A stretch of DNA of 64,000 nt from Natrialba asiatica DSM 12278 (GTDB taxonomy: Archaea > Halobacteriota > Halobacteria > Halobacteriales > Natrialbaceae), in assembly GCF_000337555.1 (NCBI RefSeq), contig NZ_AOIO01000040.1, positions 310,184 through 374,183 on the forward strand, given 5' to 3'. The position numbers and the translations under genes were made by a program. Under the pieces are notes generated by a model. It ran no database searches and was not told where the DNA came from. It saw nothing but the letters and a program-made list of their open reading frames with translations. This document shows positions 1-64,000 of this stretch, one piece after another (position 1 is the first letter of the stretch; every line of letters begins with the position of its first letter).

Positions 1-738
1 GGGTGTCTCGATCGCCGTCCAGTCGCCGTCCGCGAACGCGTAGACTGCGCCGTTCGGGTCGTCCGCGCTCGAAACCGCGTGCGCTCGGGCGAGTCGGCCA
101 CGCTCCGTCCGCGGATCGGCGGTGACCGTCTCGAACGGTTCCTCGCGGATCGCCATCCAACCGTTCCCGAGTTTGTAGAGGCCGTCCGCGGTTGCCGCGA
201 GCGGAATCCCGGCCGCGGAGACGTCGCGGGCATCCGAGAGGCCGGCGTGTTCGAGTTCGCCGTCGGCGGGTCGGAATCGGTAGACGCCGTCGTCCGTTGC
301 GACGAGGTCGCGGTCGATCGCACGAACCGATGTGATCGCGTCGGCGCTGCAGCGGTGCCAGTCCGTTCCGTCGTTCCGCTTCCGGTAGCCGAGGTCGCCG
401 TCGGGACCGGCTGCGAGGAGCGTCGAGTCGGTCGCGCCGACGGCGACGGCGGGGCCGAAGCCGGCGTTTGCGAGCGCGAGGTCGTCATCGCCGTTCGCAC
501 CGTGGTCATCACCGCGGCCGACGGCGGCCTGTCCCAGAACGTCCTCGTCGGTTGCGATCACGATGCGCCCGTCGACGGTTGTCGCGATGTCCCGCGCGTT
601 ACAGCGCGCACAAAGGCTGAACTCGCCGACCGTGTCCCCGGCGACCCGCACGCGAACGACGCCGATCGAACTCGTGACATAAAGTCGAGTCGCGCCGTCA
701 CGGGTGCCGTAGACGCGCTTTTCCTCGATCGAATCCAT
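1..738 (-). CDS. beta-propeller protein, HVO_0234-like (C-terminus cut by window edge)
   Basis: The reading frame is open from the ATG at 738 to the left edge, so about 246 residues are visible and the C-terminus is missing. The protein consists of short repeating strand motifs with alternating Asp/Gly turns, as in a beta-propeller, with no signal peptide or membrane segment. An early CARC pair (about C43/C46) could bind metal. It resembles the haloarchaeal family named after HVO_0234, recognised from memory rather than by search. It is divergent from the phosphoglucosamine-mutase gene, with about 80 bp between the starts. Function unknown. Confidence 0.75.
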   Translation of the reverse strand, partial: MDSIEEKRVYGTRDGATRLYVTSSIGVVRVRVAGDTVGEFSLCARCNARDIATTVDGRIVIATDEDVLGQAAVGRGDDHGANGDDDLALANAGFGPAVAVGATDSTLLAAGPDGDLGYRKRNDGTDWHRCSADAITSVRAIDRDLVATDDGVYRFRPADGELEHAGLSDARDVSAAGIPLAATADGLYKLGNGWMAIREEPFETVTADPRTERGRLARAHAVSSADDPNGAVYAFADGDWTAIETP

Positions 739-819
739 ACGTAAGGATTGGCGGCACAGCCCGAAAGCGTTCCGTCTGCTCCGCAACCCCTTTGAGGTGG
801 CCGGTCGGACTAGCGACCG

Positions 820-2184
820 ATGGAAGTCTTCGGATCGAGTGGGAAACGTGGCGTCGCCAACGAGGAGTTGACGCCCGCGTTCGTCCTGCGTGTCGCGAAG
901 GCGGCGGGGACGGCCTGGCAGGTGGACCGGGTCGCCATCGCACGCGATACGCGCTACACTGGACGGATGCTGGCCGATGCCGCAGCCAGCGGGCTGGCAA
1001 GTACCGGAACCAACGTCGACCGCCTCGGGATCGTCCCGACGCCGGGTGCACAGGGCTACGCGGAACGGATGGACGTTCCCGTCATCGTCATCACGGCCTC
1101 GCACAATCCGCCCCAGTACAACGGCATCAAACTCGTCGGTCGCGACGGCGTCGAACTCGCCGTCTCGGACCTCGAAACGATCGAGGACACCCTGCTGGCC
1201 GGCGAGTTCGCCGTCGCGCCGTGGGACGAAACGGGTCGCGTCCGCGAGATCGACACCGCCAGACGCGACTACGTCGCGGATCTCCTGGCGGCCGCCGACC
1301 GCGAAACGATCGCCGAGGCCGACCTGACGGTCGCTCTCGACCCCGGCCACGGCGCGGGTGCGCTGACCAGCCCCGAGTTCTTCCGCGAACTCGGCTGTCG
1401 CGTCGTCACCGTCAACAGCCAACCCGACGGCCACTTCCCCGGACGAGACCCCGAACCGGTTCCCGACAATCTCGGCGATCTGGGGCGACTCGTCCGGACG
1501 AGCGACGCCGATGTCGGCATCGCCCACGACGGCGACGCCGACCGGGCTATCTTCTTCGACGAGAGCGGTGCGTTCGTCTCCGGCGATGCGGCCCTCGCCG
1601 CCCTCGCCGCCGCGGAACTCGAACCCGGCGAAACGACCGTCTCGGCGGTCAACGTCTCCCAGCGACTCGTCGACGTCATCACCGAGATCGGTGCCGACCT
1701 CGAACTCACGCCAATCGGCTCGACGAACATCATCACCCGCATCGAAGAACTCGAGGCGAACGGTGAACACGTCCCCATCGCGGGCGAGGGCAACGGCGGG
1801 ATCTTCTTCCCCGACTACCGACTCTCGCGTGACGGCGCGTACACGGCCGCGCGATTCCTCGAACTCGTCGCCCAACGGCCGGTCAGCGACCTCGTCGGCC
1901 CCTACGACGGCTACGCCAACGTCCGGCGCAACATCGAGTACGAGTCGACCGCCGAACGCGACGCCATGCTCGATGCCGCAGCGAACCACGCCCAGTCCGC
2001 CGACGCTGAACTCAACACCCGCGACGGCTACCGCCTCGACCACGGCGACGCTTGGGTACTCGCTCGCCCCTCCGGAACCGAACCTCTCGTCCGCATCTAC
2101 GCCGAGGCCCGCGACGGCGAGCGCGCGACTGAACTCGCGAACGGAATGTACGAGACGCTATCGACGGCCAAGACGACTATCTGA
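820..2184 (+). CDS. glmM: phosphoglucosamine mutase / phosphohexomutase
   Basis: This 454-residue protein belongs to the alpha-D-phosphohexomutase superfamily and should interconvert glucosamine-6-phosphate and glucosamine-1-phosphate, or another hexose phosphate, in the cytoplasm for UDP-sugar synthesis. The phosphoserine loop TASHNP places the catalytic serine near S94, and the Mg2+ loop DGDADR lies near residues 237-242. The C-terminal RPSGTEPLVRIYAE is the phosphate-binding loop. Length and domain order match full-length family members. The start gives the standard N-terminus FGSSGKRG close to residue 4. Substrate choice between glucosamine, glucose and mannose cannot be settled from sequence alone, so the symbol is provisional. 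Confidence 0.88.
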   Translation: MEVFGSSGKRGVANEELTPAFVLRVAKAAGTAWQVDRVAIARDTRYTGRMLADAAASGLASTGTNVDRLGIVPTPGAQGYAERMDVPVIVITASHNPPQYNGIKLVGRDGVELAVSDLETIEDTLLAGEFAVAPWDETGRVREIDTARRDYVADLLAAADRETIAEADLTVALDPGHGAGALTSPEFFRELGCRVVTVNSQPDGHFPGRDPEPVPDNLGDLGRLVRTSDADVGIAHDGDADRAIFFDESGAFVSGDAALAALAAAELEPGETTVSAVNVSQRLVDVITEIGADLELTPIGSTNIITRIEELEANGEHVPIAGEGNGGIFFPDYRLSRDGAYTAARFLELVAQRPVSDLVGPYDGYANVRRNIEYESTAERDAMLDAAANHAQSADAELNTRDGYRLDHGDAWVLARPSGTEPLVRIYAEARDGERATELANGMYETLSTAKTTI

Positions 2185-2369
2185 ACGGTCAATCGCACTT
2201 CTCCGGAGACAGGACCGTTCACAGTGATCCATTTCGAGCGCCGCCACACCGCGCGTTCGATACGTCGACGCCGAAACTACTGATTACCACTGGCTTGCTC
2301 GCATTACCCCGCGGAATTACTGACAACGGTGGATAGCGTTTATGGCCGGTGTCGTTTCACGCTGGCCGT

Positions 2370-3968
2370 ATGGTTGACCGTACCGAACAGCCACCTGCAG
2401 ACGAACCGACTTCCGAACCGGTCACAGAGACCGACCGCGATAAGCACCCGACTGACACAGCGACCCGCGTTCATCGCGGCTCCCGTTTCCGCCGTCGCCC
2501 CGTCCTTCAATCGCTCGCGGGCACCGGCCTCGCCGCGATCGCGGGCGTCGCCCCGGTTGCCGCAAGCGAGACAGCATCGGACCAGACCGAGACGAGCAGC
2601 GATACTGACGGCGACACCGGAACGGACGCGACCGCCGAACCTGAACTCGTCGCCGACCTCGAGCCGCCTGCGCTCCCGGAAAACCTCGCTCTCGATGACT
2701 CGGGAACGGTCTACCTCAGCCTGGCCGTTACGGGCGAACTACTTGCCGTCGATCCCGACGGGAATCAGGAATCGGTCGCCCAGTTCGATGTCGGCGAGGA
2801 GGGCTCGCTGCTCGGTATCGTCGCCATCGACGGAACGATTTACGCGCTGGTGAACTCTGGCGACCCTGAGACGCACGGCGTATGGACCGTCGACATCGCC
2901 AGCGGAGACACCGAACGCATGGCCGAACTGCCGGCCGAGGAGACGGCACCGAACGGCATCACCGTCGACCCGTACACCCAGGACGGCTTCCTCGTCACCG
3001 ACCACCTGGGCGGGGCGATCTGGCGAGTGACGCCGGACGATGCGACGGTCTGGGTCGACGACGAACTCCTCGATCCGGACCCCGAAGCCGAGGGCGGCGT
3101 CGGTGCCGACGGGATCGCGATCAACCCCGACGGCGATGTCTACGTCGACAACCTCGATTACGGTCGGCTCGTCCGAGTCCCCGTCTCCGAGGACGGCAGC
3201 TCCGGTGAACTCGACCTGGTCGCCGAGGAGGACTCGCTGGTCGGCGCTGACGGCATGACCTTCGACAGCCAGGGTCGACTCTACGTCGCCGTCAACGCGA
3301 GGGATGCGATCGTCCGCGTCGAACTCGGTTCGGAGATGGACGGCAGCGAGTCGGTAGCGATAGAGGAGAGTGGGTCGATGGAAACTGAGGGCAACCGATC
3401 GATGGAGGGTGGGGATACCGAATCAGTGGAGAACGAGTCGGTGGAAAACGAATCGACAGAGAGAGCAGATAACGAGTCGATGGAGACGGAAGGCGGCCCG
3501 ACGGAAGCCGAGGACAACGAATCGGTCGCGGCTGACTCGACCGGATCGACGGCGACCGAGTCGGCATCGGAGCAGGCCGGCTCACCGTCGATCGAGACGC
3601 TTGCCGAAGGCGGACTCCTCGATTTCCCCGCTGACGTTGCGTTCGGACGGACCGCTGGCGACGAAACGTTCCTCTATGCCTGCAACTTCGCAATCGGGCG
3701 GTTCGAGGCCGAAGCGGAGACTGCAGAGCCGAGTCTCGTTCGGCTCGACGTCGGCGCAACCGGCGCGTTCTTCGGACCGAACGAGTTGGTCGCGGCTGGT
3801 GAGACCGCCGACGGTGAGGCAGCTAGCGAGTCGGCTGACGATGCTGAGGTGGGAGATGCGGCTGATGACGGTGGGACGGATGCTCGAACCGATGGAAGTA
3901 ACGAGACCGGTGGGGATAACGGGAACGAGAACGGGAACGGAAACAACGGGGAGACCGAAGACTACTGA
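2370..3968 (+). CDS. Tat-exported beta-propeller protein (SMP-30/NHL-like) with acidic low-complexity insert
   Basis: The 532-residue protein has an N-terminal Tat signal (RRRPVLQ near residues 41-47, then a hydrophobic stretch ending in APVAAS), so it is probably exported folded. The mature part has repeated propeller motifs of the SMP-30/gluconolactonase/NHL type (NGITVDP, GVGADGIAINPDG). Between two blades, roughly codons 325-400, lies a Ser/Glu/Asn/Met-rich stretch built from degenerate ESVEN/ESMET units, and the C-terminus ends in an Asn/Gly/Glu tail. An in-frame GTG at 2349 is an alternative start, but the ATG at 2370 is preferred. Enzyme activity is unknown. Confidence 0.75.
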   Translation: MVDRTEQPPADEPTSEPVTETDRDKHPTDTATRVHRGSRFRRRPVLQSLAGTGLAAIAGVAPVAASETASDQTETSSDTDGDTGTDATAEPELVADLEPPALPENLALDDSGTVYLSLAVTGELLAVDPDGNQESVAQFDVGEEGSLLGIVAIDGTIYALVNSGDPETHGVWTVDIASGDTERMAELPAEETAPNGITVDPYTQDGFLVTDHLGGAIWRVTPDDATVWVDDELLDPDPEAEGGVGADGIAINPDGDVYVDNLDYGRLVRVPVSEDGSSGELDLVAEEDSLVGADGMTFDSQGRLYVAVNARDAIVRVELGSEMDGSESVAIEESGSMETEGNRSMEGGDTESVENESVENESTERADNESMETEGGPTEAEDNESVAADSTGSTATESASEQAGSPSIETLAEGGLLDFPADVAFGRTAGDETFLYACNFAIGRFEAEAETAEPSLVRLDVGATGAFFGPNELVAAGETADGEAASESADDAEVGDAADDGGTDARTDGSNETGGDNGNENGNGNNGETEDY

Positions 3969-4149
3969 CGACAGTTCCAGCACCCGCTGATGGACGGGCA
4001 GCAGTGAACTCGCTGTTGTGCCGGAGGGCGCGCGATAGAACGCACCCGAGTACAGTAGCGACGAACCGATCGGGCGGCGTCTCCGGTGAGTTCGATAGAG
4101 AGGCAGCTAGTGATTCGTGAGAACGGCAACCGCAAAGGGGGAGAACCGA

Positions 4150-4539
4150 TCAGATGACGCGGTTCTGCAGGTAGTCGAGGTGCTTTGCGTTGTAGACGAT
4201 TTTGACCTCGTCGGTCTCGGCGGAGCCGATGCAGGTCAGACGGACGTCCTTGTCTTCGACCTCCTCGTCGGAGAGAATCTGCTGCATGTCCATCTGGATT
4301 TCCCCTTCCTTGACGATGGCAGCACAGTTCGCACAGGCACCAGCACGGCACGAGAAGGGCCAGTCGTAGCCCTGGGCCTCAGCCGCTTCGAGGATGTATT
4401 CGCCCTCGTTGACTTCGAGGGTGCCGTAATCCTCTTCGTCGAGCCCGGCGTCCGCTGCCTGGCCGAAGAGGTCGTCGTCATCCATGTCCCAGCCCTGGTC
4501 GTCCAGCACTTCGTAGTTGAGGTATTCTACCGTGGGCAT
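4150..4539 (-). CDS. halophilic 2Fe-2S ferredoxin
   Basis: This 129-residue protein is the plant-type [2Fe-2S] ferredoxin of haloarchaea, a cytoplasmic electron carrier, for example for 2-oxoacid:ferredoxin oxidoreductases. The cluster ligands are in CRAGACANC, and the fourth is the later Cys in LTCIG. An acidic N-terminal extension of about 30 residues ([11 protein letters not shown]) precedes the beta-grasp fold and is characteristic of halophilic members. The ATG at 4539 yields the familiar [10 protein letters not shown] start; the longer open frame upstream has no ferredoxin similarity. It stands alone between the exported propeller gene and the wrecked PiT gene. Confidence 0.95.
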
Positions 4540-4666
4540 CAACCGGCGGTTCGAGTCCCGCACTGGTATAGCTTGCTGTTCGGTTTTCAATGGTTTTTGA
4601 ATCAGAATTTGGCGTTCGTTTGAAACTGATCGCTGAACTCGGCGCAGCAGACGGCCGATACGCGAC

Positions 4667-4992
4667 TCAAAGCGGAACCAGGACGAGGAAGCCGTAGGAC
4701 AGTCCGACGGAGGCTGCGGGGCCGATAGTCCAGAAGGAGACAACGCGTGCGATCGCGTTGGGCCGACCGAGGTCGTCTGCGTCGACCATTTCTTCGGGAT
4801 CTTCCTCGCCGATTTTGGGCACTTCGTTCGGGGTTTCCTTTGTTACTGCGCCCGTCGTGAACTCGAGTTCTTCATCGCCGCGGCCGTTTTGCCGATGACA
4901 CCGGCCCCAACCGCTGGTCCCCAGGCGATGCCCGTAGGTGAGCCACCGGTATTGAAGCCACCGAGGGGGGCGGCGAGAATTCCGAGTAGCAT
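4667..4992 (-). pseudogene. PiT phosphate transporter remnant: N-terminus joined to C-terminus after a large internal deletion
   Basis: The first about 40 codons (from the ATG at 4992) read like the start of the two nearby PiT genes, including GGFNTGGSPTGIAWGPAVGAG, which matches FNIGGSSTGIAWGPAVGAG in the gene at 7806-8969. This frame stops at about 4843. In a different frame the segment from about 4870 down to the stop at 4667 reads as a PiT C-terminus ([12 protein letters not shown], then [16 protein letters not shown]), matching the C-termini of both neighbours. Around 270 central codons of a normal PiT protein of about 390 residues are missing and the junction is out of frame. It is a non-functional relic in the same orientation as its paralogues. 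Confidence 0.85.
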
Positions 4993-5083
4993 GCCCCTAT
5001 CGACACGAGAGCCGAAAAAGCCCTTTCGAAGCGTCGAGTGACTGTTAACGCGGCTGAGAGCTACCGAACGCTCGCCAACGAGT

Positions 5084-6307
5084 TCAAAATCCGAATATCG
5101 GCACGAATCTGAACGTGAGGTAGGCACCGACTGTCGAGATGATCGGGACAATGTTTTGCATGAGGATGACGCGAGCCGTCGTCGACGGGTCGAACAGGTC
5201 GGAGGCGGCGGGGATGTCTTCGGGTTTTTCCTCGCCGATTTTGGGAGGTGTTTCGCCCGCCTCTTCGGCGGTGAGCGCACCGACCGACACTCGTGTTTCT
5301 TCACCGGCTCTGACACCGGAGAGCGTCGTCGTTCGGGTTGCACGCCCCCAGCCGAGGCCGATGATGCTCATCGTTGCCACGACGACGAAACTGGCGGGAA
5401 TGCCGATCCAGGAGAGGCCGGTGACGATGGTCGAACTGATGACGGCGACGATGATCGCTGCTGTCAGCGGCAGGTTCGTGATGTCGTTGCCGAGCGTATC
5501 GAGCGTGCGGCGCGCAATGGTGAAACAGCCGATCGTGACGGCAGCCGAGCCGATCACGATCAGCGCGGTCATATCGATCGGAACGGCGGTCGAGCCGATC
5601 GCGAGTTCGGTTCCGGAGTCGGAAACGGTTCCGTAGATCGGGGCGATTGCGTTCGCGATGTTGCTCGTTCCGGACGAAAAGCCCATGAGACAACCGATGG
5701 CGACGACGACGAACGCACCGGTGACCTCGCGGCGGTTCGTGCCGTCGCCGAACCGGAGTCGAGGGAGCGTTCCGCTTCGGTCAACGGTGATCATTTCGCG
5801 ACCTTCGCGGTTCGTTTCGATTGCAACCCATTCGTTGATTCTCGGGTAGAAGTACCGGCCGACGACGCCGGCGACCCAGAAGCCGGTGATCGGCGCAACG
5901 ACCCACCAGATGACGATTTCGCCGAGAACATCCCAGGCGAGTTCACCGGTTGCGAGGCCGAGTGCGGCGATGGCGCCGACGGCGGTCATCGAGGTGGAAG
6001 CGGGGACGCCGGCGTAGTTGCCGAGAAAGAGCGCGCCGCCGATGAAAAAGAGGACGGCGACGTTCGAGCGCATCGTAAACACGCCGGTGTCGTGGACGAG
6101 GTCGTTACCGAGGGTGTCGACGACCTGCGGACCGATCGTGATCGCGCCGAGGAAGAAGAATATGGCCATCAACCCGGCGGCCAGTACCTTTGTAATGACG
6201 TTTGCGCCGACGGCGGGGCCGAACGCGGGGCCGGTCGTTGCCCCGCCGATGTTGTACCCGACGAAGATTGCGACGAGAATTCCCACGATAAGCAGTACTT
6301 CCGTCAC
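5084..6307 (-). CDS. inorganic phosphate transporter, PiT family (copy 1)
   Basis: This 407-residue integral membrane protein belongs to the PiT (SLC20-like, COG0306) family of low-affinity phosphate:cation symporters. The family's two inverted signature repeats are present: an N-terminal NIGGATTGPAFGPAVGAN and a central GTSNIANAIAPIYG, the counterpart of the usual GANDVANA. About ten hydrophobic helices are visible, with a soluble central loop (NEWVAIETNREGREM) and a second acidic loop (PPKIGEEKPEDIP). The start is GTG at 6307. It lies just upstream of the deleted PiT remnant and two genes from another PiT copy. Phosphate is the family substrate; sulfate or other anions cannot be excluded. 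Confidence 0.88.
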   Translation of the reverse strand: MTEVLLIVGILVAIFVGYNIGGATTGPAFGPAVGANVITKVLAAGLMAIFFFLGAITIGPQVVDTLGNDLVHDTGVFTMRSNVAVLFFIGGALFLGNYAGVPASTSMTAVGAIAALGLATGELAWDVLGEIVIWWVVAPITGFWVAGVVGRYFYPRINEWVAIETNREGREMITVDRSGTLPRLRFGDGTNRREVTGAFVVVAIGCLMGFSSGTSNIANAIAPIYGTVSDSGTELAIGSTAVPIDMTALIVIGSAAVTIGCFTIARRTLDTLGNDITNLPLTAAIIVAVISSTIVTGLSWIGIPASFVVVATMSIIGLGWGRATRTTTLSGVRAGEETRVSVGALTAEEAGETPPKIGEEKPEDIPAASDLFDPSTTARVILMQNIVPIISTVGAYLTFRFVPIFGF

Positions 6308-6580
6308 GTGTGGGAATCACGCGATCCGACCCTAAAAACGCGCCTATTCCGGTCGGTTCCGACGAGGGTGACAACCATTTTTGCGACGGCTGGCGCGTTT
6401 CCTCTCAAAGCGGAGCGGTGAGACCCAAAGCGTTTCACCGAATCGTATCGTGTATTACGACAGCATGTTGCCACGCGTATCATCGACTCGGTGGGGAGGC
6501 GATCGGCGGAGTGAACGGCTGTTGTCGTGGTCGCAGGCGCGACTGCTGGTGACTGGTGCGGGTTCGAGTATTGTCCTTCA

Positions 6581-7108
6581 ATGAGACCGGCACGTATCGA
6601 CGCGCTCATCGACCTCGCGTACGGCGCGTTAATCCTCCTCTCGGTCGTCTTGATCGCGACGCTCGATATACAGATCGGGCTGGTGTTCGGATTGGGCGTG
6701 TTCGCCTCGTACGTGCTCCACGTCGTCTGGAAGATGGCTCGATTCGATCCGAACTGGATGACGACGGCCGTTCAGGAGTCCGTCGAACAGACCGTGGGAG
6801 AGACCGTCGAAGAACGGGTCGAACAGACTGTCGGAGAAACGGTCGAAAAACGTGTCGGGGATACCGTCGAGGAGACGGTCGAACAAACTGTCGAGGAACA
6901 GGTCGGACAGACGGTCGAGGAGACCGTCGGCGAGACGGTCGAACAAACGGTTGGCGAGACGGTCGAACAAACGGTTGGCGAACAACTCGAGCAGGTCCAG
7001 TCGCAGGTCGAATCGGTGGACGAACGCATCGATCGCCGCCCTCGAGAGGACCAGGTCGAGGAACTCATCGAAGAGTCGACCGAAGCGGACGACGACACCG
7101 AGAACTGA
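6581..7108 (+). CDS. small two-helix membrane protein with a four-residue tandem repeat
   Basis: The 175-residue protein has two N-terminal hydrophobic helices (about residues 12-28 and 32-52) followed by a long polar segment. From about residue 65 to 130 almost every fourth residue is Val: units such as VEQT, VGET, VEER and VEEQ follow each other about seventeen times. A charged tail follows (QVQSQVESVDERIDRR, then acidic). The polar part is probably one long helix, possibly oligomeric, projecting from the membrane. The ATG at 6581 is chosen because the open frame upstream has no membrane or repeat character. No family is recognised and function is unknown. It lies divergently from PiT copy 1. 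Confidence 0.7.
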   Translation: MRPARIDALIDLAYGALILLSVVLIATLDIQIGLVFGLGVFASYVLHVVWKMARFDPNWMTTAVQESVEQTVGETVEERVEQTVGETVEKRVGDTVEETVEQTVEEQVGQTVEETVGETVEQTVGETVEQTVGEQLEQVQSQVESVDERIDRRPREDQVEELIEESTEADDDTEN

Positions 7109-7216
7109 TGCGGACTGCTGTCGGTCAGTTCCGGCGCACTCACAGGACGGGTCGCGGGTGCGTCTGGGAATCGGTACAGCAGAGCGTCTGATCGCGCGTC
7201 GAACCGTCGGCTCATC

Positions 7217-7630
7217 TCACCGCACGACAACGACCGGAACCGGAGATCGATTGACGACCTTTTTGGCGACGTTTCCGACGTAGAGGGAATCCGAGACCGA
7301 ACCGCCGTGACTACCGATGACGACGGTATCGTAGTCATCCGCGCGGTCGATGATCGCGCGAACAGGGTGTCCGAGTTCGACGACGGTATCGAGTTCAGCG
7401 TCACTATCGGCGGCGGTGGCGATCTCTCGAGCGCGGCCGAATACCGCTCGGGCGTGTTCCTGTGTCGCTTCCTCGAGGTCGCCGGCGAGCGCGAGCCCTG
7501 TTGCCTCGCCCCACATCGGCAACGGCTCTCCAACGACGGTCAAGACGGTGATGTCGGCGTCGAGGGCGTACTCGGGGGCGTGCTCGCTCATTTCGGAGCC
7601 GTCCATCGGGACGAGAAGCCGGGAGGTCAT
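7217..7630 (-). CDS. universal stress protein, UspA family
   Basis: The 137-residue single-domain Usp protein begins with LLVPMDGSEMSE and ends with the ATP-binding pattern GSHGGSVSDSLYVGNVAKKV followed by SPVPVVVV (G-x2-G-x9-G-S/T type, with the final position being Asn rather than Ser/Thr). It probably binds nucleotide in the cytoplasm and modulates a partner. Its position between two PiT transporter genes in the same orientation fits the common archaeal pairing of Usp proteins with transporters. The ATG at 7630 removes a Pro-rich, non-conserved upstream extension. The specific partner is not known. Confidence 0.88.
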   Translation of the reverse strand: MTSRLLVPMDGSEMSEHAPEYALDADITVLTVVGEPLPMWGEATGLALAGDLEEATQEHARAVFGRAREIATAADSDAELDTVVELGHPVRAIIDRADDYDTVVIGSHGGSVSDSLYVGNVAKKVVNRSPVPVVVVR

Positions 7631-7805
7631 TCCGTTGCTACGAGCGGTGCGAAAATAAACGGGAGGGGGTGATGGCGGTAGAGTCGGTAGGTGCGGTAGG
7701 AGCGGTGAGGGTAGTGAGAGTGGTGGAGGCAATGGGGACGGTAGGACGGTGGGGTCGGTGAGGCAGTAGCGGCGGCGAAGATCGTGGTCCAGAAGAGACG
7801 AACGA

Positions 7806-8969
7806 TCAGACGAACGGGACGGCGATGAAGAAGCCGTACGCCAGAAGCGTCGACATCGCCGGCCCGATGATCCACATCGAGATGTACTTCATCACGGCTC
7901 GCGGGTTGAACAGGCTCCCCGCGTCAAGAACCTCGTTGGGTTCGGCCTCCCCGATCTTCGTGACCGGGGCATCCGGCTCCGCTTTTAGTGCGCCAGTCGC
8001 GAGTTCCGCGTCGGATTCGCCGCGAATCGCCTCGCGGGCCGTGACGGGTCGGGTCGCCCGTCCCCAGCCCAGGCCGACGATCGTCATCACAGACGCCATC
8101 ACGAGACTGATCGGGATGCCGGCCCACGAGAGCGCGGTCGTGATCGTCGAGGCGGTGAGCATGACGACCAGGGCGGCCAGCAGCGGGATGTCGCTGAGTT
8201 CGCTGCCGACGGATTCCATCGTCCGCCGAGCGATGGTGAAGCCGCCGAACCCGATCGCCACCGTCGCGATGATGATGGCGGGGTTACGATCGAGCGCCCC
8301 GCTGCTGACGAGCGGTGCGACGGCGTTCGGGACGTTGCTCGCGCCCGCGCTGAAGGCCATGTAGCAGCCGATGACCAAGACGACGCACGTCCCGACGAGT
8401 TCCTGAATCGTCGTGTTCGGTCCGAGCGTCGGTTTCGGAACCGACCCGCCGCGATCGAGGGCGAGCAACGGTCCCTCGGAGGACCGAATCTCGAACCGGC
8501 GGTTGAGTTCCGGGTAGATGTACCGACCGACGGTCGCGCCGATCCAGAACCCGATGATCGGGGTGACGACCCACCACGAGACGATCCTGCCGATTTCCGC
8601 GTAGTTGACCGTGTCCGTCGCCAGCCCCAGCCCGGCGATCGCGCCGACGGTTACCATCGAGGTCGGGACGGGAACGCCGAAGACGTTCGCGACGAGGATT
8701 CCCAGCCCGATGAAAAAGAGGACGGCGACGCCGGCGGCGAGCGAAATCTCGATCGTGATAATCCCCTCGCTCAGCGTGTCCATTACGTTTCGGCCGACGG
8801 TCCAGCCGCCGAGGAAGACGAAAATCGTCATCAGCCCGGCTGCGGTGACCTTTCGGAGCAGTCCGGCTCCGACGGCGGGTCCCCATGCGATCCCCGTCGA
8901 CGACCCGCCGATGTTGAATCCGACGAATATCGAGGCAACGATGCCGACCAGGAGCACGGTTTCCACCAT
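7806..8969 (-). CDS. inorganic phosphate transporter, PiT family (copy 2)
   Basis: This 387-residue multi-pass protein is a close paralogue of the gene at 5084-6307. It has the N-terminal signature FNIGGSSTGIAWGPAVGAG and the central SAGASNVPNAVAPLVSSG, the two half-repeats typical of PiT transporters, plus an acidic loop with TKIGEAEPNEVLD before the last helix. It probably moves phosphate with a cation. It is closer at its N-terminus to the decayed copy at 4667-4992 than copy 1 is, so it may share the more recent duplication. The start is the ATG at 8969. The 175 bp between its end and the UspA gene show nothing recognisable. Confidence 0.88.
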   Translation of the reverse strand: MVETVLLVGIVASIFVGFNIGGSSTGIAWGPAVGAGLLRKVTAAGLMTIFVFLGGWTVGRNVMDTLSEGIITIEISLAAGVAVLFFIGLGILVANVFGVPVPTSMVTVGAIAGLGLATDTVNYAEIGRIVSWWVVTPIIGFWIGATVGRYIYPELNRRFEIRSSEGPLLALDRGGSVPKPTLGPNTTIQELVGTCVVLVIGCYMAFSAGASNVPNAVAPLVSSGALDRNPAIIIATVAIGFGGFTIARRTMESVGSELSDIPLLAALVVMLTASTITTALSWAGIPISLVMASVMTIVGLGWGRATRPVTAREAIRGESDAELATGALKAEPDAPVTKIGEAEPNEVLDAGSLFNPRAVMKYISMWIIGPAMSTLLAYGFFIAVPFV

Positions 8970-9115
8970 CGGTTGGTATTATCGGTCTCTCCATGAAATA
9001 CGTATTGGGACTGCGGATTACTCAGCTGGGTTATGCTATACCGCACAGCACGTCACACGGCGTCCGACAGTCGTTCGCTGTTCGGAACCGATCTCGATAC
9101 ATAGTGACAGTTTGA

Positions 9116-11032
9116 TCACACTCCCCAGAAAAACGCGATTCCAAGGACGGTTACGACCGACAGAATCAGCTGTAGCGGCGCACCGACGCGGAAGTAGTCG
9201 CCGAACCGGTAGCCGCCGGGACCGTAGACGAACAGATTCGTCTGGTAGCCGATGGGGCCGAGGAAGGCCGTACTCGCCGCGAACGTAACCGCCAGCACGA
9301 ACGCGAACGGGTTCGACCCGATGCCGGCCGCCGCCGCCGCTGCGACGGGGAGAAGCAAGACGACGCTCGCGTTGTTACTGATTACCTCCGTAATGAGTCC
9401 CGTCACGATGTAGAACAGCCACAACACGACGAGCGTCGGCAAAAAGTCCGCCGTCGAGACGACGAGCGACGCGAGATAGGCCGCCGAACCCGTTTGCTCG
9501 AGTGCGATTCCGAGCGGGATCACGCCCGCGAGCAGGAAGATGATATCCCACTCGACCGCATCGTACAGTTCGTTCGGTTCGAGCACGCCGGTACCGACCA
9601 TCGCGACGACGCCTGCAAGCGCCGCGATCAAGATTGGATAGAACTCGAGCGTCGCGACCGCAACGACGCCGACCATGATCGCGACCGCGATCGGCGCTTT
9701 GTCGGTGCGGTAGTCGGGCTGGGGCGGTTCGCGGGCGACGATCATGTCCCCCCGCCGTGCGAGCCGATCCAGCGTCTCCGGCGGGGCCTGGACGAGCAAC
9801 GTGTCACCGACATCGAGGCGTTTGCCAACGATGCGTTCGCTGACGAGTTCACCGCGGCTCCGCAGGCCGAGGACGGCGGCGTTGAACTCTTCGCGGAACG
9901 CCTCGGGGTCGAGGCGGTCGCCGACGAGTCGGGAGTCGAGCGAAACGACGAGTTCGGTGAGAATGCCCTCGTCGGCGTCGGCCGAGAGGGCGGCCGTGGA
10001 CTGCGGGCGGGTGACGGGTTCGACGCCGGGGATGCCCGCGAGTTCGGTGATCGCGTCGCGGTTCGTTCTGACGACGAGGACGTCGCCTTCGGTGAGCGGG
10101 AGGGCCTGGCGGGGAGCGACTGCGCGGCCGGGAGCGGAGCGAGAGCCGGAGTCGGCATCGGTCTCGGGCTCGCGGCCGCGGCCACGGCTGCGATTGCGCA
10201 CCACCTGGACGATGTCGATGTCGGGACCGAGAATCTCGGTTGCATCGCGGACGGTGCCGTCGACCAGCGGGGAGCCGGGGACGACCGCCACGTCCGCGAC
10301 GTAGTCGCTCACGGCGTACTCCTCGAGATAATCCGCCCGCGGCGGGACGCGCTCCGGAAGGAGGTAGTGACTGACGAAGATCAGGTATAGTCCGCCTACG
10401 AGGGCGACGATGAGTCCGAGTCGAGTGAACTCGAACATCGAGAAGCGGTGAAGTTCGGGATACGTGGTGCCGAGTCGGGCGCTGACGTCGCTTGCGAGGA
10501 TGTTCGTGGAGGTGCCGATAAGGGTGAGCATACCGCCGACCTGCGAGGCGTACGACAGCGGGATGAGGAGTTTCGAGGGCGACGTGTTCCCGCGGTTGGC
10601 AACGTCGGTGACGACCGGAACGAGCAACGCGACGACGGGGGTATTGTTCAGCACGCCTGAGACGGGGCTGGTTACGGCGACCGTCGCGAACAACTGCTTT
10701 CGGACGCTCGTTCCCGCGAATGCGGCCATACGGCGGCCGAGTTCCTGCACGATGCCGGTCCGACTGATCCCGCCGCTCAGGATCAACATTGCGAGGACGG
10801 TAATCGTCGCTTCGTTTGCGAACCCGGAGATGCCGGTTGCAGGATCGATCCCGGTCCACGGTTCGAGGACGACCAGGATGACGATCAGCAGAATTGCAGT
10901 GACGTCGACGGGGAGACGTTCGGTGAGAAAGAAGATGAGTGCCAGGACGACGACCCCGAAGACGACGATCATATCCGTCGTCAACTGGGGCTGGGTCGTC
11001 GTCTCCTGTATGAGCGGGGCACTCGCCGGCAT
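9116..11032 (-). CDS. SLC13/DASS-type anion transporter with two RCK-C (TrkA-C) domains
   Basis: The 638-residue protein has an N-terminal bundle of helices, then a soluble region at about residues 205-390 containing two RCK-C-like modules (the segments around SPLVDGTVRDATEIL and SRLVGDRLDPEAF), then a second helix bundle with VISNNASVVLLLPVA, typical of divalent anion:Na+ symporters. The family transports sulfate, dicarboxylates or phosphate; the RCK-C modules usually sense a small ligand. The ATG at 11032 is preferred to 11050. It is in the same orientation as the PiT/Usp genes but separated from them by about 145 bp. Its presence makes this an anion-uptake neighbourhood; the actual substrate is not shown. 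Confidence 0.8.
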   Translation of the reverse strand: MPASAPLIQETTTQPQLTTDMIVVFGVVVLALIFFLTERLPVDVTAILLIVILVVLEPWTGIDPATGISGFANEATITVLAMLILSGGISRTGIVQELGRRMAAFAGTSVRKQLFATVAVTSPVSGVLNNTPVVALLVPVVTDVANRGNTSPSKLLIPLSYASQVGGMLTLIGTSTNILASDVSARLGTTYPELHRFSMFEFTRLGLIVALVGGLYLIFVSHYLLPERVPPRADYLEEYAVSDYVADVAVVPGSPLVDGTVRDATEILGPDIDIVQVVRNRSRGRGREPETDADSGSRSAPGRAVAPRQALPLTEGDVLVVRTNRDAITELAGIPGVEPVTRPQSTAALSADADEGILTELVVSLDSRLVGDRLDPEAFREEFNAAVLGLRSRGELVSERIVGKRLDVGDTLLVQAPPETLDRLARRGDMIVAREPPQPDYRTDKAPIAVAIMVGVVAVATLEFYPILIAALAGVVAMVGTGVLEPNELYDAVEWDIIFLLAGVIPLGIALEQTGSAAYLASLVVSTADFLPTLVVLWLFYIVTGLITEVISNNASVVLLLPVAAAAAAGIGSNPFAFVLAVTFAASTAFLGPIGYQTNLFVYGPGGYRFGDYFRVGAPLQLILSVVTVLGIAFFWGV

Positions 11033-11166
11033 GCGTATCGGAGACCACACCGGGCGAAGATGTAATTTCTCTGCACGGACGTTGAACAGTGTTCGAGCGA
11101 TGGTCGTCGACTCGGCATGCTTGCCAAACCGTCGCCTTTACTCGGGTCGGTCGCACGCACACACAT

Positions 11167-11940
11167 ATGACCGGGACGGAGACCGATACGGCGACGAGCG
11201 AGACAACCGACGAGTTCGAGACGTTCGAGGTCATTCCGGCCGTCGACATTCAGGACGGCGAGGTCGTCCAGCTCGTCCAGGGCGAGCGCGGAACGGAACG
11301 AACCTACGGCGAGCCGGTTGCGGCCGCGCGGCGCTGGATCGACGCCGGCGCGGAGTCGCTCCACCTCGTCGATCTCGACGGCGCGTTCGAGGGCGAACGA
11401 GCGAACGCGGGGGCCATCGACGCCGTCATCGACACCGTCGACGTGCCGACGCAACTCGGCGGCGGCATCCGCACCGCCGCCGACGCGCGGGCCCTTCTCG
11501 ACCGCGGCGTCGACCGCGTCATTCTCGGCACCGCAGCCGTCGACAACCCCGATATCGTCGCCGAAATCAGCGAGACCCACCCCGACAGCGTCGTCGTCAG
11601 CCTCGACGCGAAAGACGGCGAGGTCGTCGTCGAGGGCTGGACCGAAGGCGCTGGCATCTCCCCGGTCGAGGCCGCCGAACGCTACGCCGACCTCGGTGCC
11701 GCCGCGATCCTCTTTACCAACGTCGACGTCGAAGGCCAACTCGAGGGCGTCGCGACCGAACCCGTTCGTGAACTCGTCGACGCGACCGACGTGCCGGTGA
11801 TCGCAAGCGGCGGCGTCGCGACCCTCGAGGACGTCCGTGAACTCGAGGCGGCCGGCGCGACTGCGGTCGTGGTCGGAAGTGCGCTCTACGAGGGCAAGTT
11901 TACGCTCGCGGAGGCCCAAACTGCCGTGGACCGCTCGTAA
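11167..11940 (+). CDS. hisA: ProFAR isomerase
   Basis: This 257-residue (beta/alpha)8 protein is 1-(5-phosphoribosyl)-5-[(5-phosphoribosylamino)methylideneamino]imidazole-4-carboxamide isomerase, the fourth step of histidine synthesis. The catalytic Asp is in PAVDIQDGEVVQL, and phosphate-binding loops are seen in TQLGGGIRTAADA, VILGTAAV and IASGGVATLEDV. The start at 11167 gives a short acidic N-terminal extension before the first strand, as is common in haloarchaeal enzymes. The other his gene in the window, hisB, lies 1.4 kb downstream on the same strand but with a GNAT gene and a reverse-oriented gene between them, so they are not one operon. Confidence 0.95.
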   Translation: MTGTETDTATSETTDEFETFEVIPAVDIQDGEVVQLVQGERGTERTYGEPVAAARRWIDAGAESLHLVDLDGAFEGERANAGAIDAVIDTVDVPTQLGGGIRTAADARALLDRGVDRVILGTAAVDNPDIVAEISETHPDSVVVSLDAKDGEVVVEGWTEGAGISPVEAAERYADLGAAAILFTNVDVEGQLEGVATEPVRELVDATDVPVIASGGVATLEDVRELEAAGATAVVVGSALYEGKFTLAEAQTAVDRS

Positions 11941-12010
11941 TCGACGGCCACTGATATTCGTTCCCACACCACCGAAAGAGTCGTCCCGATTCCGCGAGAG
12001 GGGTCGGTCG

Positions 12011-12508
12011 ATGCCACCGTCACCGCCATCATCGTCATCCACGTCGACGCCGGCGACCGTTCGCGATCTCACTCCTGATGACGCTCCCGCGCTAACCGCC
12101 CTCTACGAGGAGTACGAGTGGTGGGACGACCGCGATGAAACTGCCGTTCGCGACGCCCTTTGTGAGACTGCGGTCGCCGTCGGCGTCGAAGCGGACGGAC
12201 GCCTCGTCGCCGCGGCGCGGGTGCTGACGGACTTCACGTACTACGCGACCGTCTACGACGTTATCGTCGCTGCTGACCGTCGCGGCGAGGGAATCGGCGA
12301 AACGCTCATGCGCGCCGTCGTCGACCACCCGGACCTGCAGTCGGTCGCCGGTCTCTCGTTGCTCTGTCGGCGCGGGCTGGTTCCGTACTACGAGACGGTC
12401 GGCTTCGAACCGTTCGATCCCGAACTGGAGATTCCCGAGGGCGGCACCGAAGAACTCGTCCGGATGACCTATACCCGTCCTGCCGACCAGCGCGGTGACG
12501 AAGACTGA
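12011..12508 (+). CDS. GNAT family N-acetyltransferase
   Basis: This 165-residue protein has the GNAT fold. The acetyl-CoA pyrophosphate loop is RRGEGIGETLM (R-x-x-G-x-G pattern), preceded by the beta4 strand VYDVIVAAD, and the C-terminal strand pattern LVPYYETVGFEPFDP is standard for small-molecule or protein acetyltransferases. A Ser/Pro/Thr-rich leader of about 18 residues precedes the domain. The acceptor is not predictable. It follows hisA by 70 bp on the same strand and could be co-transcribed with it. The ATG at 12011 is chosen because the open frame further upstream overlaps hisA. Confidence 0.85.
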   Translation: MPPSPPSSSSTSTPATVRDLTPDDAPALTALYEEYEWWDDRDETAVRDALCETAVAVGVEADGRLVAAARVLTDFTYYATVYDVIVAADRRGEGIGETLMRAVVDHPDLQSVAGLSLLCRRGLVPYYETVGFEPFDPELEIPEGGTEELVRMTYTRPADQRGDED

Positions 12509-12559
12509 CCGCGCCGCTCGCGGCTGCCAGTCGGCGCGAATCAGCATTCGAGTAGGCGA

Positions 12560-12660
12560 CGCTGCGGGAAGGGCTAATCCGTCCTGAAGCGGCCGGTAGG
12601 GGACCTGCGCCCGTTAGGGCGGCCGTCCGGCGACCCCCGTTATCCGGGACTTCCACTCCA
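12560..12660 (+). ncRNA. candidate structured RNA in a long convergent gap (tentative)
   Basis: The 218-bp gap between two convergent genes is unusually long for this window and contains GC-rich hairpins: GCCC/GGGC around a GTTA loop at 12609-12620, enclosed by either GCCGG/CCGGC (12592-12596 with 12627-12631) or CGGCC/GGCCG (12590-12594 with 12621-12625), and then CCCG/CGGG around TTATC at 12636-12648. A stem, one-sided loop, stem order recalls a guide-RNA pocket, but I find no clear ACA, C/D or kink-turn box, so no class is assigned. It may also be a transcript-end structure. Confidence 0.25.
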
Positions 12661-12726
12661 GTTAGATCGATGATTGATCCGATGACGTATCGAGTCCGGA
12701 ATCGGTCGATCCTGTTCCCGATCGGT

Positions 12727-13008
12727 TCACGACCGGTTGTAATCACGTCCCATGTAGAGTGCGAGGACGTTGAGCCCGAGGAGGGCGAGAAAGACGAGCG
12801 TGATCCGAGGATTGCCCAGTCCCTGCGTTAACAGCGGCAGATGGACGAACGGCAGGGCGACGGCGATCCAGAACGAAAGAAACCGCGTCGATCCCTTGAG
12901 CGAGTGGATGAATCGACTGCGCGCCGGATCGCTGTTTTGGTTCGACTCCGACCCTGCTGGAGACAGGGAGTCGTTCGACAGTGGGGAGGGGCTGGGGGAG
13001 TTGGACAT
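12727..13008 (-). CDS. small membrane protein of unknown function
   Basis: The 93-residue protein has a Ser/Pro/Asn-rich hydrophilic N-terminus of about 35 residues and two hydrophobic helices, one around FLSFWIAVALPFVHLPLLT and one around ITLVFLALLGLNVLALYMG, and ends with a short basic tail. It is probably a two-helix membrane protein with both ends on the same side. The ATG at 13008 starts the Ser/Pro-rich leader; an ATG at 13044 is a weaker alternative. It faces away from hisB, sharing a 304-bp divergent region with it. No family is recognised. Confidence 0.6.
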   Translation of the reverse strand: MSNSPSPSPLSNDSLSPAGSESNQNSDPARSRFIHSLKGSTRFLSFWIAVALPFVHLPLLTQGLGNPRITLVFLALLGLNVLALYMGRDYNRS

Positions 13009-13312
13009 TGTGACGAGGCACCTCTTCGTAGTAACGACATTCACTCAGGATAGCATATAACCGTCAGACGGTTGGTCCCGTTTCGGTCCGTTTCACGTCC
13101 GTAATGATGGTAATACTACTCTTCGAAACGCCTTTAGAATCGCGGAAAAATTTTACAAACGGCTCTAACTCTGTTTCATCGATTTTGTCATGACATGTGG
13201 ATCGGTCCGGTATAGCCGCCCTATTCTCCGTCGCCGATCGCTCGTGGCCGCTGCGTACTCTCCGTCGCAACCGAGCGCAATCCCCTTGTACCGAGAACGC
13301 AACCATTTCGAC
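13009..13312. promoter_or_regulatory. 304-bp divergent region between a small membrane gene and hisB
   Basis: This region is AT-richer than its surroundings and holds no convincing gene. A perfect inverted repeat, AACCGT-CAG-ACGGTT, lies at 13059-13073 immediately after an AT-rich GCATATAA motif, about 50 bp upstream of the small membrane gene. It could be an operator or a short hairpin. Another AT-rich run (AAAAATTTTACAAA) is at about 13145. No T-box, riboswitch or attenuator was recognised upstream of hisB. Confidence 0.35.
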
Positions 13313-13906
13313 ATGAGCGAGCGACGCGCGACCGTCACACGAGACACGGCCGAAACGACGATCGAATGCACGGTGTCCGTCGACGGCAACGGCACAGCCA
13401 CGGTCGATACCGGCGTCGGCTTCTTCGATCACATGCTGACGGCCTTCGCCCGCCACGGCCTCTTCGATCTCGAACTCGAGTGCGACGGCGACCTCGACAT
13501 CGACGATCACCACACGGTCGAGGACGTGGCAATCGTCCTCGGAACGGCGTTCGATGAGGCCCTCGACGATCGGGCGGGCATCGTCAGGTACGCGGATCGC
13601 CGCGTTCCGCTCGACGAAGCCGTCGCGTCGACCGTCGTCGACGTGAGCGGCCGCCCACGGTTCTACTTCGACGGCGAGTTCTCCCAGGCGGCGATCGGCG
13701 AGTTCACGAGCGACATGGCGCGTCACTTCGCGGAGTCGCTGGCGATGAACGCGGGACTGACGCTGCACGTCGGCGTTCGCGGTGAGAACGCCCACCACGA
13801 GGTCGAGGCGCTGTTCAAGGCGCTGGCGCGAGCGCTCGACGACGCGACGCGGCTCGATGACCGACGCGAGGGGACACCGAGTACGAAGGGAACGCTGACC
13901 GACTAA
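13313..13906 (+). CDS. hisB: imidazoleglycerol-phosphate dehydratase
   Basis: This 197-residue monofunctional enzyme catalyses the sixth step of histidine synthesis, removing water from imidazole glycerol phosphate. The family's metal-binding histidine motifs are present: [14 protein letters not shown], then [16 protein letters not shown], and in the second half-repeat [16 protein letters not shown] and [17 protein letters not shown]. Length fits the single-domain archaeal type without the HisNB phosphatase. The ATG at 13313 is chosen because residues upstream are not conserved in character. Neighbours are a reverse-oriented zinc-ribbon gene and, further upstream, hisA. Confidence 0.95.
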
Positions 13907-13935
13907 GTGCAGCGCGACGGCCCAGCAACGACGAA

Positions 13936-14670
13936 CTACGATGACGGACGGTGCAACTCCCCGCCGCGCTCGGCGAACTCGTCGCGTTCGAGCGCGTGCT
14001 CGATGATCGCCTCGGCCTCCTCGGCTTCGAGGTCGTAGGCGCCGGCCGCCAGCGATTCGACGGCCTCGCGGCCCATCGGGAACTCGCGGTTGCGAAGCAA
14101 GCGGATGACCTTGGGATAGGCTCGCGGCGAGGCTGGGGCCGCTCTCGTCGATTCGGATCGGGCGGTCGGTTCGGCTTCGGTTTCGATTGGATTCGATTCC
14201 CGGGCTGGTTCTGCCGCCGCCTCGTCCGTCCCGCCGGTCGCATCTTCGGAACTGGGTGTCTCGTCCGACGGCTCGTCGAACGTGATCTCGTTTCCCGTTT
14301 CGAAGCGCCCTGCCGGTGGTGCGTCCGATTTTGCAACCGAACCTGAATCTGGATCCGAGTTCACCTCCCCTTCCGAACTCGTGCTCTCTGGAGGCGTTCT
14401 CTGCGTACTCGAATCGTCGCTCCCAGTCCCGTCAGTGGCCGGGGTCTCGGCCGTTTCAGTGTCGCTGTGTGACTGGCGTGAGCCGGTGGTGGTGTCACTT
14501 CGGAGTCGGTCGAGGAGCGGTTCGAGGACGGTTCCAAGACGACGTTTGCAGTCCGGACAGACGCTCACGCGGCGTTGTTCGGCCTCCGTCGGATCGAGTT
14601 CGGCGGGAATAACCTCGTACGTGCCGGCAGCATCGCTAGCACAGAAGTCACAGTGGTTGATCGCGCGCAT
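13936..14670 (-). CDS. zinc-ribbon protein with acidic linker and C-terminal helical domain
   Basis: The 244-residue protein starts with a probable zinc site (C7/C10 in CDFC and C38/C41 in CPDC), followed by a short helix, then about 110 residues of Ser/Thr/Glu/Asp/Pro low-complexity linker. A compact C-terminal domain of about 65 residues (from PKVIRLLRNREFPMGREAVE to the end) looks helical. This architecture suggests a small haloarchaea-specific regulatory or adaptor protein, but no named family is recognised. An ATG at 14685 would add five residues; 14670 places the first Cys pair close to the start. It is convergent with hisB. Confidence 0.7.
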   Translation of the reverse strand: MRAINHCDFCASDAAGTYEVIPAELDPTEAEQRRVSVCPDCKRRLGTVLEPLLDRLRSDTTTGSRQSHSDTETAETPATDGTGSDDSSTQRTPPESTSSEGEVNSDPDSGSVAKSDAPPAGRFETGNEITFDEPSDETPSSEDATGGTDEAAAEPARESNPIETEAEPTARSESTRAAPASPRAYPKVIRLLRNREFPMGREAVESLAAGAYDLEAEEAEAIIEHALERDEFAERGGELHRPSS

Positions 14671-14828
14671 AGAATACCGTCTCATTCGAATCGGTAAAAA
14701 CGTCCGTCAGACGCGGGGTGGCACGGCGGTCGAGTTTGCTGAACGGTGTTGACCGCTCTGTGTTGCGACGGTATCGACGCATCCCGTCACCTCGGCCGCT
14801 GAACTCGTTATGACCGACCGTCAATCAC

Positions 14829-14842
14829 CGACCATTATACCT
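14829..14842 (+). promoter_or_regulatory. TATA-like promoter of the ACT-domain regulator
   Basis: The motif ACCATTATACC is centred about 31 nt before the ATG at 14867. That spacing fits an archaeal TATA box serving a leaderless or nearly leaderless transcript, and it favours 14867 over the upstream in-frame ATG at 14810, which lies before the box. Confidence 0.45.
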
Positions 14843-14866
14843 GGGCACGCGTATACCCACCAACGA

Positions 14867-15370
14867 ATGTTCGACGAGATAATGGGGAAGTTCGAGGGGT
14901 CCCCGAGCCAGCAAGCAGTTATTCGACTCCTGTTAGAGCGTGGCTTTTCGGTCAACGACGACGGTCGCGTCGTTTCGGGTGGGATCGAGATCCCGAACAC
15001 CGGTATCGCTCGCGAGATCGATGTCGATCGCCGCGTCGTCGACTCGACGACGAACGCGATCCTCGACGATCCCGAACTCCGGCGGATCTTCCAGAACATC
15101 TCGCAGGTGCCGAGCCTGATGGATCTCGCACCCGTGCTCGATCTGACGGTGCTGTCGATTGCCGTCGACAACGCGGAGCAAAAGGGGATCGTCGCCGCGG
15201 TGACGGGGACGCTCGCCGAAAACGACATCTCGATTCGCCAGACGATCAGCGAGGACCCCGAGTTCACCGACGAGCCGCGGCTGTACCTGATCACGGACGA
15301 GGACGTTTCGGGCGCGGCGATAACCGAACTTCGCGATCTCGAGTTCGTGCGGAAGATCGAGTTACAGTGA
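14867..15370 (+). CDS. ACT-domain regulator of amino acid metabolism
   Basis: The 167-residue protein (COG2150-like) has an N-terminal helix-turn-helix-like region (SPSQQAVIRLLLERGFSV, then GIAREIDVDRRVVDST) and a C-terminal ACT domain (VLSIAVDNAEQKGIVAAVTGTL, DISIRQTISEDPE). ACT domains bind amino acids, so it probably senses one and affects transcription or enzyme activity. The ATG at 14867 is preferred because a TATA-like box lies just upstream. It is followed after about 50 bp by the IMPACT-family gene on the same strand, so the two may be co-transcribed. Its ligand is unknown. Confidence 0.8.
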   Translation: MFDEIMGKFEGSPSQQAVIRLLLERGFSVNDDGRVVSGGIEIPNTGIAREIDVDRRVVDSTTNAILDDPELRRIFQNISQVPSLMDLAPVLDLTVLSIAVDNAEQKGIVAAVTGTLAENDISIRQTISEDPEFTDEPRLYLITDEDVSGAAITELRDLEFVRKIELQ

Positions 15371-15418
15371 GCGTACAGTGAGCGACCCGATCGACTGCGC
15401 GAGGTGCGAGGTGAAACC

Positions 15419-16033
15419 GTGACCGACACCTACGCGACGATCGCCGAGGCTGCGACCGCCGAGTTCGTCGTCCAGGGCTCGGAGTTCATCGGCCACGCGC
15501 GCCCGGTCGAATCCGTCCCGGACGCCGAGTCGTTCGTCGACGCGATCCGCGAGGAGTACGCCGACGCGACGCATAACGTTCCCGCCTACCGGGTGCGCGC
15601 GGACGCCGACGGCGACTTCCTCCGGGAGTATTCGAGCGACAACGGCGAACCCTCGAGTTCGGCGGGCAAGCCGGCGCTCAACGTCCTCGCACGGCGCGAG
15701 ATCGAGAACTGCGCGGTCGTCGTGACGCGGTACTACGGCGGGACGAACCTCGGCGTCGGCGGTCTCGTCCGGGCGTACTCCCGCGCGGTGAAGGAGGCCG
15801 TCGACGCGGCGGGCGTCGTCGAGGAGCGCCCGCACGAACGCGTCTCGATCACCGTGGAGTACGACGATTCGGGCACCGTCCGCGGCATCATCGAAAGCGA
15901 GGGCTACGAGTTCGACGCGGATTACCAGGCCGAGGTTACCTTTGCCGTTCGCGTTCCGGTCGCGGCGGCCGACGCCTTCCGCGATCGGATTCGAAGTGCG
16001 ACGAGCGGGCGGGCCGAACTCGAGTCGGAGTAA
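15419..16033 (+). CDS. IMPACT/YigZ family protein (UPF0029)
   Basis: The 204-residue protein contains the UPF0029 domain: SEFIGHARPVESV, then HNVPAYRV, the acidic DNGEPSSSAGKPALNVL and the highly typical VVTRYYGGTNLGVGGLVRAYSRAVKEA. The C-terminal part is the DUF1949-like ferredoxin-fold domain. Eukaryotic IMPACT inhibits GCN2 signalling; bacterial YigZ has no firmly assigned role, so the archaeal function is open. The start is GTG at 15419, preceded by a GAGGTG ribosome-binding-like motif about 6 nt upstream; a GTG at 15404 is less likely. Confidence 0.88.
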   Translation: MTDTYATIAEAATAEFVVQGSEFIGHARPVESVPDAESFVDAIREEYADATHNVPAYRVRADADGDFLREYSSDNGEPSSSAGKPALNVLARREIENCAVVVTRYYGGTNLGVGGLVRAYSRAVKEAVDAAGVVEERPHERVSITVEYDDSGTVRGIIESEGYEFDADYQAEVTFAVRVPVAAADAFRDRIRSATSGRAELESE

Positions 16034-16081
16034 GAGTACGGGTACGGCGCGTTCGAAGCGGGATCGTGTTCTTGGCGGCCG

Positions 16082-16957
16082 TTACGGCAGCGCTGTCGTT
16101 CGATCCGAGAGCCGCTGTTCGACCGTCGCGATGATCGCCTCCGGCGCGTCGAGGGACTCGCGGTCGAGACGCACGTCGAACAGCCCGCGGTCGAAGACGA
16201 GTTCGTCGTCGCGCAGGCGGACGTGATCGATCTCGTCCCACGGGACGAATCTGCTGGTGTAGGGTCGCTGTTTGACGAGGCCGTTCTCGTAGAGCCGGAT
16301 TTCGGGGTCCGTTCCGGTCTCGCCGACGCGGAATCGGCCCTCGATGAACCCGCCGACGAGCCAGCAGAGCCAGAGCGTCCCCCAGACGAGTGCGCTGAGC
16401 CAGTTTCTCCCGATTGCGTCGAGGAGCGCGAGCGCCGGCCAGACGACGAGGAGCAGCACGTCTATTTTGGGCGTGCGTGGCGGGTGCCAGCGACACGCCG
16501 CGATCGGGCGGCCGTGCGCTCTGTCGGCGGCGTACCCCGTCTCGGTGACCCCCAGCAGCACGTATCCGGCGACGAGGAGTCCGCTCGCCGACACGGCGGT
16601 CGCGAGTCCGAGTGCGGTATCGACCGGGCCCAGCACCGAGGCGAGGCCGACGAGTCCGAACGGTACGGCCGGGGCGAACGGCGCGGCGCGCTGAACTCGT
16701 CCGCGGCCCAGTCGGGCCGGCAGGTCGGGGAAGCGACGGTGGACGGCGGTACCGAGACCGATACCGACGAAGAGTCCGAGGAGTGTCCCACCGGCGAGGA
16801 CGACACTGCCCCCGTTCAGCGCCGTTGCACCGGTCAGCGCGACCGCTGCGAAGACGACACCGATGTAACCCGCGAGGATGCGCCGCTCTACCGCGGCAGA
16901 GACGGATGCTGTGGCAGTACCGCCGTCAGCTCCCTCTGCGGACGAACGTTCGTTCAT
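16082..16957 (-). CDS. multi-pass membrane protein with cytosolic C-terminal domain
   Basis: The 291-residue protein has about six hydrophobic segments (around residues 25-60, 95-140 and 165-205), arranged as pairs. A soluble C-terminal domain follows, with the motif GLVKQRPYTSRFVPWDEIDHVRLRDDELVFD, which resembles the short PH-like/DUF-type strand domain found after membrane anchors in many archaeal proteins. No catalytic motif is seen. It is convergent with the IMPACT gene and divergent from the SLC1 transporter. Function is unknown. Confidence 0.65.
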   Translation of the reverse strand: MNERSSAEGADGGTATASVSAAVERRILAGYIGVVFAAVALTGATALNGGSVVLAGGTLLGLFVGIGLGTAVHRRFPDLPARLGRGRVQRAAPFAPAVPFGLVGLASVLGPVDTALGLATAVSASGLLVAGYVLLGVTETGYAADRAHGRPIAACRWHPPRTPKIDVLLLVVWPALALLDAIGRNWLSALVWGTLWLCWLVGGFIEGRFRVGETGTDPEIRLYENGLVKQRPYTSRFVPWDEIDHVRLRDDELVFDRGLFDVRLDRESLDAPEAIIATVEQRLSDRTTALP

Positions 16958-17185
16958 ACGTTTTTGTACGCGAATTCAGGGTATATGTGTACTGGAAATG
17001 ACCCGTCTCAGGCCTCGCCGGCGACGGCGAGCAGTCCCTCGAGAATCAACAGCGGGATCTCGGGTACCATCAGTAGAATTGGAGGAACCACGTAAATTCT
17101 CTCCTACATGTGAAACCGTAAGGCATGTGCGCTCTGTACTTCGGAAGTATTATCACCTGATTTCAAGACCCTACCACATGAGAGT

Positions 17186-18508
17186 ATGACTGGCGTATTT
17201 ATGTCATTGTGGAGACGGTATCGGTCTATTCCCATCGTATACCGGATCGCGATAGCGTTCGTTCTCGGCGCTCTCGTCGGGTTGGCTGTCGGCCGGCCGG
17301 CGATGGAACTCCAACCGATCGGTGACTTGTTCGTCCGATTGCTCGAGATGATCATCGTTCCGATCATCATTTTCACGTTGTTGATGGCGACGCGGGAACT
17401 ATCCCCGAAAAATCTGGGTCGCATTGGCGGACAGGTCGTGATCCTGTATCTCGCCACGACCGCCGTTGCCATCGGAATGGGACTTGGCGTTAGTAATCTC
17501 ATCGATCCCGGGACGGGAATGACCTTAGAGCAGACGGACGTCCAGACTGGACAGACACCGTCGCTGACGGATCAAGTGTTCAATATCGTCCCCGAGAACC
17601 CCATCACTGCGATGGCGGAGGGGAACATCCTCGCGATCATCTTCTTCACGCTCGTCTTCGGCCTCGGGATGACGATGGTCCGAGCGGAAGTCGAACCCGA
17701 CTCGGCCGTCCGGAACGGCATCGACACGATCTTCGACGTGGTTGATGCCGGCGCAGAGGTTATGTTCAAAATCGTCTGGGGAGTCATGGAGTTCGGTGTC
17801 CTCGGCGTATTTGCGCTGATGGCGGCGCTGTTCGGCGAAGTTGGTGCCCAAGCTGTTGGGGCGTATTTCTCCCTCTCGATGACGCTCGCGATCGCCATCG
17901 GACTCCAGATCACGCTGGTCTACCTCCTGGTCATCATTCGAGGTGCGGTTGGCGTTTCACCCGTCGCCTTCCTTCGCGGCATCAAGGAGGCACTTATTAC
18001 GGCACTCAGTATTCGGTCGTCCACCGCGACGCTTCCCATCTCGATGTCGGACGCCGACGAGAATCTCCAGATCAAAGAGCGCGTATACGGTTTCTCGCTT
18101 CCGCTGGGAGCCACGATCAACATGGACGGCACGGCGATGTACCTCGGCATCGTCGCCATCTTCGCTGCGAACATCGCCGGTGCTTCACTCACACTAATCG
18201 AACAGCTCACCATTCTGCTGACCGCGCTCCTTATGAGCATCGGCACCGCGGGCGTTCCCAGCGCGAGTCTGGTCATGATGACCGCGGTGTTGACTCAAGT
18301 CGGGCTTCCACTCGAAGTGATCGGAATGATTGCGGGTATCGATCCACTGCTCGATCGTCTCCGGACGATGAACAACATCGCCGGCGATATGGCAGTGACG
18401 ACGGTCGTTGCAAAGTGGAACGATGCGATCGACCTCACATCCGGCGTGTGGGCTGACGCCCCCGCCGAGTTCAGTGAGGAAGCCGTTAGCGCGACGAACG
18501 ACGACTGA
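17186..18508 (+). CDS. dicarboxylate/amino acid:cation symporter (SLC1/DAACS), probably glutamate/aspartate
   Basis: The 440-residue protein is a GltPh-type elevator transporter. HP1 carries the serine-rich SSTATLPIS, TM7 the NMDGTAMY signature, and TM8 the residues DPLLDRLRTMNNIAGD. Aligned on GltPh, the residues corresponding to D394, R397, N401 and D405 are all kept, and the Arg is the determinant for acidic side-chain substrates, which favours glutamate or aspartate over neutral amino acids. Coupling is probably to Na+. The ATG at 17186 is used; 17201 is an alternative. It is followed by a class III PLP enzyme on the same strand after about 306 bp. Confidence 0.9.
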   Translation: MTGVFMSLWRRYRSIPIVYRIAIAFVLGALVGLAVGRPAMELQPIGDLFVRLLEMIIVPIIIFTLLMATRELSPKNLGRIGGQVVILYLATTAVAIGMGLGVSNLIDPGTGMTLEQTDVQTGQTPSLTDQVFNIVPENPITAMAEGNILAIIFFTLVFGLGMTMVRAEVEPDSAVRNGIDTIFDVVDAGAEVMFKIVWGVMEFGVLGVFALMAALFGEVGAQAVGAYFSLSMTLAIAIGLQITLVYLLVIIRGAVGVSPVAFLRGIKEALITALSIRSSTATLPISMSDADENLQIKERVYGFSLPLGATINMDGTAMYLGIVAIFAANIAGASLTLIEQLTILLTALLMSIGTAGVPSASLVMMTAVLTQVGLPLEVIGMIAGIDPLLDRLRTMNNIAGDMAVTTVVAKWNDAIDLTSGVWADAPAEFSEEAVSATNDD

Positions 18509-18814
18509 ACACCCTAAATTCCGATAAATGATACACGGTGCGCGGAATCTCACGACCGGAATCACGGATCCACGCGACAGGCACAGCCCTGAAACCGTAC
18601 GACGTCACCTATCTGAGATCACATCTCTGTGCAACTCGAGTGGGAAAATTGGGGTTGGATTGGTTCGGACGGACGCAATCATCCGCTCCTCGCTTCGACC
18701 CGGTCACTACAAACCGGGATCGGCCTCCGCGGTCGGAACGGTGCCGTTGTCGGGGTGGGCACTGTGACCGATTTCGATCGTACGGAATCCGACGACGTCA
18801 ATCGTGTGGAGGAT
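18509..18814. other. 306-bp gap between SLC1 symporter and PLP enzyme
   Basis: I see no coding region, RNA gene or clear terminator. The first 60 bp are AT-rich. If translation of the next gene begins at the GTG at 18764 instead of 18815, the gap shortens to about 255 bp. Confidence 0.4.
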
Positions 18815-20131
18815 ATGAAAGACGATTCTTCGACGAACAGAGACCGAACGGAACCGATCGTTGACCGCGCACGCGAAATAATCCCTGGCGGTGCACAGAC
18901 CGGGTTGCGAGCGCAGGCGTACGACACGGGAGATGTCGCCTTCGAATCGGCGTCGGGTGCCACGCTGACGACCGTCGCCGGGGAGCAGTACATCGACTAT
19001 CACCTCGGATTCGGCCCGATCATCCTCGGCCACGCTCACGAGGATGTCGACGCGGCGGCCCGAGCGGCTATCGACGACGGCGTATTGTACGGCGCGGGCA
19101 CAACACCGCTGGAGGTCGAGGTTGCTGAACGCCTCGTCGATCTCGTACCCAGCGTCGAGATGGTGAACTTCTGCAACAGCGGCAGTGAAGCCACCTATCA
19201 CGCGATCCGGCTCGCGCGAGCCGCCACCGGTAACGAGAAGGTGCTAAAATTCGAGGGCTGTTACCATGGCTGGCACGACTACGTCGACGTCAGCGTCTAT
19301 CCACCCGCCGACCGCGTCGGCGAGCGTTATCCCGAGTCCGACGGTATGCTCCCGGCAGCCGTCGAGAACACGCTGGTCGCTCCGTTCAACGATTCCGACG
19401 CCGCCGAGGAGATCGTTCGCGACCACAGCGACGACCTCGCGGCGGTCATCCTCGAGCCCGTTCCCCACTCCGTCGGCTGTCTACACCCGCGAACGGAGTT
19501 CCTCGAGACGCTGCGCGAGGTGACCGAAGTCCACGGCGTTCCGTTGATCTTCGACGAGGTCATCAGCGGCTTCCGTCACTCGCCACACGGCGTTCAGGGC
19601 GAGGTCAACGTTACGCCCGATCTCACTTGCGTCGCGAAGGCCTTGGGCAACGGGTATCCCGTGGCGGCCGTCGGTGGCCGATCAGATCTACTCGCCCAGG
19701 CGGGCGGTGACAACGAGTCCGGCGTTGTCATCAGCGGGACGTATTCGGGTAGTCTTCCGGGACTAGCCGCTGCACGCGAGACTATCGACACCATCGTCGC
19801 CGAGGACGTTCAGGCGTCCCTGACCGACCTCGGTGACCGCTATCGCGACGGACTGGCCGACCTACTCGAGGACCACGGGGTCGACGGCCGGGTTGTCGGC
19901 CACCGGAGCATTTTCAGCGTTCAATTCGGCGTGCGTGGCGAACCCCGTACCTACGAGGACGTTCTCGGACTCGACGAGGAGCGCTTCCACGCGTTCGCGG
20001 CGGGCATGCGAGAGCGCGGCCACTTCTTCACGCCGAACCCGTACAAGCGCCACCACCTTTCGGCCGCTCACGACGAGGCCCACCTCGAGTCTTATCTCGA
20101 GGCTGCCGATACGGTGCTCGCTGAACTCTGA
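18815..20131 (+). CDS. class III PLP-dependent aminotransferase, glutamate-1-semialdehyde-aminomutase-like
   Basis: The 438-residue protein is fold-type I, class III. It has SGSEATYHAIRLARAATG for cofactor phosphate contact, EGCYHGWHDY, the Asp of IFDEVISGFR and the Schiff-base lysine in VAKALGNGYP (about K275). The overall pattern (RAREIIPGGAQTG at the N-terminus, PNPYKRHHLSAAHD near the C-terminus) resembles HemL, but the lysine motif lacks the GGG of standard HemL (usually GKIIGGGLP). It may be a HemL paralogue or an amino acid omega-transaminase rather than the haem pathway enzyme. GGAGG just before the ATG at 18815 favours that start; GTG at 18764 is possible. The acidic amino acid symporter lies upstream. 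Confidence 0.82.
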   Translation: MKDDSSTNRDRTEPIVDRAREIIPGGAQTGLRAQAYDTGDVAFESASGATLTTVAGEQYIDYHLGFGPIILGHAHEDVDAAARAAIDDGVLYGAGTTPLEVEVAERLVDLVPSVEMVNFCNSGSEATYHAIRLARAATGNEKVLKFEGCYHGWHDYVDVSVYPPADRVGERYPESDGMLPAAVENTLVAPFNDSDAAEEIVRDHSDDLAAVILEPVPHSVGCLHPRTEFLETLREVTEVHGVPLIFDEVISGFRHSPHGVQGEVNVTPDLTCVAKALGNGYPVAAVGGRSDLLAQAGGDNESGVVISGTYSGSLPGLAAARETIDTIVAEDVQASLTDLGDRYRDGLADLLEDHGVDGRVVGHRSIFSVQFGVRGEPRTYEDVLGLDEERFHAFAAGMRERGHFFTPNPYKRHHLSAAHDEAHLESYLEAADTVLAEL

Positions 20132-20314
20132 TTCGGCTTCTGAACCAGAGACGTGTCCCAGGGGACGGCACGCTCAACTGTCTTCTCGGTCACGCTCCGT
20201 GTGAACCTCTTCCTTCCAACCGTTGATGCCACCGCCAACCTCCCTCTTCGACTTCTTCCTGTACGACGTACCGGAACGCGAACACCTTTTACGTTCCTCC
20301 CGGAGACAGCGTAC

Positions 20315-22570
20315 ATGAACGCCATTACCGCAGCCGATTACTACGATTTGCGGCAGGTCTCGGAGCCGCAACTCTCGCCGGACGACGAACGGGTGGCGTT
20401 CGTCCGCCGAACGCCGACGGACGACCGATCCCACGAAGCGACGATTTTCGTCGTCCCGGTCGGCGGCGACGAACCGACCCAGTTCACCATCAGCGAGGGC
20501 GTCGACAGCCAGCCCCGCTTTAGCCCCGACGGCGACCGCCTCGCGTTCGTCAGCACCCGCGGCGAGGCCGACGACAGACAACAACTCTGGGTTACCCCCA
20601 CGACGGGCGGCGAGGCCCGCCAACTCACGTCCGTCGTCGGCGGCGTCACTGAACTCGAGTGGAGTCCCGACGGCTCGCGGCTACTCTTCTCCCAGCGCGT
20701 CACCGCCGACGACCGCGCGGAAGACCGCGACCTTGCGGTCGATCCCGACTACGAACCCGCGGAGCCGGACCCGCGCGTGATCGACCGCATGGTCTACCGC
20801 GCCAACACCGAGTACGCGGACGGCCGACGCAGCCACGCGTACGTCTTAGACGTCGAGGCGGCGCTCGAACGCGACGCCGATCTTCGGGAGGCGGAGACCG
20901 GCGACGCCATCCAGCGTCTCACCGACGGCGACGAGGACCACATCAGCCCGACCTGGGGCGACGACGACACGATCTACTACGCGGTCAAAACCGCCGCCGA
21001 AGGCGTCCATCCCGACGACTCGCTCCGCTACGAGCTGTACGAGCACGACCTCGACACCGACGAGGCGACGGCCTTCACCCGGACGACGGGCTGGGCCACT
21101 GAACTCGCGGCGACGACGGACGGCCTGGTCGCGTTCGAGTTCACCCCGGCGGAACGGTCGTCGATGCGCCAGACGGAGGTCCGCGTCCACGACCGGGAGA
21201 CGGGGACGGAGACGACGCCGACGGCGTCTCTCGATCGGACGATCGGTCACCGCTGTGACTTCGCGTGGGCACCGGGCGGCGAGGCGCTGTATTTCACGAC
21301 GCCGGAGACGGGATCGCGGGTGCTCTGGTCGGTCGCCGTCGGCGTAGGGGTGGGGACGGGGAGCGGCGCTGATGACGGGACGAGTGACGAGGTCGGCAGC
21401 GAGGAGCCGACGCGCGTCTACGGCGAGGGCGTCACCGTCGCGGACTTCTCGGTCGGCGAGAACGCGGTCGCGCTCGTCCAGAGCGAGTGGGATCATCCCG
21501 GCGACGTGTTCGTCACGACGCGGGGGGGTACCGAGACCCACCGGCTCACCCGCGTCAACGGCGATCTGCTCGCGGATCGGGCGGTGCGCCAGCCCGAAGA
21601 GGTCTGGTTCGAGGGTGGTACCGTCGCCGATGGTGGTGCTGGTGACGGTGCCGGTGCGGAGGGCGGTACGGATGACGGCGTCAAGGGCGGCGATGACGGC
21701 GATGGCGGAGACGACGGCGACGAAGCGGAGACGCAAATCCAGGGCTGGCTCCTGACGCCGCCCGAGTTCGACGCCGACGCCGCGGGCGGGCCGGACGAGA
21801 CGTATCCGCTCGTCGTCGAGATTCACGGCGGCCCGCACGCCCAGTGGACGACTGCGGGAACGATGTGGCACGAGTTCCAGACGCTCGCGGCGCAGGGCTA
21901 CGTCGTCTTCTGGTGTAACCCGCGAGGCTCGACGGGGTACGGCGAGGCGCACGCGACGGCGATCGACCGCGACTGGGGCGACGTTACCCTCGCGGACGTG
22001 CTCTCGGGCGTCGAGACGGTCTGCGAGCGCGAGTTCGTCGACGAAGACGAGACATTCGTCACCGGGGGGAGCTTCGGCGGGTTCATGACCGCGTGGACGG
22101 TCACCCGGACCGACCGCTTCCGGGCGGCGGTTTCCCAGCGCGGCGTCTACGACCTCACCGGTTTCTACGGCTCGACGGACGCGTTCAAACTGATCGAGGG
22201 CGATTTCGACGCGACGCCCTGGGACGATCCCGACCTCCTCTGGGAGCAATCGCCGGTAGCACACGTCGCCGAGGTCGAGACGCCGACGCTGGTGCTCCAC
22301 TCCGATCGCGACTACCGCACGCCGGCCAACACCGCCGAACTGTTCTACCTCGGCCTGCAGAAACACGGCGTCGACACCCGGATGGTCCGCTACCCGCGCG
22401 AGGGACACGAACTCTCGCGGTCCGGAGAGCCCGGTCACGTCGTGGATCGCCTCGAACGCCTCGTCCGCTGGTTCGACGGCTACGCCGACTCGCGCGAGGC
22501 CCCGCCGGCGCTCGATCGCGAGCGCGATGCGGGTCTGTCCGGCGGGCTAGACGAGTCGGACGAGGAGTGA
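20315..22570 (+). CDS. S9 family prolyl oligopeptidase-like serine peptidase
   Basis: The 751-residue cytosolic peptidase has an N-terminal beta-propeller built of TolB/DPP-like repeats (SPDGDRLAFVSTRG, WSPDGSRLLFSQR) and a C-terminal alpha/beta-hydrolase domain. The catalytic Ser is in GGSFGGF (about S586), Asp in HSDRDYRTP (about D664) and His in REGHELSR (about H698). It probably cleaves short peptides, as acylaminoacyl- or dipeptidyl-peptidases do. Between propeller and hydrolase domain sits a Gly/Asp-rich insertion (about residues 435-475) of repeated GDDG/GGDG units. There is no signal peptide. The ATG at 20315 begins at the conserved region and removes a non-conserved upstream stretch. 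Confidence 0.88.
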   Translation: MNAITAADYYDLRQVSEPQLSPDDERVAFVRRTPTDDRSHEATIFVVPVGGDEPTQFTISEGVDSQPRFSPDGDRLAFVSTRGEADDRQQLWVTPTTGGEARQLTSVVGGVTELEWSPDGSRLLFSQRVTADDRAEDRDLAVDPDYEPAEPDPRVIDRMVYRANTEYADGRRSHAYVLDVEAALERDADLREAETGDAIQRLTDGDEDHISPTWGDDDTIYYAVKTAAEGVHPDDSLRYELYEHDLDTDEATAFTRTTGWATELAATTDGLVAFEFTPAERSSMRQTEVRVHDRETGTETTPTASLDRTIGHRCDFAWAPGGEALYFTTPETGSRVLWSVAVGVGVGTGSGADDGTSDEVGSEEPTRVYGEGVTVADFSVGENAVALVQSEWDHPGDVFVTTRGGTETHRLTRVNGDLLADRAVRQPEEVWFEGGTVADGGAGDGAGAEGGTDDGVKGGDDGDGGDDGDEAETQIQGWLLTPPEFDADAAGGPDETYPLVVEIHGGPHAQWTTAGTMWHEFQTLAAQGYVVFWCNPRGSTGYGEAHATAIDRDWGDVTLADVLSGVETVCEREFVDEDETFVTGGSFGGFMTAWTVTRTDRFRAAVSQRGVYDLTGFYGSTDAFKLIEGDFDATPWDDPDLLWEQSPVAHVAEVETPTLVLHSDRDYRTPANTAELFYLGLQKHGVDTRMVRYPREGHELSRSGEPGHVVDRLERLVRWFDGYADSREAPPALDRERDAGLSGGLDESDEE

Positions 22571-22693
22571 CGGGTGACGGGTGACGAGCGACGAGTGTCG
22601 TCGCTCTCGCTATCCGGCGACCGGTCCGCCCTGATCGCCGACCGCGCGTTCACAGGGCCGACTCCTACAGGTCGGGCACTCGTTCGGTCGGGC

Positions 22694-22897
22694 ATGGACA
22701 GAAACGTCGGCGGCGTCGATCGCTTCCTTCGCATTACGCTCGGACTCACCCTTTTGCTCATCGGGTACCGAAACCGGGAGCAAACGGCCGGCGCGCTCGC
22801 GTTCATCGCCGGAAGCGACCTCCTCGCGACGGCCGTCATCCAGCGGTGCCCGATAAACGCCCTTCTCGGGATCGATACCTGCGGGAGCAGCGAGTGA
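22694..22897 (+). CDS. DUF2892 (YgaP-like) small membrane protein
   Basis: The 67-residue protein matches the DUF2892 pattern: NVGGVDRFLRITLGLTLLLIG, then a second hydrophobic stretch (ALAFIAGSDLLATAVIQRCP) ending in CPINALLGIDTC. Two membrane helices are predicted, and the two cysteines of the CP...TC motif are characteristic of the inner-membrane YgaP-like domain. It often occurs with rhodanese or sulfur-metabolism genes, but none is next to it here. It starts 123 bp after the S9 peptidase gene and is convergent with the cupin gene. Confidence 0.82.
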   Translation: MDRNVGGVDRFLRITLGLTLLLIGYRNREQTAGALAFIAGSDLLATAVIQRCPINALLGIDTCGSSE

Positions 22898-22915
22898 CCG
22901 ACCGCTCGCGTCCGT

Positions 22916-23317
22916 TCACTCGTCGCCGGCGAACTCGTCCGGGTTGTCCGGATCGTACTGCACCGCGTCGTCGTCGGCCGGCGGCGCACCGATCGCCATC
23001 ACTTCGATCGCCTCGTCCGCGTGGGCGGGGTTGTAGGCCCGATGCGGGGATGCAGGCTGGGCCGTGAACGTCGCCCCCGTGGGCACTTCGAACTCGCCGC
23101 CGGGCGTTTCGACGTGAAGCGGCCCCGAGAGAACGACGAACGCCTCCTCCTGTCGCTCGTGGTAGTGATACGCAAGCGGCAGCTGTTCGCCGGGCTCCGC
23201 CGAGAAGTGATTGATCGCCACGCTCTCCAACCCGGCCGCCTCGCTCACCCGCCGGCAGTCGCATGGCCGATCCCCGACTGCGTCGAGTACGTCCGGATCG
23301 ACGACGCTGTAGGACAT
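22916..23317 (-). CDS. cupin domain protein
   Basis: The 133-residue single-domain cupin has metal-site motif 1 around PLAYHYHERQEEAFVVLSG (H-x-H with the later Glu) and motif 2 around PTGATFTAQPASPHRAYNP, plus a Cys-rich N-terminal bit (DCRR). It may bind a divalent metal and act as a sensor, isomerase or dioxygenase; the reaction is not predictable. The ATG at 23317 is just upstream of the first strand. It lies 50 bp downstream of upp on the same strand and may be co-transcribed with it. Confidence 0.82.
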   Translation of the reverse strand: MSYSVVDPDVLDAVGDRPCDCRRVSEAAGLESVAINHFSAEPGEQLPLAYHYHERQEEAFVVLSGPLHVETPGGEFEVPTGATFTAQPASPHRAYNPAHADEAIEVMAIGAPPADDDAVQYDPDNPDEFAGDE

Positions 23318-23367
23318 GGCTGTCCCGTTACCGGCGAGGCGCAAAAGTGTCGCGGTCCGTGCGCCGA

Positions 23368-24045
23368 TCAGGTCGTCCGGAACGCCCGGTCGCCGGCGTC
23401 GCCCAATCCGGGGATGATGAAGCCGTCGTCGTCGAGTCGGTCGTCGATCGAGACCGTCAACAGGTCGGCCTCGGGGAACTCGTCGTCGACGCGCAGGAGG
23501 CCCTCGGGTGCGGAGACCGCAGAGAGCACGATCAGGTTCTCCGGGTCGGACGAGTTCTCGACGACGTGATCGAGGACGGTACACATCGTGGAGCCGGTGG
23601 CGAGCATCGGATCGGCGATGATGACCGTGTCGTCCTCGGTGATCTCGGGGAGTTTGACGTAGTCGACGGTAATCGGGAACGAGCCGTCCTCCGCGCGGCC
23701 GGCCTCCTCGTTGCGACTGGCGCTGATGACGCCCTGTCGGGCGCGGGGGAACGCCTTCAGGAGCCCCTCGACGAACGGCGTCGCCGCGCGCAGGACGTTG
23801 ATGATCACGACGTCGTCGAGCCCGCGGACCCGTTCGCCCATCGTGGTCTCGAGGGGCGTCTCGATCTCGACGTACTCGGTTTCCATGCGGCCGTCGATGA
23901 TCTCGTAGCCGCAGATGCGGCCGAGTTTGACGAGACCCTTACGGAAACTGACCTGCTCGGTTTCGACGTCTCGAAGCTGCGAGAGCGTGTGTTTCGCGAG
24001 TGCGTGCGTCACGAGATACGCGTCATCCCGGTCTTCGATTGGCAT
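23368..24045 (-). CDS. upp: uracil phosphoribosyltransferase
   Basis: This 225-residue enzyme converts uracil and PRPP to UMP in pyrimidine salvage. The PRPP-binding loop is [14 protein letters not shown], the flexible-loop motif is [17 protein letters not shown], and the uracil-binding C-terminus is [23 protein letters not shown], all standard for Upp. The N-terminal [12 protein letters not shown] also matches the family. The ATG at 24045 removes an unconserved upstream extension. The cupin gene follows it; the gene on the other side, at 24179, is divergent. Confidence 0.95.
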
Positions 24046-24178
24046 ACTCGTATGGCCACCCGCGGGGTAGTTCACAGTGTCGATCACCGGCGACGATGTC
24101 GCGTACACGCCCCTGCAAGGGGCTGACACGCAGCGGAGAAGTTTATGCCGATCCATCCCCTACTACTCGCTCACTCGA

Positions 24179-24901
24179 ATGGAAGAGAGCATTTCGGGAT
24201 TCAAAGTTCGCGGCGACTGGGGCGACGTCGTCGAACACGGCGAACGCATTACCCGGGCGCTACGCGACGAAGGCGTTCACGATCCCGCACACGACTACGG
24301 CGCACACTTCGCTCGCGCCTTCGAAGAGTGGGACGAGTGGCGACCCAAAGCACACGAGACGCTCGACACCGACGTCAGCGAGAAGACCGCAGACCAGGCA
24401 AGCGTCGAGGAAGGAACGGGCGAACAAGCCGGCAAAGACCCCGACGAAGACATCAAAACCGCCGGAGAGAAACTTACCACCTCCTACGAACAACTCGAGG
24501 AGGACGACCCCGAGGCCGCCGTCGACAACTGGAAGGAATCGATTGACTACGTCGCCCGCGCAGCCGATTCCGCCGGTCGCAAGGCCCTCCGCCGCGTCGA
24601 GGACACCGTCTACCAGAACGTGATGACCCAACTCGCACCGTACTACTTCGACAACGAACTCATCAGCGCCAACGTCCAGCAATCCGCCCGCAACGGCGAC
24701 AACGGCGAGCAGTTCGCCTTCGAGGTCAACGTCAACGACGACGATCTGAAAGATGCCGTCTCCGACCGCCTCGCTGAACTCGACGATGAAGTCGACCGTT
24801 GGCACGTCGAAGTCGAAAAGGATACCGGTGCGGCCGAGGCGATCGAGGGGGCGGAGCCGCCGCCGGAGGCCGATGATCAGTCAAAATTCACGACGAACTG
24901 A
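24179..24901 (+). CDS. haloarchaeal conserved protein, possibly DUF5828
   Basis: This 240-residue soluble, acidic protein has no recognisable catalytic motif. It consists of an N-terminal region (SGFKVRGDWGDVVEHGERITRAL), a central charged linker and a helical segment (AVDNWKESIDYVARAADSAGRKALRRVEDTVYQNVMTQ), then a strand-rich part ending in a Pro/Glu tail. It resembles a haloarchaea-only family I remember as DUF5828, but I cannot confirm this. The ATG at 24179 is chosen because TTTATG-like AT-rich sequence lies about 30 nt before it. Divergent from upp; function unknown. Confidence 0.65.
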   Translation: MEESISGFKVRGDWGDVVEHGERITRALRDEGVHDPAHDYGAHFARAFEEWDEWRPKAHETLDTDVSEKTADQASVEEGTGEQAGKDPDEDIKTAGEKLTTSYEQLEEDDPEAAVDNWKESIDYVARAADSAGRKALRRVEDTVYQNVMTQLAPYYFDNELISANVQQSARNGDNGEQFAFEVNVNDDDLKDAVSDRLAELDDEVDRWHVEVEKDTGAAEAIEGAEPPPEADDQSKFTTN

Positions 24902-24980
24902 ACCGTTCGCGTGTCTCGGCACATCAGCTATCTACAGGCCGGCACACACTTGTAGGGCCCGCGAATAGAATCCCCCGTAG

Positions 24981-26168
24981 ATGGTCGAACCCGCGACAGT
25001 CGCGACGTTTCTGGTAGCCGCCATCGCCAGCCTCTTTATGGCCTGGGCGATCGGTGCCGGCTCGAGCGGCTCGACACCGTTCGCTCCCGCCGTCGGTGCC
25101 AACGCGATTTCGGTGATGCGAGCCGGTTTCTTCGTCGGGCTCCTCGGATTCATCGGCGCCGTCGTCCAGGGTGCAAACGTCTCCGAAGCGGTCGGCAGGG
25201 AACTCATCGGCGGCGTCATCCTCTCGCCGAGCGCCGCAACGATCGCCCTGATTATCGCCGCCGGGCTGGTCGCAATCGGCGTCTTCGCCGGCTACCCCAT
25301 CGCCACCGCTTTTACAGTCACCGGTGCCGTCGTCGGCGTCGGCCTGGCGATGGGCGGCGATCCCGCGTGGCCGAAATACGTCGAAATAGCCACGCTCTGG
25401 ATTCTCACGCCCTTCGTCGGGGGCGGTCTCGCCTACGGTATCGCCCGGCTCCTCCGGAGCGAACCCATCGCAGAACCCTCCCTGATCGTCGGCCTCGCCG
25501 CCTTCGTCGGCCTCCTCATCGCCAACATCGAGTTCGCCTTTCTCGACCCCGACAGCACCGGCGGCGCGTCTATCGCACAGGCTGTAAGCGACTGGGCGCC
25601 CGGTCCTGAACTCGTCGGTATGATCGTCGTGACAGGACTCGTGGGGCTGCTCTGGGGTGGAATCGTCGCCGCCGATCTGCGCAGCAGCGTCGAACGCGGT
25701 GAACGACATTTCCTGCTCGTTCTCGGTGCGCTCGTCGCGTTCTCGGCTGGCGGCAGTCAGGTCGGGCTGGCAATCGGGCCGCTGATTCCGCTCTCCGAAG
25801 ACGTCGGTCTCCCGCTTCTTGCGTTGCTTCTGGGCGGCGGTATCGGCCTCCTGATCGGCTCGTGGACCGGTGCGCCGCGAATGATCAAGGCCATCTCACA
25901 GGATTACTCTTCGCTCGGTCCCCGGCGGTCGATCGCCGCGCTCATTCCGTCGTTCATGATCGCGCAGACGGCGGTATTGTTCGGCATCCCCGTCTCCTTC
26001 AACGAAATCATCGTGAGTGCGATCATCGGTAGCGGCTACGCCGCAAGTGGCAGCGGCGTCAGCGCCCGGAAAATGGGGTACACCGTCCTCGCGTGGGTGC
26101 TCTCGCTCGCCGGTTCGATTATCGTCTCCTTCGTCGGCTACACGGCCCTCTCGGCAGTACTTCTGTGA
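24981..26168 (+). CDS. inorganic phosphate transporter, PiT family (copy 3, divergent)
   Basis: The 395-residue protein has about ten helices and the PiT half-repeat signatures GAGSSGSTPFAPAVGANA near the N-terminus and SAGGSQVGLAIGPLIPLSEDVG in the middle. It is more distant from copies 1 and 2 than they are from each other, and its loops are shorter. It probably symports phosphate or a related anion. It stands alone on the plus strand, about 16 kb from the main cluster, following the DUF5828-like gene by 79 bp. The disrupted minus-strand operon begins just downstream. Confidence 0.85.
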   Translation: MVEPATVATFLVAAIASLFMAWAIGAGSSGSTPFAPAVGANAISVMRAGFFVGLLGFIGAVVQGANVSEAVGRELIGGVILSPSAATIALIIAAGLVAIGVFAGYPIATAFTVTGAVVGVGLAMGGDPAWPKYVEIATLWILTPFVGGGLAYGIARLLRSEPIAEPSLIVGLAAFVGLLIANIEFAFLDPDSTGGASIAQAVSDWAPGPELVGMIVVTGLVGLLWGGIVAADLRSSVERGERHFLLVLGALVAFSAGGSQVGLAIGPLIPLSEDVGLPLLALLLGGGIGLLIGSWTGAPRMIKAISQDYSSLGPRRSIAALIPSFMIAQTAVLFGIPVSFNEIIVSAIIGSGYAASGSGVSARKMGYTVLAWVLSLAGSIIVSFVGYTALSAVLL

Positions 26169-26349
26169 CTATTCGTCCGTCTCGAATCCGTCTTTTCTTT
26201 GTTCCAACGGACCGCTCTGGAACGCTTGCGAGTTGGTTGTGATCCGTCAGTCCCTTCCCTCGCGCGAGTGACGGCGTTCCGGTCAGGCGTCTGCCGTTAC
26301 TCCCTTCTCGATCAAGCGTCTGTCGTCACCATCCACTTTAGCATCTGTG

Positions 26350-26357
26350 GAAAGAGT
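26350..26357. repeat. target-site duplication, left copy
   Basis: The 8-bp sequence GAAAGAGT directly abuts the left end of the element, and the identical octamer abuts the right end at 26745-26752. An exact 8-bp duplication is the footprint of a transposition event. Confidence 0.9.
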
Positions 26358-26375
26358 GGCTCTGTTGAAATCCTC
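26358..26375 (+). repeat. left terminal inverted repeat of the element
   Basis: GGCTCTGTTGAAATCCTC; an exact match to the reverse complement of 26727-26744. Similarity stops immediately inside. Confidence 0.9.
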
Positions 26376-26459
26376 TTCTTCAGATGTATTTTAGCGCGAA
26401 ACACACGCACACTACAGATGCGAGTACAACGACTGTTCAAGTTCTCGCGTGGTAGTTCA

Positions 26460-26630
26460 CTATGTTAAGCCCCACACCACACCGAGAAAGATACCGAGAA
26501 CCATACCAAACGGAATACCTATCGCGATATCACCCAGTGCGAGTCCAAGAGTGGCTCCTAGTAGCGGCCCGAACGCAATCCCCAGAGCCATTTTATTCGA
26601 ATCCATTTGGTCATCTTCTTCGTCAAACAC
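26460..26630 (-). CDS. small Gly-rich membrane protein carried inside the element
   Basis: From the GTG at 26630 (or the ATG at 26606) the frame encodes 56 (or 48) residues: an acidic, Lys-containing start (EEDDQMDSNK) followed by two Gly-patterned hydrophobic helices, around ALGIAFGPLLGATLGLALG and IGIPFGMVLGIFLGVVWG. G-x3-G spacing recurs, as in glycine-zipper helices. Similar short proteins with repeated ALGxxxG stretches are widespread among prokaryotes. The ORF lies entirely between the terminal repeats, so it would travel with the element. It is not a transposase fragment. Function unknown. Confidence 0.55.
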   Translation of the reverse strand: MFDEEDDQMDSNKMALGIAFGPLLGATLGLALGDIAIGIPFGMVLGIFLGVVWGLT

Positions 26631-26726
26631 GTGCTGTCTTTGGACTTCCGGTGAGATAAACCCAGAGATCTAATGGAACGTGAGTTCCCCGTACTTACTG
26701 ATCCCCATCAAAATTTATTAGCCGCT

Positions 26727-26744
26727 GAGGATTTCAACAGAGCC
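26727..26744 (-). repeat. right terminal inverted repeat of the element
   Basis: GAGGATTTCAACAGAGCC on the plus strand, perfect partner of 26358-26375. Read on the minus strand it supplies the stop codon (CTGTTGA) that truncates the interrupted gene. Confidence 0.9.
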
Positions 26745-26752
26745 GAAAGAGT
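26745..26752. repeat. target-site duplication, right copy
   Basis: Second copy of GAAAGAGT, directly abutting the right end of the element. Confidence 0.9.
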
Positions 26753-26896
26753 ACGAGTTCAAACGCAGCGAACCCCAACACGAGCAACCGGGTCATCCCC
26801 TCCAGGTACGAAATTGCGACGAACGCAAGAATCGCGGCGCTGCTAAGTCCCATTCCATAGCGATACACGGGATTTTCGAGTATGTTACTCATACGA

Positions 26897-27160
26897 TCAG
26901 TTCTTCAATTGAGACGTACATCTGTTGTCGTCTGCGCGCAGTGCGCCAGTAACGAACGCTATCGGATGCTCATCACCCGTCTTCTGTCGTAACGACTGCA
27001 ACGATTTACACCGGTCACAGACCTGTCGTGCGATCGGGCGTGTGCAGTGACTCGCAGCGGCGACGAGAGCTGCACTCGCTTTGCCGTGCTGAGTCGGGCT
27101 TTCCAGCCCGGATGAGGAATATCGAACGGTCTTTACACGATCAGCGACGAGTTCACCCAT
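26897..27160 (-). CDS. possible 87-residue protein upstream of the interrupted membrane gene
   Basis: From the ATG at 27160 the frame encodes 87 residues including SHCTRPIARQVCDRCKSLQ, a Cys cluster that could bind metal, then TGDEHPIAFVTGALRADD. It ends only 4 nt before the ATG of the interrupted membrane-protein gene, an operon-like spacing that argues for real translation. Against it, third-position GC is about half, below that of neighbouring genes, and its start overlaps the start of the divergent gene at 27159. It may be a genuine low-GC accessory gene, a decayed one, or chance. Confidence 0.35.
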   Translation of the reverse strand: MGELVADRVKTVRYSSSGLESPTQHGKASAALVAAASHCTRPIARQVCDRCKSLQSLRQKTGDEHPIAFVTGALRADDNRCTSQLKN

Positions 27161-27902
27161 GGAGGATGCGAACGTGAACGCGGCGGCACCGTCCGGGGAC
27201 GAGTCGGAGCCGATCCAGTGGCGGCGTGACGCATCGACCTCGCGGACGGTGTGGGCGTTGTGGTCGCTCGGCGTCGGGACGTTCTTTGCGGCGATTTCCA
27301 TCGTTGCCTTCTGGCGGGTGTACGATCTGGCTATGCAGTTCGGTCTCGGTGGGGTCGTCCTTGCGGCCGGGGCCGGGATCATCGCAACGGTGCTTGCGTT
27401 TGCAGCGACCGAAAATACGGAACAGCGCCTGCAGCGGCTTACTTCGAGGCTTCCGATCTCGTCACCGTCGGGACGTGGTCTCGAGCGGGCGACGGATGCG
27501 GCTCTCGGGACGATTGCGATGATGGCGATCATCGTCTCGTTGATGGTCGCCGGACGGATCGTCTCGCAGAACGGGTTGCTCGGCGGTATCGGTGCCGGTC
27601 CGTTTACCGGCCTGGCGGCGATAACGATCCCGCTTGCGCTTCTCGCGCTCGTTCTCGCGTCGTTTCTTCGCTCCGTGGGTGCTTTCGACCGCGAGGAGGA
27701 GGCGATTTATCTGTACGATCCCGAGCAGGCGGTCGACCTCGACGTGATCGAGGCCGTCTCGATTCGTCAGGTCGGTAGTGTGGCGGTGTTAACACTGACG
27801 TACATCGAGCGGGACGGCACGTACGTTGCTGGCCCGCGGCGGCTCGTCGTGCCGCCGGCGGTTGCCGTTGCCGTTCAAGACGTCGTGGAGTCGAACCGAT
27901 AA
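27159..27902 (+). CDS. membrane protein of unknown function
   Basis: The 247-residue protein has a polar, acidic N-terminus, two helices (about residues 32-52 and 58-80), a short charged loop (ENTEQRLQRLTSRL), two more helices (about 115-135 and 148-170), and a cytosolic-type C-terminal strand domain (AIYLYDPEQAVDLDVIEAVSIRQVG, then VAVLTLTYIERDGTYVAGPRRLVVPP). No known family or catalytic motif is recognised. The C-terminal segment looks like a small beta domain, as in several haloarchaeal membrane proteins. It is convergent with the CNNM-type gene. Confidence 0.65.
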   Translation: MEDANVNAAAPSGDESEPIQWRRDASTSRTVWALWSLGVGTFFAAISIVAFWRVYDLAMQFGLGGVVLAAGAGIIATVLAFAATENTEQRLQRLTSRLPISSPSGRGLERATDAALGTIAMMAIIVSLMVAGRIVSQNGLLGGIGAGPFTGLAAITIPLALLALVLASFLRSVGAFDREEEAIYLYDPEQAVDLDVIEAVSIRQVGSVAVLTLTYIERDGTYVAGPRRLVVPPAVAVAVQDVVESNR

Positions 27903-27941
27903 CGGAGTCGATAGCGTGCGGTCCCACCCGCAATCGATCCC

Positions 27942-29471
27942 TTAGCGCGCCCGCTCGTTTCCGTCAGTAGCGGGTGTGCCGGTGTCCGTGTGCCGTGTTC
28001 CCTCCCGGTCGTTCTCTCCAGTACCGTCATCGTCGGAGACGGACCCGTTTTCGTCGCGTTCACTCGTCTCGGCATCGAGTTCAGTCTCGTCGAGTTCGTC
28101 CTCGAACGTTTCGAGTTTTCGCAAGCGTGCTTTCATGATACGGGTGTTCTCGACGGTCTCGACCGTGATTCGGACGCCATCGTAGGTGATCTCTTCGCCC
28201 TCTTCGACGAGCCGGCCAGCACGATTGAAGATGAAGCCGGCGATCGTTTCGAACTCCTCGCCTTCGGGAAGGTCGATGTCCAGCGATTCGTTGACGTCCT
28301 CGATATTGACCTCGCCGCGGACCATCACCGTCCGATCGTCGAGTTCCTCGATCGGCATGTCCTCGCCGCCCTCGAGAATCTCGCCGATGATTTCCTCGAC
28401 CATGTCTTCCATCGTGACGAGGCCTTCGGTCGTCCCGAACTCGTCGATGACGATGGCCATGTGCATCCGGTTTTCGCGCATTTCGGTCAGGAGCTCGTCG
28501 ACGTTTTTGGATTCGGGGACGTGAAGCGTCGGCTGGATGAGGTCGCCGAGTTCGAGTTCCTTGGTTTCGGTTTCGCCGTAGTTGAGATCTCGGACGAGGT
28601 TGCGGATGTGGACGACGCCCTGGACGTTGTCGAGGCTGCCCTCGTAGACGGGGACGCGGGCGTGGCCGCTCTGGATACAGGTTTCGATAGCCTCGTCGAT
28701 GCTGGCGTCTTTCGGTACCGCCGTCATGTCGAGTCGCGGGGTCATCACCTCCTTGACGATGGTGTTGTTAAAGCGGAAGATGCGCTGGAGCATCTCGTGT
28801 TCTTCCTCCTCCAGGACGCCCTCTCGCTCGCCGGATTCGATCATCTCCTGGATCTCGTCGCGGGTGACGTAGGGCGACTCGATCGCACCGGTTGTCGAGC
28901 CCGTGAGTCGATTGATCTGCCGCGTGAGATAGTCGAAGAGGACGATGAGCGGATAGAGGAAATACTCCGTCGCCTTGAGCGGCTTCGCGATGCGGATCGA
29001 CCACGATTCGGTGTTCTCGACCGCGTAGGACTTCGGCACGCTCTCGCCGAACAGGAGGACGATCGCGGTCACGCCGAAGGTCGACAAGAGGACCGGTGCC
29101 AGCCCGGACTCGAAGTAGAGACCCAGAAGGGCGGTCGCGATCGAGGACATCGCGATGTTGACGAGGTTGTTGCCGACCAGAATCGTCACGAGCAACCGGT
29201 GCGGATCGGATTTCAGCTGCTCGACGAGTTTCGCGCCCTCGATATTGTCCTCGACCATTCCCTCGAGCCGGTGTCTGGGAAGGTTGAACATCGCGATCTC
29301 CGAGGACGAGAAAAACCCCGAGAGGGCGATCAGAGCGACTATTGTGAGCACGCCGAGGACGGCGATCGTCGACCGCCCGACCTCGAGCCCCACCATCGGT
29401 ACCGTGTAGAGAGGGGTACCGATGCCGGTACCGACCTCGACACCGACCTCGGAAAGCGAAACCAACGCCAT
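27942..29471 (-). CDS. CNNM/CorC-type transporter: DUF21, CBS pair, CorC_HlyC domain
   Basis: The 509-residue protein has an N-terminal DUF21 membrane domain with GFFSSSEIAMFNLPRHRL and NNLVNIAMSSIAT, an acidic-helix bundle, then two CBS motifs (around VMTPRLDMTAVPKDASIDEAI and LHVPESKNVDELLTEM, ending GLVTMEDMVEEIIGEI), and a C-terminal CorC_HlyC domain (GEVNIEDVNESLDIDLPEGEEFETIAGF). Proteins of this architecture have been linked to Mg2+ or Co2+ efflux and Na+/Mg2+ exchange; older names call them hemolysins. The last 45 residues are an acidic tail. The ATG at 29471 is well placed before the first helix. Confidence 0.9.
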   Translation of the reverse strand: MALVSLSEVGVEVGTGIGTPLYTVPMVGLEVGRSTIAVLGVLTIVALIALSGFFSSSEIAMFNLPRHRLEGMVEDNIEGAKLVEQLKSDPHRLLVTILVGNNLVNIAMSSIATALLGLYFESGLAPVLLSTFGVTAIVLLFGESVPKSYAVENTESWSIRIAKPLKATEYFLYPLIVLFDYLTRQINRLTGSTTGAIESPYVTRDEIQEMIESGEREGVLEEEEHEMLQRIFRFNNTIVKEVMTPRLDMTAVPKDASIDEAIETCIQSGHARVPVYEGSLDNVQGVVHIRNLVRDLNYGETETKELELGDLIQPTLHVPESKNVDELLTEMRENRMHMAIVIDEFGTTEGLVTMEDMVEEIIGEILEGGEDMPIEELDDRTVMVRGEVNIEDVNESLDIDLPEGEEFETIAGFIFNRAGRLVEEGEEITYDGVRITVETVENTRIMKARLRKLETFEDELDETELDAETSERDENGSVSDDDGTGENDREGTRHTDTGTPATDGNERAR

Positions 29472-29583
29472 TGGTGTACAGCGTTATCACCGGATCGGTT
29501 AACCGTTTACCATTTGACCACGTTTCCCACCCCGTTTGTCCGCTGACGACACGTTTACCCGCTTGTTCCACGAACGAATCACC

Positions 29584-29889
29584 ATGAGTCACGCGACCGA
29601 TTCGCCAATTACGTTCTACCGCCTGCACGGGTGTCCGTACTGTGAACGCGTTGCTCGACTCCTCGACGAGTTCGATCTCGACTACCACTCCCGGTTCGTC
29701 GAACCGCTGCACTCGAAGCGCGACGTCGTCAAGCGCGTTGCCGGCGTTCGGTCGGTCCCGGTCATCGTCGACGAGACGACCGGTGTGACGATGGCCGAGA
29801 GCGCGAACATCGTGGACTACCTGGAGTCGACCTACGGCGACGGGGCGGGCACCGACGCATCGGCCGCAACCGCCGGAGGTGCCGACTGA
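29584..29889 (+). CDS. glutaredoxin-like / GST N-terminal domain protein
   Basis: The 101-residue thioredoxin-fold protein has a CPYC redox centre (FYRLHGCPYCERVARLL), the cis-Pro loop VRSVPVIVD and a C-terminal ESANIVDYLESTYG like glutathione-S-transferase N-domains. It probably carries out thiol-disulfide exchange in the cytoplasm, perhaps with a low-molecular-weight thiol such as gamma-glutamylcysteine used by haloarchaea. Its TGA overlaps the ATG of the redoxin gene by one base (TGATG), so the two are translationally coupled. The start at 29584 gives a short polar leader before the first strand. Confidence 0.88.
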   Translation: MSHATDSPITFYRLHGCPYCERVARLLDEFDLDYHSRFVEPLHSKRDVVKRVAGVRSVPVIVDETTGVTMAESANIVDYLESTYGDGAGTDASAATAGGAD

Positions 29890-30410
29890 TGCCCGAGTTC
29901 GATGTCGTCGATCTCGGTCCCGCCAGCCATCCCGAATCGGGCGACGACGCGCCCGAGTTCACTCGCCCGCTCGTCACCGACGAGTTCTGGGCGGACCGGG
30001 CAATCTCCGAACTCGTCGGAGACGCGCAGGCGGGTGGCGAAACGATCCTCGTCTTCACGCCGATGATCGGCTCGTTCGCAGCCACGTACGTCTGGAGTGA
30101 ACTCCTCGAGCGCGACTGGGACGAACGCGCCGACCGCGTCGTCGGCGTCACGGCCTCGACGCCGTACGCGATTTCGGACTTTCTCGCCGACAACGACCTG
30201 CCGTTCGACATCTTCGCCGATCCGGCGAACGACGTTGCGGAGGCGTACGGAATCGCTCACGACCTGGACGGGATGGAAGGCGTCGACGAACCGCGCCTCG
30301 CCGTCTTCGCCGTCGACGACGACCTGACGGTCACCGACGCCTGGGTCGCCACCGACTGGCCCGAGTTCCCCGACTACGACGACCTCGAAGCGCGGTTCGA
30401 CCTCGCATAG
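29889..30410 (+). CDS. redoxin-like protein without any cysteine
   Basis: The 173-residue protein has the peroxiredoxin fold outline: DLGPASHPESGDDAPEFTRPL, then a strand LVFTPMIGSF at the position of the family's catalytic loop, then VVGVTASTPYAISDFLADNDLPF and FADPANDVAEAYGIA. In active AhpC/Bcp enzymes the loop has PxxxTxxC; here the region is PMIGSFAAT, and no Cys occurs anywhere in the protein, so it cannot be a classical peroxidase. It starts inside the stop of the glutaredoxin gene. It could be a structural partner, binding protein or specialised non-catalytic redoxin. Confidence 0.78.
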   Translation: MPEFDVVDLGPASHPESGDDAPEFTRPLVTDEFWADRAISELVGDAQAGGETILVFTPMIGSFAATYVWSELLERDWDERADRVVGVTASTPYAISDFLADNDLPFDIFADPANDVAEAYGIAHDLDGMEGVDEPRLAVFAVDDDLTVTDAWVATDWPEFPDYDDLEARFDLA

Positions 30411-30489
30411 ACACGCCGTCGAACGCCGCGTCACCACCGGAACGCGGTACGCTTTTTGCCACGACGACGCGAGTATCCGACATCGACAC

Positions 30490-31074
30490 ATGTCCGATAT
30501 CGATCGCGCCGCGGACGCCGTCCGCGACGGCGAACTCGTCGTTTACCCCACCGAAACCGTCTACGGCCTCGGCGCGGACGCACTCGACTCCGACGCCGTC
30601 GGCCGCGTCTTCGACGCGAAGGGACGGGACCGCTCGAAACCGATCTCGCTCGCCGTTCCGTCGGTTCCGGCTGCACTCCAGTACGTCCGTGCAACCGAGC
30701 GCGAGCGCCGGTTCATGGCAACCTTTCTCCCCGGCCCCGTGACGGTCCTCTGTCGATCCCGCGAGCCGGTTCCCGGAGTTCTGACAGCGGGCCGCGACCG
30801 CGTCGGCGTCCGCGTTCCCGACCACCCGATCGCACTCGCGCTGTGCGAGCGCGCCGAGACGCCGATCACGGCGACGAGCGCGAACGTTAGCGGCCGCGGC
30901 AGCGTTCGGCGACTCGATGAACTCGATCCTGAACTCCGCGAGGCGACTGCAGCCACGCTCGACGGCGGCGAGACGCCCGGAACCGAGAGTTCGGTCGTCG
31001 ATCCGACGAGCGAGACGATTCACCGACGCGGCGCGCTGGCGGACGACATCGAAACCTGGTTCGAGACGCACTGA
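30490..31074 (+). CDS. L-threonylcarbamoyladenylate synthase (Sua5/YciO/YrdC)
   Basis: The 194-residue YrdC-domain protein should make threonylcarbamoyl-AMP from Thr, bicarbonate and ATP for t6A37 modification of tRNA. The motifs VVYPTETVYGLGADALD, KGRDRSKPISLAV, LPGPVTVL, GVRVPDHPIALAL and TATSANVSG are all diagnostic. It lacks the C-terminal Sua5 domain, as is normal for the short form. The ATG at 30490 begins exactly where the family begins. It lies 80 bp after the redoxin gene on the same strand. Confidence 0.93.
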   Translation: MSDIDRAADAVRDGELVVYPTETVYGLGADALDSDAVGRVFDAKGRDRSKPISLAVPSVPAALQYVRATERERRFMATFLPGPVTVLCRSREPVPGVLTAGRDRVGVRVPDHPIALALCERAETPITATSANVSGRGSVRRLDELDPELREATAATLDGGETPGTESSVVDPTSETIHRRGALADDIETWFETH

Positions 31075-31175
31075 ACGCGGATCGTCGCGTCCGTGCGCAC
31101 ACCTTGCCGGTCCGAACGGCTGGCCATCGGCGAGGCGTAACCCGCTTTTTTGGTACCGCCGTCCGATGGACGGCT

Positions 31176-31595
31176 ATGAGATATCGATTTCGACCGGCCG
31201 ATTCCGCCCAGCAGATCGTCGGCGGCTTTCTGCTCGCCGGTCCGTTCGTCGTTACCGAGGAGGTGTGGGACCTCGCCGAAAACATGAATCGGTTCCGGAT
31301 GCTGCTGACCGTCATCGTCGCCTGCGCGATTGGGTATGGCGCTCTCTATCAGGCGGATACGAAGCGCGATCCGGACCGCGAGACAGCCGTCGTCGGTGTC
31401 CCCGTCCGGTTTCTCTCCTTGATGTGCGTGGCGTTCGGATCGGTCGCAATCCTCGCGTTCCTGTTCGATGCCCCGGACACGTTTCTCGATTCGTCGAAAT
31501 CGACGGCCGAATTGGTCGAGACGACGTTCAATGCGGTGAGCGTCGGAGCGGTTTTCAGCGTCGTCGGCGCCGCGACGGCGGACACGCTGTTCTAG
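31176..31595 (+). CDS. DUF2391 integral membrane protein
   Basis: The 139-residue protein has four hydrophobic helices (about residues 12-30, 42-60, 75-95 and 118-138) with few loops. The pattern FLLAGPFVVTEEVWDLAEN and the acidic residues in helix 1 match the DUF2391/TIGR02587 family of small membrane proteins. No function is established. The ATG at 31176 is favoured; the open frame further upstream lacks hydrophobic character. It is convergent with the Cas4-like gene, 32 bp away. Confidence 0.75.
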   Translation: MRYRFRPADSAQQIVGGFLLAGPFVVTEEVWDLAENMNRFRMLLTVIVACAIGYGALYQADTKRDPDRETAVVGVPVRFLSLMCVAFGSVAILAFLFDAPDTFLDSSKSTAELVETTFNAVSVGAVFSVVGAATADTLF

Positions 31596-31627
31596 TGCGG
31601 CGATCGCGATTCAATCTGTAACCGACA

Positions 31628-32311
31628 CTACCCAAATCCCAGCAACGACCGCAACGTCCGCGTCCGCACGCCACACTCCGATGTGAACTCGCAGGACTCG
31701 CACTTCGAGCGGTTGTCCGTCCGCGCCGGCGGGCCGTCTAACTCTCGAACCGTCCGCAGCGCGCGCCGATACCGGGCCTTCCGGCGCGTCGTCATCGTCA
31801 CCGACCGAACCACGCCGTAGGCCGGATACTCGACCCACACCCGTTCGACCGGCGTCTGGTGCTCCCAGGCGAGCGCCTTCGCCGCCGCGACGGCGTGCAC
31901 CGACCGAGACTCCCAGATTCCCCGCTCCGGCGGCGAGCCGGTTGCGACCAACACCGGCTCCAGCGGGTCAGCGAGCACTTTGTGAACGCGGCCGCGACAG
32001 TCTCGCCCGGTTGCGAGTACGTCCCGTTCGTGCGGCTCGCAGAGCCGCTGCCAATCGCCGTCGGCCGCGAGTTCATCGCGCGTCTCGGTTAGCGCCCGTC
32101 GATACGCCGCCGGCGGTCGCGCGATCGGCTCGGCTTCGAGTTCGGTTGCGGACATGTCGAGCAGGCGCTCGTACCGGGTTGCGAGGTCGCGAATCGCTTC
32201 GACTTCCGGCGGGGGTTCGCGGTCGGTTTCGCGAGTGCGGGCGTAGTAGCACTTTCGCGGGCAGTAGGCGGCGGTTCGGAGGTCACCGAACGTGACGGGG
32301 GGACGGGTCAC
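31628..32311 (-). CDS. solitary Cas4-like protein with degenerate nuclease site
   Basis: The 227-residue protein has the Cys layout of Cas4/Dna2-type nucleases with an Fe-S cluster: C17 and C21 in YCPRKCYY at the N-terminus, and C204, C207 and C213 in KCESCEFTSEC near the C-terminus. In between, the RecB-like core appears altered: where Cas4 has GxxD followed by ExK, this protein shows GRVHKVLADP and then PVLVATGSPP, with no evident ExK. It may therefore lack nuclease activity. There is no CRISPR array or other cas gene in the window. The start is GTG at 32311. Confidence 0.72.
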   Translation of the reverse strand: MTRPPVTFGDLRTAAYCPRKCYYARTRETDREPPPEVEAIRDLATRYERLLDMSATELEAEPIARPPAAYRRALTETRDELAADGDWQRLCEPHERDVLATGRDCRGRVHKVLADPLEPVLVATGSPPERGIWESRSVHAVAAAKALAWEHQTPVERVWVEYPAYGVVRSVTMTTRRKARYRRALRTVRELDGPPARTDNRSKCESCEFTSECGVRTRTLRSLLGFG

Positions 32312-32407
32312 GCCCGGTTTGGGCGCGGCTTCCTATAAAAACTGTAGCAGTTCATCGCAGCGCTGACGGAACCGTAACCTCGCGGGCTCCGTGGTCGGAC
32401 GGCCCGC

Positions 32408-32998
32408 TTAGAAGTCGACGTCCGTCTCCATCCCCTCGGTTGCGTCTTCGAGGCCGTCCTCGCGGACGTCGGTCGCCATCTGCGCCGAGAGGTCGGCGTC
32501 GGCGAGGATGCTATCGAACTCCTCGCGGTAGCGGTCGTTGGCCGCTCGGGATTCGTCTTTGGCCGCGGCGACGCGTCGGAACCGTCGGATGTCGGCCGCC
32601 GTAACGTCGTACTCCTCGGCGAGTGTTTCGTCGTCTTCCTCGCGGTCGCGGATCGCGACGAGGTCGACTTCGTCGGCGTCGTCCTCGCCGACGAGGTGCA
32701 GCGCCATGCGGGCCTCGAAGACCGTTTCGGCGTCGCTTCCGAGGTCGGCCGCGATGGTCGCGTCGTCCCGTCCGTCGTAGAATCCGTTCGCGACCGCGAT
32801 CAGCTCCTCGTCTTCGAGGGGCGTTTCGAACTCGTATCGCTCGCGCAGCTGTGTGACGACGCTCTCGAGGCGCTCGTCGTCGGAGCGTTCGTCCCGTTCG
32901 AGCGAGCCGCGGGTGTCCTCTTGGGATTCGGTGATGGTCTCTTCGCCGTCGGTAACGTCGGTGAAGATGTCCCGGAGTTCTTCGGTTTTGTCGTTCAT
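32408..32998 (-). CDS. acidic haloarchaeal protein with HTH-like segments (conditioned-medium-induced family?)
   Basis: The 196-residue protein is very acidic and cytosolic. Two helical segments resemble small helix-turn-helix units: FETPLEDEELIAVANGFYDGRDDATIAADLGSDAETV and the later EEYDVTAADIRRFRRVAAAK. It resembles haloarchaeal proteins I remember being named conditioned medium-induced protein 4, but I cannot check this, and the name does not tell function. The ATG at 32998 starts the conserved-looking MNDKTEELRDIF. It is divergent from the Fe-S oxidoreductase gene, 180 bp away. Confidence 0.65.
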   Translation of the reverse strand: MNDKTEELRDIFTDVTDGEETITESQEDTRGSLERDERSDDERLESVVTQLRERYEFETPLEDEELIAVANGFYDGRDDATIAADLGSDAETVFEARMALHLVGEDDADEVDLVAIRDREEDDETLAEEYDVTAADIRRFRRVAAAKDESRAANDRYREEFDSILADADLSAQMATDVREDGLEDATEGMETDVDF

Positions 32999-33178
32999 GA
33001 GTGGACACTCCCGACGGGCGGCTATTTAAGGCTGTTGCCAGATAGCGTTGGGCGCAAATCCAACATCGACAACAATTATAAACTTGAAAACTCGACTACT
33101 ATTTCCGCAAGACGGCGGAGAGGTCGCCTGTCGTACAGTGTGGCAAGAATTAAGTCACGCCCCACCCCGTGGTTGAAC

Positions 33179-35380
33179 ATGAACACCATAGCACAGGCGG
33201 CCGAAGGAAGGGAGACCTACCTGGGGATCAGCGACGTTGGCTACGTCCTGTTCTACCTCCTCGTGGCGATCGCCGTCACCGTTTTCGCCTACGGCGTCTA
33301 TCAGCGCGTCCGGCGGTACACGCGGGGTGACGACGATCCCTTCGATCGCGTCTCCGACCTGTCGAACCGCGTCGTGAGTAGCGCCAAGATCGTGCTCTCG
33401 AACGAGAAACAGTTCAACAGGGACCTCTACGGCGGGTTGATGCACTCGTTTATTCTCTGGGGGTTCCTGACGTTGTTCATCGCCACGTCGATCATCGTCG
33501 TCGAACAGTACGGCACCGAGATATTCCTCGGAATCGTCTTCTGGAAGGGCGACTTCTATCTGGCCTACCAGTTCATCGTCGACGCGATGGGGCTGCTGTT
33601 CGTCGTCGGCATCGGGATGGCTCTCTACCGGCGCTACTGGGTCCGGAACCACCGTCTCTGGGGCCGTCACACCTCGAACGAGGACGACATTTTCATCTGG
33701 ACGCTGTTCGGCCTCGGCCTCGGCGGCTTCCTCCTCGAGGGCGCGCGGATCTACGTGACCGGCATGCCGGACCACGAAATCGTGAGCTTCGTCGGCTACG
33801 GCATCGCGATGGTCCTGCAGGCGATCGACCTGCCGACCAGCGGCGCTGCACTCGAACCGGCGACCTACGCCGCCGGCGACTACTTCGGCGCGAACGCCGA
33901 GACGCTCCACTGGGCGTTCTGGTGGGGCCACTCGCTGCTCGCCCTCTTTTTCATCGCGTGGATTCCCTACGCCAAACCGTTCCACATGCTCTCGTCGTTC
34001 GCGAACGTCATCACGCGCGACGAGAAGTCCGGCACGCGCCTGCCGAACGTCCCGTCGGACCTCGACGCGACGAACGCCGAGTCCATCGACGATTTCACCT
34101 GGAAGGAGATTCTGGATCAGGACGCCTGTACCAAGTGCGGTCGCTGTTCGTCGGTCTGTCCCGCCAAGGCGTCCGACCGACCGCTCGATCCGCGAAACGT
34201 CATCCTCGACCTGAAGAAATACCGCGAAGAACTCGACGCCGGCGGCGAGGAGAAACCGATCATCGCCGACGGCGGGACGAGCGTCATCAACACGGAGACG
34301 ATGGAATCCTGTATGGCCTGTATGGCCTGCATGGACGCCTGTCCGGTTGAAATCGAGCACCTCCAGTCCTTCACCCGACTCAATCGCCAGATGACCGACC
34401 AGGGCGACGTGTCCTCGTCCATGCAGGACGTCTTCCAGAACGTCATGCAGGACGGCAACACCTTCGGCGACAGCCCCCGCAACCGCGCCGACTGGACCGA
34501 CGACCTCGAGTTCGACGTTACCGACGCCCGCGAGGAGGAAGTCGACTACCTCTGGTACGTCGGCGACTACCCGAGCTACGACGAGCGCAACAAGCAGGTC
34601 GCCCGCTCGCTGGCGACCATCTTGCAGGAAGCCGACGCGAGCTTCGGCATCCTCTTCGAGGACGAGAAGTACGACGGCAACGACATCCGGCGCGTCGGCG
34701 AGGAGTTCCTCTACGTCGAACTCGCCGGCCACCACGTCGAAACGTGGGAGGACTGCGAGTTCGACAAAATCGTCTGTACCGACCCCCACTCCTACAACAC
34801 CTTCAAGAACGAGTATCCGGAGGTCGACTTCGAGGAGTTCGCCGACGACCCGATGATGCCCTTCGACTACACCGACGAGTGGAACGCAGACGGCGAGATC
34901 GACGTGCTCCACTGGACCCAAGCCGTCGAAGAATTGGTCCGGGGCGGCCGACTCGACCTCGACGGCACCGAACTCGACTACACCGTCACCTACCACGATC
35001 CGTGTCACCTCGGCCGGTACAACGACGAGTACGAGGCCCCGCGCGAACTCATCCGCGCCACCGGCTGTGAACTCGACGAGATGCCGCGTAACCGCGCGAA
35101 CTCGTTCTGTTGTGGCGGCGGCGGTGGCGGCCTCTGGATGGACTTCGAAGAAGAGCCGAAACCGAGCGAAGAGCGCATCCGCGAAGCGTTAGAGGACACC
35201 GACGCCGGCGCCGGCGTCGAGAAGTTCGTCGTCGCCTGCCCGATGTGCATGACGATGTACGAAGACGGCCGCAAGACCGGCGGCTACGAGGACGACATCG
35301 AGGTCGTCGACGTGGCTGAACTCGTCGTCGAGGCGATCGGTGCTGAGAACGAGGCGAACCTCGAAATCGCGGCGGACTGA
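33179..35380 (+). CDS. membrane Fe-S oxidoreductase (HdrD/GlpC-like with b-type membrane domain)
   Basis: The 733-residue protein fuses three parts. Residues 15-280 are a membrane domain of about six helices with histidines that could hold haem b, as in the NarI/HdrE-type anchor. Then two [4Fe-4S] motifs follow, CTKCGRCSSVCP (C317-C327) and CMACMACMDACP (C378-C388). The C-terminal half carries cysteine-rich CCG-type domains, with DPCHLGRYN near residue 607 and FCCGGGGGG near residue 643, and a later CPMCMTMY. Such proteins pass electrons between a soluble donor and quinones. The ATG at 33179 is used; the frame upstream is antisense to the neighbouring gene and is not coding. No ETF genes are adjacent. 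Confidence 0.88.
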   Translation: MNTIAQAAEGRETYLGISDVGYVLFYLLVAIAVTVFAYGVYQRVRRYTRGDDDPFDRVSDLSNRVVSSAKIVLSNEKQFNRDLYGGLMHSFILWGFLTLFIATSIIVVEQYGTEIFLGIVFWKGDFYLAYQFIVDAMGLLFVVGIGMALYRRYWVRNHRLWGRHTSNEDDIFIWTLFGLGLGGFLLEGARIYVTGMPDHEIVSFVGYGIAMVLQAIDLPTSGAALEPATYAAGDYFGANAETLHWAFWWGHSLLALFFIAWIPYAKPFHMLSSFANVITRDEKSGTRLPNVPSDLDATNAESIDDFTWKEILDQDACTKCGRCSSVCPAKASDRPLDPRNVILDLKKYREELDAGGEEKPIIADGGTSVINTETMESCMACMACMDACPVEIEHLQSFTRLNRQMTDQGDVSSSMQDVFQNVMQDGNTFGDSPRNRADWTDDLEFDVTDAREEEVDYLWYVGDYPSYDERNKQVARSLATILQEADASFGILFEDEKYDGNDIRRVGEEFLYVELAGHHVETWEDCEFDKIVCTDPHSYNTFKNEYPEVDFEEFADDPMMPFDYTDEWNADGEIDVLHWTQAVEELVRGGRLDLDGTELDYTVTYHDPCHLGRYNDEYEAPRELIRATGCELDEMPRNRANSFCCGGGGGGLWMDFEEEPKPSEERIREALEDTDAGAGVEKFVVACPMCMTMYEDGRKTGGYEDDIEVVDVAELVVEAIGAENEANLEIAAD

Positions 35381-35609
35381 TCGGATACTGCGTTCTTCTC
35401 GGCGATTCATCCGTGTCTGTGGTTCGTTCGGAGCGACGGCTCTTGGCTCGACTGTCACCGAACCACCTGTTACCCCGTCGCCAGGCTCTGACCGCCGTGT
35501 GAACGTACAGACCCGCCAGAAGGCGCCTCGCATCCGGCTCGCGGCGGCCACGTGCACGTGTTTCCCGCACCGTCGCGTGCTGTCGCGCACCGTCGTAGCT
35601 GCGTGGTCG

Positions 35610-37532
35610 CTATGGTTCGTTTCCAGCGTTCGCCGGCAGGGTGAACACGAACGTTGTCCCGTCGCCAGGCTCTGATTCGACCCGGATCTCGCCACCGTGG
35701 CGTTCGACGATTCGTTGCGTCAGTGCAAGCCCGAGCCCGGTGCCGCTGTGTTCGGTCCGGTCGTGAAGCCGCTGGAACACCTGAAAGATTCGGTCGGTAT
35801 CGTCCGGATCGATCCCGATCCCGCTATCGGCGACTGCGAGCCGCCACATCGATCCCTCCCGCTCGGCCGAAATTTCGACGGCAGGCGGCTCGTCGCCGCT
35901 GTACTCGATCGCGTTACTCAAAAGGTTCTGGAACACCTGTCGGAGTTGGCTCCGATCACCGCTCACACGCGGCAACTCCTCGACACTGATTTCCGCGTTC
36001 GACTCGTCGATTTGCAGCTGTAAATCGTCGATGACGTCCTCGAGAACACGATCGAGCGCAACCGGTTCGAACGGCTCGCCCTGCGTCTCGACCCGTGAGT
36101 ACTCGAGGAGCCCGTCGATCATCTCGCGCATCCGCTCGGCCCCGTCGACGGCGAACTCGATGAACTCCTCGCCGTCCGTATCGAGTTCGTCTCTGTACCG
36201 TCGTTCGATGAGTTGCAGGTAGCTGGTTACCATTCGAAGCGGTTCCTGCAGGTCGTGCGAGGCGGCATAGGCGAACTGTTCGAGCCGCTCGTTGGATGCT
36301 TCGAGTTTCCGGCGTTGTTCCGTTCGTGTCGTAATATCCCGTCCAATTCCCGCAAGCACCGGATTCCCCGCGGGATCCTCGAGTGCAGCGGCGATGAACT
36401 CGTATGGGACGTGCGTGCCGTCTTTCGTGAGTAAGTCCGCTTCAACGCGGGCGTGTCCCGTTTCGAATACTTCTTTGATCGTGTTCGTAATCGACTCGTG
36501 GTCGTCCTCGTCGAAGAACTCCAGTGCGTGCATCGACGCTATTTCTTCGTCGGTGTATCCCGTGACCTCACAGACACGCTGGTTCCACCGCTGGAGGGAC
36601 ACGTCCGCGTCGACGACGTAGAACACGTCGTCGATTGCGTTCAAGATATCGTCCGTATACTCTTTGTACTGGTTGAGTTGGCGTTCGCGATCACGGAGTG
36701 CGTACTCGGCCTCCTTCCGCGGTGAGATGTCTCGGAACAGCCCGACGAAGTATCGTTCCTCGTCGACGAAAAAGTCGTTCAACGAGATACCGAGCAGGAC
36801 CTCGTGACCCGATTTGTGCTGGCCGGGGAGTTCGACGTACTCCCAGTCGATGTGTCGTTCTCCGGTTTCGAGATAGCGGTTGAGCGCTTGCAGGTGAGTT
36901 TCGCGGAGCCGCGCCGGGATGATGCTGAGTTTGCTGCCGCCGACGAGTTCGTGTGGCGTGTAGCCGAGGATCCGCTCGACGGCGGGGTTTGCGTACTGGA
37001 TCTCACTGTCTGCACCGAGGACAATGATTCCGTCGGGCAGTGCGTCGGCAAGAGCGGCGAAGGCTTTTGCCGGTGCTGTTTCTGTGCCGTGGGAGCCGCT
37101 CCATTCGGGATGGGAAGCCGCCATCGACGTCGATGGCGGCTCCGAACGGCGATGAAGCGTTCCGATGATCCCGTCGTCCAGGTCGGGAGAGGGCCGGTTG
37201 AAATAGCCGTCAAAAACGGCCGTGTCGCCGTTCGCGGTCGTTATCGTGAGCGGGACTGTGATCGCCGTGGTCGCGTTCGTGGCCACCGAGTCGCCGCTTA
37301 GAAAGGTTTTCAGTCGCTCGGGAACCGTCGGTAGGAGTGATTGCAGTGATTTCCCACGAAGCGTTTCGGGGGTATATCCCGTCTGATCGGCGAGCGTGTC
37401 GGTTGCGGTGATGATCTCGCCGCTCTGGGTCAGTTGGACGACTGCGGTGTCTGCCTGTGCCAACAGCGATGCCAGTTCTCGCGGGACCATCGAATCGCCG
37501 TCTGCCGGGGGCCGATCGCCGGAACGGGTCAC
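35610..37532 (-). CDS. multi-PAS sensor histidine kinase
   Basis: The 640-residue soluble kinase has three PAS domains (about residues 20-110, 165-280 and 290-410), then a phytochrome-type HisKA domain with the phospho-acceptor in FAYAASHDLQEPLRM, and an HATPase domain with N-box NLLSNAIEYSG, G1 DSGIGIDPDD and G2 GTGLGLAL. It lacks membrane helices and a receiver domain, so it probably senses an intracellular signal and phosphorylates a partner encoded elsewhere. The GTG at 37532 lies about 24 nt from a TATA-like motif and is favoured over ATG 37490. Frame further upstream is antisense to YbjQ. No response regulator is adjacent. Confidence 0.87.
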   Translation of the reverse strand: MTRSGDRPPADGDSMVPRELASLLAQADTAVVQLTQSGEIITATDTLADQTGYTPETLRGKSLQSLLPTVPERLKTFLSGDSVATNATTAITVPLTITTANGDTAVFDGYFNRPSPDLDDGIIGTLHRRSEPPSTSMAASHPEWSGSHGTETAPAKAFAALADALPDGIIVLGADSEIQYANPAVERILGYTPHELVGGSKLSIIPARLRETHLQALNRYLETGERHIDWEYVELPGQHKSGHEVLLGISLNDFFVDEERYFVGLFRDISPRKEAEYALRDRERQLNQYKEYTDDILNAIDDVFYVVDADVSLQRWNQRVCEVTGYTDEEIASMHALEFFDEDDHESITNTIKEVFETGHARVEADLLTKDGTHVPYEFIAAALEDPAGNPVLAGIGRDITTRTEQRRKLEASNERLEQFAYAASHDLQEPLRMVTSYLQLIERRYRDELDTDGEEFIEFAVDGAERMREMIDGLLEYSRVETQGEPFEPVALDRVLEDVIDDLQLQIDESNAEISVEELPRVSGDRSQLRQVFQNLLSNAIEYSGDEPPAVEISAEREGSMWRLAVADSGIGIDPDDTDRIFQVFQRLHDRTEHSGTGLGLALTQRIVERHGGEIRVESEPGDGTTFVFTLPANAGNEP

Positions 37533-37550
37533 GAGTACGTTACCGGTGTG

Positions 37551-37561
37551 CCGATAATAAG
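37551..37561 (-). promoter_or_regulatory. TATA-like promoter of the PAS histidine kinase
   Basis: On the minus strand CTTATTATCGG is centred about 24 nt upstream of the GTG at 37532, the spacing of an archaeal TATA box for a leaderless mRNA; it supports the GTG start. Confidence 0.45.
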
Positions 37562-37695
37562 TTACACTATTGCCGTATAGTTCAGATCCGCGGACATTCC
37601 AACTCCATCGTCTTTCACACAATTCGACAGCACCGGCCCTGATTACGACGGGTCGGTCCACGAAGTTTATAATAATCCGCTGAGACGAATTCGGC

Positions 37696-38025
37696 ATGGA
37701 CGACATCACGATCGCCACGACGGACGAACTGGACGGACGAGAAGTAACCGAGTACTGCGGTATCGTTACGGGCGAGGCCGTCATCGGCGCGAACGTCGTG
37801 AGCGACATCGCCGCCGGCATTCGAGACGTCGTCGGCGGCCGGAGCGGGTCGTACGAGCGGAAAATCGAGACGGGCCGCGAAGAAGCGATCGCCGACATCC
37901 GCGCGGAGGCGGCCGACCTCGGCGCTGACGCCGTCGTCGGGGCCTCCTTCGACTACGAGGAGATGGCAGAGGGCATGCTGTGGGTCAATCTGTCGGGCAC
38001 TGCCGTCAAAACACGCCGTCGATAG
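37696..38025 (+). CDS. YbjQ family protein (UPF0145)
   Basis: The 109-residue protein matches UPF0145/YbjQ throughout: IATTDELDGREVTEYCGIVTGEAV, then ADLGADAVVGASFDYE. These small proteins form beta-rich oligomers; their function is not established. The ATG at 37696 is preceded by the AT-rich TTTATAATAATCCGC (about 27 nt upstream), consistent with a leaderless transcript. It is divergent from the kinase and convergent with leuS. Confidence 0.9.
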   Translation: MDDITIATTDELDGREVTEYCGIVTGEAVIGANVVSDIAAGIRDVVGGRSGSYERKIETGREEAIADIRAEAADLGADAVVGASFDYEEMAEGMLWVNLSGTAVKTRRR

Positions 38026-38058
38026 CGACCGCCGATAGAACCTCGAACCGCGCGGTAC

Positions 38059-40743
38059 TCAGTCCTCGATTTCGATCGCCGGCCGCCCCGGCGCCGCGTT
38101 CTTGCGCACGCTTTCGTCGACCTCGTCGGCGTGAACGACCGAAACGGGCGCGTCGAACTCGCGTTCTACCAGCCAGGCTGCCGATTCGAGCGCGTCGTGT
38201 TCGTTCTCGGGCCCGAGCGTCATCGACAGCGCTTCGCGCTCCGCCTGCAGGTCCTGTCCGTAGTCGGCCGCGGCGTCGCCCTGCTCGCGGATGTGCGATT
38301 CGCTCATGAGTTCGCCGATCAGGTTGTCGGCATCGCTCTCGACGGCGATTTCGAGGGCGTCGTACTTCCAGGTCGGTGCGACGACAACCTCGATCGCGTC
38401 GGGATCTTCGATGCCGGCCACGTCGATGATGTCTCGAACGTCCTCGCGCGTGTTCTCGACCAACTGCCGGCGCTTGTCGACGCGCTCGCGGTCGACGCTC
38501 GCGGTCGGCCACGGCGCGTCCACGACGAACTCGTCGTTGCCGAGTTCAGCGTACAGTTCCTCGGCCAAGTGGGGAACGACGGGCGCGAGCAGCCGCACGA
38601 CGGCAGCGAGGCCGCGTTCGTAGGTTTCGGCGTGTGGTTCCGTGTGACCGGCGTAGTTCCGCAGCGTCCGCGTCAGATCCTGCGTTTCTCGCAGCGCACG
38701 GTTGAACGTCAGGTCGTCGTACTTCTCGCCGGCGATGGCGATCGTCGCGTCGATCTCGTTTGCGACGTAGTGCGCGATGGCGTCTTCCTCGCCGTCGGGT
38801 TCGTTCGAAACGAAGTCCTCGACCATTTCTTTCAGTCGTGCGAGGAACGCGTTCGTCGACCGCACGCCCTCCTCGCTCCAGTCGAAGTCGCGTTCGGGCT
38901 GGGCGGCCTGCATCATGAACAGCCGCGCGGTATCCGCGCCGTATTCCTCGACGATCCGCTGCGGTGAGACGACGTTGCCCTTCGACTTGGACATCTTCTC
39001 GCCCTCCAGTTGGACCATCCCCTGGGCCAGCAGGTTCGTGAACGGTTCGCGGTGTTCCAGTCCCTCGTGGTCCGCCAGCACCTTCGTGAAGAACCGCGAG
39101 TAAAGCAGGTGCATCACGGCGTGTTCGATGCCGCCGACGTACTGATCGACCGGCATCCAGTCGTTGGCCCGCTCGCGGTCGAACGGGGCGTCTTCCAGGT
39201 CCGGCGAGACGTATCGTAGGAAGTACCACGAGGAGTCGACGAAGGTATCCATCGTGTCCGTCTCGCGTTCCGCCGGCCCGCCGCAATCGGGACAGGTCGT
39301 TTCCTTCCACTCCTCGGCGGCGTCCAGCGGGTTCCTGGTCGTATTGATGAACTCCGGTAGCTCGACCGGCAGGTTCTCGTCGGGAACCAGCACGGGGCCG
39401 CAGTCCTCGCAGTGGACGACCGGAATCGGCGTCCCCCAGTAGCGCTGCCGGGAGATACCCCAGTCGCGCAGCTGGTACTGCGTGGCCTCTTCGGCGCTCT
39501 CGATGTCCTCGGTCAGGCGCTCGCGGGCCGTCTCGCTGTCCAGCCCGGAGTACTCGCCCGAGTTCACCAGGACGCCGTCCTCGGTGAACGCGTTCTCGCT
39601 CACGTCGGGGATCGTCGGTTCCTCGCCGTCCTCCGACTTTGACTCGGGCCCAGACTCGGACTCGGGATCGGTCTCGGGTGCGATAACGGGAACGATCTCC
39701 TCGCCCATCTTCTCCGCGAAGGCGTGGTCGCGCTCGTCGTGGCCGGGGACGGCCATCAGCGCGCCCGTTCCGACGTCAGAGAGGACGAAGTCGGCGACGT
39801 AGACCGGAATCTCCTCGCCCGTAGCGGGGTTCGTGGCCGTCAAGTCGGTCGCGACGCCGTTCGGTTCGTCGCCCTCCGGGTCGGCCTCGTGCTCGATGAA
39901 CTCGCGGACGGAATCGTCGTCCGCGGCCAACTCCTCGCTGATCGGGTGATCGGGCGCGAGCGCGAAGAACGTCGCCCCGTGGATGGTGTCGACGCGGGTT
40001 GTGAAGGCCTCGACGGGGCCGTAGCCCGCGACGTCGAACTCCAGTTCGGTGCCGTACTGGCGGCCGATCCAGTTGCGCTGCATCTGGCGGACCGAGTTCG
40101 GCCAGCCGTCCAGGTCGTCGATATCCTCGAGCAGTTCGTCCGCGTACTCGGTGATCTTCAGGAACCACTGCTCGAGGTCGCGTTGCTCGACGGGGGTGTC
40201 ACAGCGCCAGCAGAGTTCGGCTTCGCCCTCGACCTGTTCGTCGGCGAGGACGGTCTCGCAGTGTGGACACCAGTTGACTTCGGCGTCGCGGCGTTCGACG
40301 AGGTCTTCGTCGTGGAACCGCGAGAAGAGCCACTGGTTCCACCGGTAGTACTCCGGCGTGCAGGTGGCGATTTCGCGATCCCAGTCGTAGCCAAAACCCA
40401 TCGCCCGCATCTGGTCGCGCATCGTGTCGATGCAGTCGACGGTCCAGTCGCGGGGGTTCGTATCGCGTTCTTTGGCGGCGTTTTCCGCGGGGAGCCCGAA
40501 TGCGTCCCAGCCCATCGGATGGAGTACTTCGTCGCCGCGCATCCGACGGTACCGGGCGTAGGCGTCCGTAATCGTGTAGTTTCGGACGTGGCCCATGTGG
40601 AGTTTCCCGGACGGGTACGGATACATGCCGAGGACGTACGTCGGATCGTCGACGTCGTCCGGCGTCCGATACGCGTCCGCGTCGTCCCACGCGGCCTGCC
40701 AGCGTTGCTCGACTGCTGCGTGGTCGTATCCCGCGTCGCTCAT
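38059..40743 (-). CDS. leuS: leucyl-tRNA synthetase, bacterial-type catalytic core
   Basis: The 894-residue class I synthetase charges tRNA-Leu. HIGH is HMGH at 49-52 in YPYPSGKLHMGHVRNYTITDAYARYRRM, and KMSKS is KMSKSKGNVV near residue 583. The GWDAFGLPAENAA motif is bacterial-type. The CP1 editing domain keeps the Thr-rich TTRVDTIHGATFF and the Asp in GTGALMAVPGHDERD, so post-transfer editing is probably intact. A zinc-binding CPHC/CWRC pair is present. The Asp/Glu-rich linker near residues 375-400 is a haloarchaeal insertion. A second, archaeal-type leuS lies immediately upstream. Which of the two supplies most Leu-tRNA is not evident from sequence. Confidence 0.95.
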   Translation of the reverse strand: MSDAGYDHAAVEQRWQAAWDDADAYRTPDDVDDPTYVLGMYPYPSGKLHMGHVRNYTITDAYARYRRMRGDEVLHPMGWDAFGLPAENAAKERDTNPRDWTVDCIDTMRDQMRAMGFGYDWDREIATCTPEYYRWNQWLFSRFHDEDLVERRDAEVNWCPHCETVLADEQVEGEAELCWRCDTPVEQRDLEQWFLKITEYADELLEDIDDLDGWPNSVRQMQRNWIGRQYGTELEFDVAGYGPVEAFTTRVDTIHGATFFALAPDHPISEELAADDDSVREFIEHEADPEGDEPNGVATDLTATNPATGEEIPVYVADFVLSDVGTGALMAVPGHDERDHAFAEKMGEEIVPVIAPETDPESESGPESKSEDGEEPTIPDVSENAFTEDGVLVNSGEYSGLDSETARERLTEDIESAEEATQYQLRDWGISRQRYWGTPIPVVHCEDCGPVLVPDENLPVELPEFINTTRNPLDAAEEWKETTCPDCGGPAERETDTMDTFVDSSWYFLRYVSPDLEDAPFDRERANDWMPVDQYVGGIEHAVMHLLYSRFFTKVLADHEGLEHREPFTNLLAQGMVQLEGEKMSKSKGNVVSPQRIVEEYGADTARLFMMQAAQPERDFDWSEEGVRSTNAFLARLKEMVEDFVSNEPDGEEDAIAHYVANEIDATIAIAGEKYDDLTFNRALRETQDLTRTLRNYAGHTEPHAETYERGLAAVVRLLAPVVPHLAEELYAELGNDEFVVDAPWPTASVDRERVDKRRQLVENTREDVRDIIDVAGIEDPDAIEVVVAPTWKYDALEIAVESDADNLIGELMSESHIREQGDAAADYGQDLQAEREALSMTLGPENEHDALESAAWLVEREFDAPVSVVHADEVDESVRKNAAPGRPAIEIED

Positions 40744-40882
40744 TAGGTAGGAGTGGGAGCGACGCCGCCCTATATTTTCGCATTACCGCTCGGCGTGGCT
40801 CCGAAAAAACAGCTGTCGTCCCAGCTAGTTATCACCGCTACCGAGACCGACCGCGCTCGACCGAACTGACCGGTGACCGTCG

Positions 40883-43849
40883 TTATTCGAGGTGAATCGC
40901 CGGCCGGAACGGTTGGGCCTGACTCGCCTTGCCATCGGGACCGACCGGGTCGCCGTCCTCGTCGTAGACTTCGACGTCGGCGTCGAACTCGCGGCCGAGG
41001 AACGCGGACGCGTCCTCGTAGACGGCCCGCTCGTCGATCTCGGACAGGGACGCGAGCGTCGAGTCGTCGCGCTCGCGAACGAACGCGACGAGATCGCCGA
41101 CGAGAGCGTTGACGGCGTCGCCTTTCTCACGCAACGCCCCGTCTTGTATCACGTCGCCCATCACCCGGCCCTGATTCGGACCGACGTCAAGTACGGTATC
41201 GAGGACGGTGCGCTTCCAGTCGGCCGCGACGTATAGCCGAATCGTCTCGGGGTCGGTGTCGGTGACTGCGATGATATCGCGAACGTCTTCGAGGACGTCT
41301 TTGACCAGTCGCTCCCGCTCCACGACGGTTGGATTCTCGAACTCGGGAACGGGGTCGGGCCAGGGAACGTCCTCGGCGGGCTCGCCGGTCAAGCGCTCGT
41401 GGAGTTCGTTGGCCATGAACGGGACGAACGGTGCTAACAGCCGCAGTCGGGTTTCGAGGACCGTCCGCAGCGTCCAGCGGACGCCCGGTCGCTGCGCGCT
41501 CACTCCGCGAGCGCGATGCTCGGGGGACGCGTCGGTCCCCTGTTGATCGAGGTTCACGCGGCGGCGGTACCATTTGAGGTGCTCCTCGAAGCGGTAGAAG
41601 GCGCGCTGGCTGGCGGTGCGAGTCTCGAAGCGCTCCATGGCGTCGGTGACGGTACGGACGGTCCGCTGGAGCCGGGCGAGCAGCCAGCGGTCGATCGTCT
41701 CGAGATTCCGCTCGCCTTCGGCGTCCTCGATCACGTCGACGGCGCGGTTCCAGAACCGCTCTAACTGGTCGCGGGTCGAGCCGACCTCGTCGGCCCGCCA
41801 GTCGAAGTCCTGCCAGGGTTCGGAGCTGTTCAGCAGGAAGAACCGAACGGTGTCGGCGCCGTACGTCCCGATGGCCTCGTCGGGTAACACGACGTGACCC
41901 TTCGAGGAACTCATCTTCTCGCCCTCGAGCAGTCCCATACCCATGCTGGTAATCCCCCGCGGCCACCGTTCTTCGTCGAATAGTTCGGCGTGATGGTAGA
42001 GGAAGAACGTGAGGTGGTTCGAAATCAGATCGGTGGCCGAACAGCGGTAGTCGACCGGATACCAGTAGTCCCACTCCTCGCGCAGCTCCAGCGCCCGCCC
42101 GTCGGGGTCGGCCACGGCACCCTCGCCGTAGAACAGCGTCTCGAAGAAGTTCCGATCCATCTCCTCCGGCGGAACGTCCTCGAGCCGGTGGGCGATGGTG
42201 TAGTAGGCCATGTAAATCGTCGAGTCCGACAGGGGTTCGATAACGAACTCGTCGTCCCACGGTAACCGCGTTCCGAGCCCGTAATTACGGATGCAGGGCC
42301 ACTCCTCGAGCCAGTCGACGGTGTGGGTGTACTGCTCGCGGGTCGTCTCGGGGATCGCATCGAGGTTATCGATCGCTCGCAGCACCTTCTCGCTCCACTC
42401 CTCGTCGTTGTACCGCAGGAACCACGTCTCCTGTTCGGCGACCTCGACATCGCCGCCGCAGCGACAGACGACTTCCTCCGAAAAATCGTACATCGCGTCG
42501 AAGACGCCCTGCTGTTGGAAGCGTGACTCGAGTTCATCGCGGACGTCCTCGATACCCTCGCCGGCGAACTCGCCGTATTCGGCGACGAGTTCACCCCGGT
42601 GGAACTCGCGGTTGTACAGCTCTTTGGTGGCCTCCTCGAGCGCGGGATCGTTCGAGGATTCGACGCCGTGTTTCTCGACGGCGTCTTTCGCGGGGAACTC
42701 GCCGTACCCTTCGATGGTGAGGATCGCCCGCGGTTCGATCGCCCGGATCTCGTCCGGATCGAGCCCGTATTCGGTCAGGTCGTCGGCCCGCGCTTTCGCC
42801 TCCGCGAGGGCGATCCAGTCGTCGGGCGAGTGGGCCGGCACGGACATCACGACGCCGGTCGCGCTGTCGGTGTCGACGAAGTCCGCTGGAACGACGATGA
42901 TCTCCTCGTCGGTGACCGGATTCGTGACGCGTTCGCCGACCAGCTCGGCTCCCTCGAACGTCTCCTCGACGTCGACGTCGCGGGCCTGGAGGTCTAACTT
43001 CTCCGCCGCTTCCTCGGAGACGATCCACTCCTCGCCGCCGGAAGACGCAACCGCACCGCCCGAGCCGTCCGAGCGTTGCTCGGCGGTGTCCACCGTCGCG
43101 CGAGCGTAGGTCGCGTTGGGGTCGACGTACGCGTTGGTGACTCCCCGGACCGTCTCCGGTCGGAGCGTGGCCATCGGATAGACGACGCCCTCGCCCTCGT
43201 CTTCGAATTTGATTAGGGTATACTCCTGAAATTCCGCCTCTTCGCCCTCGAGCAGATCGTGGGTCGTGACCGGCTGTTCCTCGTTCGTACAGTAATTGAC
43301 GGGGTGCAGCCCATTCTCGAGCAGCCCGCGCTCCTTGAGGGTCTCGTACTGCCACGTGATGAACTTCGAATAGCGTTCGTCGTTCGTCGTGAACTCGCGT
43401 CGCCAGTCGATCGACAGGCCGAGCCGGCGCATTCCGGTCTTGTAGCTGCAGTCTGCCTCCTCGATGAAGTATCGCGCGTAGCCCATCGGCGTTTCGAGCG
43501 CCGTCAGATCGGATTCGGGGACGCCGAAGGCGTTTTCGAGGCTCCGTATCTGCTCCTCCTCTCCGTTCTTGAGCCGTTCGACGGCGCCAACGATCGGCGT
43601 GCCCGTGACGTGCCAGCCGATCGGGAACAGCACGGTATCACCCTGCTGGCGGCGGTATCGTGCGTAGACGTCCGGAACCGTGTACGTGCGGGCGTGGCCG
43701 ATGTGCATCCCGCCGCTCGGATAGGGGTAGGGAACCGTCACGAACGTCCCGCCGTCCGACCCTCGTCCGTCGGGATCGGCCTCGTACCGCCCCGACTCGG
43801 CCCAGCGCTCGCGCCACTCGGCCTCGAGTTCATGCGGAGTATAGCTCAT
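40883..43849 (-). CDS. second leucyl-tRNA synthetase, archaeal-type catalytic core
   Basis: The 988-residue class I synthetase has HIGH in YPYPSGGMHIGHARTYTVPD (49-52) and KMSSSKGHVV (about residue 645). The GWHVTGTPI motif and the LRPETVRGVTNAYVDP and TGVVMSVPAHSPDDW editing motifs are of the archaeal/eukaryotic LeuRS type, unlike the neighbouring gene. The usual Gly in GTGV is Ala (SATGV). A GTG at 43855 gives two extra residues; ATG 43849 is preferred. The family charges tRNA-Leu. With a bacterial-type LeuRS next door, one may be the housekeeping enzyme and the other specialised or weak. The 139 bp between them contain no gene. Confidence 0.88.
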   Translation of the reverse strand: MSYTPHELEAEWRERWAESGRYEADPDGRGSDGGTFVTVPYPYPSGGMHIGHARTYTVPDVYARYRRQQGDTVLFPIGWHVTGTPIVGAVERLKNGEEEQIRSLENAFGVPESDLTALETPMGYARYFIEEADCSYKTGMRRLGLSIDWRREFTTNDERYSKFITWQYETLKERGLLENGLHPVNYCTNEEQPVTTHDLLEGEEAEFQEYTLIKFEDEGEGVVYPMATLRPETVRGVTNAYVDPNATYARATVDTAEQRSDGSGGAVASSGGEEWIVSEEAAEKLDLQARDVDVEETFEGAELVGERVTNPVTDEEIIVVPADFVDTDSATGVVMSVPAHSPDDWIALAEAKARADDLTEYGLDPDEIRAIEPRAILTIEGYGEFPAKDAVEKHGVESSNDPALEEATKELYNREFHRGELVAEYGEFAGEGIEDVRDELESRFQQQGVFDAMYDFSEEVVCRCGGDVEVAEQETWFLRYNDEEWSEKVLRAIDNLDAIPETTREQYTHTVDWLEEWPCIRNYGLGTRLPWDDEFVIEPLSDSTIYMAYYTIAHRLEDVPPEEMDRNFFETLFYGEGAVADPDGRALELREEWDYWYPVDYRCSATDLISNHLTFFLYHHAELFDEERWPRGITSMGMGLLEGEKMSSSKGHVVLPDEAIGTYGADTVRFFLLNSSEPWQDFDWRADEVGSTRDQLERFWNRAVDVIEDAEGERNLETIDRWLLARLQRTVRTVTDAMERFETRTASQRAFYRFEEHLKWYRRRVNLDQQGTDASPEHRARGVSAQRPGVRWTLRTVLETRLRLLAPFVPFMANELHERLTGEPAEDVPWPDPVPEFENPTVVERERLVKDVLEDVRDIIAVTDTDPETIRLYVAADWKRTVLDTVLDVGPNQGRVMGDVIQDGALREKGDAVNALVGDLVAFVRERDDSTLASLSEIDERAVYEDASAFLGREFDADVEVYDEDGDPVGPDGKASQAQPFRPAIHLE

Positions 43850-43950
43850 GCGCACTCATTATGCTGGAACGGGTAAAAGTACTATCACGTTGGGCACGTG
43901 CCGCTGCCGCCGACCGAAAGAAGTGCCCCGCGTCGTCGTCCGCCAATCAC

Positions 43951-44376
43951 TCACTCGATGTCGATCTGCTTCGACTCCTCGTCCCCCGACTCCTTCGGCA
44001 GTCGGACGGTCAACACACCGTTCTCGTACCCGGCCGACACCTCGTCTTCGGCGACCGGTTCCGGCAGTCGAATCCGACGGTTCGCCGTCTTTCGAGTTCG
44101 TTCGTGTCGGAGGTATCGCCCCCCGTCGTCCGCGAACTCGGCTTCCTCGGCGCGGTTCGCTTCGAGTCGCAACGTCCCTTCCGTGAGCGTCAGGTCGATA
44201 TCCTCGACCTCGTAGCCCGGCAGGTCGGCCGTCACGACGAACTCGTCGTGGGTGTCGGTCACGTCGACCGGTACCGTTCCGGGGACCTGCAGGCCGCCGC
44301 TTGCCATCCCTTCCTCGACCTGCTTGCTGACGCGGTCGAGCATCTCCTCGATTTCGTCGAACGGGTTTCGTCGCAT
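43951..44376 (-). CDS. Hsp20 / alpha-crystallin small heat-shock protein
   Basis: The 141-residue chaperone has a helical N-terminus (DEIEEMLDRVSKQVEEG), the alpha-crystallin domain (VDVTDTHDEFVVTADLPGYEVEDI through GVLTVRLPK) and a short acidic tail. The conserved A-x-x-x-n-GVL-x-v motif is present as YENGVLTVRLP. It should bind unfolding proteins as an oligomer. The C-terminus ends in QIDIE, a weak version of the I-x-I/V anchoring motif. It is upstream of and divergent in transcription context from no obvious partner; the Bcp gene ends about 10 kb of neighbours on the same strand. Confidence 0.92.
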   Translation of the reverse strand: MRRNPFDEIEEMLDRVSKQVEEGMASGGLQVPGTVPVDVTDTHDEFVVTADLPGYEVEDIDLTLTEGTLRLEANRAEEAEFADDGGRYLRHERTRKTANRRIRLPEPVAEDEVSAGYENGVLTVRLPKESGDEESKQIDIE

Positions 44377-44465
44377 ACGTCCACCTAGGTGTTCGAGGTG
44401 GATAAATTCTGCCCGTGATAAAACAACAGAACGGGCCTGCGAGTTCTTCGAGCGGGGCGACCCGT

Positions 44466-44921
44466 CTACTCGGGGAGCGTCGCCAGGTCGTCGTCCAGTG
44501 CGTCGAGCAGTACCTCGCGTGCGTGCCCGTCCGGGTCGACGTTCTCGTAGACGGCCCGTATTTCGCCATCGGCGAGGACGAACGTCGTTCGCGGGGCTGT
44601 CCCGTCCTCCACCTCGACGCCGAAGGCGTCGGCGACCTCGCCGTCGGGATCCGCGAGCAGATCGAACTCGAGTTCTTCTGACTGAGCGAACGAGCTGTGA
44701 GACGCCACGTCGTCGGTGGAGACGCCGTAGACCTCGACGCCAGCCTCCCGATAGGTCTCGCGTTCGCGCTGGAACTGCGTGGCCTCGGTCGTACAGCCGG
44801 GCGTGTCGTCGCGCGGGTAGAAGTACACGACGGTCGGATCGTCGAACGCGGGGGAAATCTCTTCGCCGTTCTGGTTTGGCGCTGTCACGGTCGGCGCGTC
44901 GTCACCTGTTGTCAGTGTCAT
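44466..44921 (-). CDS. bcp: thioredoxin-dependent peroxiredoxin (Bcp type)
   Basis: The 151-residue protein is a one-domain AhpC/Bcp peroxiredoxin that reduces hydrogen or organic peroxides. The peroxidatic Cys is C43 in YFYPRDDTPGCTTEA; a resolving Cys near the usual Cys-x4-Cys position (residue 48) is absent, so a one-Cys mechanism or external thiol is implied. The sequence otherwise matches Bcp (VYGVSTDDVASHSSFA, FDLLADPDGEVADAFGV, RTTFVLADGEIRAVY). The ATG at 44921 lies just before the conserved start. It follows pheA on the same strand after about 100 bp. Confidence 0.92.
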   Translation of the reverse strand: MTLTTGDDAPTVTAPNQNGEEISPAFDDPTVVYFYPRDDTPGCTTEATQFQRERETYREAGVEVYGVSTDDVASHSSFAQSEELEFDLLADPDGEVADAFGVEVEDGTAPRTTFVLADGEIRAVYENVDPDGHAREVLLDALDDDLATLPE

Positions 44922-45025
44922 CGTTCCTTCGGTCGTGTGTCCGCGAGACGAGGGAAAACAGTTTGCGGTCGGTGTCAGTGTCGGTGTCGGTGTCGATGTC
45001 GTCGTCCGCGGGCGGCGAACCGGTC
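44922..45025. repeat. GTGTCG-type hexamer tandem tract between bcp and pheA
   Basis: From about 44967 to 45000 the sequence is a degenerate tandem of GTGTCG/GTGTCA/GTGTCGAT units. Simple tracts of this kind are common in haloarchaeal spacers and no gene is supported here. Confidence 0.4.
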
Positions 45026-45844
45026 TCACTCGACGACGTGTTCCATATCGTACGAGCCGAGTCGCCGGACCCAGCCGTTCTCGGCGAGCGCTTCGAGTTC
45101 GGCGATGGCTTCGCTCGTTCGCGCCTCGTAGAGGCCGGCCTCGATGTCGACGTGGAAGATGTAGTCGCCGAGGCGCTGGCCGCTCGGGCGGGATTCGACG
45201 CGGGTGAGGTTGATGTCGCGGTCGGCGAAGGGTTCGAGCAGTTCGAGCAGCAGTCCGGGGTAGTTCGCGTTCGGGTAGACGACGAGCGTCGTCTTGCCGC
45301 CGCCTTTCGACCGATCTTCGGCGGGTGCGACCGCGAAGAATCGCGTCGCGTTCGAGTCCTGATCCTGGATGTCCTCGGCCAGCACCTCGAGTGCGGCGTC
45401 CCCGGCGGCGTTTGCAGGGTGGGCGATGCCGGCGACGGACGGATCGTCGCGGGCGAACTCGACGCCCTGGGCCGTGCTCGCGACGGCTTCGAGGGTGGTG
45501 TCGGGGTACTCCCGATCGAGATAGGAACGACACTGGGCGAGGGCCTGCGAGTGGCTGGCGATCGTTTCGAAGTCGGGGCCCTGTGCGAGCAGCGCGTGTT
45601 TGATCGGCGTGACGATTTCGCGGACGACGGCCACGTCGTACTCGGCGAGTGCGTCCAGACTCTCCGTGACGCTGCCCTCGATACTGTTCTCGATGGGGAT
45701 GACGCCGCGGTCGTACTCGCCGCTCGCGACGGCATCGACGATCGAGGTCACGGACTGGCGAAAGTCGATCGCATCCGCGTCGGCGATCGACTGTGCCGCC
45801 CGGTGCGAGTAGGTCCCTTCGGGGCCGAGTGTCACTGCGGTCAT
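45026..45844 (-). CDS. pheA: prephenate dehydratase with ACT domain
   Basis: The 272-residue enzyme converts prephenate to phenylpyruvate, the committed step to phenylalanine. The catalytic domain has LGPEGTYSHRAA, VIPIENSIEGSV, and the CRSYLDREYP and NATRFFAV motifs; the ACT domain that senses Phe carries GALxE-like LLELLEPFADRDINLTRVESRPS, where ESRPS is the regulatory Phe-site motif. It is a monofunctional archaeal form without chorismate mutase. The ATG at 45844 is favoured over the GTG at 45850. It is divergent from the opsin-like gene. Confidence 0.95.
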   Translation of the reverse strand: MTAVTLGPEGTYSHRAAQSIADADAIDFRQSVTSIVDAVASGEYDRGVIPIENSIEGSVTESLDALAEYDVAVVREIVTPIKHALLAQGPDFETIASHSQALAQCRSYLDREYPDTTLEAVASTAQGVEFARDDPSVAGIAHPANAAGDAALEVLAEDIQDQDSNATRFFAVAPAEDRSKGGGKTTLVVYPNANYPGLLLELLEPFADRDINLTRVESRPSGQRLGDYIFHVDIEAGLYEARTSEAIAELEALAENGWVRRLGSYDMEHVVE

Positions 45845-46163
45845 CGCCACTTCATTGCCGAGAGAACGTGAAAATACCCGGGGTTCGTGCCGACGTTGCC
45901 GGGGCGTTCGGTGCGGTCGCCGCGACCGGCACAGCCGTTCTCACCCCGGTATCGGCGATAACAGTTATCTGGGATCGAGACGGTCGTGTTCACTACCCCG
46001 CAGTTACGGCCGAGTCCGCTCGGAGATGGACGGCCACGGACACGGATACGAATACGAATACGATGAACGACACACCACCCATTTCGATCCGCCGTCGACG
46101 ACAGTCCCGTCAGCATAGCACCGCACGAATCGCACGTCTCGAACTCGTCGAGGGGAACCGATC
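45845..46163. other. 319-bp divergent region between pheA and the opsin-like gene
   Basis: It holds a hexamer-like tandem (ACGGATACGAATACGAATACGATG at about 46038-46064) and a 34-codon plus-strand ORF (46063-46167) whose stop overlaps the next gene's start, but its codon usage is not convincing. Two CTGGGATCG/CGATACAG-like AT-poor segments near 45970 show no clear promoter. Nothing else is recognised. Confidence 0.35.
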
Positions 46164-46904
46164 GTGATCGGTCTGCTCGCCCTCCTCGGCGTCTCGAGCG
46201 CCGTACTCGTCGCCGCCGCGCTCGTGTTCTACTGGCGGACGCGATCGCTTCGCCCGGGCTCTCGACCGTACGGGTACGCCGTCGTCGTCGCAACGATCGC
46301 GATGGGGATCACCTATCTGTGCATGGCTGTCGCCGACGTGTCCGGGATCGGGACGGATTTCATCCGGTTCATCGGCTATACGGTCATGTGGGTTGCACTT
46401 CTCCCCGTCGCCTGCGCCGTTGCAGGTGTTGACCGCCGGTTGACGCTCCTGTTCGTTGCCGCCGTCGTGGGTCGCCTTTGGGCTACTCTGGGAAGTTGGC
46501 TCCTCGAGGGAGCGCTCGCGATGATCGCAACGCTTGGTACTTTCGGCGCTCTCGGCGGCGGACTCTACTTGCTGTTCGGACCGATCTCCCGCGCGGCGAG
46601 GTCGCTCCCGGCCGAACGAACGCTCCTGTTTACCAAACTCAAGTACCTGCTCGTCCTCGGGTGGAGCGGTCTCGTCGTGACCGGACTGCTCTCGGCAAGC
46701 CTGAACCCCGCGGACGACTTCGTCGGCCAACTCATCGTCATCTACGTCGAGGCGATCCTACTGCTCGGTTTCGGCGGCATGGTCCTCTGGAGTTCCGCGG
46801 CGCTCGAACAGACGGCGTCATCGACCGGGCTTCTCTCGTCCGATACTGAACTCGGCGATGCTGGCACGCCTGAATCCACGGAGCGCGTCGAACACGTCGA
46901 TTAG
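46164..46904 (+). CDS. seven-helix opsin-related protein lacking the retinal-binding lysine
   Basis: The 246-residue protein has seven hydrophobic helices arranged as in microbial rhodopsins. Helix B reads [21 protein letters not shown], similar to bacteriorhodopsin's YAITTLVPAIAFTMYLSML. Helix C keeps the Arg (R68, aligned with R82) but has Gly71 where D85 should be; helix F keeps W167 (aligned with W182) followed by Ser; helix G has E196 where D212 is and Leu200 where the Schiff-base K216 should be (aligned on the shared GFG). Without that Lys it cannot bind retinal covalently. It might be a light-independent relative or a regulatory membrane protein. GTG start at 46164. Its end overlaps the narK end by 4 bp. 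Confidence 0.7.
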
Positions 46905-48223
46905 TCGTCTCCCGCTGGATTGGCAGCACCGACCGGTTCGTCGCCGCCAACGGCCAGGCCATCCTCGGTCGCACGCTCTGCGATCCGGGGCTGGAAGACC
47001 CACGAACAGAGCGCCAGAATCGGGATCATCGTGACGGCGACGACCGCGTATCCGACGTGCAGATTGGGAAGGAACGGCGCGGCAAACACGAGCGGATAGA
47101 CGGTGCCACCAATCGTCCCGATCCCACCGACGACGCCGGAGACGGTGCCCGAATTGTTCGGAAACATCGCGGGAACCTGTGCAAAGATCGCTCCTTCGGA
47201 GAACGCACAGCCGACGCCGACGAAAAAGCCGGCGACGACCGCGACGTAGATGTTGCCGGTCAGTCCCGCGGCCGTCATCACCAGTAACGAGACGACGACG
47301 AAGACGAGCATCGTGAACGTCCACTGTTCGCGGTAGCGCCCGTCGAACCACGGCAGCACGGATCGTTCCGTTCGAGCGACGAGATCGCTAATGTAGCCTC
47401 CGATGGGGCGAAGCAAGCCAGCCGCAATCGAGAACGTCGCCGCGAACGTCGCCGCAATCACGAGATCCCCCTCGCCGAAGGCTTCGCGGTAGTACGTCCC
47501 GAGCCAGCCGTTCATCGCGACTTCGAGCCCGAACGTCATCACGTAGGCGGCCGACAACACGATCGCACCGTACCGTGTGCCCACGTAAAGCACTCGCCGG
47601 AGACTGGCGCTCTCCCGTGTTGCTCGGCGTTTCGCCTCGCTCTTTGCGGCATCTCCGAACAGGGAGTAACCGAGTCCCAGAACGATGGCGATAAGTCCCG
47701 TATAGAAGAACGCAGCGCGCCAGTTCGTCGAGAACAGCGGCCCGGCGTAGTCGGAACCGAAGACTCTCGGCAGCGTAACGTACGCGCCGAGGCCTGCCCC
47801 AGCGTTTCCGATACCGGCGAAGATCCCCTCTGCCGCCCCGAGGTTTTCCTCTTCGAACCACTCCGAAACGTGCTGAATGCCGATGACGAACGTGATTCCC
47901 GCCAGGGAAGCGATAACCCGCGAGACCGTAAACACCTCGTACGTCTGTGCGAACGCGCTGATCACCGAAAAGACACCGACGATGACGAGCGTCACACTGG
48001 CCGTTATCGGTGCACCAAATCGGTCTGTAAGTGGCCCGATAAGGAGTCGGCCAGCCGGAACCGCAACGACTGCTGCACTCGAGACGATCCCGAGTTCAGC
48101 GACCGAGAGTCCGAACTCGGTGGCGATGTCGTCGGTAAACGGGGCGAACGAGAACCAGATCGTAAACCCCAGGTTGAACATGAGCGTCGCGAGTATCAGA
48201 TTCTTCCATTTACCGTCGATCAT
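46901..48223 (-). CDS. NarK-like nitrate/nitrite transporter (MFS)
   Basis: The 440-residue 12-helix MFS protein has the nitrate-porter signature: [17 protein letters not shown] in helix 5 and [11 protein letters not shown] in helix 11, the two Gly-rich nitrate motifs. The MFS motif [10 protein letters not shown] lies between helices 2 and 3. It should import nitrate or exchange nitrate/nitrite. ATG 48223 is preferred over GTG 48229. No nitrate reductase is in the window, so the substrate link rests on the signature motifs. It is convergent with the opsin-like gene and divergent from bluB. Confidence 0.85.
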
Positions 48224-48636
48224 GGACACGCATCACCGCCCCGTTGTCGGGGGCGCTTCTAGTGAGACTAACACGCCACGACTGTGGTTCGAATCGTGTC
48301 GTTCCCCAATTGAACTCGAATGACGGCGGATAGTTGTACTCATATGGCGGAGAATACTGGACGCATACAAACATATAGGTTTAGTTCTTAGATAGGTATG
48401 AAATGTATGTTGGCTGCGGTACTACCCTAACCCGTATTATTGCCCCTAGAAGTTCGACAATCGTTGGATTCTCCGCTGGCGTCCCTCCGTCTAAACAATG
48501 TTGGTAAACCCTTCTCACGCGCCCCAGTCTGACGAGTGATGGGCGCAGCGGTGGGAACAGCGATGAGCGACGAACCCGGCGCTTGTGATCGATCGTCCCA
48601 AAACTGGTATACAAGTAGAACTGATGTGTGACAATT
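48224..48636. other. 413-bp AT-richer gap upstream of bluB
   Basis: No coding region or tRNA is supported. A GGTTCGAATC near 48280 looks like a T-loop, but the flanking arms do not pair as in a tRNA. AT-rich motifs (ACATATAGGTTTAG near 48372, CTGGTATACAAGT near 48605) could contribute to promoters for the divergent genes. No cobalamin riboswitch was recognised. Confidence 0.35.
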
Positions 48637-49305
48637 ATGGTTTCATTCACTGCAGACGAGCGAGCAGCCGTCTATAAATCGATCTATACGCGACGCGATA
48701 TCAGGCGGTTCAGTGCCGATCCCGTTTCCGAGGAAGCGATGGCACGAATTCTGGATGCTGCACATCACGCACCCAGCGTCGGCTTCTCCCAGCCGTGGGA
48801 CTTCATCGTCATCGAGGACGAGGAGACAAAAACCGAGGTTGCAGCGATCGCTGAACGAGCGATTGCGGCTGCACGCGAAGGGTACCAAGAGCCACAGCGG
48901 TCTGATTTCGGCGCGTTGAAACTGGAAGGCATCGCCGATGCACCCGTGAATATTTGTGTCACCTGCGACCCAACCCGTGACGCGCCTCACGTCCTCGGTC
49001 GCAACACGATGCAGAAGATGGACGTCTATTCGACGTGTCTTGCCGTTCAGAACATCTGGTTGGCCGCCCGAAGTGAGGACATCGGTGTGGGATGGGTATC
49101 GTTCCTCTACCCCCACGAACTCCGCGATGTGCTGGGAATTCCATACCACGTGCATCCCGTCGCGTACCTCTGTGTCGGGTACCCCAGAAACGGCTTTCCT
49201 GCCGAACCCGTCCTGCAAGAGCAAGGATGGCGTGACCGTCTCGATGGCGAGCAACTGATTCACTACGATGAGTGGAACCCCGAAAAGGCACCGCAGGGAC
49301 GATGA
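48637..49305 (+). CDS. bluB: 5,6-dimethylbenzimidazole synthase
   Basis: The 222-residue nitroreductase-fold flavoprotein should fragment FMNH2 with O2 to make dimethylbenzimidazole, the lower ligand of cobalamin. The BluB hallmarks are present: YTRRDIRRFSADPVSEEAM, HHAPSVGFSQPWDFIVI and later GVGWVSFLYPHELRDVLGIPYHVHPVAYLCVGYP. General nitroreductases lack this combination. The ATG at 48637 is chosen; three codons upstream in frame are an ATG and flanks. No other cobalamin gene is next to it. Confidence 0.88.
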   Translation: MVSFTADERAAVYKSIYTRRDIRRFSADPVSEEAMARILDAAHHAPSVGFSQPWDFIVIEDEETKTEVAAIAERAIAAAREGYQEPQRSDFGALKLEGIADAPVNICVTCDPTRDAPHVLGRNTMQKMDVYSTCLAVQNIWLAARSEDIGVGWVSFLYPHELRDVLGIPYHVHPVAYLCVGYPRNGFPAEPVLQEQGWRDRLDGEQLIHYDEWNPEKAPQGR

Positions 49306-49410
49306 CCTGCGTTGCCATCCGGTCCCGGTTACCCGTCGTCACTGGATAGTTGCTCCCCGCCAGAGATGCCACTCACAGACTCGTCCCCCCGAAATCGCCG
49401 ACAATACGTG

Positions 49411-49719
49411 TTACTCGTCCAGGTGGTCGATACCCTTCTTCGAAACATTCGCCTCCGTGATCTCGTTGGGCATCCAGTCTGGCTTATCGTCGGGCGCCGT
49501 CTCCTCCCAGGCCCAGCCGTCGTAGATGTGGACTTTATCCGTCCCCTTCTCACGAAGCCTGAGTTCAGTTCGATCAGCTGCGTCTTCGCTCGAGCCCGGT
49601 TCGAGCCGTCGTGCCGCCTTGAGGGCGGCCTGCCGGGGAGTGTTCCCCGAAAAGACGCTTTCCTCTTCCCCGCTCGACGCTCGCAGCGCAAAGTTTCGTT
49701 TACCGTCTTCGCGTACCAT
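49411..49719 (-). CDS. MC1-family chromosomal DNA-binding protein
   Basis: The 102-residue protein matches MC1, a monomeric archaeal chromatin protein that bends DNA: REDGKRNFALRASSGEEESVFSGNTPRQAALKAARRLEP, TELRLREKGTDKVHIYDGWAWEE and a C-terminal PDWMPNEITEANVSKKGI. It is more acidic than methanogen MC1, as expected for a haloarchaeon. The ATG at 49719 gives the conventional MVREDGK start; an earlier frame extension is not conserved. It lies on the minus strand upstream of AbrB-like gene, which is divergent. Confidence 0.92.
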   Translation of the reverse strand: MVREDGKRNFALRASSGEEESVFSGNTPRQAALKAARRLEPGSSEDAADRTELRLREKGTDKVHIYDGWAWEETAPDDKPDWMPNEITEANVSKKGIDHLDE

Positions 49720-49756
49720 GGTTTTGCCTCCATGCCAACCCAGCACACGACCCGAC

Positions 49757-49770
49757 ATAAATATATCCCT
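49757..49770 (-). promoter_or_regulatory. TATA-like motif upstream of the MC1 gene
   Basis: GGGATATATTTATG on the minus strand, centred about 44 nt upstream of the ATG at 49719, would give a short leader of roughly 18 nt. A second AT-rich motif (CTTAAAGATACC, about 49792) lies further upstream. Confidence 0.35.
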
Positions 49771-49913
49771 GAAAATCGACCGACAGTGCCGGTATCTTTA
49801 AGTACGTTCGTCAGTCACCTCCTCGCACTATCTCGCTCCGCCGGTCGCCGCTCTCCCGTAATTGTCCGCGAAACTACTGTGTAATAAGGTCATTCCCCAG
49901 GGCGTCGAAAACA

Positions 49914-49926
49914 CTTAAGTATATCC
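49914..49926 (+). promoter_or_regulatory. TATA-like promoter of the AbrB-like gene
   Basis: CTTAAGTATATCC lies about 30-40 nt upstream of the ATG at 49956, consistent with a nearly leaderless transcript. Confidence 0.45.
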
Positions 49927-49955
49927 TACGGCGAAGTTCGTCATAGAATCCCGCG

Positions 49956-50153
49956 ATGGTACGGAAAAAGAAGTTGAGTCCAAGCGGTGCGAAAGACGAA
50001 GACGGTAACTATCACAACGTCCACCTCAATCTCCACGAGGATGAACTCGCAGTCGCGGGGATGGATATCGGCGACGAAGTTTTCGTTCGGGTCCGGGACG
50101 GGAAGATCATCATTCAGAAAGCCGACGAGGAAGACGTCGAGCACGAGTTTTAA
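49956..50153 (+). CDS. small AbrB/SpoVT-like protein
   Basis: The 65-residue protein is short, starts with a basic cluster (MVRKKKLSPSG) and has the swapped-hairpin pattern of AbrB domains: VHLNLHEDELAVAGMDIGDEVFVRVRDGKIIIQKA. The GDxVxVxxxDGxIxI arrangement is characteristic. Such proteins bind DNA as dimers or act as antitoxins; no toxin gene is adjacent, so a stand-alone regulator is more likely. A TATA-like box precedes it. Confidence 0.72.
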   Translation: MVRKKKLSPSGAKDEDGNYHNVHLNLHEDELAVAGMDIGDEVFVRVRDGKIIIQKADEEDVEHEF

Positions 50154-50526
50154 TCAACTATTGAACGACGGACGGCAGCGTCGTACATCGAACGTACTCG
50201 CCGCTACAGCACGAGCGTGGGTCCGTTTCGCGTTCGGCCGCGCTCGTTTCTCGAGAAGACGGCACTCACACGGACTGCTATCGGCCGGTTCCGGCGCACC
50301 CGCGGCGTCCTGCAGTTGCGCCGGGAAATCGGTACAAGAGACCGTCTGAGTAGTTGACTACTGCCCGTTGCACTCGCCGCAGCGATCGACTTTTGCGATC
50401 GAGTTCCGATCGGAGCACGTCCGCCGTTGTAAGTATACGTGTTCCAGAGACGTTCGCTCTTTCCACACCGTACTTATCGAGGATCATTGTGGGCTATTTC
50501 CGTGGGTAACTACCACGTGATCGAGA
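50154..50526. other. 373-bp gap before the M14 peptidase gene
   Basis: No gene or RNA is supported. TTGTAAGTATACGTG near 50427 could be a TATA-like element, but it lies about 100 bp upstream of the start and is not certain. Confidence 0.3.
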
Positions 50527-53424
50527 ATGTCAGACGACACAGATAACGAGGCCCTGAGCAATGCGACGGACTGGTCGGCTGCTGGCGACGAGCGTCTTCC
50601 CGCCGAACGGTTCACGAATAGCCCCGTCGATCGACGAACGTTTCTCCGCCTTTCGGCCACGACCGGTGCCGCGCTCGCGCTTCCCGGCAGTGCCATCGCC
50701 GACGTTTCCGGCGACGCGCTCACCGACGAGTTCACCTTCGTCGTCAACCACACGCCGGAGACGTACGAGGCCGCGACCGTCATCGAGTTCGGCGAGCGGG
50801 AGGCGTTCGACGCCTTCGCGGACGAGTACGAGGAAGAACCCGATCCGGAACTGTCCCGGGCACCGAAGGCGGTCACCCGGGAGGAGCCGACGCTCGCGGC
50901 GCACGCCCACCTCACCGCCGCCGAGGTCGAGGACGTGCTCGACCTGAGCGGCGACGGCATCGACGCCATGGACTTCGCACCGGGAGCGAACCCGTGGTGG
51001 ACGATCGAGGCACCCTACGAAGAGGGCGTCTTTCCGCCGGTCGAGGCGGCGCGCAACTACATCTCCTACGAGGAAACCGTCGAGGCGCTCGCACGCCTCG
51101 AAGACGCGTTCTCGGACCGCGTCCGCGTCCGCGATATCGGCGAGTCGCCGGGCTGGACGAACGCATTTACCGGCGAGGAATCCGACCCGCGGGACGTCTA
51201 CGTCGCGGAGGTGACGAACGACGTTCGAGACGAGACCGCCTTCGCCCGGAAGGAGAAGGTCGTCTTCTCGCTCAGCATTCACGGCGACGAACGCGCCGGC
51301 GTCGAAGCCGGTAGCCGGCTCCTCGAGGACCTCGCACGCGGGGAGGCGGCGGCGTTCGAGCCCCTGCTCGACGACATCGCCGTCGTATTCTTGTTTACCA
51401 ACCCCGACGGCTGGGTCGCGCGCAATCCGCAGACCGAAATTCCGTGGGTCGAGGCCCACGACACCAACTTCCAGCGGGGCAACGCGAGCGCCTTCGACGG
51501 CCAGCCGATCGACACCAACCGGCAGTACCCGACTATCGGGTGGACGAACCCGAGTTTCCGCCCGGCCGAACCCGAGGGTGCACCCGACGAGTTCACCGAA
51601 CTCGTGCCGGACTCGCTGGCCATCGTCGAGCACTTCCGGGGGTACGAGAACGTGGCGTTCCTCTGTGATTACCACGGGATGTACACGGCCGACCACCTGG
51701 TGTTCAACCTCGAGACGAACGCGTCGTTCGAGCACGAGGGGACCCACGATCTGGACGAGGTCAACATCCGGGTCGGCGAGGGAATGCGGGATCACTGGGG
51801 CGACGTTGATGCGATCGCCGACGACATCGAGACGGCCGGCGAGGAGATGTACGGCGTGCCGTTCGTGCCGGACGGTGACAGCTTCAACGGTCTCTTTGAC
51901 TGGGGATCGATCTACGACTCGCTCGCCTACCAGATCACCGGCAGCTTGCTCGGGTGGGCCGGCCAACCCGAGGCGGACGGGGGACTCGGCGCGATTACCG
52001 TCGCCCCGGAGATCGTCCTCTCGAATCACTATATGAACGCACAGAAGGAATGGAAACCCTACTGGTCGCGCCACTACGCGACGGCTTACCGACTCTCGAT
52101 GCGCGAGTTCGCCGAGATGGCCGCCCGCGACACGACCGCGACCGTCGCGACCGGCGGGCGGGATACGGCCTACGTCACGTCGGACGAACTCACGCGCTCG
52201 TCCGCCGATCTGCCCCACACGGGCGTCGATTCGGGTCGAGGTAGGGACGACGGCCGCGGACGGGCTCAGAATCAGAACCGCGGGACGGCGGTACGGCGAC
52301 GCCACGAGGTCGTCCGGCCGGGTCCGTCCGGTCAGTCACGCGTCGGCGCGGAGACCACGGACGCCTCTCACTCGCTGTTCGTGGATCTCGAGGGCGTGCA
52401 GAACGCGACCGACGGCACCGTTCGCGTCCGCGATCCCGCGGGAACCGTCGTCCGTGAGGTCGACATCGAGACAAAGGCCGATCCGGCCGACTCGGACGTC
52501 CGAACGCACGACTTCGAAGGGGCCTTCGTCCGCCGACCGCAAGCGGGCCGGTGGACCGTCGAGGTCGACAGCGACGCCGAGGTACACGTCCTCACGACGG
52601 TACTCGATGTCGAAAACGACGACGAAATTCCCGACCCCGGGGAGGTCCTCGGCTACGAACAGCGCCCCTACACCGTCAATCCGATGCGGTTCTTCGCCGA
52701 CCTCGAGGAGTCGGTCGTCGACGGCGACGTGGACTACATGGGCGTCCACCACGTGAGCGTCGGCCGCCTCCTGCGGGGCAACTCCGGAAAGCGCCACTAC
52801 GACAAACTCGTCGTCTCCCACGACGACGGTATCGACGACTCGCGGTACGTCTCGGCCATCGAAGAGTTCGTCCAGGCTGGCGGCGACCTCGTCCTCACGG
52901 ATTCGGGCGTGAATCTGCTCGCCGAACTCGAAATCGGCGACGCCGCCGACGTCGCTGCCGGCGACATCGCCGACGTCTTGCTCCCGTTCGCGAACCTCGA
53001 AAACAGGGACTTCGAACACCCGTTACTTGCCGACATCAGGCCCCGCCAGCAGGAAATCTGGAAGGGCTCACAGCTGGGGTACACGACCGGCGTCGATCAG
53101 CCCGCGACGATCGTCGACCAGGAGGCGTTCGAGCGCGCCGGCGGCTCCGTCGCCGGCACGTTCACCGTCGGCGATCTGCAGGACGGCGAACCGACCGACC
53201 TCGAGTTCGGCGTCGGCGCCGGGACGCTCTCGGCGGGCGACAGCGAAATTTCGGTCGTCGGCTCGGTGCTGCCGCCCGCCCGGCAGACCGAACTCCACCC
53301 GTTCGGGATGGCCGACTACGCCGTGTCCTTTATGGGCCATACGCTCCTGTGTAATGCGCTCGGGTTCGAACAATGCCGGTACGCCGACGGCGAACTCGTG
53401 CGGACGTACGGGGAGATTCGGTAG
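50527..53424 (+). CDS. Tat-exported M14-family zinc carboxypeptidase
   Basis: The 965-residue protein begins with a Tat signal (DRRTFLRLS near residues 37-45, then GAALALPGSAIA). The N-terminal half is an M14 peptidase domain: HGDE zinc ligands at about H252 and E255, the third ligand probably H383 in FLCDYHGMY, and substrate-binding NRQYP and WVARN segments. The C-terminal half includes a beta-sandwich-like PPC domain (TDGTVRVRDPAGTVVREV) and a further strand-rich segment with TDSGVNLLAE that resembles a GATase1-like/ThuA-type fold. A low-complexity loop (DSGRGRDDGRGRAQNQ) joins them. It should trim C-terminal residues from peptides outside the cell. Stands alone. Confidence 0.85.
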   Translation: MSDDTDNEALSNATDWSAAGDERLPAERFTNSPVDRRTFLRLSATTGAALALPGSAIADVSGDALTDEFTFVVNHTPETYEAATVIEFGEREAFDAFADEYEEEPDPELSRAPKAVTREEPTLAAHAHLTAAEVEDVLDLSGDGIDAMDFAPGANPWWTIEAPYEEGVFPPVEAARNYISYEETVEALARLEDAFSDRVRVRDIGESPGWTNAFTGEESDPRDVYVAEVTNDVRDETAFARKEKVVFSLSIHGDERAGVEAGSRLLEDLARGEAAAFEPLLDDIAVVFLFTNPDGWVARNPQTEIPWVEAHDTNFQRGNASAFDGQPIDTNRQYPTIGWTNPSFRPAEPEGAPDEFTELVPDSLAIVEHFRGYENVAFLCDYHGMYTADHLVFNLETNASFEHEGTHDLDEVNIRVGEGMRDHWGDVDAIADDIETAGEEMYGVPFVPDGDSFNGLFDWGSIYDSLAYQITGSLLGWAGQPEADGGLGAITVAPEIVLSNHYMNAQKEWKPYWSRHYATAYRLSMREFAEMAARDTTATVATGGRDTAYVTSDELTRSSADLPHTGVDSGRGRDDGRGRAQNQNRGTAVRRRHEVVRPGPSGQSRVGAETTDASHSLFVDLEGVQNATDGTVRVRDPAGTVVREVDIETKADPADSDVRTHDFEGAFVRRPQAGRWTVEVDSDAEVHVLTTVLDVENDDEIPDPGEVLGYEQRPYTVNPMRFFADLEESVVDGDVDYMGVHHVSVGRLLRGNSGKRHYDKLVVSHDDGIDDSRYVSAIEEFVQAGGDLVLTDSGVNLLAELEIGDAADVAAGDIADVLLPFANLENRDFEHPLLADIRPRQQEIWKGSQLGYTTGVDQPATIVDQEAFERAGGSVAGTFTVGDLQDGEPTDLEFGVGAGTLSAGDSEISVVGSVLPPARQTELHPFGMADYAVSFMGHTLLCNALGFEQCRYADGELVRTYGEIR

Positions 53425-53473
53425 CCCCGCAGCGTCGCTCTCGTGGCGTCCTCCAGCCGCCTCGCAACGCGGA

Positions 53474-55267
53474 CTACTCCAGCGCCGCGAGGTCGAACTC
53501 GAACGCCGCGACCGGTACTTCCAGATCGTGTTCGACGAGGACTTTCGGATGAACCTCCCCGATCACGCCGACCACCTCGTCGTCCATGACGATAGCCGCC
53601 GTTCGACCCGAAATGAAGGTGGGGTGTTCCGTCGGCGGCGTCTCGAGTTCAACGTCGAACCGACGGGCGAGCGCTTGCAGTCGCGCCTTGGCGTCCTCGT
53701 AGCCGGCGTCGTGGTTCGCGAGGACGGCCCCGACGTGGCGGCGTTCGTCGACGCCGATAGTCTCGGTTTCGTCGACGACGGCGGTAAAGCCGATCTCCGC
53801 GAGGTGCTGGGGATACGCGCGGTGGGTGTTTCGCTCTAACACCATCAGTAGCGAGGGCATGACCCACGTCCGTAACATCGTGAAGTCCTCGCTGTAGGGT
53901 TCCTTGATCGTCGCGGGTTCGCCAGCCCCGTAGACGTCCGCGTCGGGGTCAAGGTCGAGACGCTCGTTGTTCTCTCCCTCGCTGATCATGTGGAAGTTCA
54001 GCAGATCCTCGAAGCCGAGGCCGACGAGTTGGGTGCGCGTCGCGTCTTCGAGCCGGGAGCGTTCGTGGCGACCGCCGACGGTCCCTACGTCGGGGTACTT
54101 CGGCTCGAGTTCGTTGAAGCCGTAGGCCCGCCCGAGGTCGTCGATGACGTCGAGCGGGTGGAGCACGTCGACCCGGTAGGGCGGAACGGTGAACTCGTAG
54201 ACGAGTTCGTCGGCGGTGGCATCGGTGGTGGTGTCGGTTCCGGATCCACCCTCCTGTTTCGTCGCGTCGAGGCCGGAACGTTCGGCCAGGTCGATGACCT
54301 CGTCCGGATCGAGGTCGATTCCGAGGATGGTTTCGATGCGGCCGTGGGGGACGGTCTTCGTCCGCGTCGAGAGATCCGGGCGGACGAGTCCGCTGCCGCC
54401 GGACTGCGTCCGACTACCTTTCGAGTCCGCGTTCGCCGACTCGCCGTCTTCGTACTCGACGACGACGTCTTCGAGCGTCGCGCCGCGGGCCGCGAGCGCG
54501 TAGCAGACGATGTTCAGCATCTTGTCGATCGTCCACTGGTCGGTGCCGGTCATCTCGATGAACAGGTCCCGTGAGTCCGTCGTGACCTCCGTTCGCCGAC
54601 CGTTGATCACCGGCGGGAACGAGAACAGCCCGATGTCGTCGTAGATCGCCGGGTAGCGCTCGTACTCGCTGACGAGGTCCGCGTAGGTCCGGCCCGTGTC
54701 GTGTTCTTCGAGCACCTCGGCGGGCGTCAGTTCGGCGTCCGAGTCGAGCGGCACGAAGCGGTCCCCGTCGGGGTCGATGCCGACGTACTCGATGGTCGGG
54801 TTGCCTTCGGTCGCCGGGCTTCCGCGGAGCATCGTCAGATCGTGAATCCCGATCGCGCCCTTCGCGCGCTTTCGGCCCATCGTCGCGTGTAGTTTCTCCT
54901 GGAGTTGGATCAGCGAGTCGAGGCTCTCCTCGTCGAGATCGATGTCGCGGATCACCGCGCCCGTCACGTACGGCCGCTCGTCCGGCACCGACTCGTCGAC
55001 GCGAATGGTCCACTCGGCCGAGTTCGTCGCGGGAACGTGCACGCCGCGGGCGTCGCCGTACTGGTAGCGCATCGAGCGGGCCACGCCTTCGACCGACAGG
55101 CGGTCGAGCCGATCCGGCGCGAACTCGAGTTCGAACGCGCCGTCTTCGGTGCGTCCCTCGAACTCGAGTCCGAGGCCGAACAGGTCCTCCTGCAGTTCGC
55201 CGTCGGATTTCTCGTCGTGGCCGGTCAGTTCGCGCAGTTCGTCGGGGTCGATATCGACCGTTGGCAT
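53474..55267 (-). CDS. pheT: phenylalanyl-tRNA synthetase beta chain
   Basis: The 597-residue archaeal-type beta subunit has B3/B4 editing-domain motifs (LGLEFEG, GVARSMRYQYG), the B5 domain, and a C-terminal domain with the ALAEIGFTAV-like segment (HLAEIGFTAVVDETETIG). With PheS it forms the alpha2beta2 enzyme charging tRNA-Phe. Its ATG overlaps the stop of pheS by one base (TGATG), so the subunits are translated together in equal amounts. A repeated TT/GTDT low-complexity insertion lies near residue 345. The acidic Asp/Ser-rich loop near residue 285 is also haloarchaeal. Confidence 0.95.
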   Translation of the reverse strand: MPTVDIDPDELRELTGHDEKSDGELQEDLFGLGLEFEGRTEDGAFELEFAPDRLDRLSVEGVARSMRYQYGDARGVHVPATNSAEWTIRVDESVPDERPYVTGAVIRDIDLDEESLDSLIQLQEKLHATMGRKRAKGAIGIHDLTMLRGSPATEGNPTIEYVGIDPDGDRFVPLDSDAELTPAEVLEEHDTGRTYADLVSEYERYPAIYDDIGLFSFPPVINGRRTEVTTDSRDLFIEMTGTDQWTIDKMLNIVCYALAARGATLEDVVVEYEDGESANADSKGSRTQSGGSGLVRPDLSTRTKTVPHGRIETILGIDLDPDEVIDLAERSGLDATKQEGGSGTDTTTDATADELVYEFTVPPYRVDVLHPLDVIDDLGRAYGFNELEPKYPDVGTVGGRHERSRLEDATRTQLVGLGFEDLLNFHMISEGENNERLDLDPDADVYGAGEPATIKEPYSEDFTMLRTWVMPSLLMVLERNTHRAYPQHLAEIGFTAVVDETETIGVDERRHVGAVLANHDAGYEDAKARLQALARRFDVELETPPTEHPTFISGRTAAIVMDDEVVGVIGEVHPKVLVEHDLEVPVAAFEFDLAALE

Positions 55268-56814
55268 CAGTAGGTCACCTCCGTCTCGCGAAGCAGTTCA
55301 AGGTCACACAGCGTCCCGTGGATGTCCCGGATGTCCTCGAAGCCGTACATCAGCATGAGCAGGCGCTCTAAGGCCAGTCCCCAGGCCATCACGTCGCACT
55401 CCACGCCGAGGGGTTCTAACATCTCCTCGCGGAAGATGCCCGAGTTTCCGATTTCGACCAACTCGCCGGTCGTCGGGTGGGTCCCGAACAGTTCGAACGA
55501 CGGCTCGGTGTAGGGGTTGTAGTGGGGTTTGAACTGGATGTCTTCGATGCCGAACTGGGCGTAGAATTCCTCGAAGGTACCCATCAGATCCCGGACCGAG
55601 AGGTCCTCGGCCATCACCCACCCCTCAATCTGGAAGAACTCGAGCAAGTGCGTCGGGTCGAGCGTGTCGTTCCGATACACCTTCTCGACGCTGAAGAAGC
55701 GCGCCGGCGGTTCGATCTCGCCGATCTCCCTGCCCGATAGGTAGCGCGTCGACAGCGAAGTCGTGTGCCCGCGGAGCGCGAGCGCCCGGGCGAAGTCCTC
55801 GTCCCAGGGCGAGTGATAGCCCTCGCCGTCCTCGCCGACGCCCTCCCTGTGGGCGCGCTCGACGCGCTCGACGAGTTCTGCCGGCAACTCGTCGATGTGG
55901 GTCGGCCGCTCCAGGGCGAACCGGTCCCAGTGCGTGCGGGCAGGGTGGTCCTGGGGCATGAACAGGCTGTCGTTGATCCAGAAGTCCGCGTCGACGTGCG
56001 GGCCTTCCATCTCCCGAAAGCCCATGCCGACGAGCACGTCCTTCACGCGGTCGGCCGTCTGGCGCAGGATGTGCACCCGGCCGCCCTCGAACTGCTCGGC
56101 GTCGGCCTCGACGTTGTACTCGGCGAACTCGACGTCCTCCCACTCGCCGCCCGTGAGGAGTTCGGGCGTCACCTGGCCGACCGTCTCGGCCGTCTCGAGG
56201 CCCGCCATCAGCTCCGTGACGCCGTCGTCGGTCAGCGTGACCTCGCGGGTCGTCGTCTCGGCGAGTTCGAGCAATCCGCGGCGCTCGAGTTGGTCGCGGA
56301 TCTCGTCGCTGAACTCGTCGGCGAGTTCACTGTCGCTGTCACCGTCGACGTTGCCGTCGCCGTCGTCTTCGAGCGCCGACAGGGCGTTCGCCTCCGCGTC
56401 GGCGTTCGGGTCGGCGTTCGGGTCCGCGGTGATCTCGCCGCTGTCGATCTGTCCGTAGCCCTTGCGCGCGTAGTTCGAGAGCGCGATGTCGACCTGGTTG
56501 CCGTCGAGTTCGGCCGCGCCGATGACCCGTCCCATCGAGACGGGGTCGTCGTCGGCTCCCGCCTCGAGCGCGGCCTCGTAGAGGCGGATCTCGGGGAGGT
56601 CGCCGGCCGCGTATTCGGCTCCCTCGTCGGTGAGCGTGATCGTTTCGTCGACGCGTTCCGCGACGGCGACCAGTCCCTCGTCCTCGAGTTCGAAGACCGC
56701 GCCGGTGACGGTCTCGGGGGGTAAGTCGGTCGCCTCGGCGATGGCGTCGACGGACGTTGCGTCGTCCGCGCTCGCGGCCTGTAGGACCGCGACCTGTGCT
56801 GCTGGAAGTTGCAT
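55267..56814 (-). CDS. pheS: phenylalanyl-tRNA synthetase alpha chain
   Basis: The 515-residue alpha subunit has N-terminal winged-helix repeats (ASADDATSVDAIAEATDLPPETV; LPEIRLYEAALEAG) and the class II catalytic core: motif 2 FFSVEKVYRNDTLDPTHLLEFFQIEGW and motif 3 WGLALERLLMLMYGFEDIR. It is longer than bacterial PheS, as normal for archaea, with a low-complexity NADPNADAEA insertion near residue 135. It is the first gene of pheST. The 480 bp upstream contain an inverted repeat whose role is unclear. Confidence 0.96.
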   Translation of the reverse strand: MQLPAAQVAVLQAASADDATSVDAIAEATDLPPETVTGAVFELEDEGLVAVAERVDETITLTDEGAEYAAGDLPEIRLYEAALEAGADDDPVSMGRVIGAAELDGNQVDIALSNYARKGYGQIDSGEITADPNADPNADAEANALSALEDDGDGNVDGDSDSELADEFSDEIRDQLERRGLLELAETTTREVTLTDDGVTELMAGLETAETVGQVTPELLTGGEWEDVEFAEYNVEADAEQFEGGRVHILRQTADRVKDVLVGMGFREMEGPHVDADFWINDSLFMPQDHPARTHWDRFALERPTHIDELPAELVERVERAHREGVGEDGEGYHSPWDEDFARALALRGHTTSLSTRYLSGREIGEIEPPARFFSVEKVYRNDTLDPTHLLEFFQIEGWVMAEDLSVRDLMGTFEEFYAQFGIEDIQFKPHYNPYTEPSFELFGTHPTTGELVEIGNSGIFREEMLEPLGVECDVMAWGLALERLLMLMYGFEDIRDIHGTLCDLELLRETEVTY

Positions 56815-57294
56815 TCGCTTGTATAGATGGCTGCGTGGCGGTCAGTTAGCGGTTCCGACTCGAATCGATGGCGGTAGCGAGTGCAGTGAGCGACGGCGGG
56901 TGTGACGACCCTCTCGCGTCTCGCGACCGTTCCGTCCCGATGCCACTGCGGCAACAGCCGCTCATCGGCGTCCCGTGACCGGTTTCACCGCGACAACCCG
57001 GTGTGGATCACCGCGGGTTCACCGGTTCCTCTCACCCTCAGCGCGCAAAAACGAACCCGAATCCCGAGTGTGGCTGCTGTGGCTGGCTCACGACGCTGGC
57101 ACGAGTCGGGGATTCGGGTGCCATATACGTTCGATGCCCTGGCTGGGGCAAAAGCGTTGCGGGACGGTGACACTGCCCTCGACAGATCGTGCGCCGGCTC
57201 AACCGCGTTACCCGCGTTCGGACGATGCCCGGCCAGTGGCCTCGAACGGACTCTTGCAGCGGTCTCGAACGCGGCTCCATCGCGGACTCGCCGG
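56815..57294. promoter_or_regulatory. 480-bp gap upstream of pheS with a 12-bp interrupted inverted repeat
   Basis: CCCGAATCCCGA at 57056-57067 pairs with TCGGGGATTCGGG at 57106-57118 (one extra G on the right side) around a 38-nt loop. It sits about 240 bp upstream of pheS, between pheS and the end of the unknown gene. It may be a terminator-like hairpin of that gene, or part of a pheS leader. No T-box-like or attenuator features are recognised. No gene is supported in the gap. Confidence 0.4.
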
Positions 57295-58668
57295 CTACGA
57301 GTTCGACACGCGCGTCGTCTCCAGCGAGCCCGATTCGACCCAGACGAACCCCGACTGCTCGGCCGCCGCCTTCGCCCGCGAAACCGCCGCCGGATCGAAC
57401 GCGTCGCCGAACTCGATGCGCGTCTCCGATCGCTCCCTTTCCGGCAGCTCCGGCAGGAACTCCTCGTCCTCGAGCAGTCCGCGCACGGAGACCTTCCCGC
57501 CGGCACCGAGCGCCGCACCCAGCGCACGATACCGGTCGTCTTCTGACTCCCACTCGACATCGCTCCCGAAGGAGTCGTTTGTGACCCGCGTCGTCGTACT
57601 CGAACCCGAGAGCGAGCCGAACTCGTCGGCGGCCGCGGAATCGGTCGCTGTCGCATCCGCACCGGCTGAGGCCGATGACGATGCTGCCGATCGGTCGAAT
57701 TCCTCGAGTTCAGTTTGCGAACGCGGGTCGGTGCCGGGTCCGGCTGTGTCGGCGTCGGTTCCGGTTTCGCTGGTCTCGTCGGTGCCGGCCTCGGTCACCC
57801 GCGAGACGCTCGGTGAGCCGCGGAGTTCGAAGTCGTTCTTGCTCTTGCTCTTGCTCTCGCGCTCCGGGGCCGCTGTCGCTCCGGCTTCTGCCTCCTCGAT
57901 CAGCGATCCGAACTCCTCGCCCGTCGTCCGCGTCCCGTCGCGCTCGCGGTCGGCGGCCCAGTCGGGCCACGGGGCAGCACCGTCGCTCGGTATTGCACTC
58001 GAGTAGGCTGTCGACTCGTCGGGGACGTACGCCCCGAGTTCGTACTCGGGGAGTAGCGGCGTTCCGACGGCGTCGATTCGCGGGCCGTACCGTTCGCGCA
58101 GGCGCTCGAGTTCGGGTTCCTCGACCAGCGCGGCCCGCCAGCGATCGACGCCGGCGGAGAGCAGGACGAATCGCGCGTCGGTTCCGGCGAGCAGCGAGGC
58201 GTTGATCGCTTGCAGGATCGCCGGCAGATTGTCGGTGCCAAGCGGCGTGTCGGGATACTCGACGGTCGTCTCCCGCCGTCGGCCCTGATAGTCGGACGCC
58301 CGCAGGTGGAGCCGGTCGTCCGAGCGCAGCGCTGCGGCGATCCGTTCGCACCGAAACGACCAGCCGATGGCGTCGAAGACGGCCGCCAGTTCCCGATCGA
58401 GCGTGTCCTGGGCGTAGCGTGCGGCGCAACCGAGCCCGCGCTCGCTCTCGGCGATCGTCCGGCAAAGGACGGCCGTCCGATCCTTGCCGGCCGCGAGTTC
58501 GTCGGCGAGGGCGGTTGCGAGGTCGCCGGTGTCGCCGGCGCTACCACCTCGACCAGAGCGAACGTCGGCCGCCGTGACGCCGAAGGAGCCGAGCACGTCC
58601 GCACAGCGCAGGAGGGCGTCCGCGTTGCCGGTGGAACTGGACGGACCGGAAGGGCGAGAGGAGGGCAT
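57295..58668 (-). CDS. haloarchaeal protein of unknown function with long acidic/Ser linker
   Basis: The 457-residue soluble protein has an N-terminal domain (about 1-200) with DALLRCADVLGSFGV, a helical segment and a strand-rich region (HLRASDYQGRRRETTVEYPDTPLGTDN), a long Ser/Thr/Glu/Asp linker (about 235-365) and a C-terminal domain (VSVRGLLEDEEFLPELPERERS to the end). No enzyme motif is recognised. It lies between pheST and trpS on the same strand, so a translation-related role is possible but is only a context guess. Function unknown. Confidence 0.7.
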   Translation of the reverse strand: MPSSRPSGPSSSTGNADALLRCADVLGSFGVTAADVRSGRGGSAGDTGDLATALADELAAGKDRTAVLCRTIAESERGLGCAARYAQDTLDRELAAVFDAIGWSFRCERIAAALRSDDRLHLRASDYQGRRRETTVEYPDTPLGTDNLPAILQAINASLLAGTDARFVLLSAGVDRWRAALVEEPELERLRERYGPRIDAVGTPLLPEYELGAYVPDESTAYSSAIPSDGAAPWPDWAADRERDGTRTTGEEFGSLIEEAEAGATAAPERESKSKSKNDFELRGSPSVSRVTEAGTDETSETGTDADTAGPGTDPRSQTELEEFDRSAASSSASAGADATATDSAAADEFGSLSGSSTTTRVTNDSFGSDVEWESEDDRYRALGAALGAGGKVSVRGLLEDEEFLPELPERERSETRIEFGDAFDPAAVSRAKAAAEQSGFVWVESGSLETTRVSNS

Positions 58669-58795
58669 CCGTTGTCGGTGCTTTCACGAACGGCCCTATA
58701 TAACTTCGTCAGACGCCAAAACACAACGCCGACGCGGGGAGAAACGTACCGCTGCCGTCACGTCCGACTCTTCGACTTCGGTGTGTGCGAACGCG

Positions 58796-60436
58796 CTACT
58801 GTCGCCGCGGCGACTCGAGTTCGATATCGGCCTCCTCGAGCAGTTCTTCGACCTCCGCACGCTTCTGCTGGTGCTCTTCGAGGAATTCCTTCATCAACTG
58901 AGCGGCCTGTTCCTTGCAGTCGCCACAGAGGCGCTCGCCGCCGACGCACTCGTCGTAGACGCGCTTTGCGAACTCGTCGTCGTCGCCGGCGAGCAGGTAG
59001 GCGTACAGTTCGTAGACCGGACACTCGTCGGCCTTGCCGCCCTTCTCGCGTTGCTCTTCGGCGGTTTCGCGGCCGCCGGTCGTCGCCGATTTGACCTTAT
59101 CGTAGCCGTCCTCGGGGTCGTCGAGCAGGGAGATGTGGGAGGCCGGAATCGAGGAGGACATCTTCCCGCCCGTCAGCCCGGTCATGAAGCGGTGGTAGAT
59201 CGACGACGGCGGCTGGAAGCCGTAGCCGCCGTTCCCGACCTCGATCTCCCGCGCGAGGTCTTCCGCCTCGGCGCGGTCGATCTCGAAGGCGTCGACGTGG
59301 TTTTCGTAGACGCGCTTTTCGCCCTCGATGGCGTCGATGAGCGCGTTGAAGGCCTCTTCGGTCGCCCGTCGGTCGGAGAAGCGGGTTCGCGGACGAAGCG
59401 GTTCCATTCCGCCCTCGTTCAGCTTCGTCAACACCGACTCGAGCGTGCTCGCGTCGATCCCGAGGTCGGCGAGCGGCGTCTCCTCTAAGGTGTCGGCGAC
59501 GTGGACGCACCGGAGCCGCTCGTCGTCGAAGTCGGCCGGATCGAGGCGCTCGTAGAACTCGGCGACGAGTTCGCGCTCGTCGGCCTCGAGTTCGAAGCTG
59601 GCGTAAGCCTTGGAGACCTTGAAAAAGCGCATCCGTTCGGCGAGGTCGCGGGCCAGGCGGACGTGGGGGTCCTGGTCGGGTCCGACGGGGATCACGGTCG
59701 GCTTCGGTTCGTCCAACTGCGGGTAGAGGATGTCCGCCATCTGGGTGACGACCGACTGCATGTGCGAGACGTCGGTCTCGCCGTCGAAGCCGTAGATCGC
59801 CTGGAACTCGGAGAAGTTGGCCTCGGCCCCGAGATCGAACGCCAGGTCCTGGACCTCGCGGTTTTCCGACTGGCGGTAGAGGTCGCCGTCCTCGGGGTCG
59901 AAGCCGAGCGCGAGCAGGGAGAGCAGGTAGCTGCGGGCGTGTTCGTCGATTTCTTCCCAGGAGAGGCCGCGAGCGGCGTTGGCTTCCAGGTCGGCGATCA
60001 GCGCGTGGGCCTCTGCACCCTGCTGTTGGTGCCAGATGATCTCGTCGAAGACGAGTTTGTGGCCGATGTGCGGGTCGCCGGTGGGCATGAATCCCGAGAG
60101 GACGGCCGCCGGCTCGTCGTTCTGGAGCGCGCGGATGACCGGCCGGTACTCGCGCTGGCCGAAGATGACGCCTCGGCGCATCAGGTAGTGCGGGTGCGGG
60201 ACCTCGTCCAGGACGTCGTCGAACTCCTCGATGCCGAACTCGTCGAACAGTTTGCGGTAGTCGGAGACGGTCGAGGAGCCCCACGGGTCCAGTGCGACGT
60301 CGTCGGCACCCGCGGCACCGCCGTCCGCTCGAAGGGGTGTCGCCCCCTCGTCGTCGACAGCGACAGCGTCGGCCGCAGTCTCGGACTCGTCGTCCTCGAA
60401 CTCCCTGGGCTCCTCGCGTGGGTCGTCTCCGGTCAT
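58796..60436 (-). CDS. trpS: tryptophanyl-tRNA synthetase
   Basis: The 546-residue class I synthetase charges tRNA-Trp. HIGH appears as GDPHIGHKL and KMSKS as GGKMSSSIPASHIS. The archaeal-type core is preceded by an acidic N-terminal extension of about 50 residues and includes the segment TLEETPLADLGIDASTLESVLTK. The ATG at 60436 is preferred over GTG 60442. A C-terminal CVGGERLCGDCKEQAAQLM segment could bind metal, since the Cys residues are spaced CX7CX2C. The MoxR gene is divergent, 98 bp away. Confidence 0.94.
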   Translation of the reverse strand: MTGDDPREEPREFEDDESETAADAVAVDDEGATPLRADGGAAGADDVALDPWGSSTVSDYRKLFDEFGIEEFDDVLDEVPHPHYLMRRGVIFGQREYRPVIRALQNDEPAAVLSGFMPTGDPHIGHKLVFDEIIWHQQQGAEAHALIADLEANAARGLSWEEIDEHARSYLLSLLALGFDPEDGDLYRQSENREVQDLAFDLGAEANFSEFQAIYGFDGETDVSHMQSVVTQMADILYPQLDEPKPTVIPVGPDQDPHVRLARDLAERMRFFKVSKAYASFELEADERELVAEFYERLDPADFDDERLRCVHVADTLEETPLADLGIDASTLESVLTKLNEGGMEPLRPRTRFSDRRATEEAFNALIDAIEGEKRVYENHVDAFEIDRAEAEDLAREIEVGNGGYGFQPPSSIYHRFMTGLTGGKMSSSIPASHISLLDDPEDGYDKVKSATTGGRETAEEQREKGGKADECPVYELYAYLLAGDDDEFAKRVYDECVGGERLCGDCKEQAAQLMKEFLEEHQQKRAEVEELLEEADIELESPRRQ

Positions 60437-60534
60437 TACCACCGTTTTGGCGCGCCGGCGCGCAAAAGCCTTCGCTTCTTTGCCGTCCGCTGTCCGCCAG
60501 TATCTTCATGTGACGCCCACGACAACGCCAACCG

Positions 60535-61500
60535 ATGGCAGACGACGTTTCGGCCGTCGCGACGAGCGAGACCTGCACCGAAGTCCTCTCGCGGATCGGC
60601 GACGCGGTGATCACCGACCGCGAGTTCCTCGAGCAGGTGCTCACCGCGACGCTCGCCCGCGGCCACGTCCTTCTCGAAGACGTACCCGGCACCGGGAAAA
60701 CGCTGACGGCGCTGGCGTTCGCCCGGGCGCTCGGGCTCGAGTTCTCCCGTATCCAGTTCACCCCGGACCTGCTGCCGAGCGACATCACCGGGTCGCACGT
60801 CTTCAACGAACGCACCGGCGCGTTCGAGTTCACCCGCGGACCGGTGTTCGCGAACGTGGTGCTCGCCGACGAGATCAACCGCGCGCCGCCGAAAACCCAG
60901 GCCGCCCTCCTCGAAGCGATGGACGAAGGACAGGTCACCGTCGACGGGACGACGCGCGATCTGCCGGACCCGTTTCTCGTCATCGCGACGCAGAACCCGG
61001 TCGAACAGGAAGGGACCTTCGAGTTGCCCGAAGCGCAGCGCGACCGCTTTACGATCAAGACCGCCATCGGCTACCCGGATCGGGCGGGTGAACTCGAGTT
61101 GATCGAGCGGCGAAGCGAGCGCGAGACGAAGCTGCCGACGGTCGAGCCGGTGCTCGATGCGGCGGGCGTGCGGACGCTCCAGCGCGTCCCCGAGCGGGTG
61201 TCGATGAGCGGGCCGGTTCGGGGCTATCTCGTGGATCTCGCGCGGGCGACCAGAGCGGACGATCGGGTCGAGATCGGCATCTCGCCGCGGGGGATTCAAC
61301 GGTATTTCGAGGCCGCACGCGCACGGGCGGCGATTTCCGGCCGGGAGTACGTCGCACCGGACGATATCAAGCGGATCGCCGAGCCGATCATGCAGCACCG
61401 GCTCGTGCTGACGACCGACGCGCGAATCGAGGGCGTCGACGGATCGACCGTCGTCCGGTCCGTGCTGGATCGAGTCGAGGTTCCGGCGGTCGACCCGTAG
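60535..61500 (+). CDS. MoxR-family AAA ATPase
   Basis: The 321-residue AAA+ ATPase has Walker A EDVPGTGKT, Walker B VVLADEINRAPPKTQAALLEAMDEGQVT, sensor 1 VIATQNPVEQEGTFELPEAQRDRF and the arginine-finger region. MoxR proteins act as chaperones assembling metalloproteins or membrane complexes, usually together with DUF58/VWA proteins, and a DUF58-like protein indeed lies on the opposite strand at the right edge. It is convergent with the large membrane gene. The ATG at 60535 is 98 bp from trpS. Confidence 0.92.
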   Translation: MADDVSAVATSETCTEVLSRIGDAVITDREFLEQVLTATLARGHVLLEDVPGTGKTLTALAFARALGLEFSRIQFTPDLLPSDITGSHVFNERTGAFEFTRGPVFANVVLADEINRAPPKTQAALLEAMDEGQVTVDGTTRDLPDPFLVIATQNPVEQEGTFELPEAQRDRFTIKTAIGYPDRAGELELIERRSERETKLPTVEPVLDAAGVRTLQRVPERVSMSGPVRGYLVDLARATRADDRVEIGISPRGIQRYFEAARARAAISGREYVAPDDIKRIAEPIMQHRLVLTTDARIEGVDGSTVVRSVLDRVEVPAVDP

Positions 61501-61521
61501 CGCCGGGCCGATCGAACGCGG

Positions 61522-63603
61522 CTAGTCGGTTTTCGAAGCCGAGTGCTCCGTTTCGCTCTCGTCGAGCGCTGACTCGGAGACTCCCGCAGTCTGTCCTGGT
61601 CTCTCGTCCGTAGACGGCTCGCTGCCGGTGAACTCGGCTGCGGCTGACTCACCCGACGGCGCGGCGTCGAGACGCGAGGTGATGGCCGCGACCGTCTCGT
61701 CGCTCAGCGTCTCGACGGATTCGAGTTCAGCCGCGCGGGCGGTCTGGATGTCGCCGAGCGTTTCGAAGCCGGCGGTTCGCAGGGCGCGGGCCTCGCCGGC
61801 GTCGATACCGGGGACGGTTCCCGCCGCGACGGGGAGCCGAGAGATGTCCCCCGTTCGGGTTCGGCCAGCCGCAGCGGCGGCGGTTGCTCGTCGTTTGAGA
61901 ACGATAAGCGAGGCGACCAACGCAATGGTACAAGCGACGGCGACCGTCACGCCGGTTCGGATCGCGAGTCGGCCGAGAAGGGAGTTGAGACCGACTGCGA
62001 GACCGATTCCGAGCGTTCCGACGAGGACCGTGCCGGTCGTATGCGCCAGTGCTGGCCGTCGTGCGGGGACGTTTCGGCCGATTTCGTCGACGAGCGAGAC
62101 GCCGTAGCCGCCGGCGTCCCAGGCGACGAGTGCGCAGGCGACGGCGGTGCCGACCGCGAGCGTCGACCCGCCGCCGAGAGCGACGACCGCGCCGCCAGCG
62201 ACGAGCGAACTCGCGGCCAGCGTCGCGGGAGCCGCGCGGTCCGAAAGCGGGCCGAGGGCGCCGAGCAGCCAGACGGCGACCAGTAGCGCGAAGATCGTCC
62301 CGACGAACCCGCTTAGCAGGAACCCGGCGATGGCGATGCCCGTCGGCGGCGACGCGAGCGAACGCAGGTCATCGATCGCGAGTTCACCGGCGGGTCCCGG
62401 CAGCGCGCCCCGTTCGTTCGCGGCGGCCATCGCCTCGAGTTCGGGACCGATCCAGTGGTCGAACGCCAGCGGGTAGCCGATCGAGGCGAGGATCACGATG
62501 AGGGCCCCGCCCGCGAACGCCGGCGTCCACCTGACGGCGGCCCCGTATCGGAGCCTGGAGAGCGTTGGGAGCCGCGAACCGAGTCCGGCCAGACAGAGCG
62601 CGACGATCCCCGCGAGAACGGCGACACGAACGGGTGTCGCCATGGTGAGCGGGACGAGCGTCGACTCGACGAGCGCGGCCGCGGTATCGATGCCTCGATT
62701 GTCGCCGGTTCGAGCCAGGACCGCGACTGAACTCGCCAGGAGGGTTCCACCCAGGACTGCCCAGCCGGTCCAGCCCGCTCGCGAGGCGAGCCACGCGATC
62801 CGCCGGCGTGCCGTCTCGCGTCGATCCCGGGGGAATAACTCCGGAATCGGCAGTCGCGGCAGGACGAGCACCGCGAGCCACAGCAGTCCCACGAGTAGCC
62901 CGACGAAGCTCAGCGCACCCGCAGTCGTCGCCGCCTCCGTCGGCGACACGAGTTCACCGAGCACTTGCGCTGGAGTGTTGCCGTTCCTTGTCCCTGTTCC
63001 AGTCCCCGTCCCCGTCCCGGGAAGAGCGGGCCACAGCGACGGTGACCGAATCGGGTCGAAAAACGCCGCCGACACGACGGCGACGAGGATCGACGTGAGC
63101 CAGACGACCGGCAGCGCGGAGCGGACGGCACCGTCGCCGACCGCGCCCGTTCTGGTCGCCGCGCCGCCGAACGTCGCGAGAACGATCGCGAGGACGACAC
63201 CGACGCGGTACCCCGGCTGAATCGACGCCGAATCGCCGCGAAGGGCAAGGCCGAGCGCGCCAGCCGTTCCGAGTGCAGCGAGCACGGCGAGCAGGCTCCC
63301 GACGGCTCGACCGCCCGGCGTTCGCCGTTTCGTGGCCGTCACCGTCGCCGCCAGTAGACCGCCGGCGAGACCGGCGACGACTGCAGCCGCAACCGCATCG
63401 ACGATGATGCCGAGCACGAGTGTCCCCGCGAGCGTCGCCAAGATCGTCACGACGGCCGGTATCGACGCACTGACCGTCCCGCTGGATCGCGCGGTGGTGG
63501 GTCGCGTCGCGTTCGGTCGCGTTGTCGTCGCCGGTCCTCCCCCGACAGGTCGCCGTTCCGTCCGCCTCCTCTCCTGGGACCCGAGGTCGTCGTCCGGAGC
63601 CAT
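61522..63603 (-). CDS. large membrane protein (DUF7519-like) with C-terminal helix-hairpin-helix domain
   Basis: The 693-residue protein has about 14-16 hydrophobic helices, a Thr/Pro/Arg-rich N-terminus and a GTGTGT/PTG-repeat loop near residue 225. The C-terminal 110 residues are soluble and include a helix-hairpin-helix pattern (VPGIDAGEARALRTAGFETLGDIQTARAAELESVETLSDETVAAITSRL). The gene lies in the MoxR/DUF58 cluster, where haloarchaea carry an uncharacterised membrane family I remember as DUF7519. The HhH domain is unexpected on a membrane protein; here it may serve protein contacts. Its ATG overlaps the stop of the upstream gene (TAATG). Confidence 0.68.
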   Translation of the reverse strand: MAPDDDLGSQERRRTERRPVGGGPATTTRPNATRPTTARSSGTVSASIPAVVTILATLAGTLVLGIIVDAVAAAVVAGLAGGLLAATVTATKRRTPGGRAVGSLLAVLAALGTAGALGLALRGDSASIQPGYRVGVVLAIVLATFGGAATRTGAVGDGAVRSALPVVWLTSILVAVVSAAFFDPIRSPSLWPALPGTGTGTGTGTRNGNTPAQVLGELVSPTEAATTAGALSFVGLLVGLLWLAVLVLPRLPIPELFPRDRRETARRRIAWLASRAGWTGWAVLGGTLLASSVAVLARTGDNRGIDTAAALVESTLVPLTMATPVRVAVLAGIVALCLAGLGSRLPTLSRLRYGAAVRWTPAFAGGALIVILASIGYPLAFDHWIGPELEAMAAANERGALPGPAGELAIDDLRSLASPPTGIAIAGFLLSGFVGTIFALLVAVWLLGALGPLSDRAAPATLAASSLVAGGAVVALGGGSTLAVGTAVACALVAWDAGGYGVSLVDEIGRNVPARRPALAHTTGTVLVGTLGIGLAVGLNSLLGRLAIRTGVTVAVACTIALVASLIVLKRRATAAAAAGRTRTGDISRLPVAAGTVPGIDAGEARALRTAGFETLGDIQTARAAELESVETLSDETVAAITSRLDAAPSGESAAAEFTGSEPSTDERPGQTAGVSESALDESETEHSASKTD

Positions 63604-64000
63604 TAGTGACGCACCTCCCCAAACGCCCGCTCGAGGGTCGTCGCAAGCGGCTGCTCCGGTTCCCAGTCCGCCACGGGAATCTCCCCTCGCCGGAGGCGTT
63701 CGAGCCGCGCCTCCCGGCGAATCGCCGCCAGCCGCGCCCCGATTTCCGCGCGCGTCGTCACGTTCGGCGACACGACCGACAGTCGGTACCCGCGCCGGCG
63801 AAGCGCCAGCGCGAGGTCGACGATTCCGTCGTCCACCGCCGGCGTACAAACCACGAGCTGCGCGTCCGACGGCAACAGCGTCTCGAGCCGGTCGGCGGTC
63901 GCCGTCGGCGCCTCGCTCGCCCTCGCTCGTTCTCCCCCGCCGCCATCGCTTCGCGCCCGCATCCGCGTCGGCTCATCGCGCGCGGCGACGGCGTCACAGA
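63603..64000 (-). CDS. DUF58-family protein, C-terminal part (cut by right edge)
   Basis: The frame is open to the right edge, so only the last about 132 residues are visible. The C-terminal LLPSDAQLVVCTPAVDDGIVDLALALRRRGYRLSVVSPNVT stretch resembles the VWA-like fold end of DUF58 proteins, which act with MoxR ATPases in membrane-protein or cell-envelope complexes. The tail (REARLERLRRGEIPVADWEPEQPL) also matches. Its stop overlaps the start of the membrane-protein gene, implying one operon. The N-terminus, including any membrane anchor, lies outside the window. Confidence 0.6.
   Translation of the reverse strand, partial: CDAVAARDEPTRMRARSDGGGGERARASEAPTATADRLETLLPSDAQLVVCTPAVDDGIVDLALALRRRGYRLSVVSPNVTTRAEIGARLAAIRREARLERLRRGEIPVADWEPEQPLATTLERAFGEVRH

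What the first reader, a model, noticed from the sequence alone, without database searches (positions are those of the whole stretch)
26312..26892. A transposable element has split a small membrane-protein gene, and excising it in silico restores the frame
The element (26358-26744) has perfect 18-bp inverted ends and an exact 8-bp duplication GAAAGAGT. Removing it plus one duplication rejoins the minus-strand gene as ...ELVLF-PQMLKWMVTTDA-stop. The element's own terminal repeat creates the premature TGA. This is a recent, reconstructible gene-disruption event, visible without any database.
Basis: seen in the sequence. Interest (0 to 1): 0.6.

Follow-up and report, generated by a model that had tools for sequence, protein, structure and literature searches.

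The report
Transposase-less gene cassette in haloarchaeon
A 387-bp mobile DNA cassette that carries its own small membrane-protein gene, but no transposase, has jumped into and truncated another small gene in a salt-loving archaeon; two relatives still have the uninterrupted site, and the cassette belongs to a widespread haloarchaeal set of gene-carrying elements that share the ends of an IS5-family transposon.

Summary
Window 26358-26744 has 18/18-bp inverted ends and an exact 8-bp target duplication. Two congeners have the matching empty site, and one (G047) encodes the rejoined 61-aa protein at 97% identity.

Between conserved IS-type ends it carries a 56-codon Gly-rich membrane-protein gene on the minus strand. 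This gene is 94% identical (DNA) to a chromosomal gene of the two congeners; the window's own genome has a ~60% identical version at that locus.

The ends match the ISHla2/ISHxa2 group of haloarchaeal IS5-family elements. I delimited 38 elements with exact 8-bp duplications: 13 with transposase, 1 with a transposase remnant, 24 without. The transposase module is constant, while the cargo differs between nearly all copies (HalOD1, rhomboid, Gfo/Idh, histidine kinase, O-methyltransferase, many small membrane proteins).

This looks like an archaeal IS5-family counterpart of the Bacillus IS231-MIC231 modular elements (mobile insertion cassettes). Mobilisation in trans is inferred, not shown, and no intact cognate transposase was found in the draft own genome. 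New variant of a known kind.

The parts
26358..26744 (.). Transposase-less element (gene cassette), 387 bp, G+C 48% in a 64% G+C window
   Evidence: 18/18 inverted ends, 8/8 target duplication, two empty sites in congeners
26358..26375 (+). left terminal inverted repeat GGCTCTGTTGAAATCCTC
26727..26744 (-). right terminal inverted repeat GGCTCTGTTGAAATCCTC
26350..26357 (.). target-site duplication copy 1, GAAAGAGT
   Evidence: single copy in L042, one substitution in L044
26745..26752 (.). target-site duplication copy 2, GAAAGAGT
26358..26421 (+). conserved left IS/MITE end (element bases 1-64)
   Evidence: 82-97% identical ends in many haloarchaeal genomes, e.g. L019 97% over 64 bp
26687..26744 (-). 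conserved right MITE end (element bases 330-387)
   Evidence: shared with L019 and L032, which lack this cargo
26419..26689 (.). captured segment (element bases 62-332), homologous to a chromosomal locus in congeners
   Evidence: 94% identical to L013/L014 over 271 bp, with no inverted ends there
26460..26630 (-). passenger gene: 56-codon Gly-rich small membrane protein (GTG start; the frame is open further upstream, so the start is uncertain)
   Evidence: 93% aa identity with G042/G047 genes; 7 synonymous vs 3 nonsynonymous differences from L013; homologues L015-L018
26753..26892 (-). 5' part of the interrupted host gene (small membrane protein; present truncated ORF 26734-26892, 52 aa)
   Evidence: 97% identity of the rejoined product with G047
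26312..26349 (-). 3' remnant of the interrupted host gene, including its stop codon
   Evidence: rejoins in frame on excision; colinear with L042 and L044

Best explanation
The element is a transposase-less, gene-carrying cassette (a mobile insertion cassette) built from haloarchaeal IS5-family (ISHla2/ISHxa2-type) ends. A DDE transposase from a full-length relative, acting in trans, most likely recognised the shared ends, excised the cassette and inserted it with an 8-bp staggered cut into the 3' part of a 61-codon membrane-protein gene, truncating it to 52 aa. Between the ends it carries a 56-codon Gly-rich membrane-protein gene taken from a chromosomal locus of a close relative. Shown: the ends, the target duplication, the empty sites, the foreign allele of the cargo, and the existence of transposase-bearing relatives with the same ends and the same duplication length. 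Inferred: action in trans, the identity of the transposase, and how the gene was captured (a 4-bp TGCG shared at the left junction suggests microhomology joining between MITE ends).
For: Ends and duplication. Empty sites in two congeners. Conserved left end 1-64 and right end 330-387 found separately from the cargo in other genomes, cargo segment 62-332 found separately from the ends. L013/L014 native locus is syntenic with own contig C9 (L002): flanks 76-100% identical and mostly above 87%, but the gene itself only 57-64%, so the cassette carries the congener-type allele. Survey: 38 elements with the same ends and exact 8-bp duplications, 13 with a full transposase, 24 without. The transposase belongs to IS5 family NF033579 and is annotated ISHla2/ISHxa2 in plasmid records, always starting 52 bp from an identical end. 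Transposase modules 88-91% identical with no similarity in the remainder, e.g. L133/L202 and L099/L201/L209.
Against: No intact cognate transposase was found in the own genome; every copy is frameshifted or has stops, although the assembly is in 49 contigs and multicopy elements may be missing. Only one copy of this cassette exists, so its own mobility rests on a single event. The right end of this cassette differs beyond the inverted repeat from that of transposase-bearing copies. Function of the cargo protein is unknown (no Pfam or NCBIfam match above cut-off).
Confidence: 0.85

Rival explanations
1. An ordinary decayed MITE or internal-deletion derivative whose 56-codon ORF is incidental and not a passenger gene.
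For: Short, no transposase, one copy; non-coding MITEs with the same ends exist (L032, L082, L124). The published haloarchaeal picture is that MITEs are mostly non-coding (PMC3119063).
Against: The ORF is conserved in six other loci at up to 93% aa identity, over exactly the inner segment, at chromosomal sites without inverted ends. Many sister elements carry clear protein families.
Confidence: 0.08
2. An IS6-family (IS26-like) derivative: the GGCTCTGTTG-type ends and the 8-bp duplication also resemble IS6 elements, and the own genome has IS240-type transposases.
For: 8-bp duplication; IS6-type ends from memory look similar; three DDE_Tnp_IS240 matches in the own genome.
Against: All 13 delimited transposase-bearing elements with these ends encode an IS5-family DDE_Tnp_1 transposase, none an IS6 one.
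Confidence: 0.03
3. The 'empty sites' are secondary precise excisions, not the ancestral state.
For: Precise excision is possible in principle.
Against: Two congeners lack it with no scar, and the surrounding DNA diverges at a normal ~10%; insertion in one lineage is simpler.
Confidence: 0.03

Closest known systems
IS231-MIC231 modular elements and mobile insertion cassettes (Bacillus cereus group, IS4 family)
   Same: IS-type inverted ends bracket a non-transposase gene; transposase-bearing relatives carry extra genes between the left end and the transposase; target duplication. Definitions as given in PMC3913671 and PMC2266710.
   Different: IS5 family instead of IS4, archaeal hosts, unrelated ends; mobilisation in trans shown for MIC231, not here.
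ISHla2 / ISHxa2 (haloarchaeal IS5-family elements)
   Same: Same terminal repeat, 8-bp duplication, conserved left end
   Different: The window element has no transposase; its right subterminal region is of a MITE type; cargo different
ISH2 (protein-coding MITE of Halobacterium/Haloquadratum, mobilised by ISH8)
   Same: Transposase-less haloarchaeal element with a non-transposase ORF (PMC3119063, PMC10264941)
   Different: Partner IS and duplication length differ (10-11 bp in the tables of PMC10264941); ISH2 is one repeated element with one ORF type, whereas here the cargo differs from copy to copy
Transporter ISs (tIS; IS1595 family and others)
   Same: IS with passenger genes unrelated to transposition (PMC3129680)
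   Different: tIS keep their transposase; most elements here do not

Membership tests
Mobile insertion cassette (MIC) | two IS-type inverted repeats | tested here: met
   18/18 bp
Mobile insertion cassette (MIC) | no transposase gene inside | tested here: met
   longest ORFs 74, 65 and 56 aa, none transposase-like
Mobile insertion cassette (MIC) | carries a non-transposase gene | tested here: met
   56-codon gene conserved at native loci
Mobile insertion cassette (MIC) | target duplication showing transposition | tested here: met
   8/8 bp plus empty sites
Mobile insertion cassette (MIC) | mobilised in trans by a related IS transposase | not testable with these tools
   Shared ends and duplication length only; needs an in vivo assay
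IS5 family, ISHla2-type | terminal repeat and 8-bp duplication as in transposase-bearing members | tested here: met
   GGCTCTGTTGAAATCC in 13 transposase-bearing elements with exact 8-bp duplications
IS5 family, ISHla2-type | encodes its own IS5-type DDE transposase | tested here: not met
   absent in the window element; it is a non-autonomous relative, not an IS
Non-coding MITE | no protein-coding gene | tested here: not met
   passenger gene present
ISH2-type MITE | 10-11 bp duplication, ISH8-related ends | tested here: not met
   8-bp duplication and ISHla2-type ends here; ISH2 values from PMC10264941

The most novel reading that the evidence does not exclude
Haloarchaea share a class-wide gene-cassette traffic. 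ISHla2-type transposases, acting in trans, repeatedly capture single host genes between their ends and distribute them between species and families as small transposase-less cassettes, with a strong representation of small membrane proteins. It would be a functional analogue of MIC231 or integron cassettes in Archaea, and the window element is one recent landing.
Probability: 0.4. Interest if true: 0.65.

Novelty: new variant of a known kind. Interest (0 to 1): 0.5.

Why it matters
[quoted passage not shown] A 2011 Haloquadratum study found only ISH2-type MITEs to code for a protein (PMC3119063). The elements delimited here show the modular build in an IS5-family group across many haloarchaeal genera, with cargo changing while the transposase module stays constant. 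If trans-mobilisation holds, it is a simple, testable route for moving single small genes between archaeal species, and many 'hypothetical' small membrane proteins in these genomes would be cassette cargo. The window gives one fully dated event: occupied site, empty site and source locus of the cargo in three congeners.

Tried and rejected
IS6 family as partner: considered because of the 8-bp duplication and IS240 matches; rejected because all transposase-bearing elements with these ends are IS5-type. Other copies of the whole cassette: none in the own genome or in 125 family genomes. Phage and viral collections: no match to the element or its left end. Pfam and NCBIfam gave no family for host gene or passenger. 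Inverted pairs L098, L109 and L160 matched the end only with 4 mismatches (GGCTGTGTTGAATCG type for L109 and L160) and were excluded as other elements. L073 (own contig C7, 2149 bp, 1-mismatch duplication) was excluded from counts as uncertain. L019 carries a HalOD1 gene next to a left end, but its right inverted repeat is lost, so it was not counted. Papers on passenger genes in haloarchaeal IS: no specific report among the papers found; the library holds only open-licence papers and ISfinder itself could not be consulted.

Full report
WHAT IS THERE. The element at 26358-26744 is 387 bp long with perfect 18-bp inverted ends and an exact 8-bp duplication GAAAGAGT. Its G+C content is 48% against 64% for the window. 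Excision of the element and one duplication restores a 61-codon minus-strand gene ending PQMLKWMVTTDA. As it stands, the frame ends in the element's terminal repeat after 52 codons.

EMPTY SITES. A search with the rejoined protein found a full-length, stop-free 97% identical homologue in G047 and a 90% identical partial match in G042, both of the window's genus. The flanks joined in silico align at 90% over about 2 kb with both loci (L042, L044), and the junction GGAAAGAGTACGAG is uninterrupted in L042; L044 has one substitution in the target (GGGAAGAGT). G042 additionally has a 1-bp deletion in the gene, so the gene is also damaged there by another route. The insertion is therefore derived and specific to the window lineage among those sampled. 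G045 is probably Natrialba magadii: its end match has the same coordinates as that in record NC_013924.1. That makes Natrialba the likely genus of the window.

EFFECT ON THE HOST GENE. Alignment of homologues shows two hydrophobic segments followed by a conserved P-x-x-L-K/E. The insertion removes that motif and the C-terminus but leaves both hydrophobic segments. Loss of function is likely but not shown. The gene lies beside a PHO4-family phosphate transporter gene (24981-26168); whether they are functionally linked was not examined.

THE ELEMENT IS A CHIMERA. A search of 125 genomes of the family split it in three. Bases 1-64 and about 330-387 recur widely as ends of other elements. Bases 62-332 recur at 82-94% identity in L013-L018 without inverted ends. 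That middle segment holds a 56-codon Gly-rich membrane-protein gene (26460-26630, minus strand). Its differences from the L013 copy are 7 synonymous and 3 nonsynonymous, a small sample. At the left junction the element and the native locus share TGCG.

SOURCE OF THE CARGO. L013 and L014 (G047, G042) are chromosomal loci syntenic with contig C9 of the window's own genome (L002). Flanks are mostly 87-100% identical, but the gene itself only 57-64%. The own genome thus keeps a divergent version at the native site and a congener-type version in the cassette; only G000, G042 and G047 of the seven genus genomes have the gene. This fits capture in another lineage and delivery on the element. Capture followed by replacement of the native gene is an alternative.

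THE WIDER FAMILY. In 293 genomes of the order the exact 22-mer occurred in 38 genomes of 20 genera, with no hit for the reversed control pattern. Pairing inverted ends within these loci gave 42 pairs of 206 with flanking 8-mers at 7/8 or better, 29 exact, against 0.08 expected from shifted registers. With the annotated plasmid loci added, 38 elements have exact duplications: 13 with a full-length transposase match, 1 with a remnant, 24 with none (276-2994 bp, median 450).

THE TRANSPOSASE. It is a 273-aa IS5-family DDE protein (DDE_Tnp_1; NF033579 transpos_IS5_2), annotated ISHla2 or ISHxa2 in Halorubrum lacusprofundi and Halopiger xanaduensis plasmids. In all twelve plasmid loci fetched the end lies exactly 52 bp before the start codon. 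In the window's own genome every copy found is broken by frameshifts or stops. The Haloquadratum study reports the same puzzle for another MITE, mobile with only disrupted transposases left (PMC3119063).

CARGO IS MODULAR. Transposase modules of about 890 bp are 88-91% identical between elements whose remaining DNA is unrelated (L133/L202; L099/L201/L209). Cargo with Pfam matches above cut-off includes HalOD1, Hypoth_Ymh/DUF2321, SBF transporter, ABC transporter pair, UDG superfamily, RDD, DUF998, rhomboid, DUF5518, Gfo/Idh/MocA, PBP-like and Cupin_2 in elements without a full transposase, and PAS-histidine kinase and O-methyltransferase in transposase-bearing ones. Some of these elements (cupin, SBF, RDD in L139, PBP-like, UDG) have one mismatch in the duplication. 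Many others encode short hydrophobic proteins without a Pfam match. An RDD gene occurs in opposite orientation in a transposase-less element (L139) and in ISHxa2-type L201 (82% over 482 bp). A 2592-bp element with a histidine-kinase gene sits at 98% identity in Haloplanus sp. GDY1 and Haloarcula pelagica, two families, with different duplications: direct evidence that cargo-bearing copies move between lineages.

HOW IT WORKS. Best reading: transposase supplied by a full-length relative binds the shared ends and inserts the cassette with an 8-bp stagger. The anatomy and outcome are shown; the action in trans, the transposase used and the capture mechanism are inferred. The most likely capture route is joining of a gene-bearing fragment between two MITE ends (L032 has the same two ends with no gene), because the window element shares its right subterminal region with L019 and L032 rather than with transposase-bearing copies.

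WHAT IS KNOWN. Mobile insertion cassettes and their trans-mobilisation are known from Bacillus (MIC231; PMC3913671); IS with passenger genes are known (tIS; PMC3129680); ISH2 is a coding haloarchaeal MITE (PMC10264941). No paper found describes an IS5-family cassette group of this diversity in haloarchaea, but the paper library is partial and ISfinder was not available, so individual members may be catalogued there.

VERDICT. On its own it is an ordinary insertion. Its interest lies in the cassette nature and in the family it belongs to.

Noticed in passing
L203:1949-4540 and L211:1949-4540: The same 2592-bp ISHla2-type element carrying a PAS/histidine-kinase gene, 98% identical, sits at different target sites in Haloplanus sp. 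GDY1 and Haloarcula pelagica plasmids.
   Followed up: partly
L139:6887-7552 and L201:1949-4438: The same RDD-family gene is cargo in a transposase-less element and, in opposite orientation, in an ISHxa2-type element.
   Followed up: partly
L109:1174-2113 and L160:1040-1977: Another element type of about 940 bp with ends GGCTGTGTTGAATCG and exact 8-bp duplications, apparently a different family.
   Followed up: no
L044 (G042): The host gene is independently damaged by a 1-bp deletion in a second congener, suggesting it is dispensable.
   Followed up: partly
L002 versus L013: At the native locus of the cargo gene the window's genome has a version only 57-64% identical between flanks mostly 87-100% identical, as if the gene alone had been replaced.
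   Followed up: partly
window 26312-26440: A 42-aa ORF starts inside the element and runs into the 3' remnant of the host gene: a likely false gene call.
   Followed up: no
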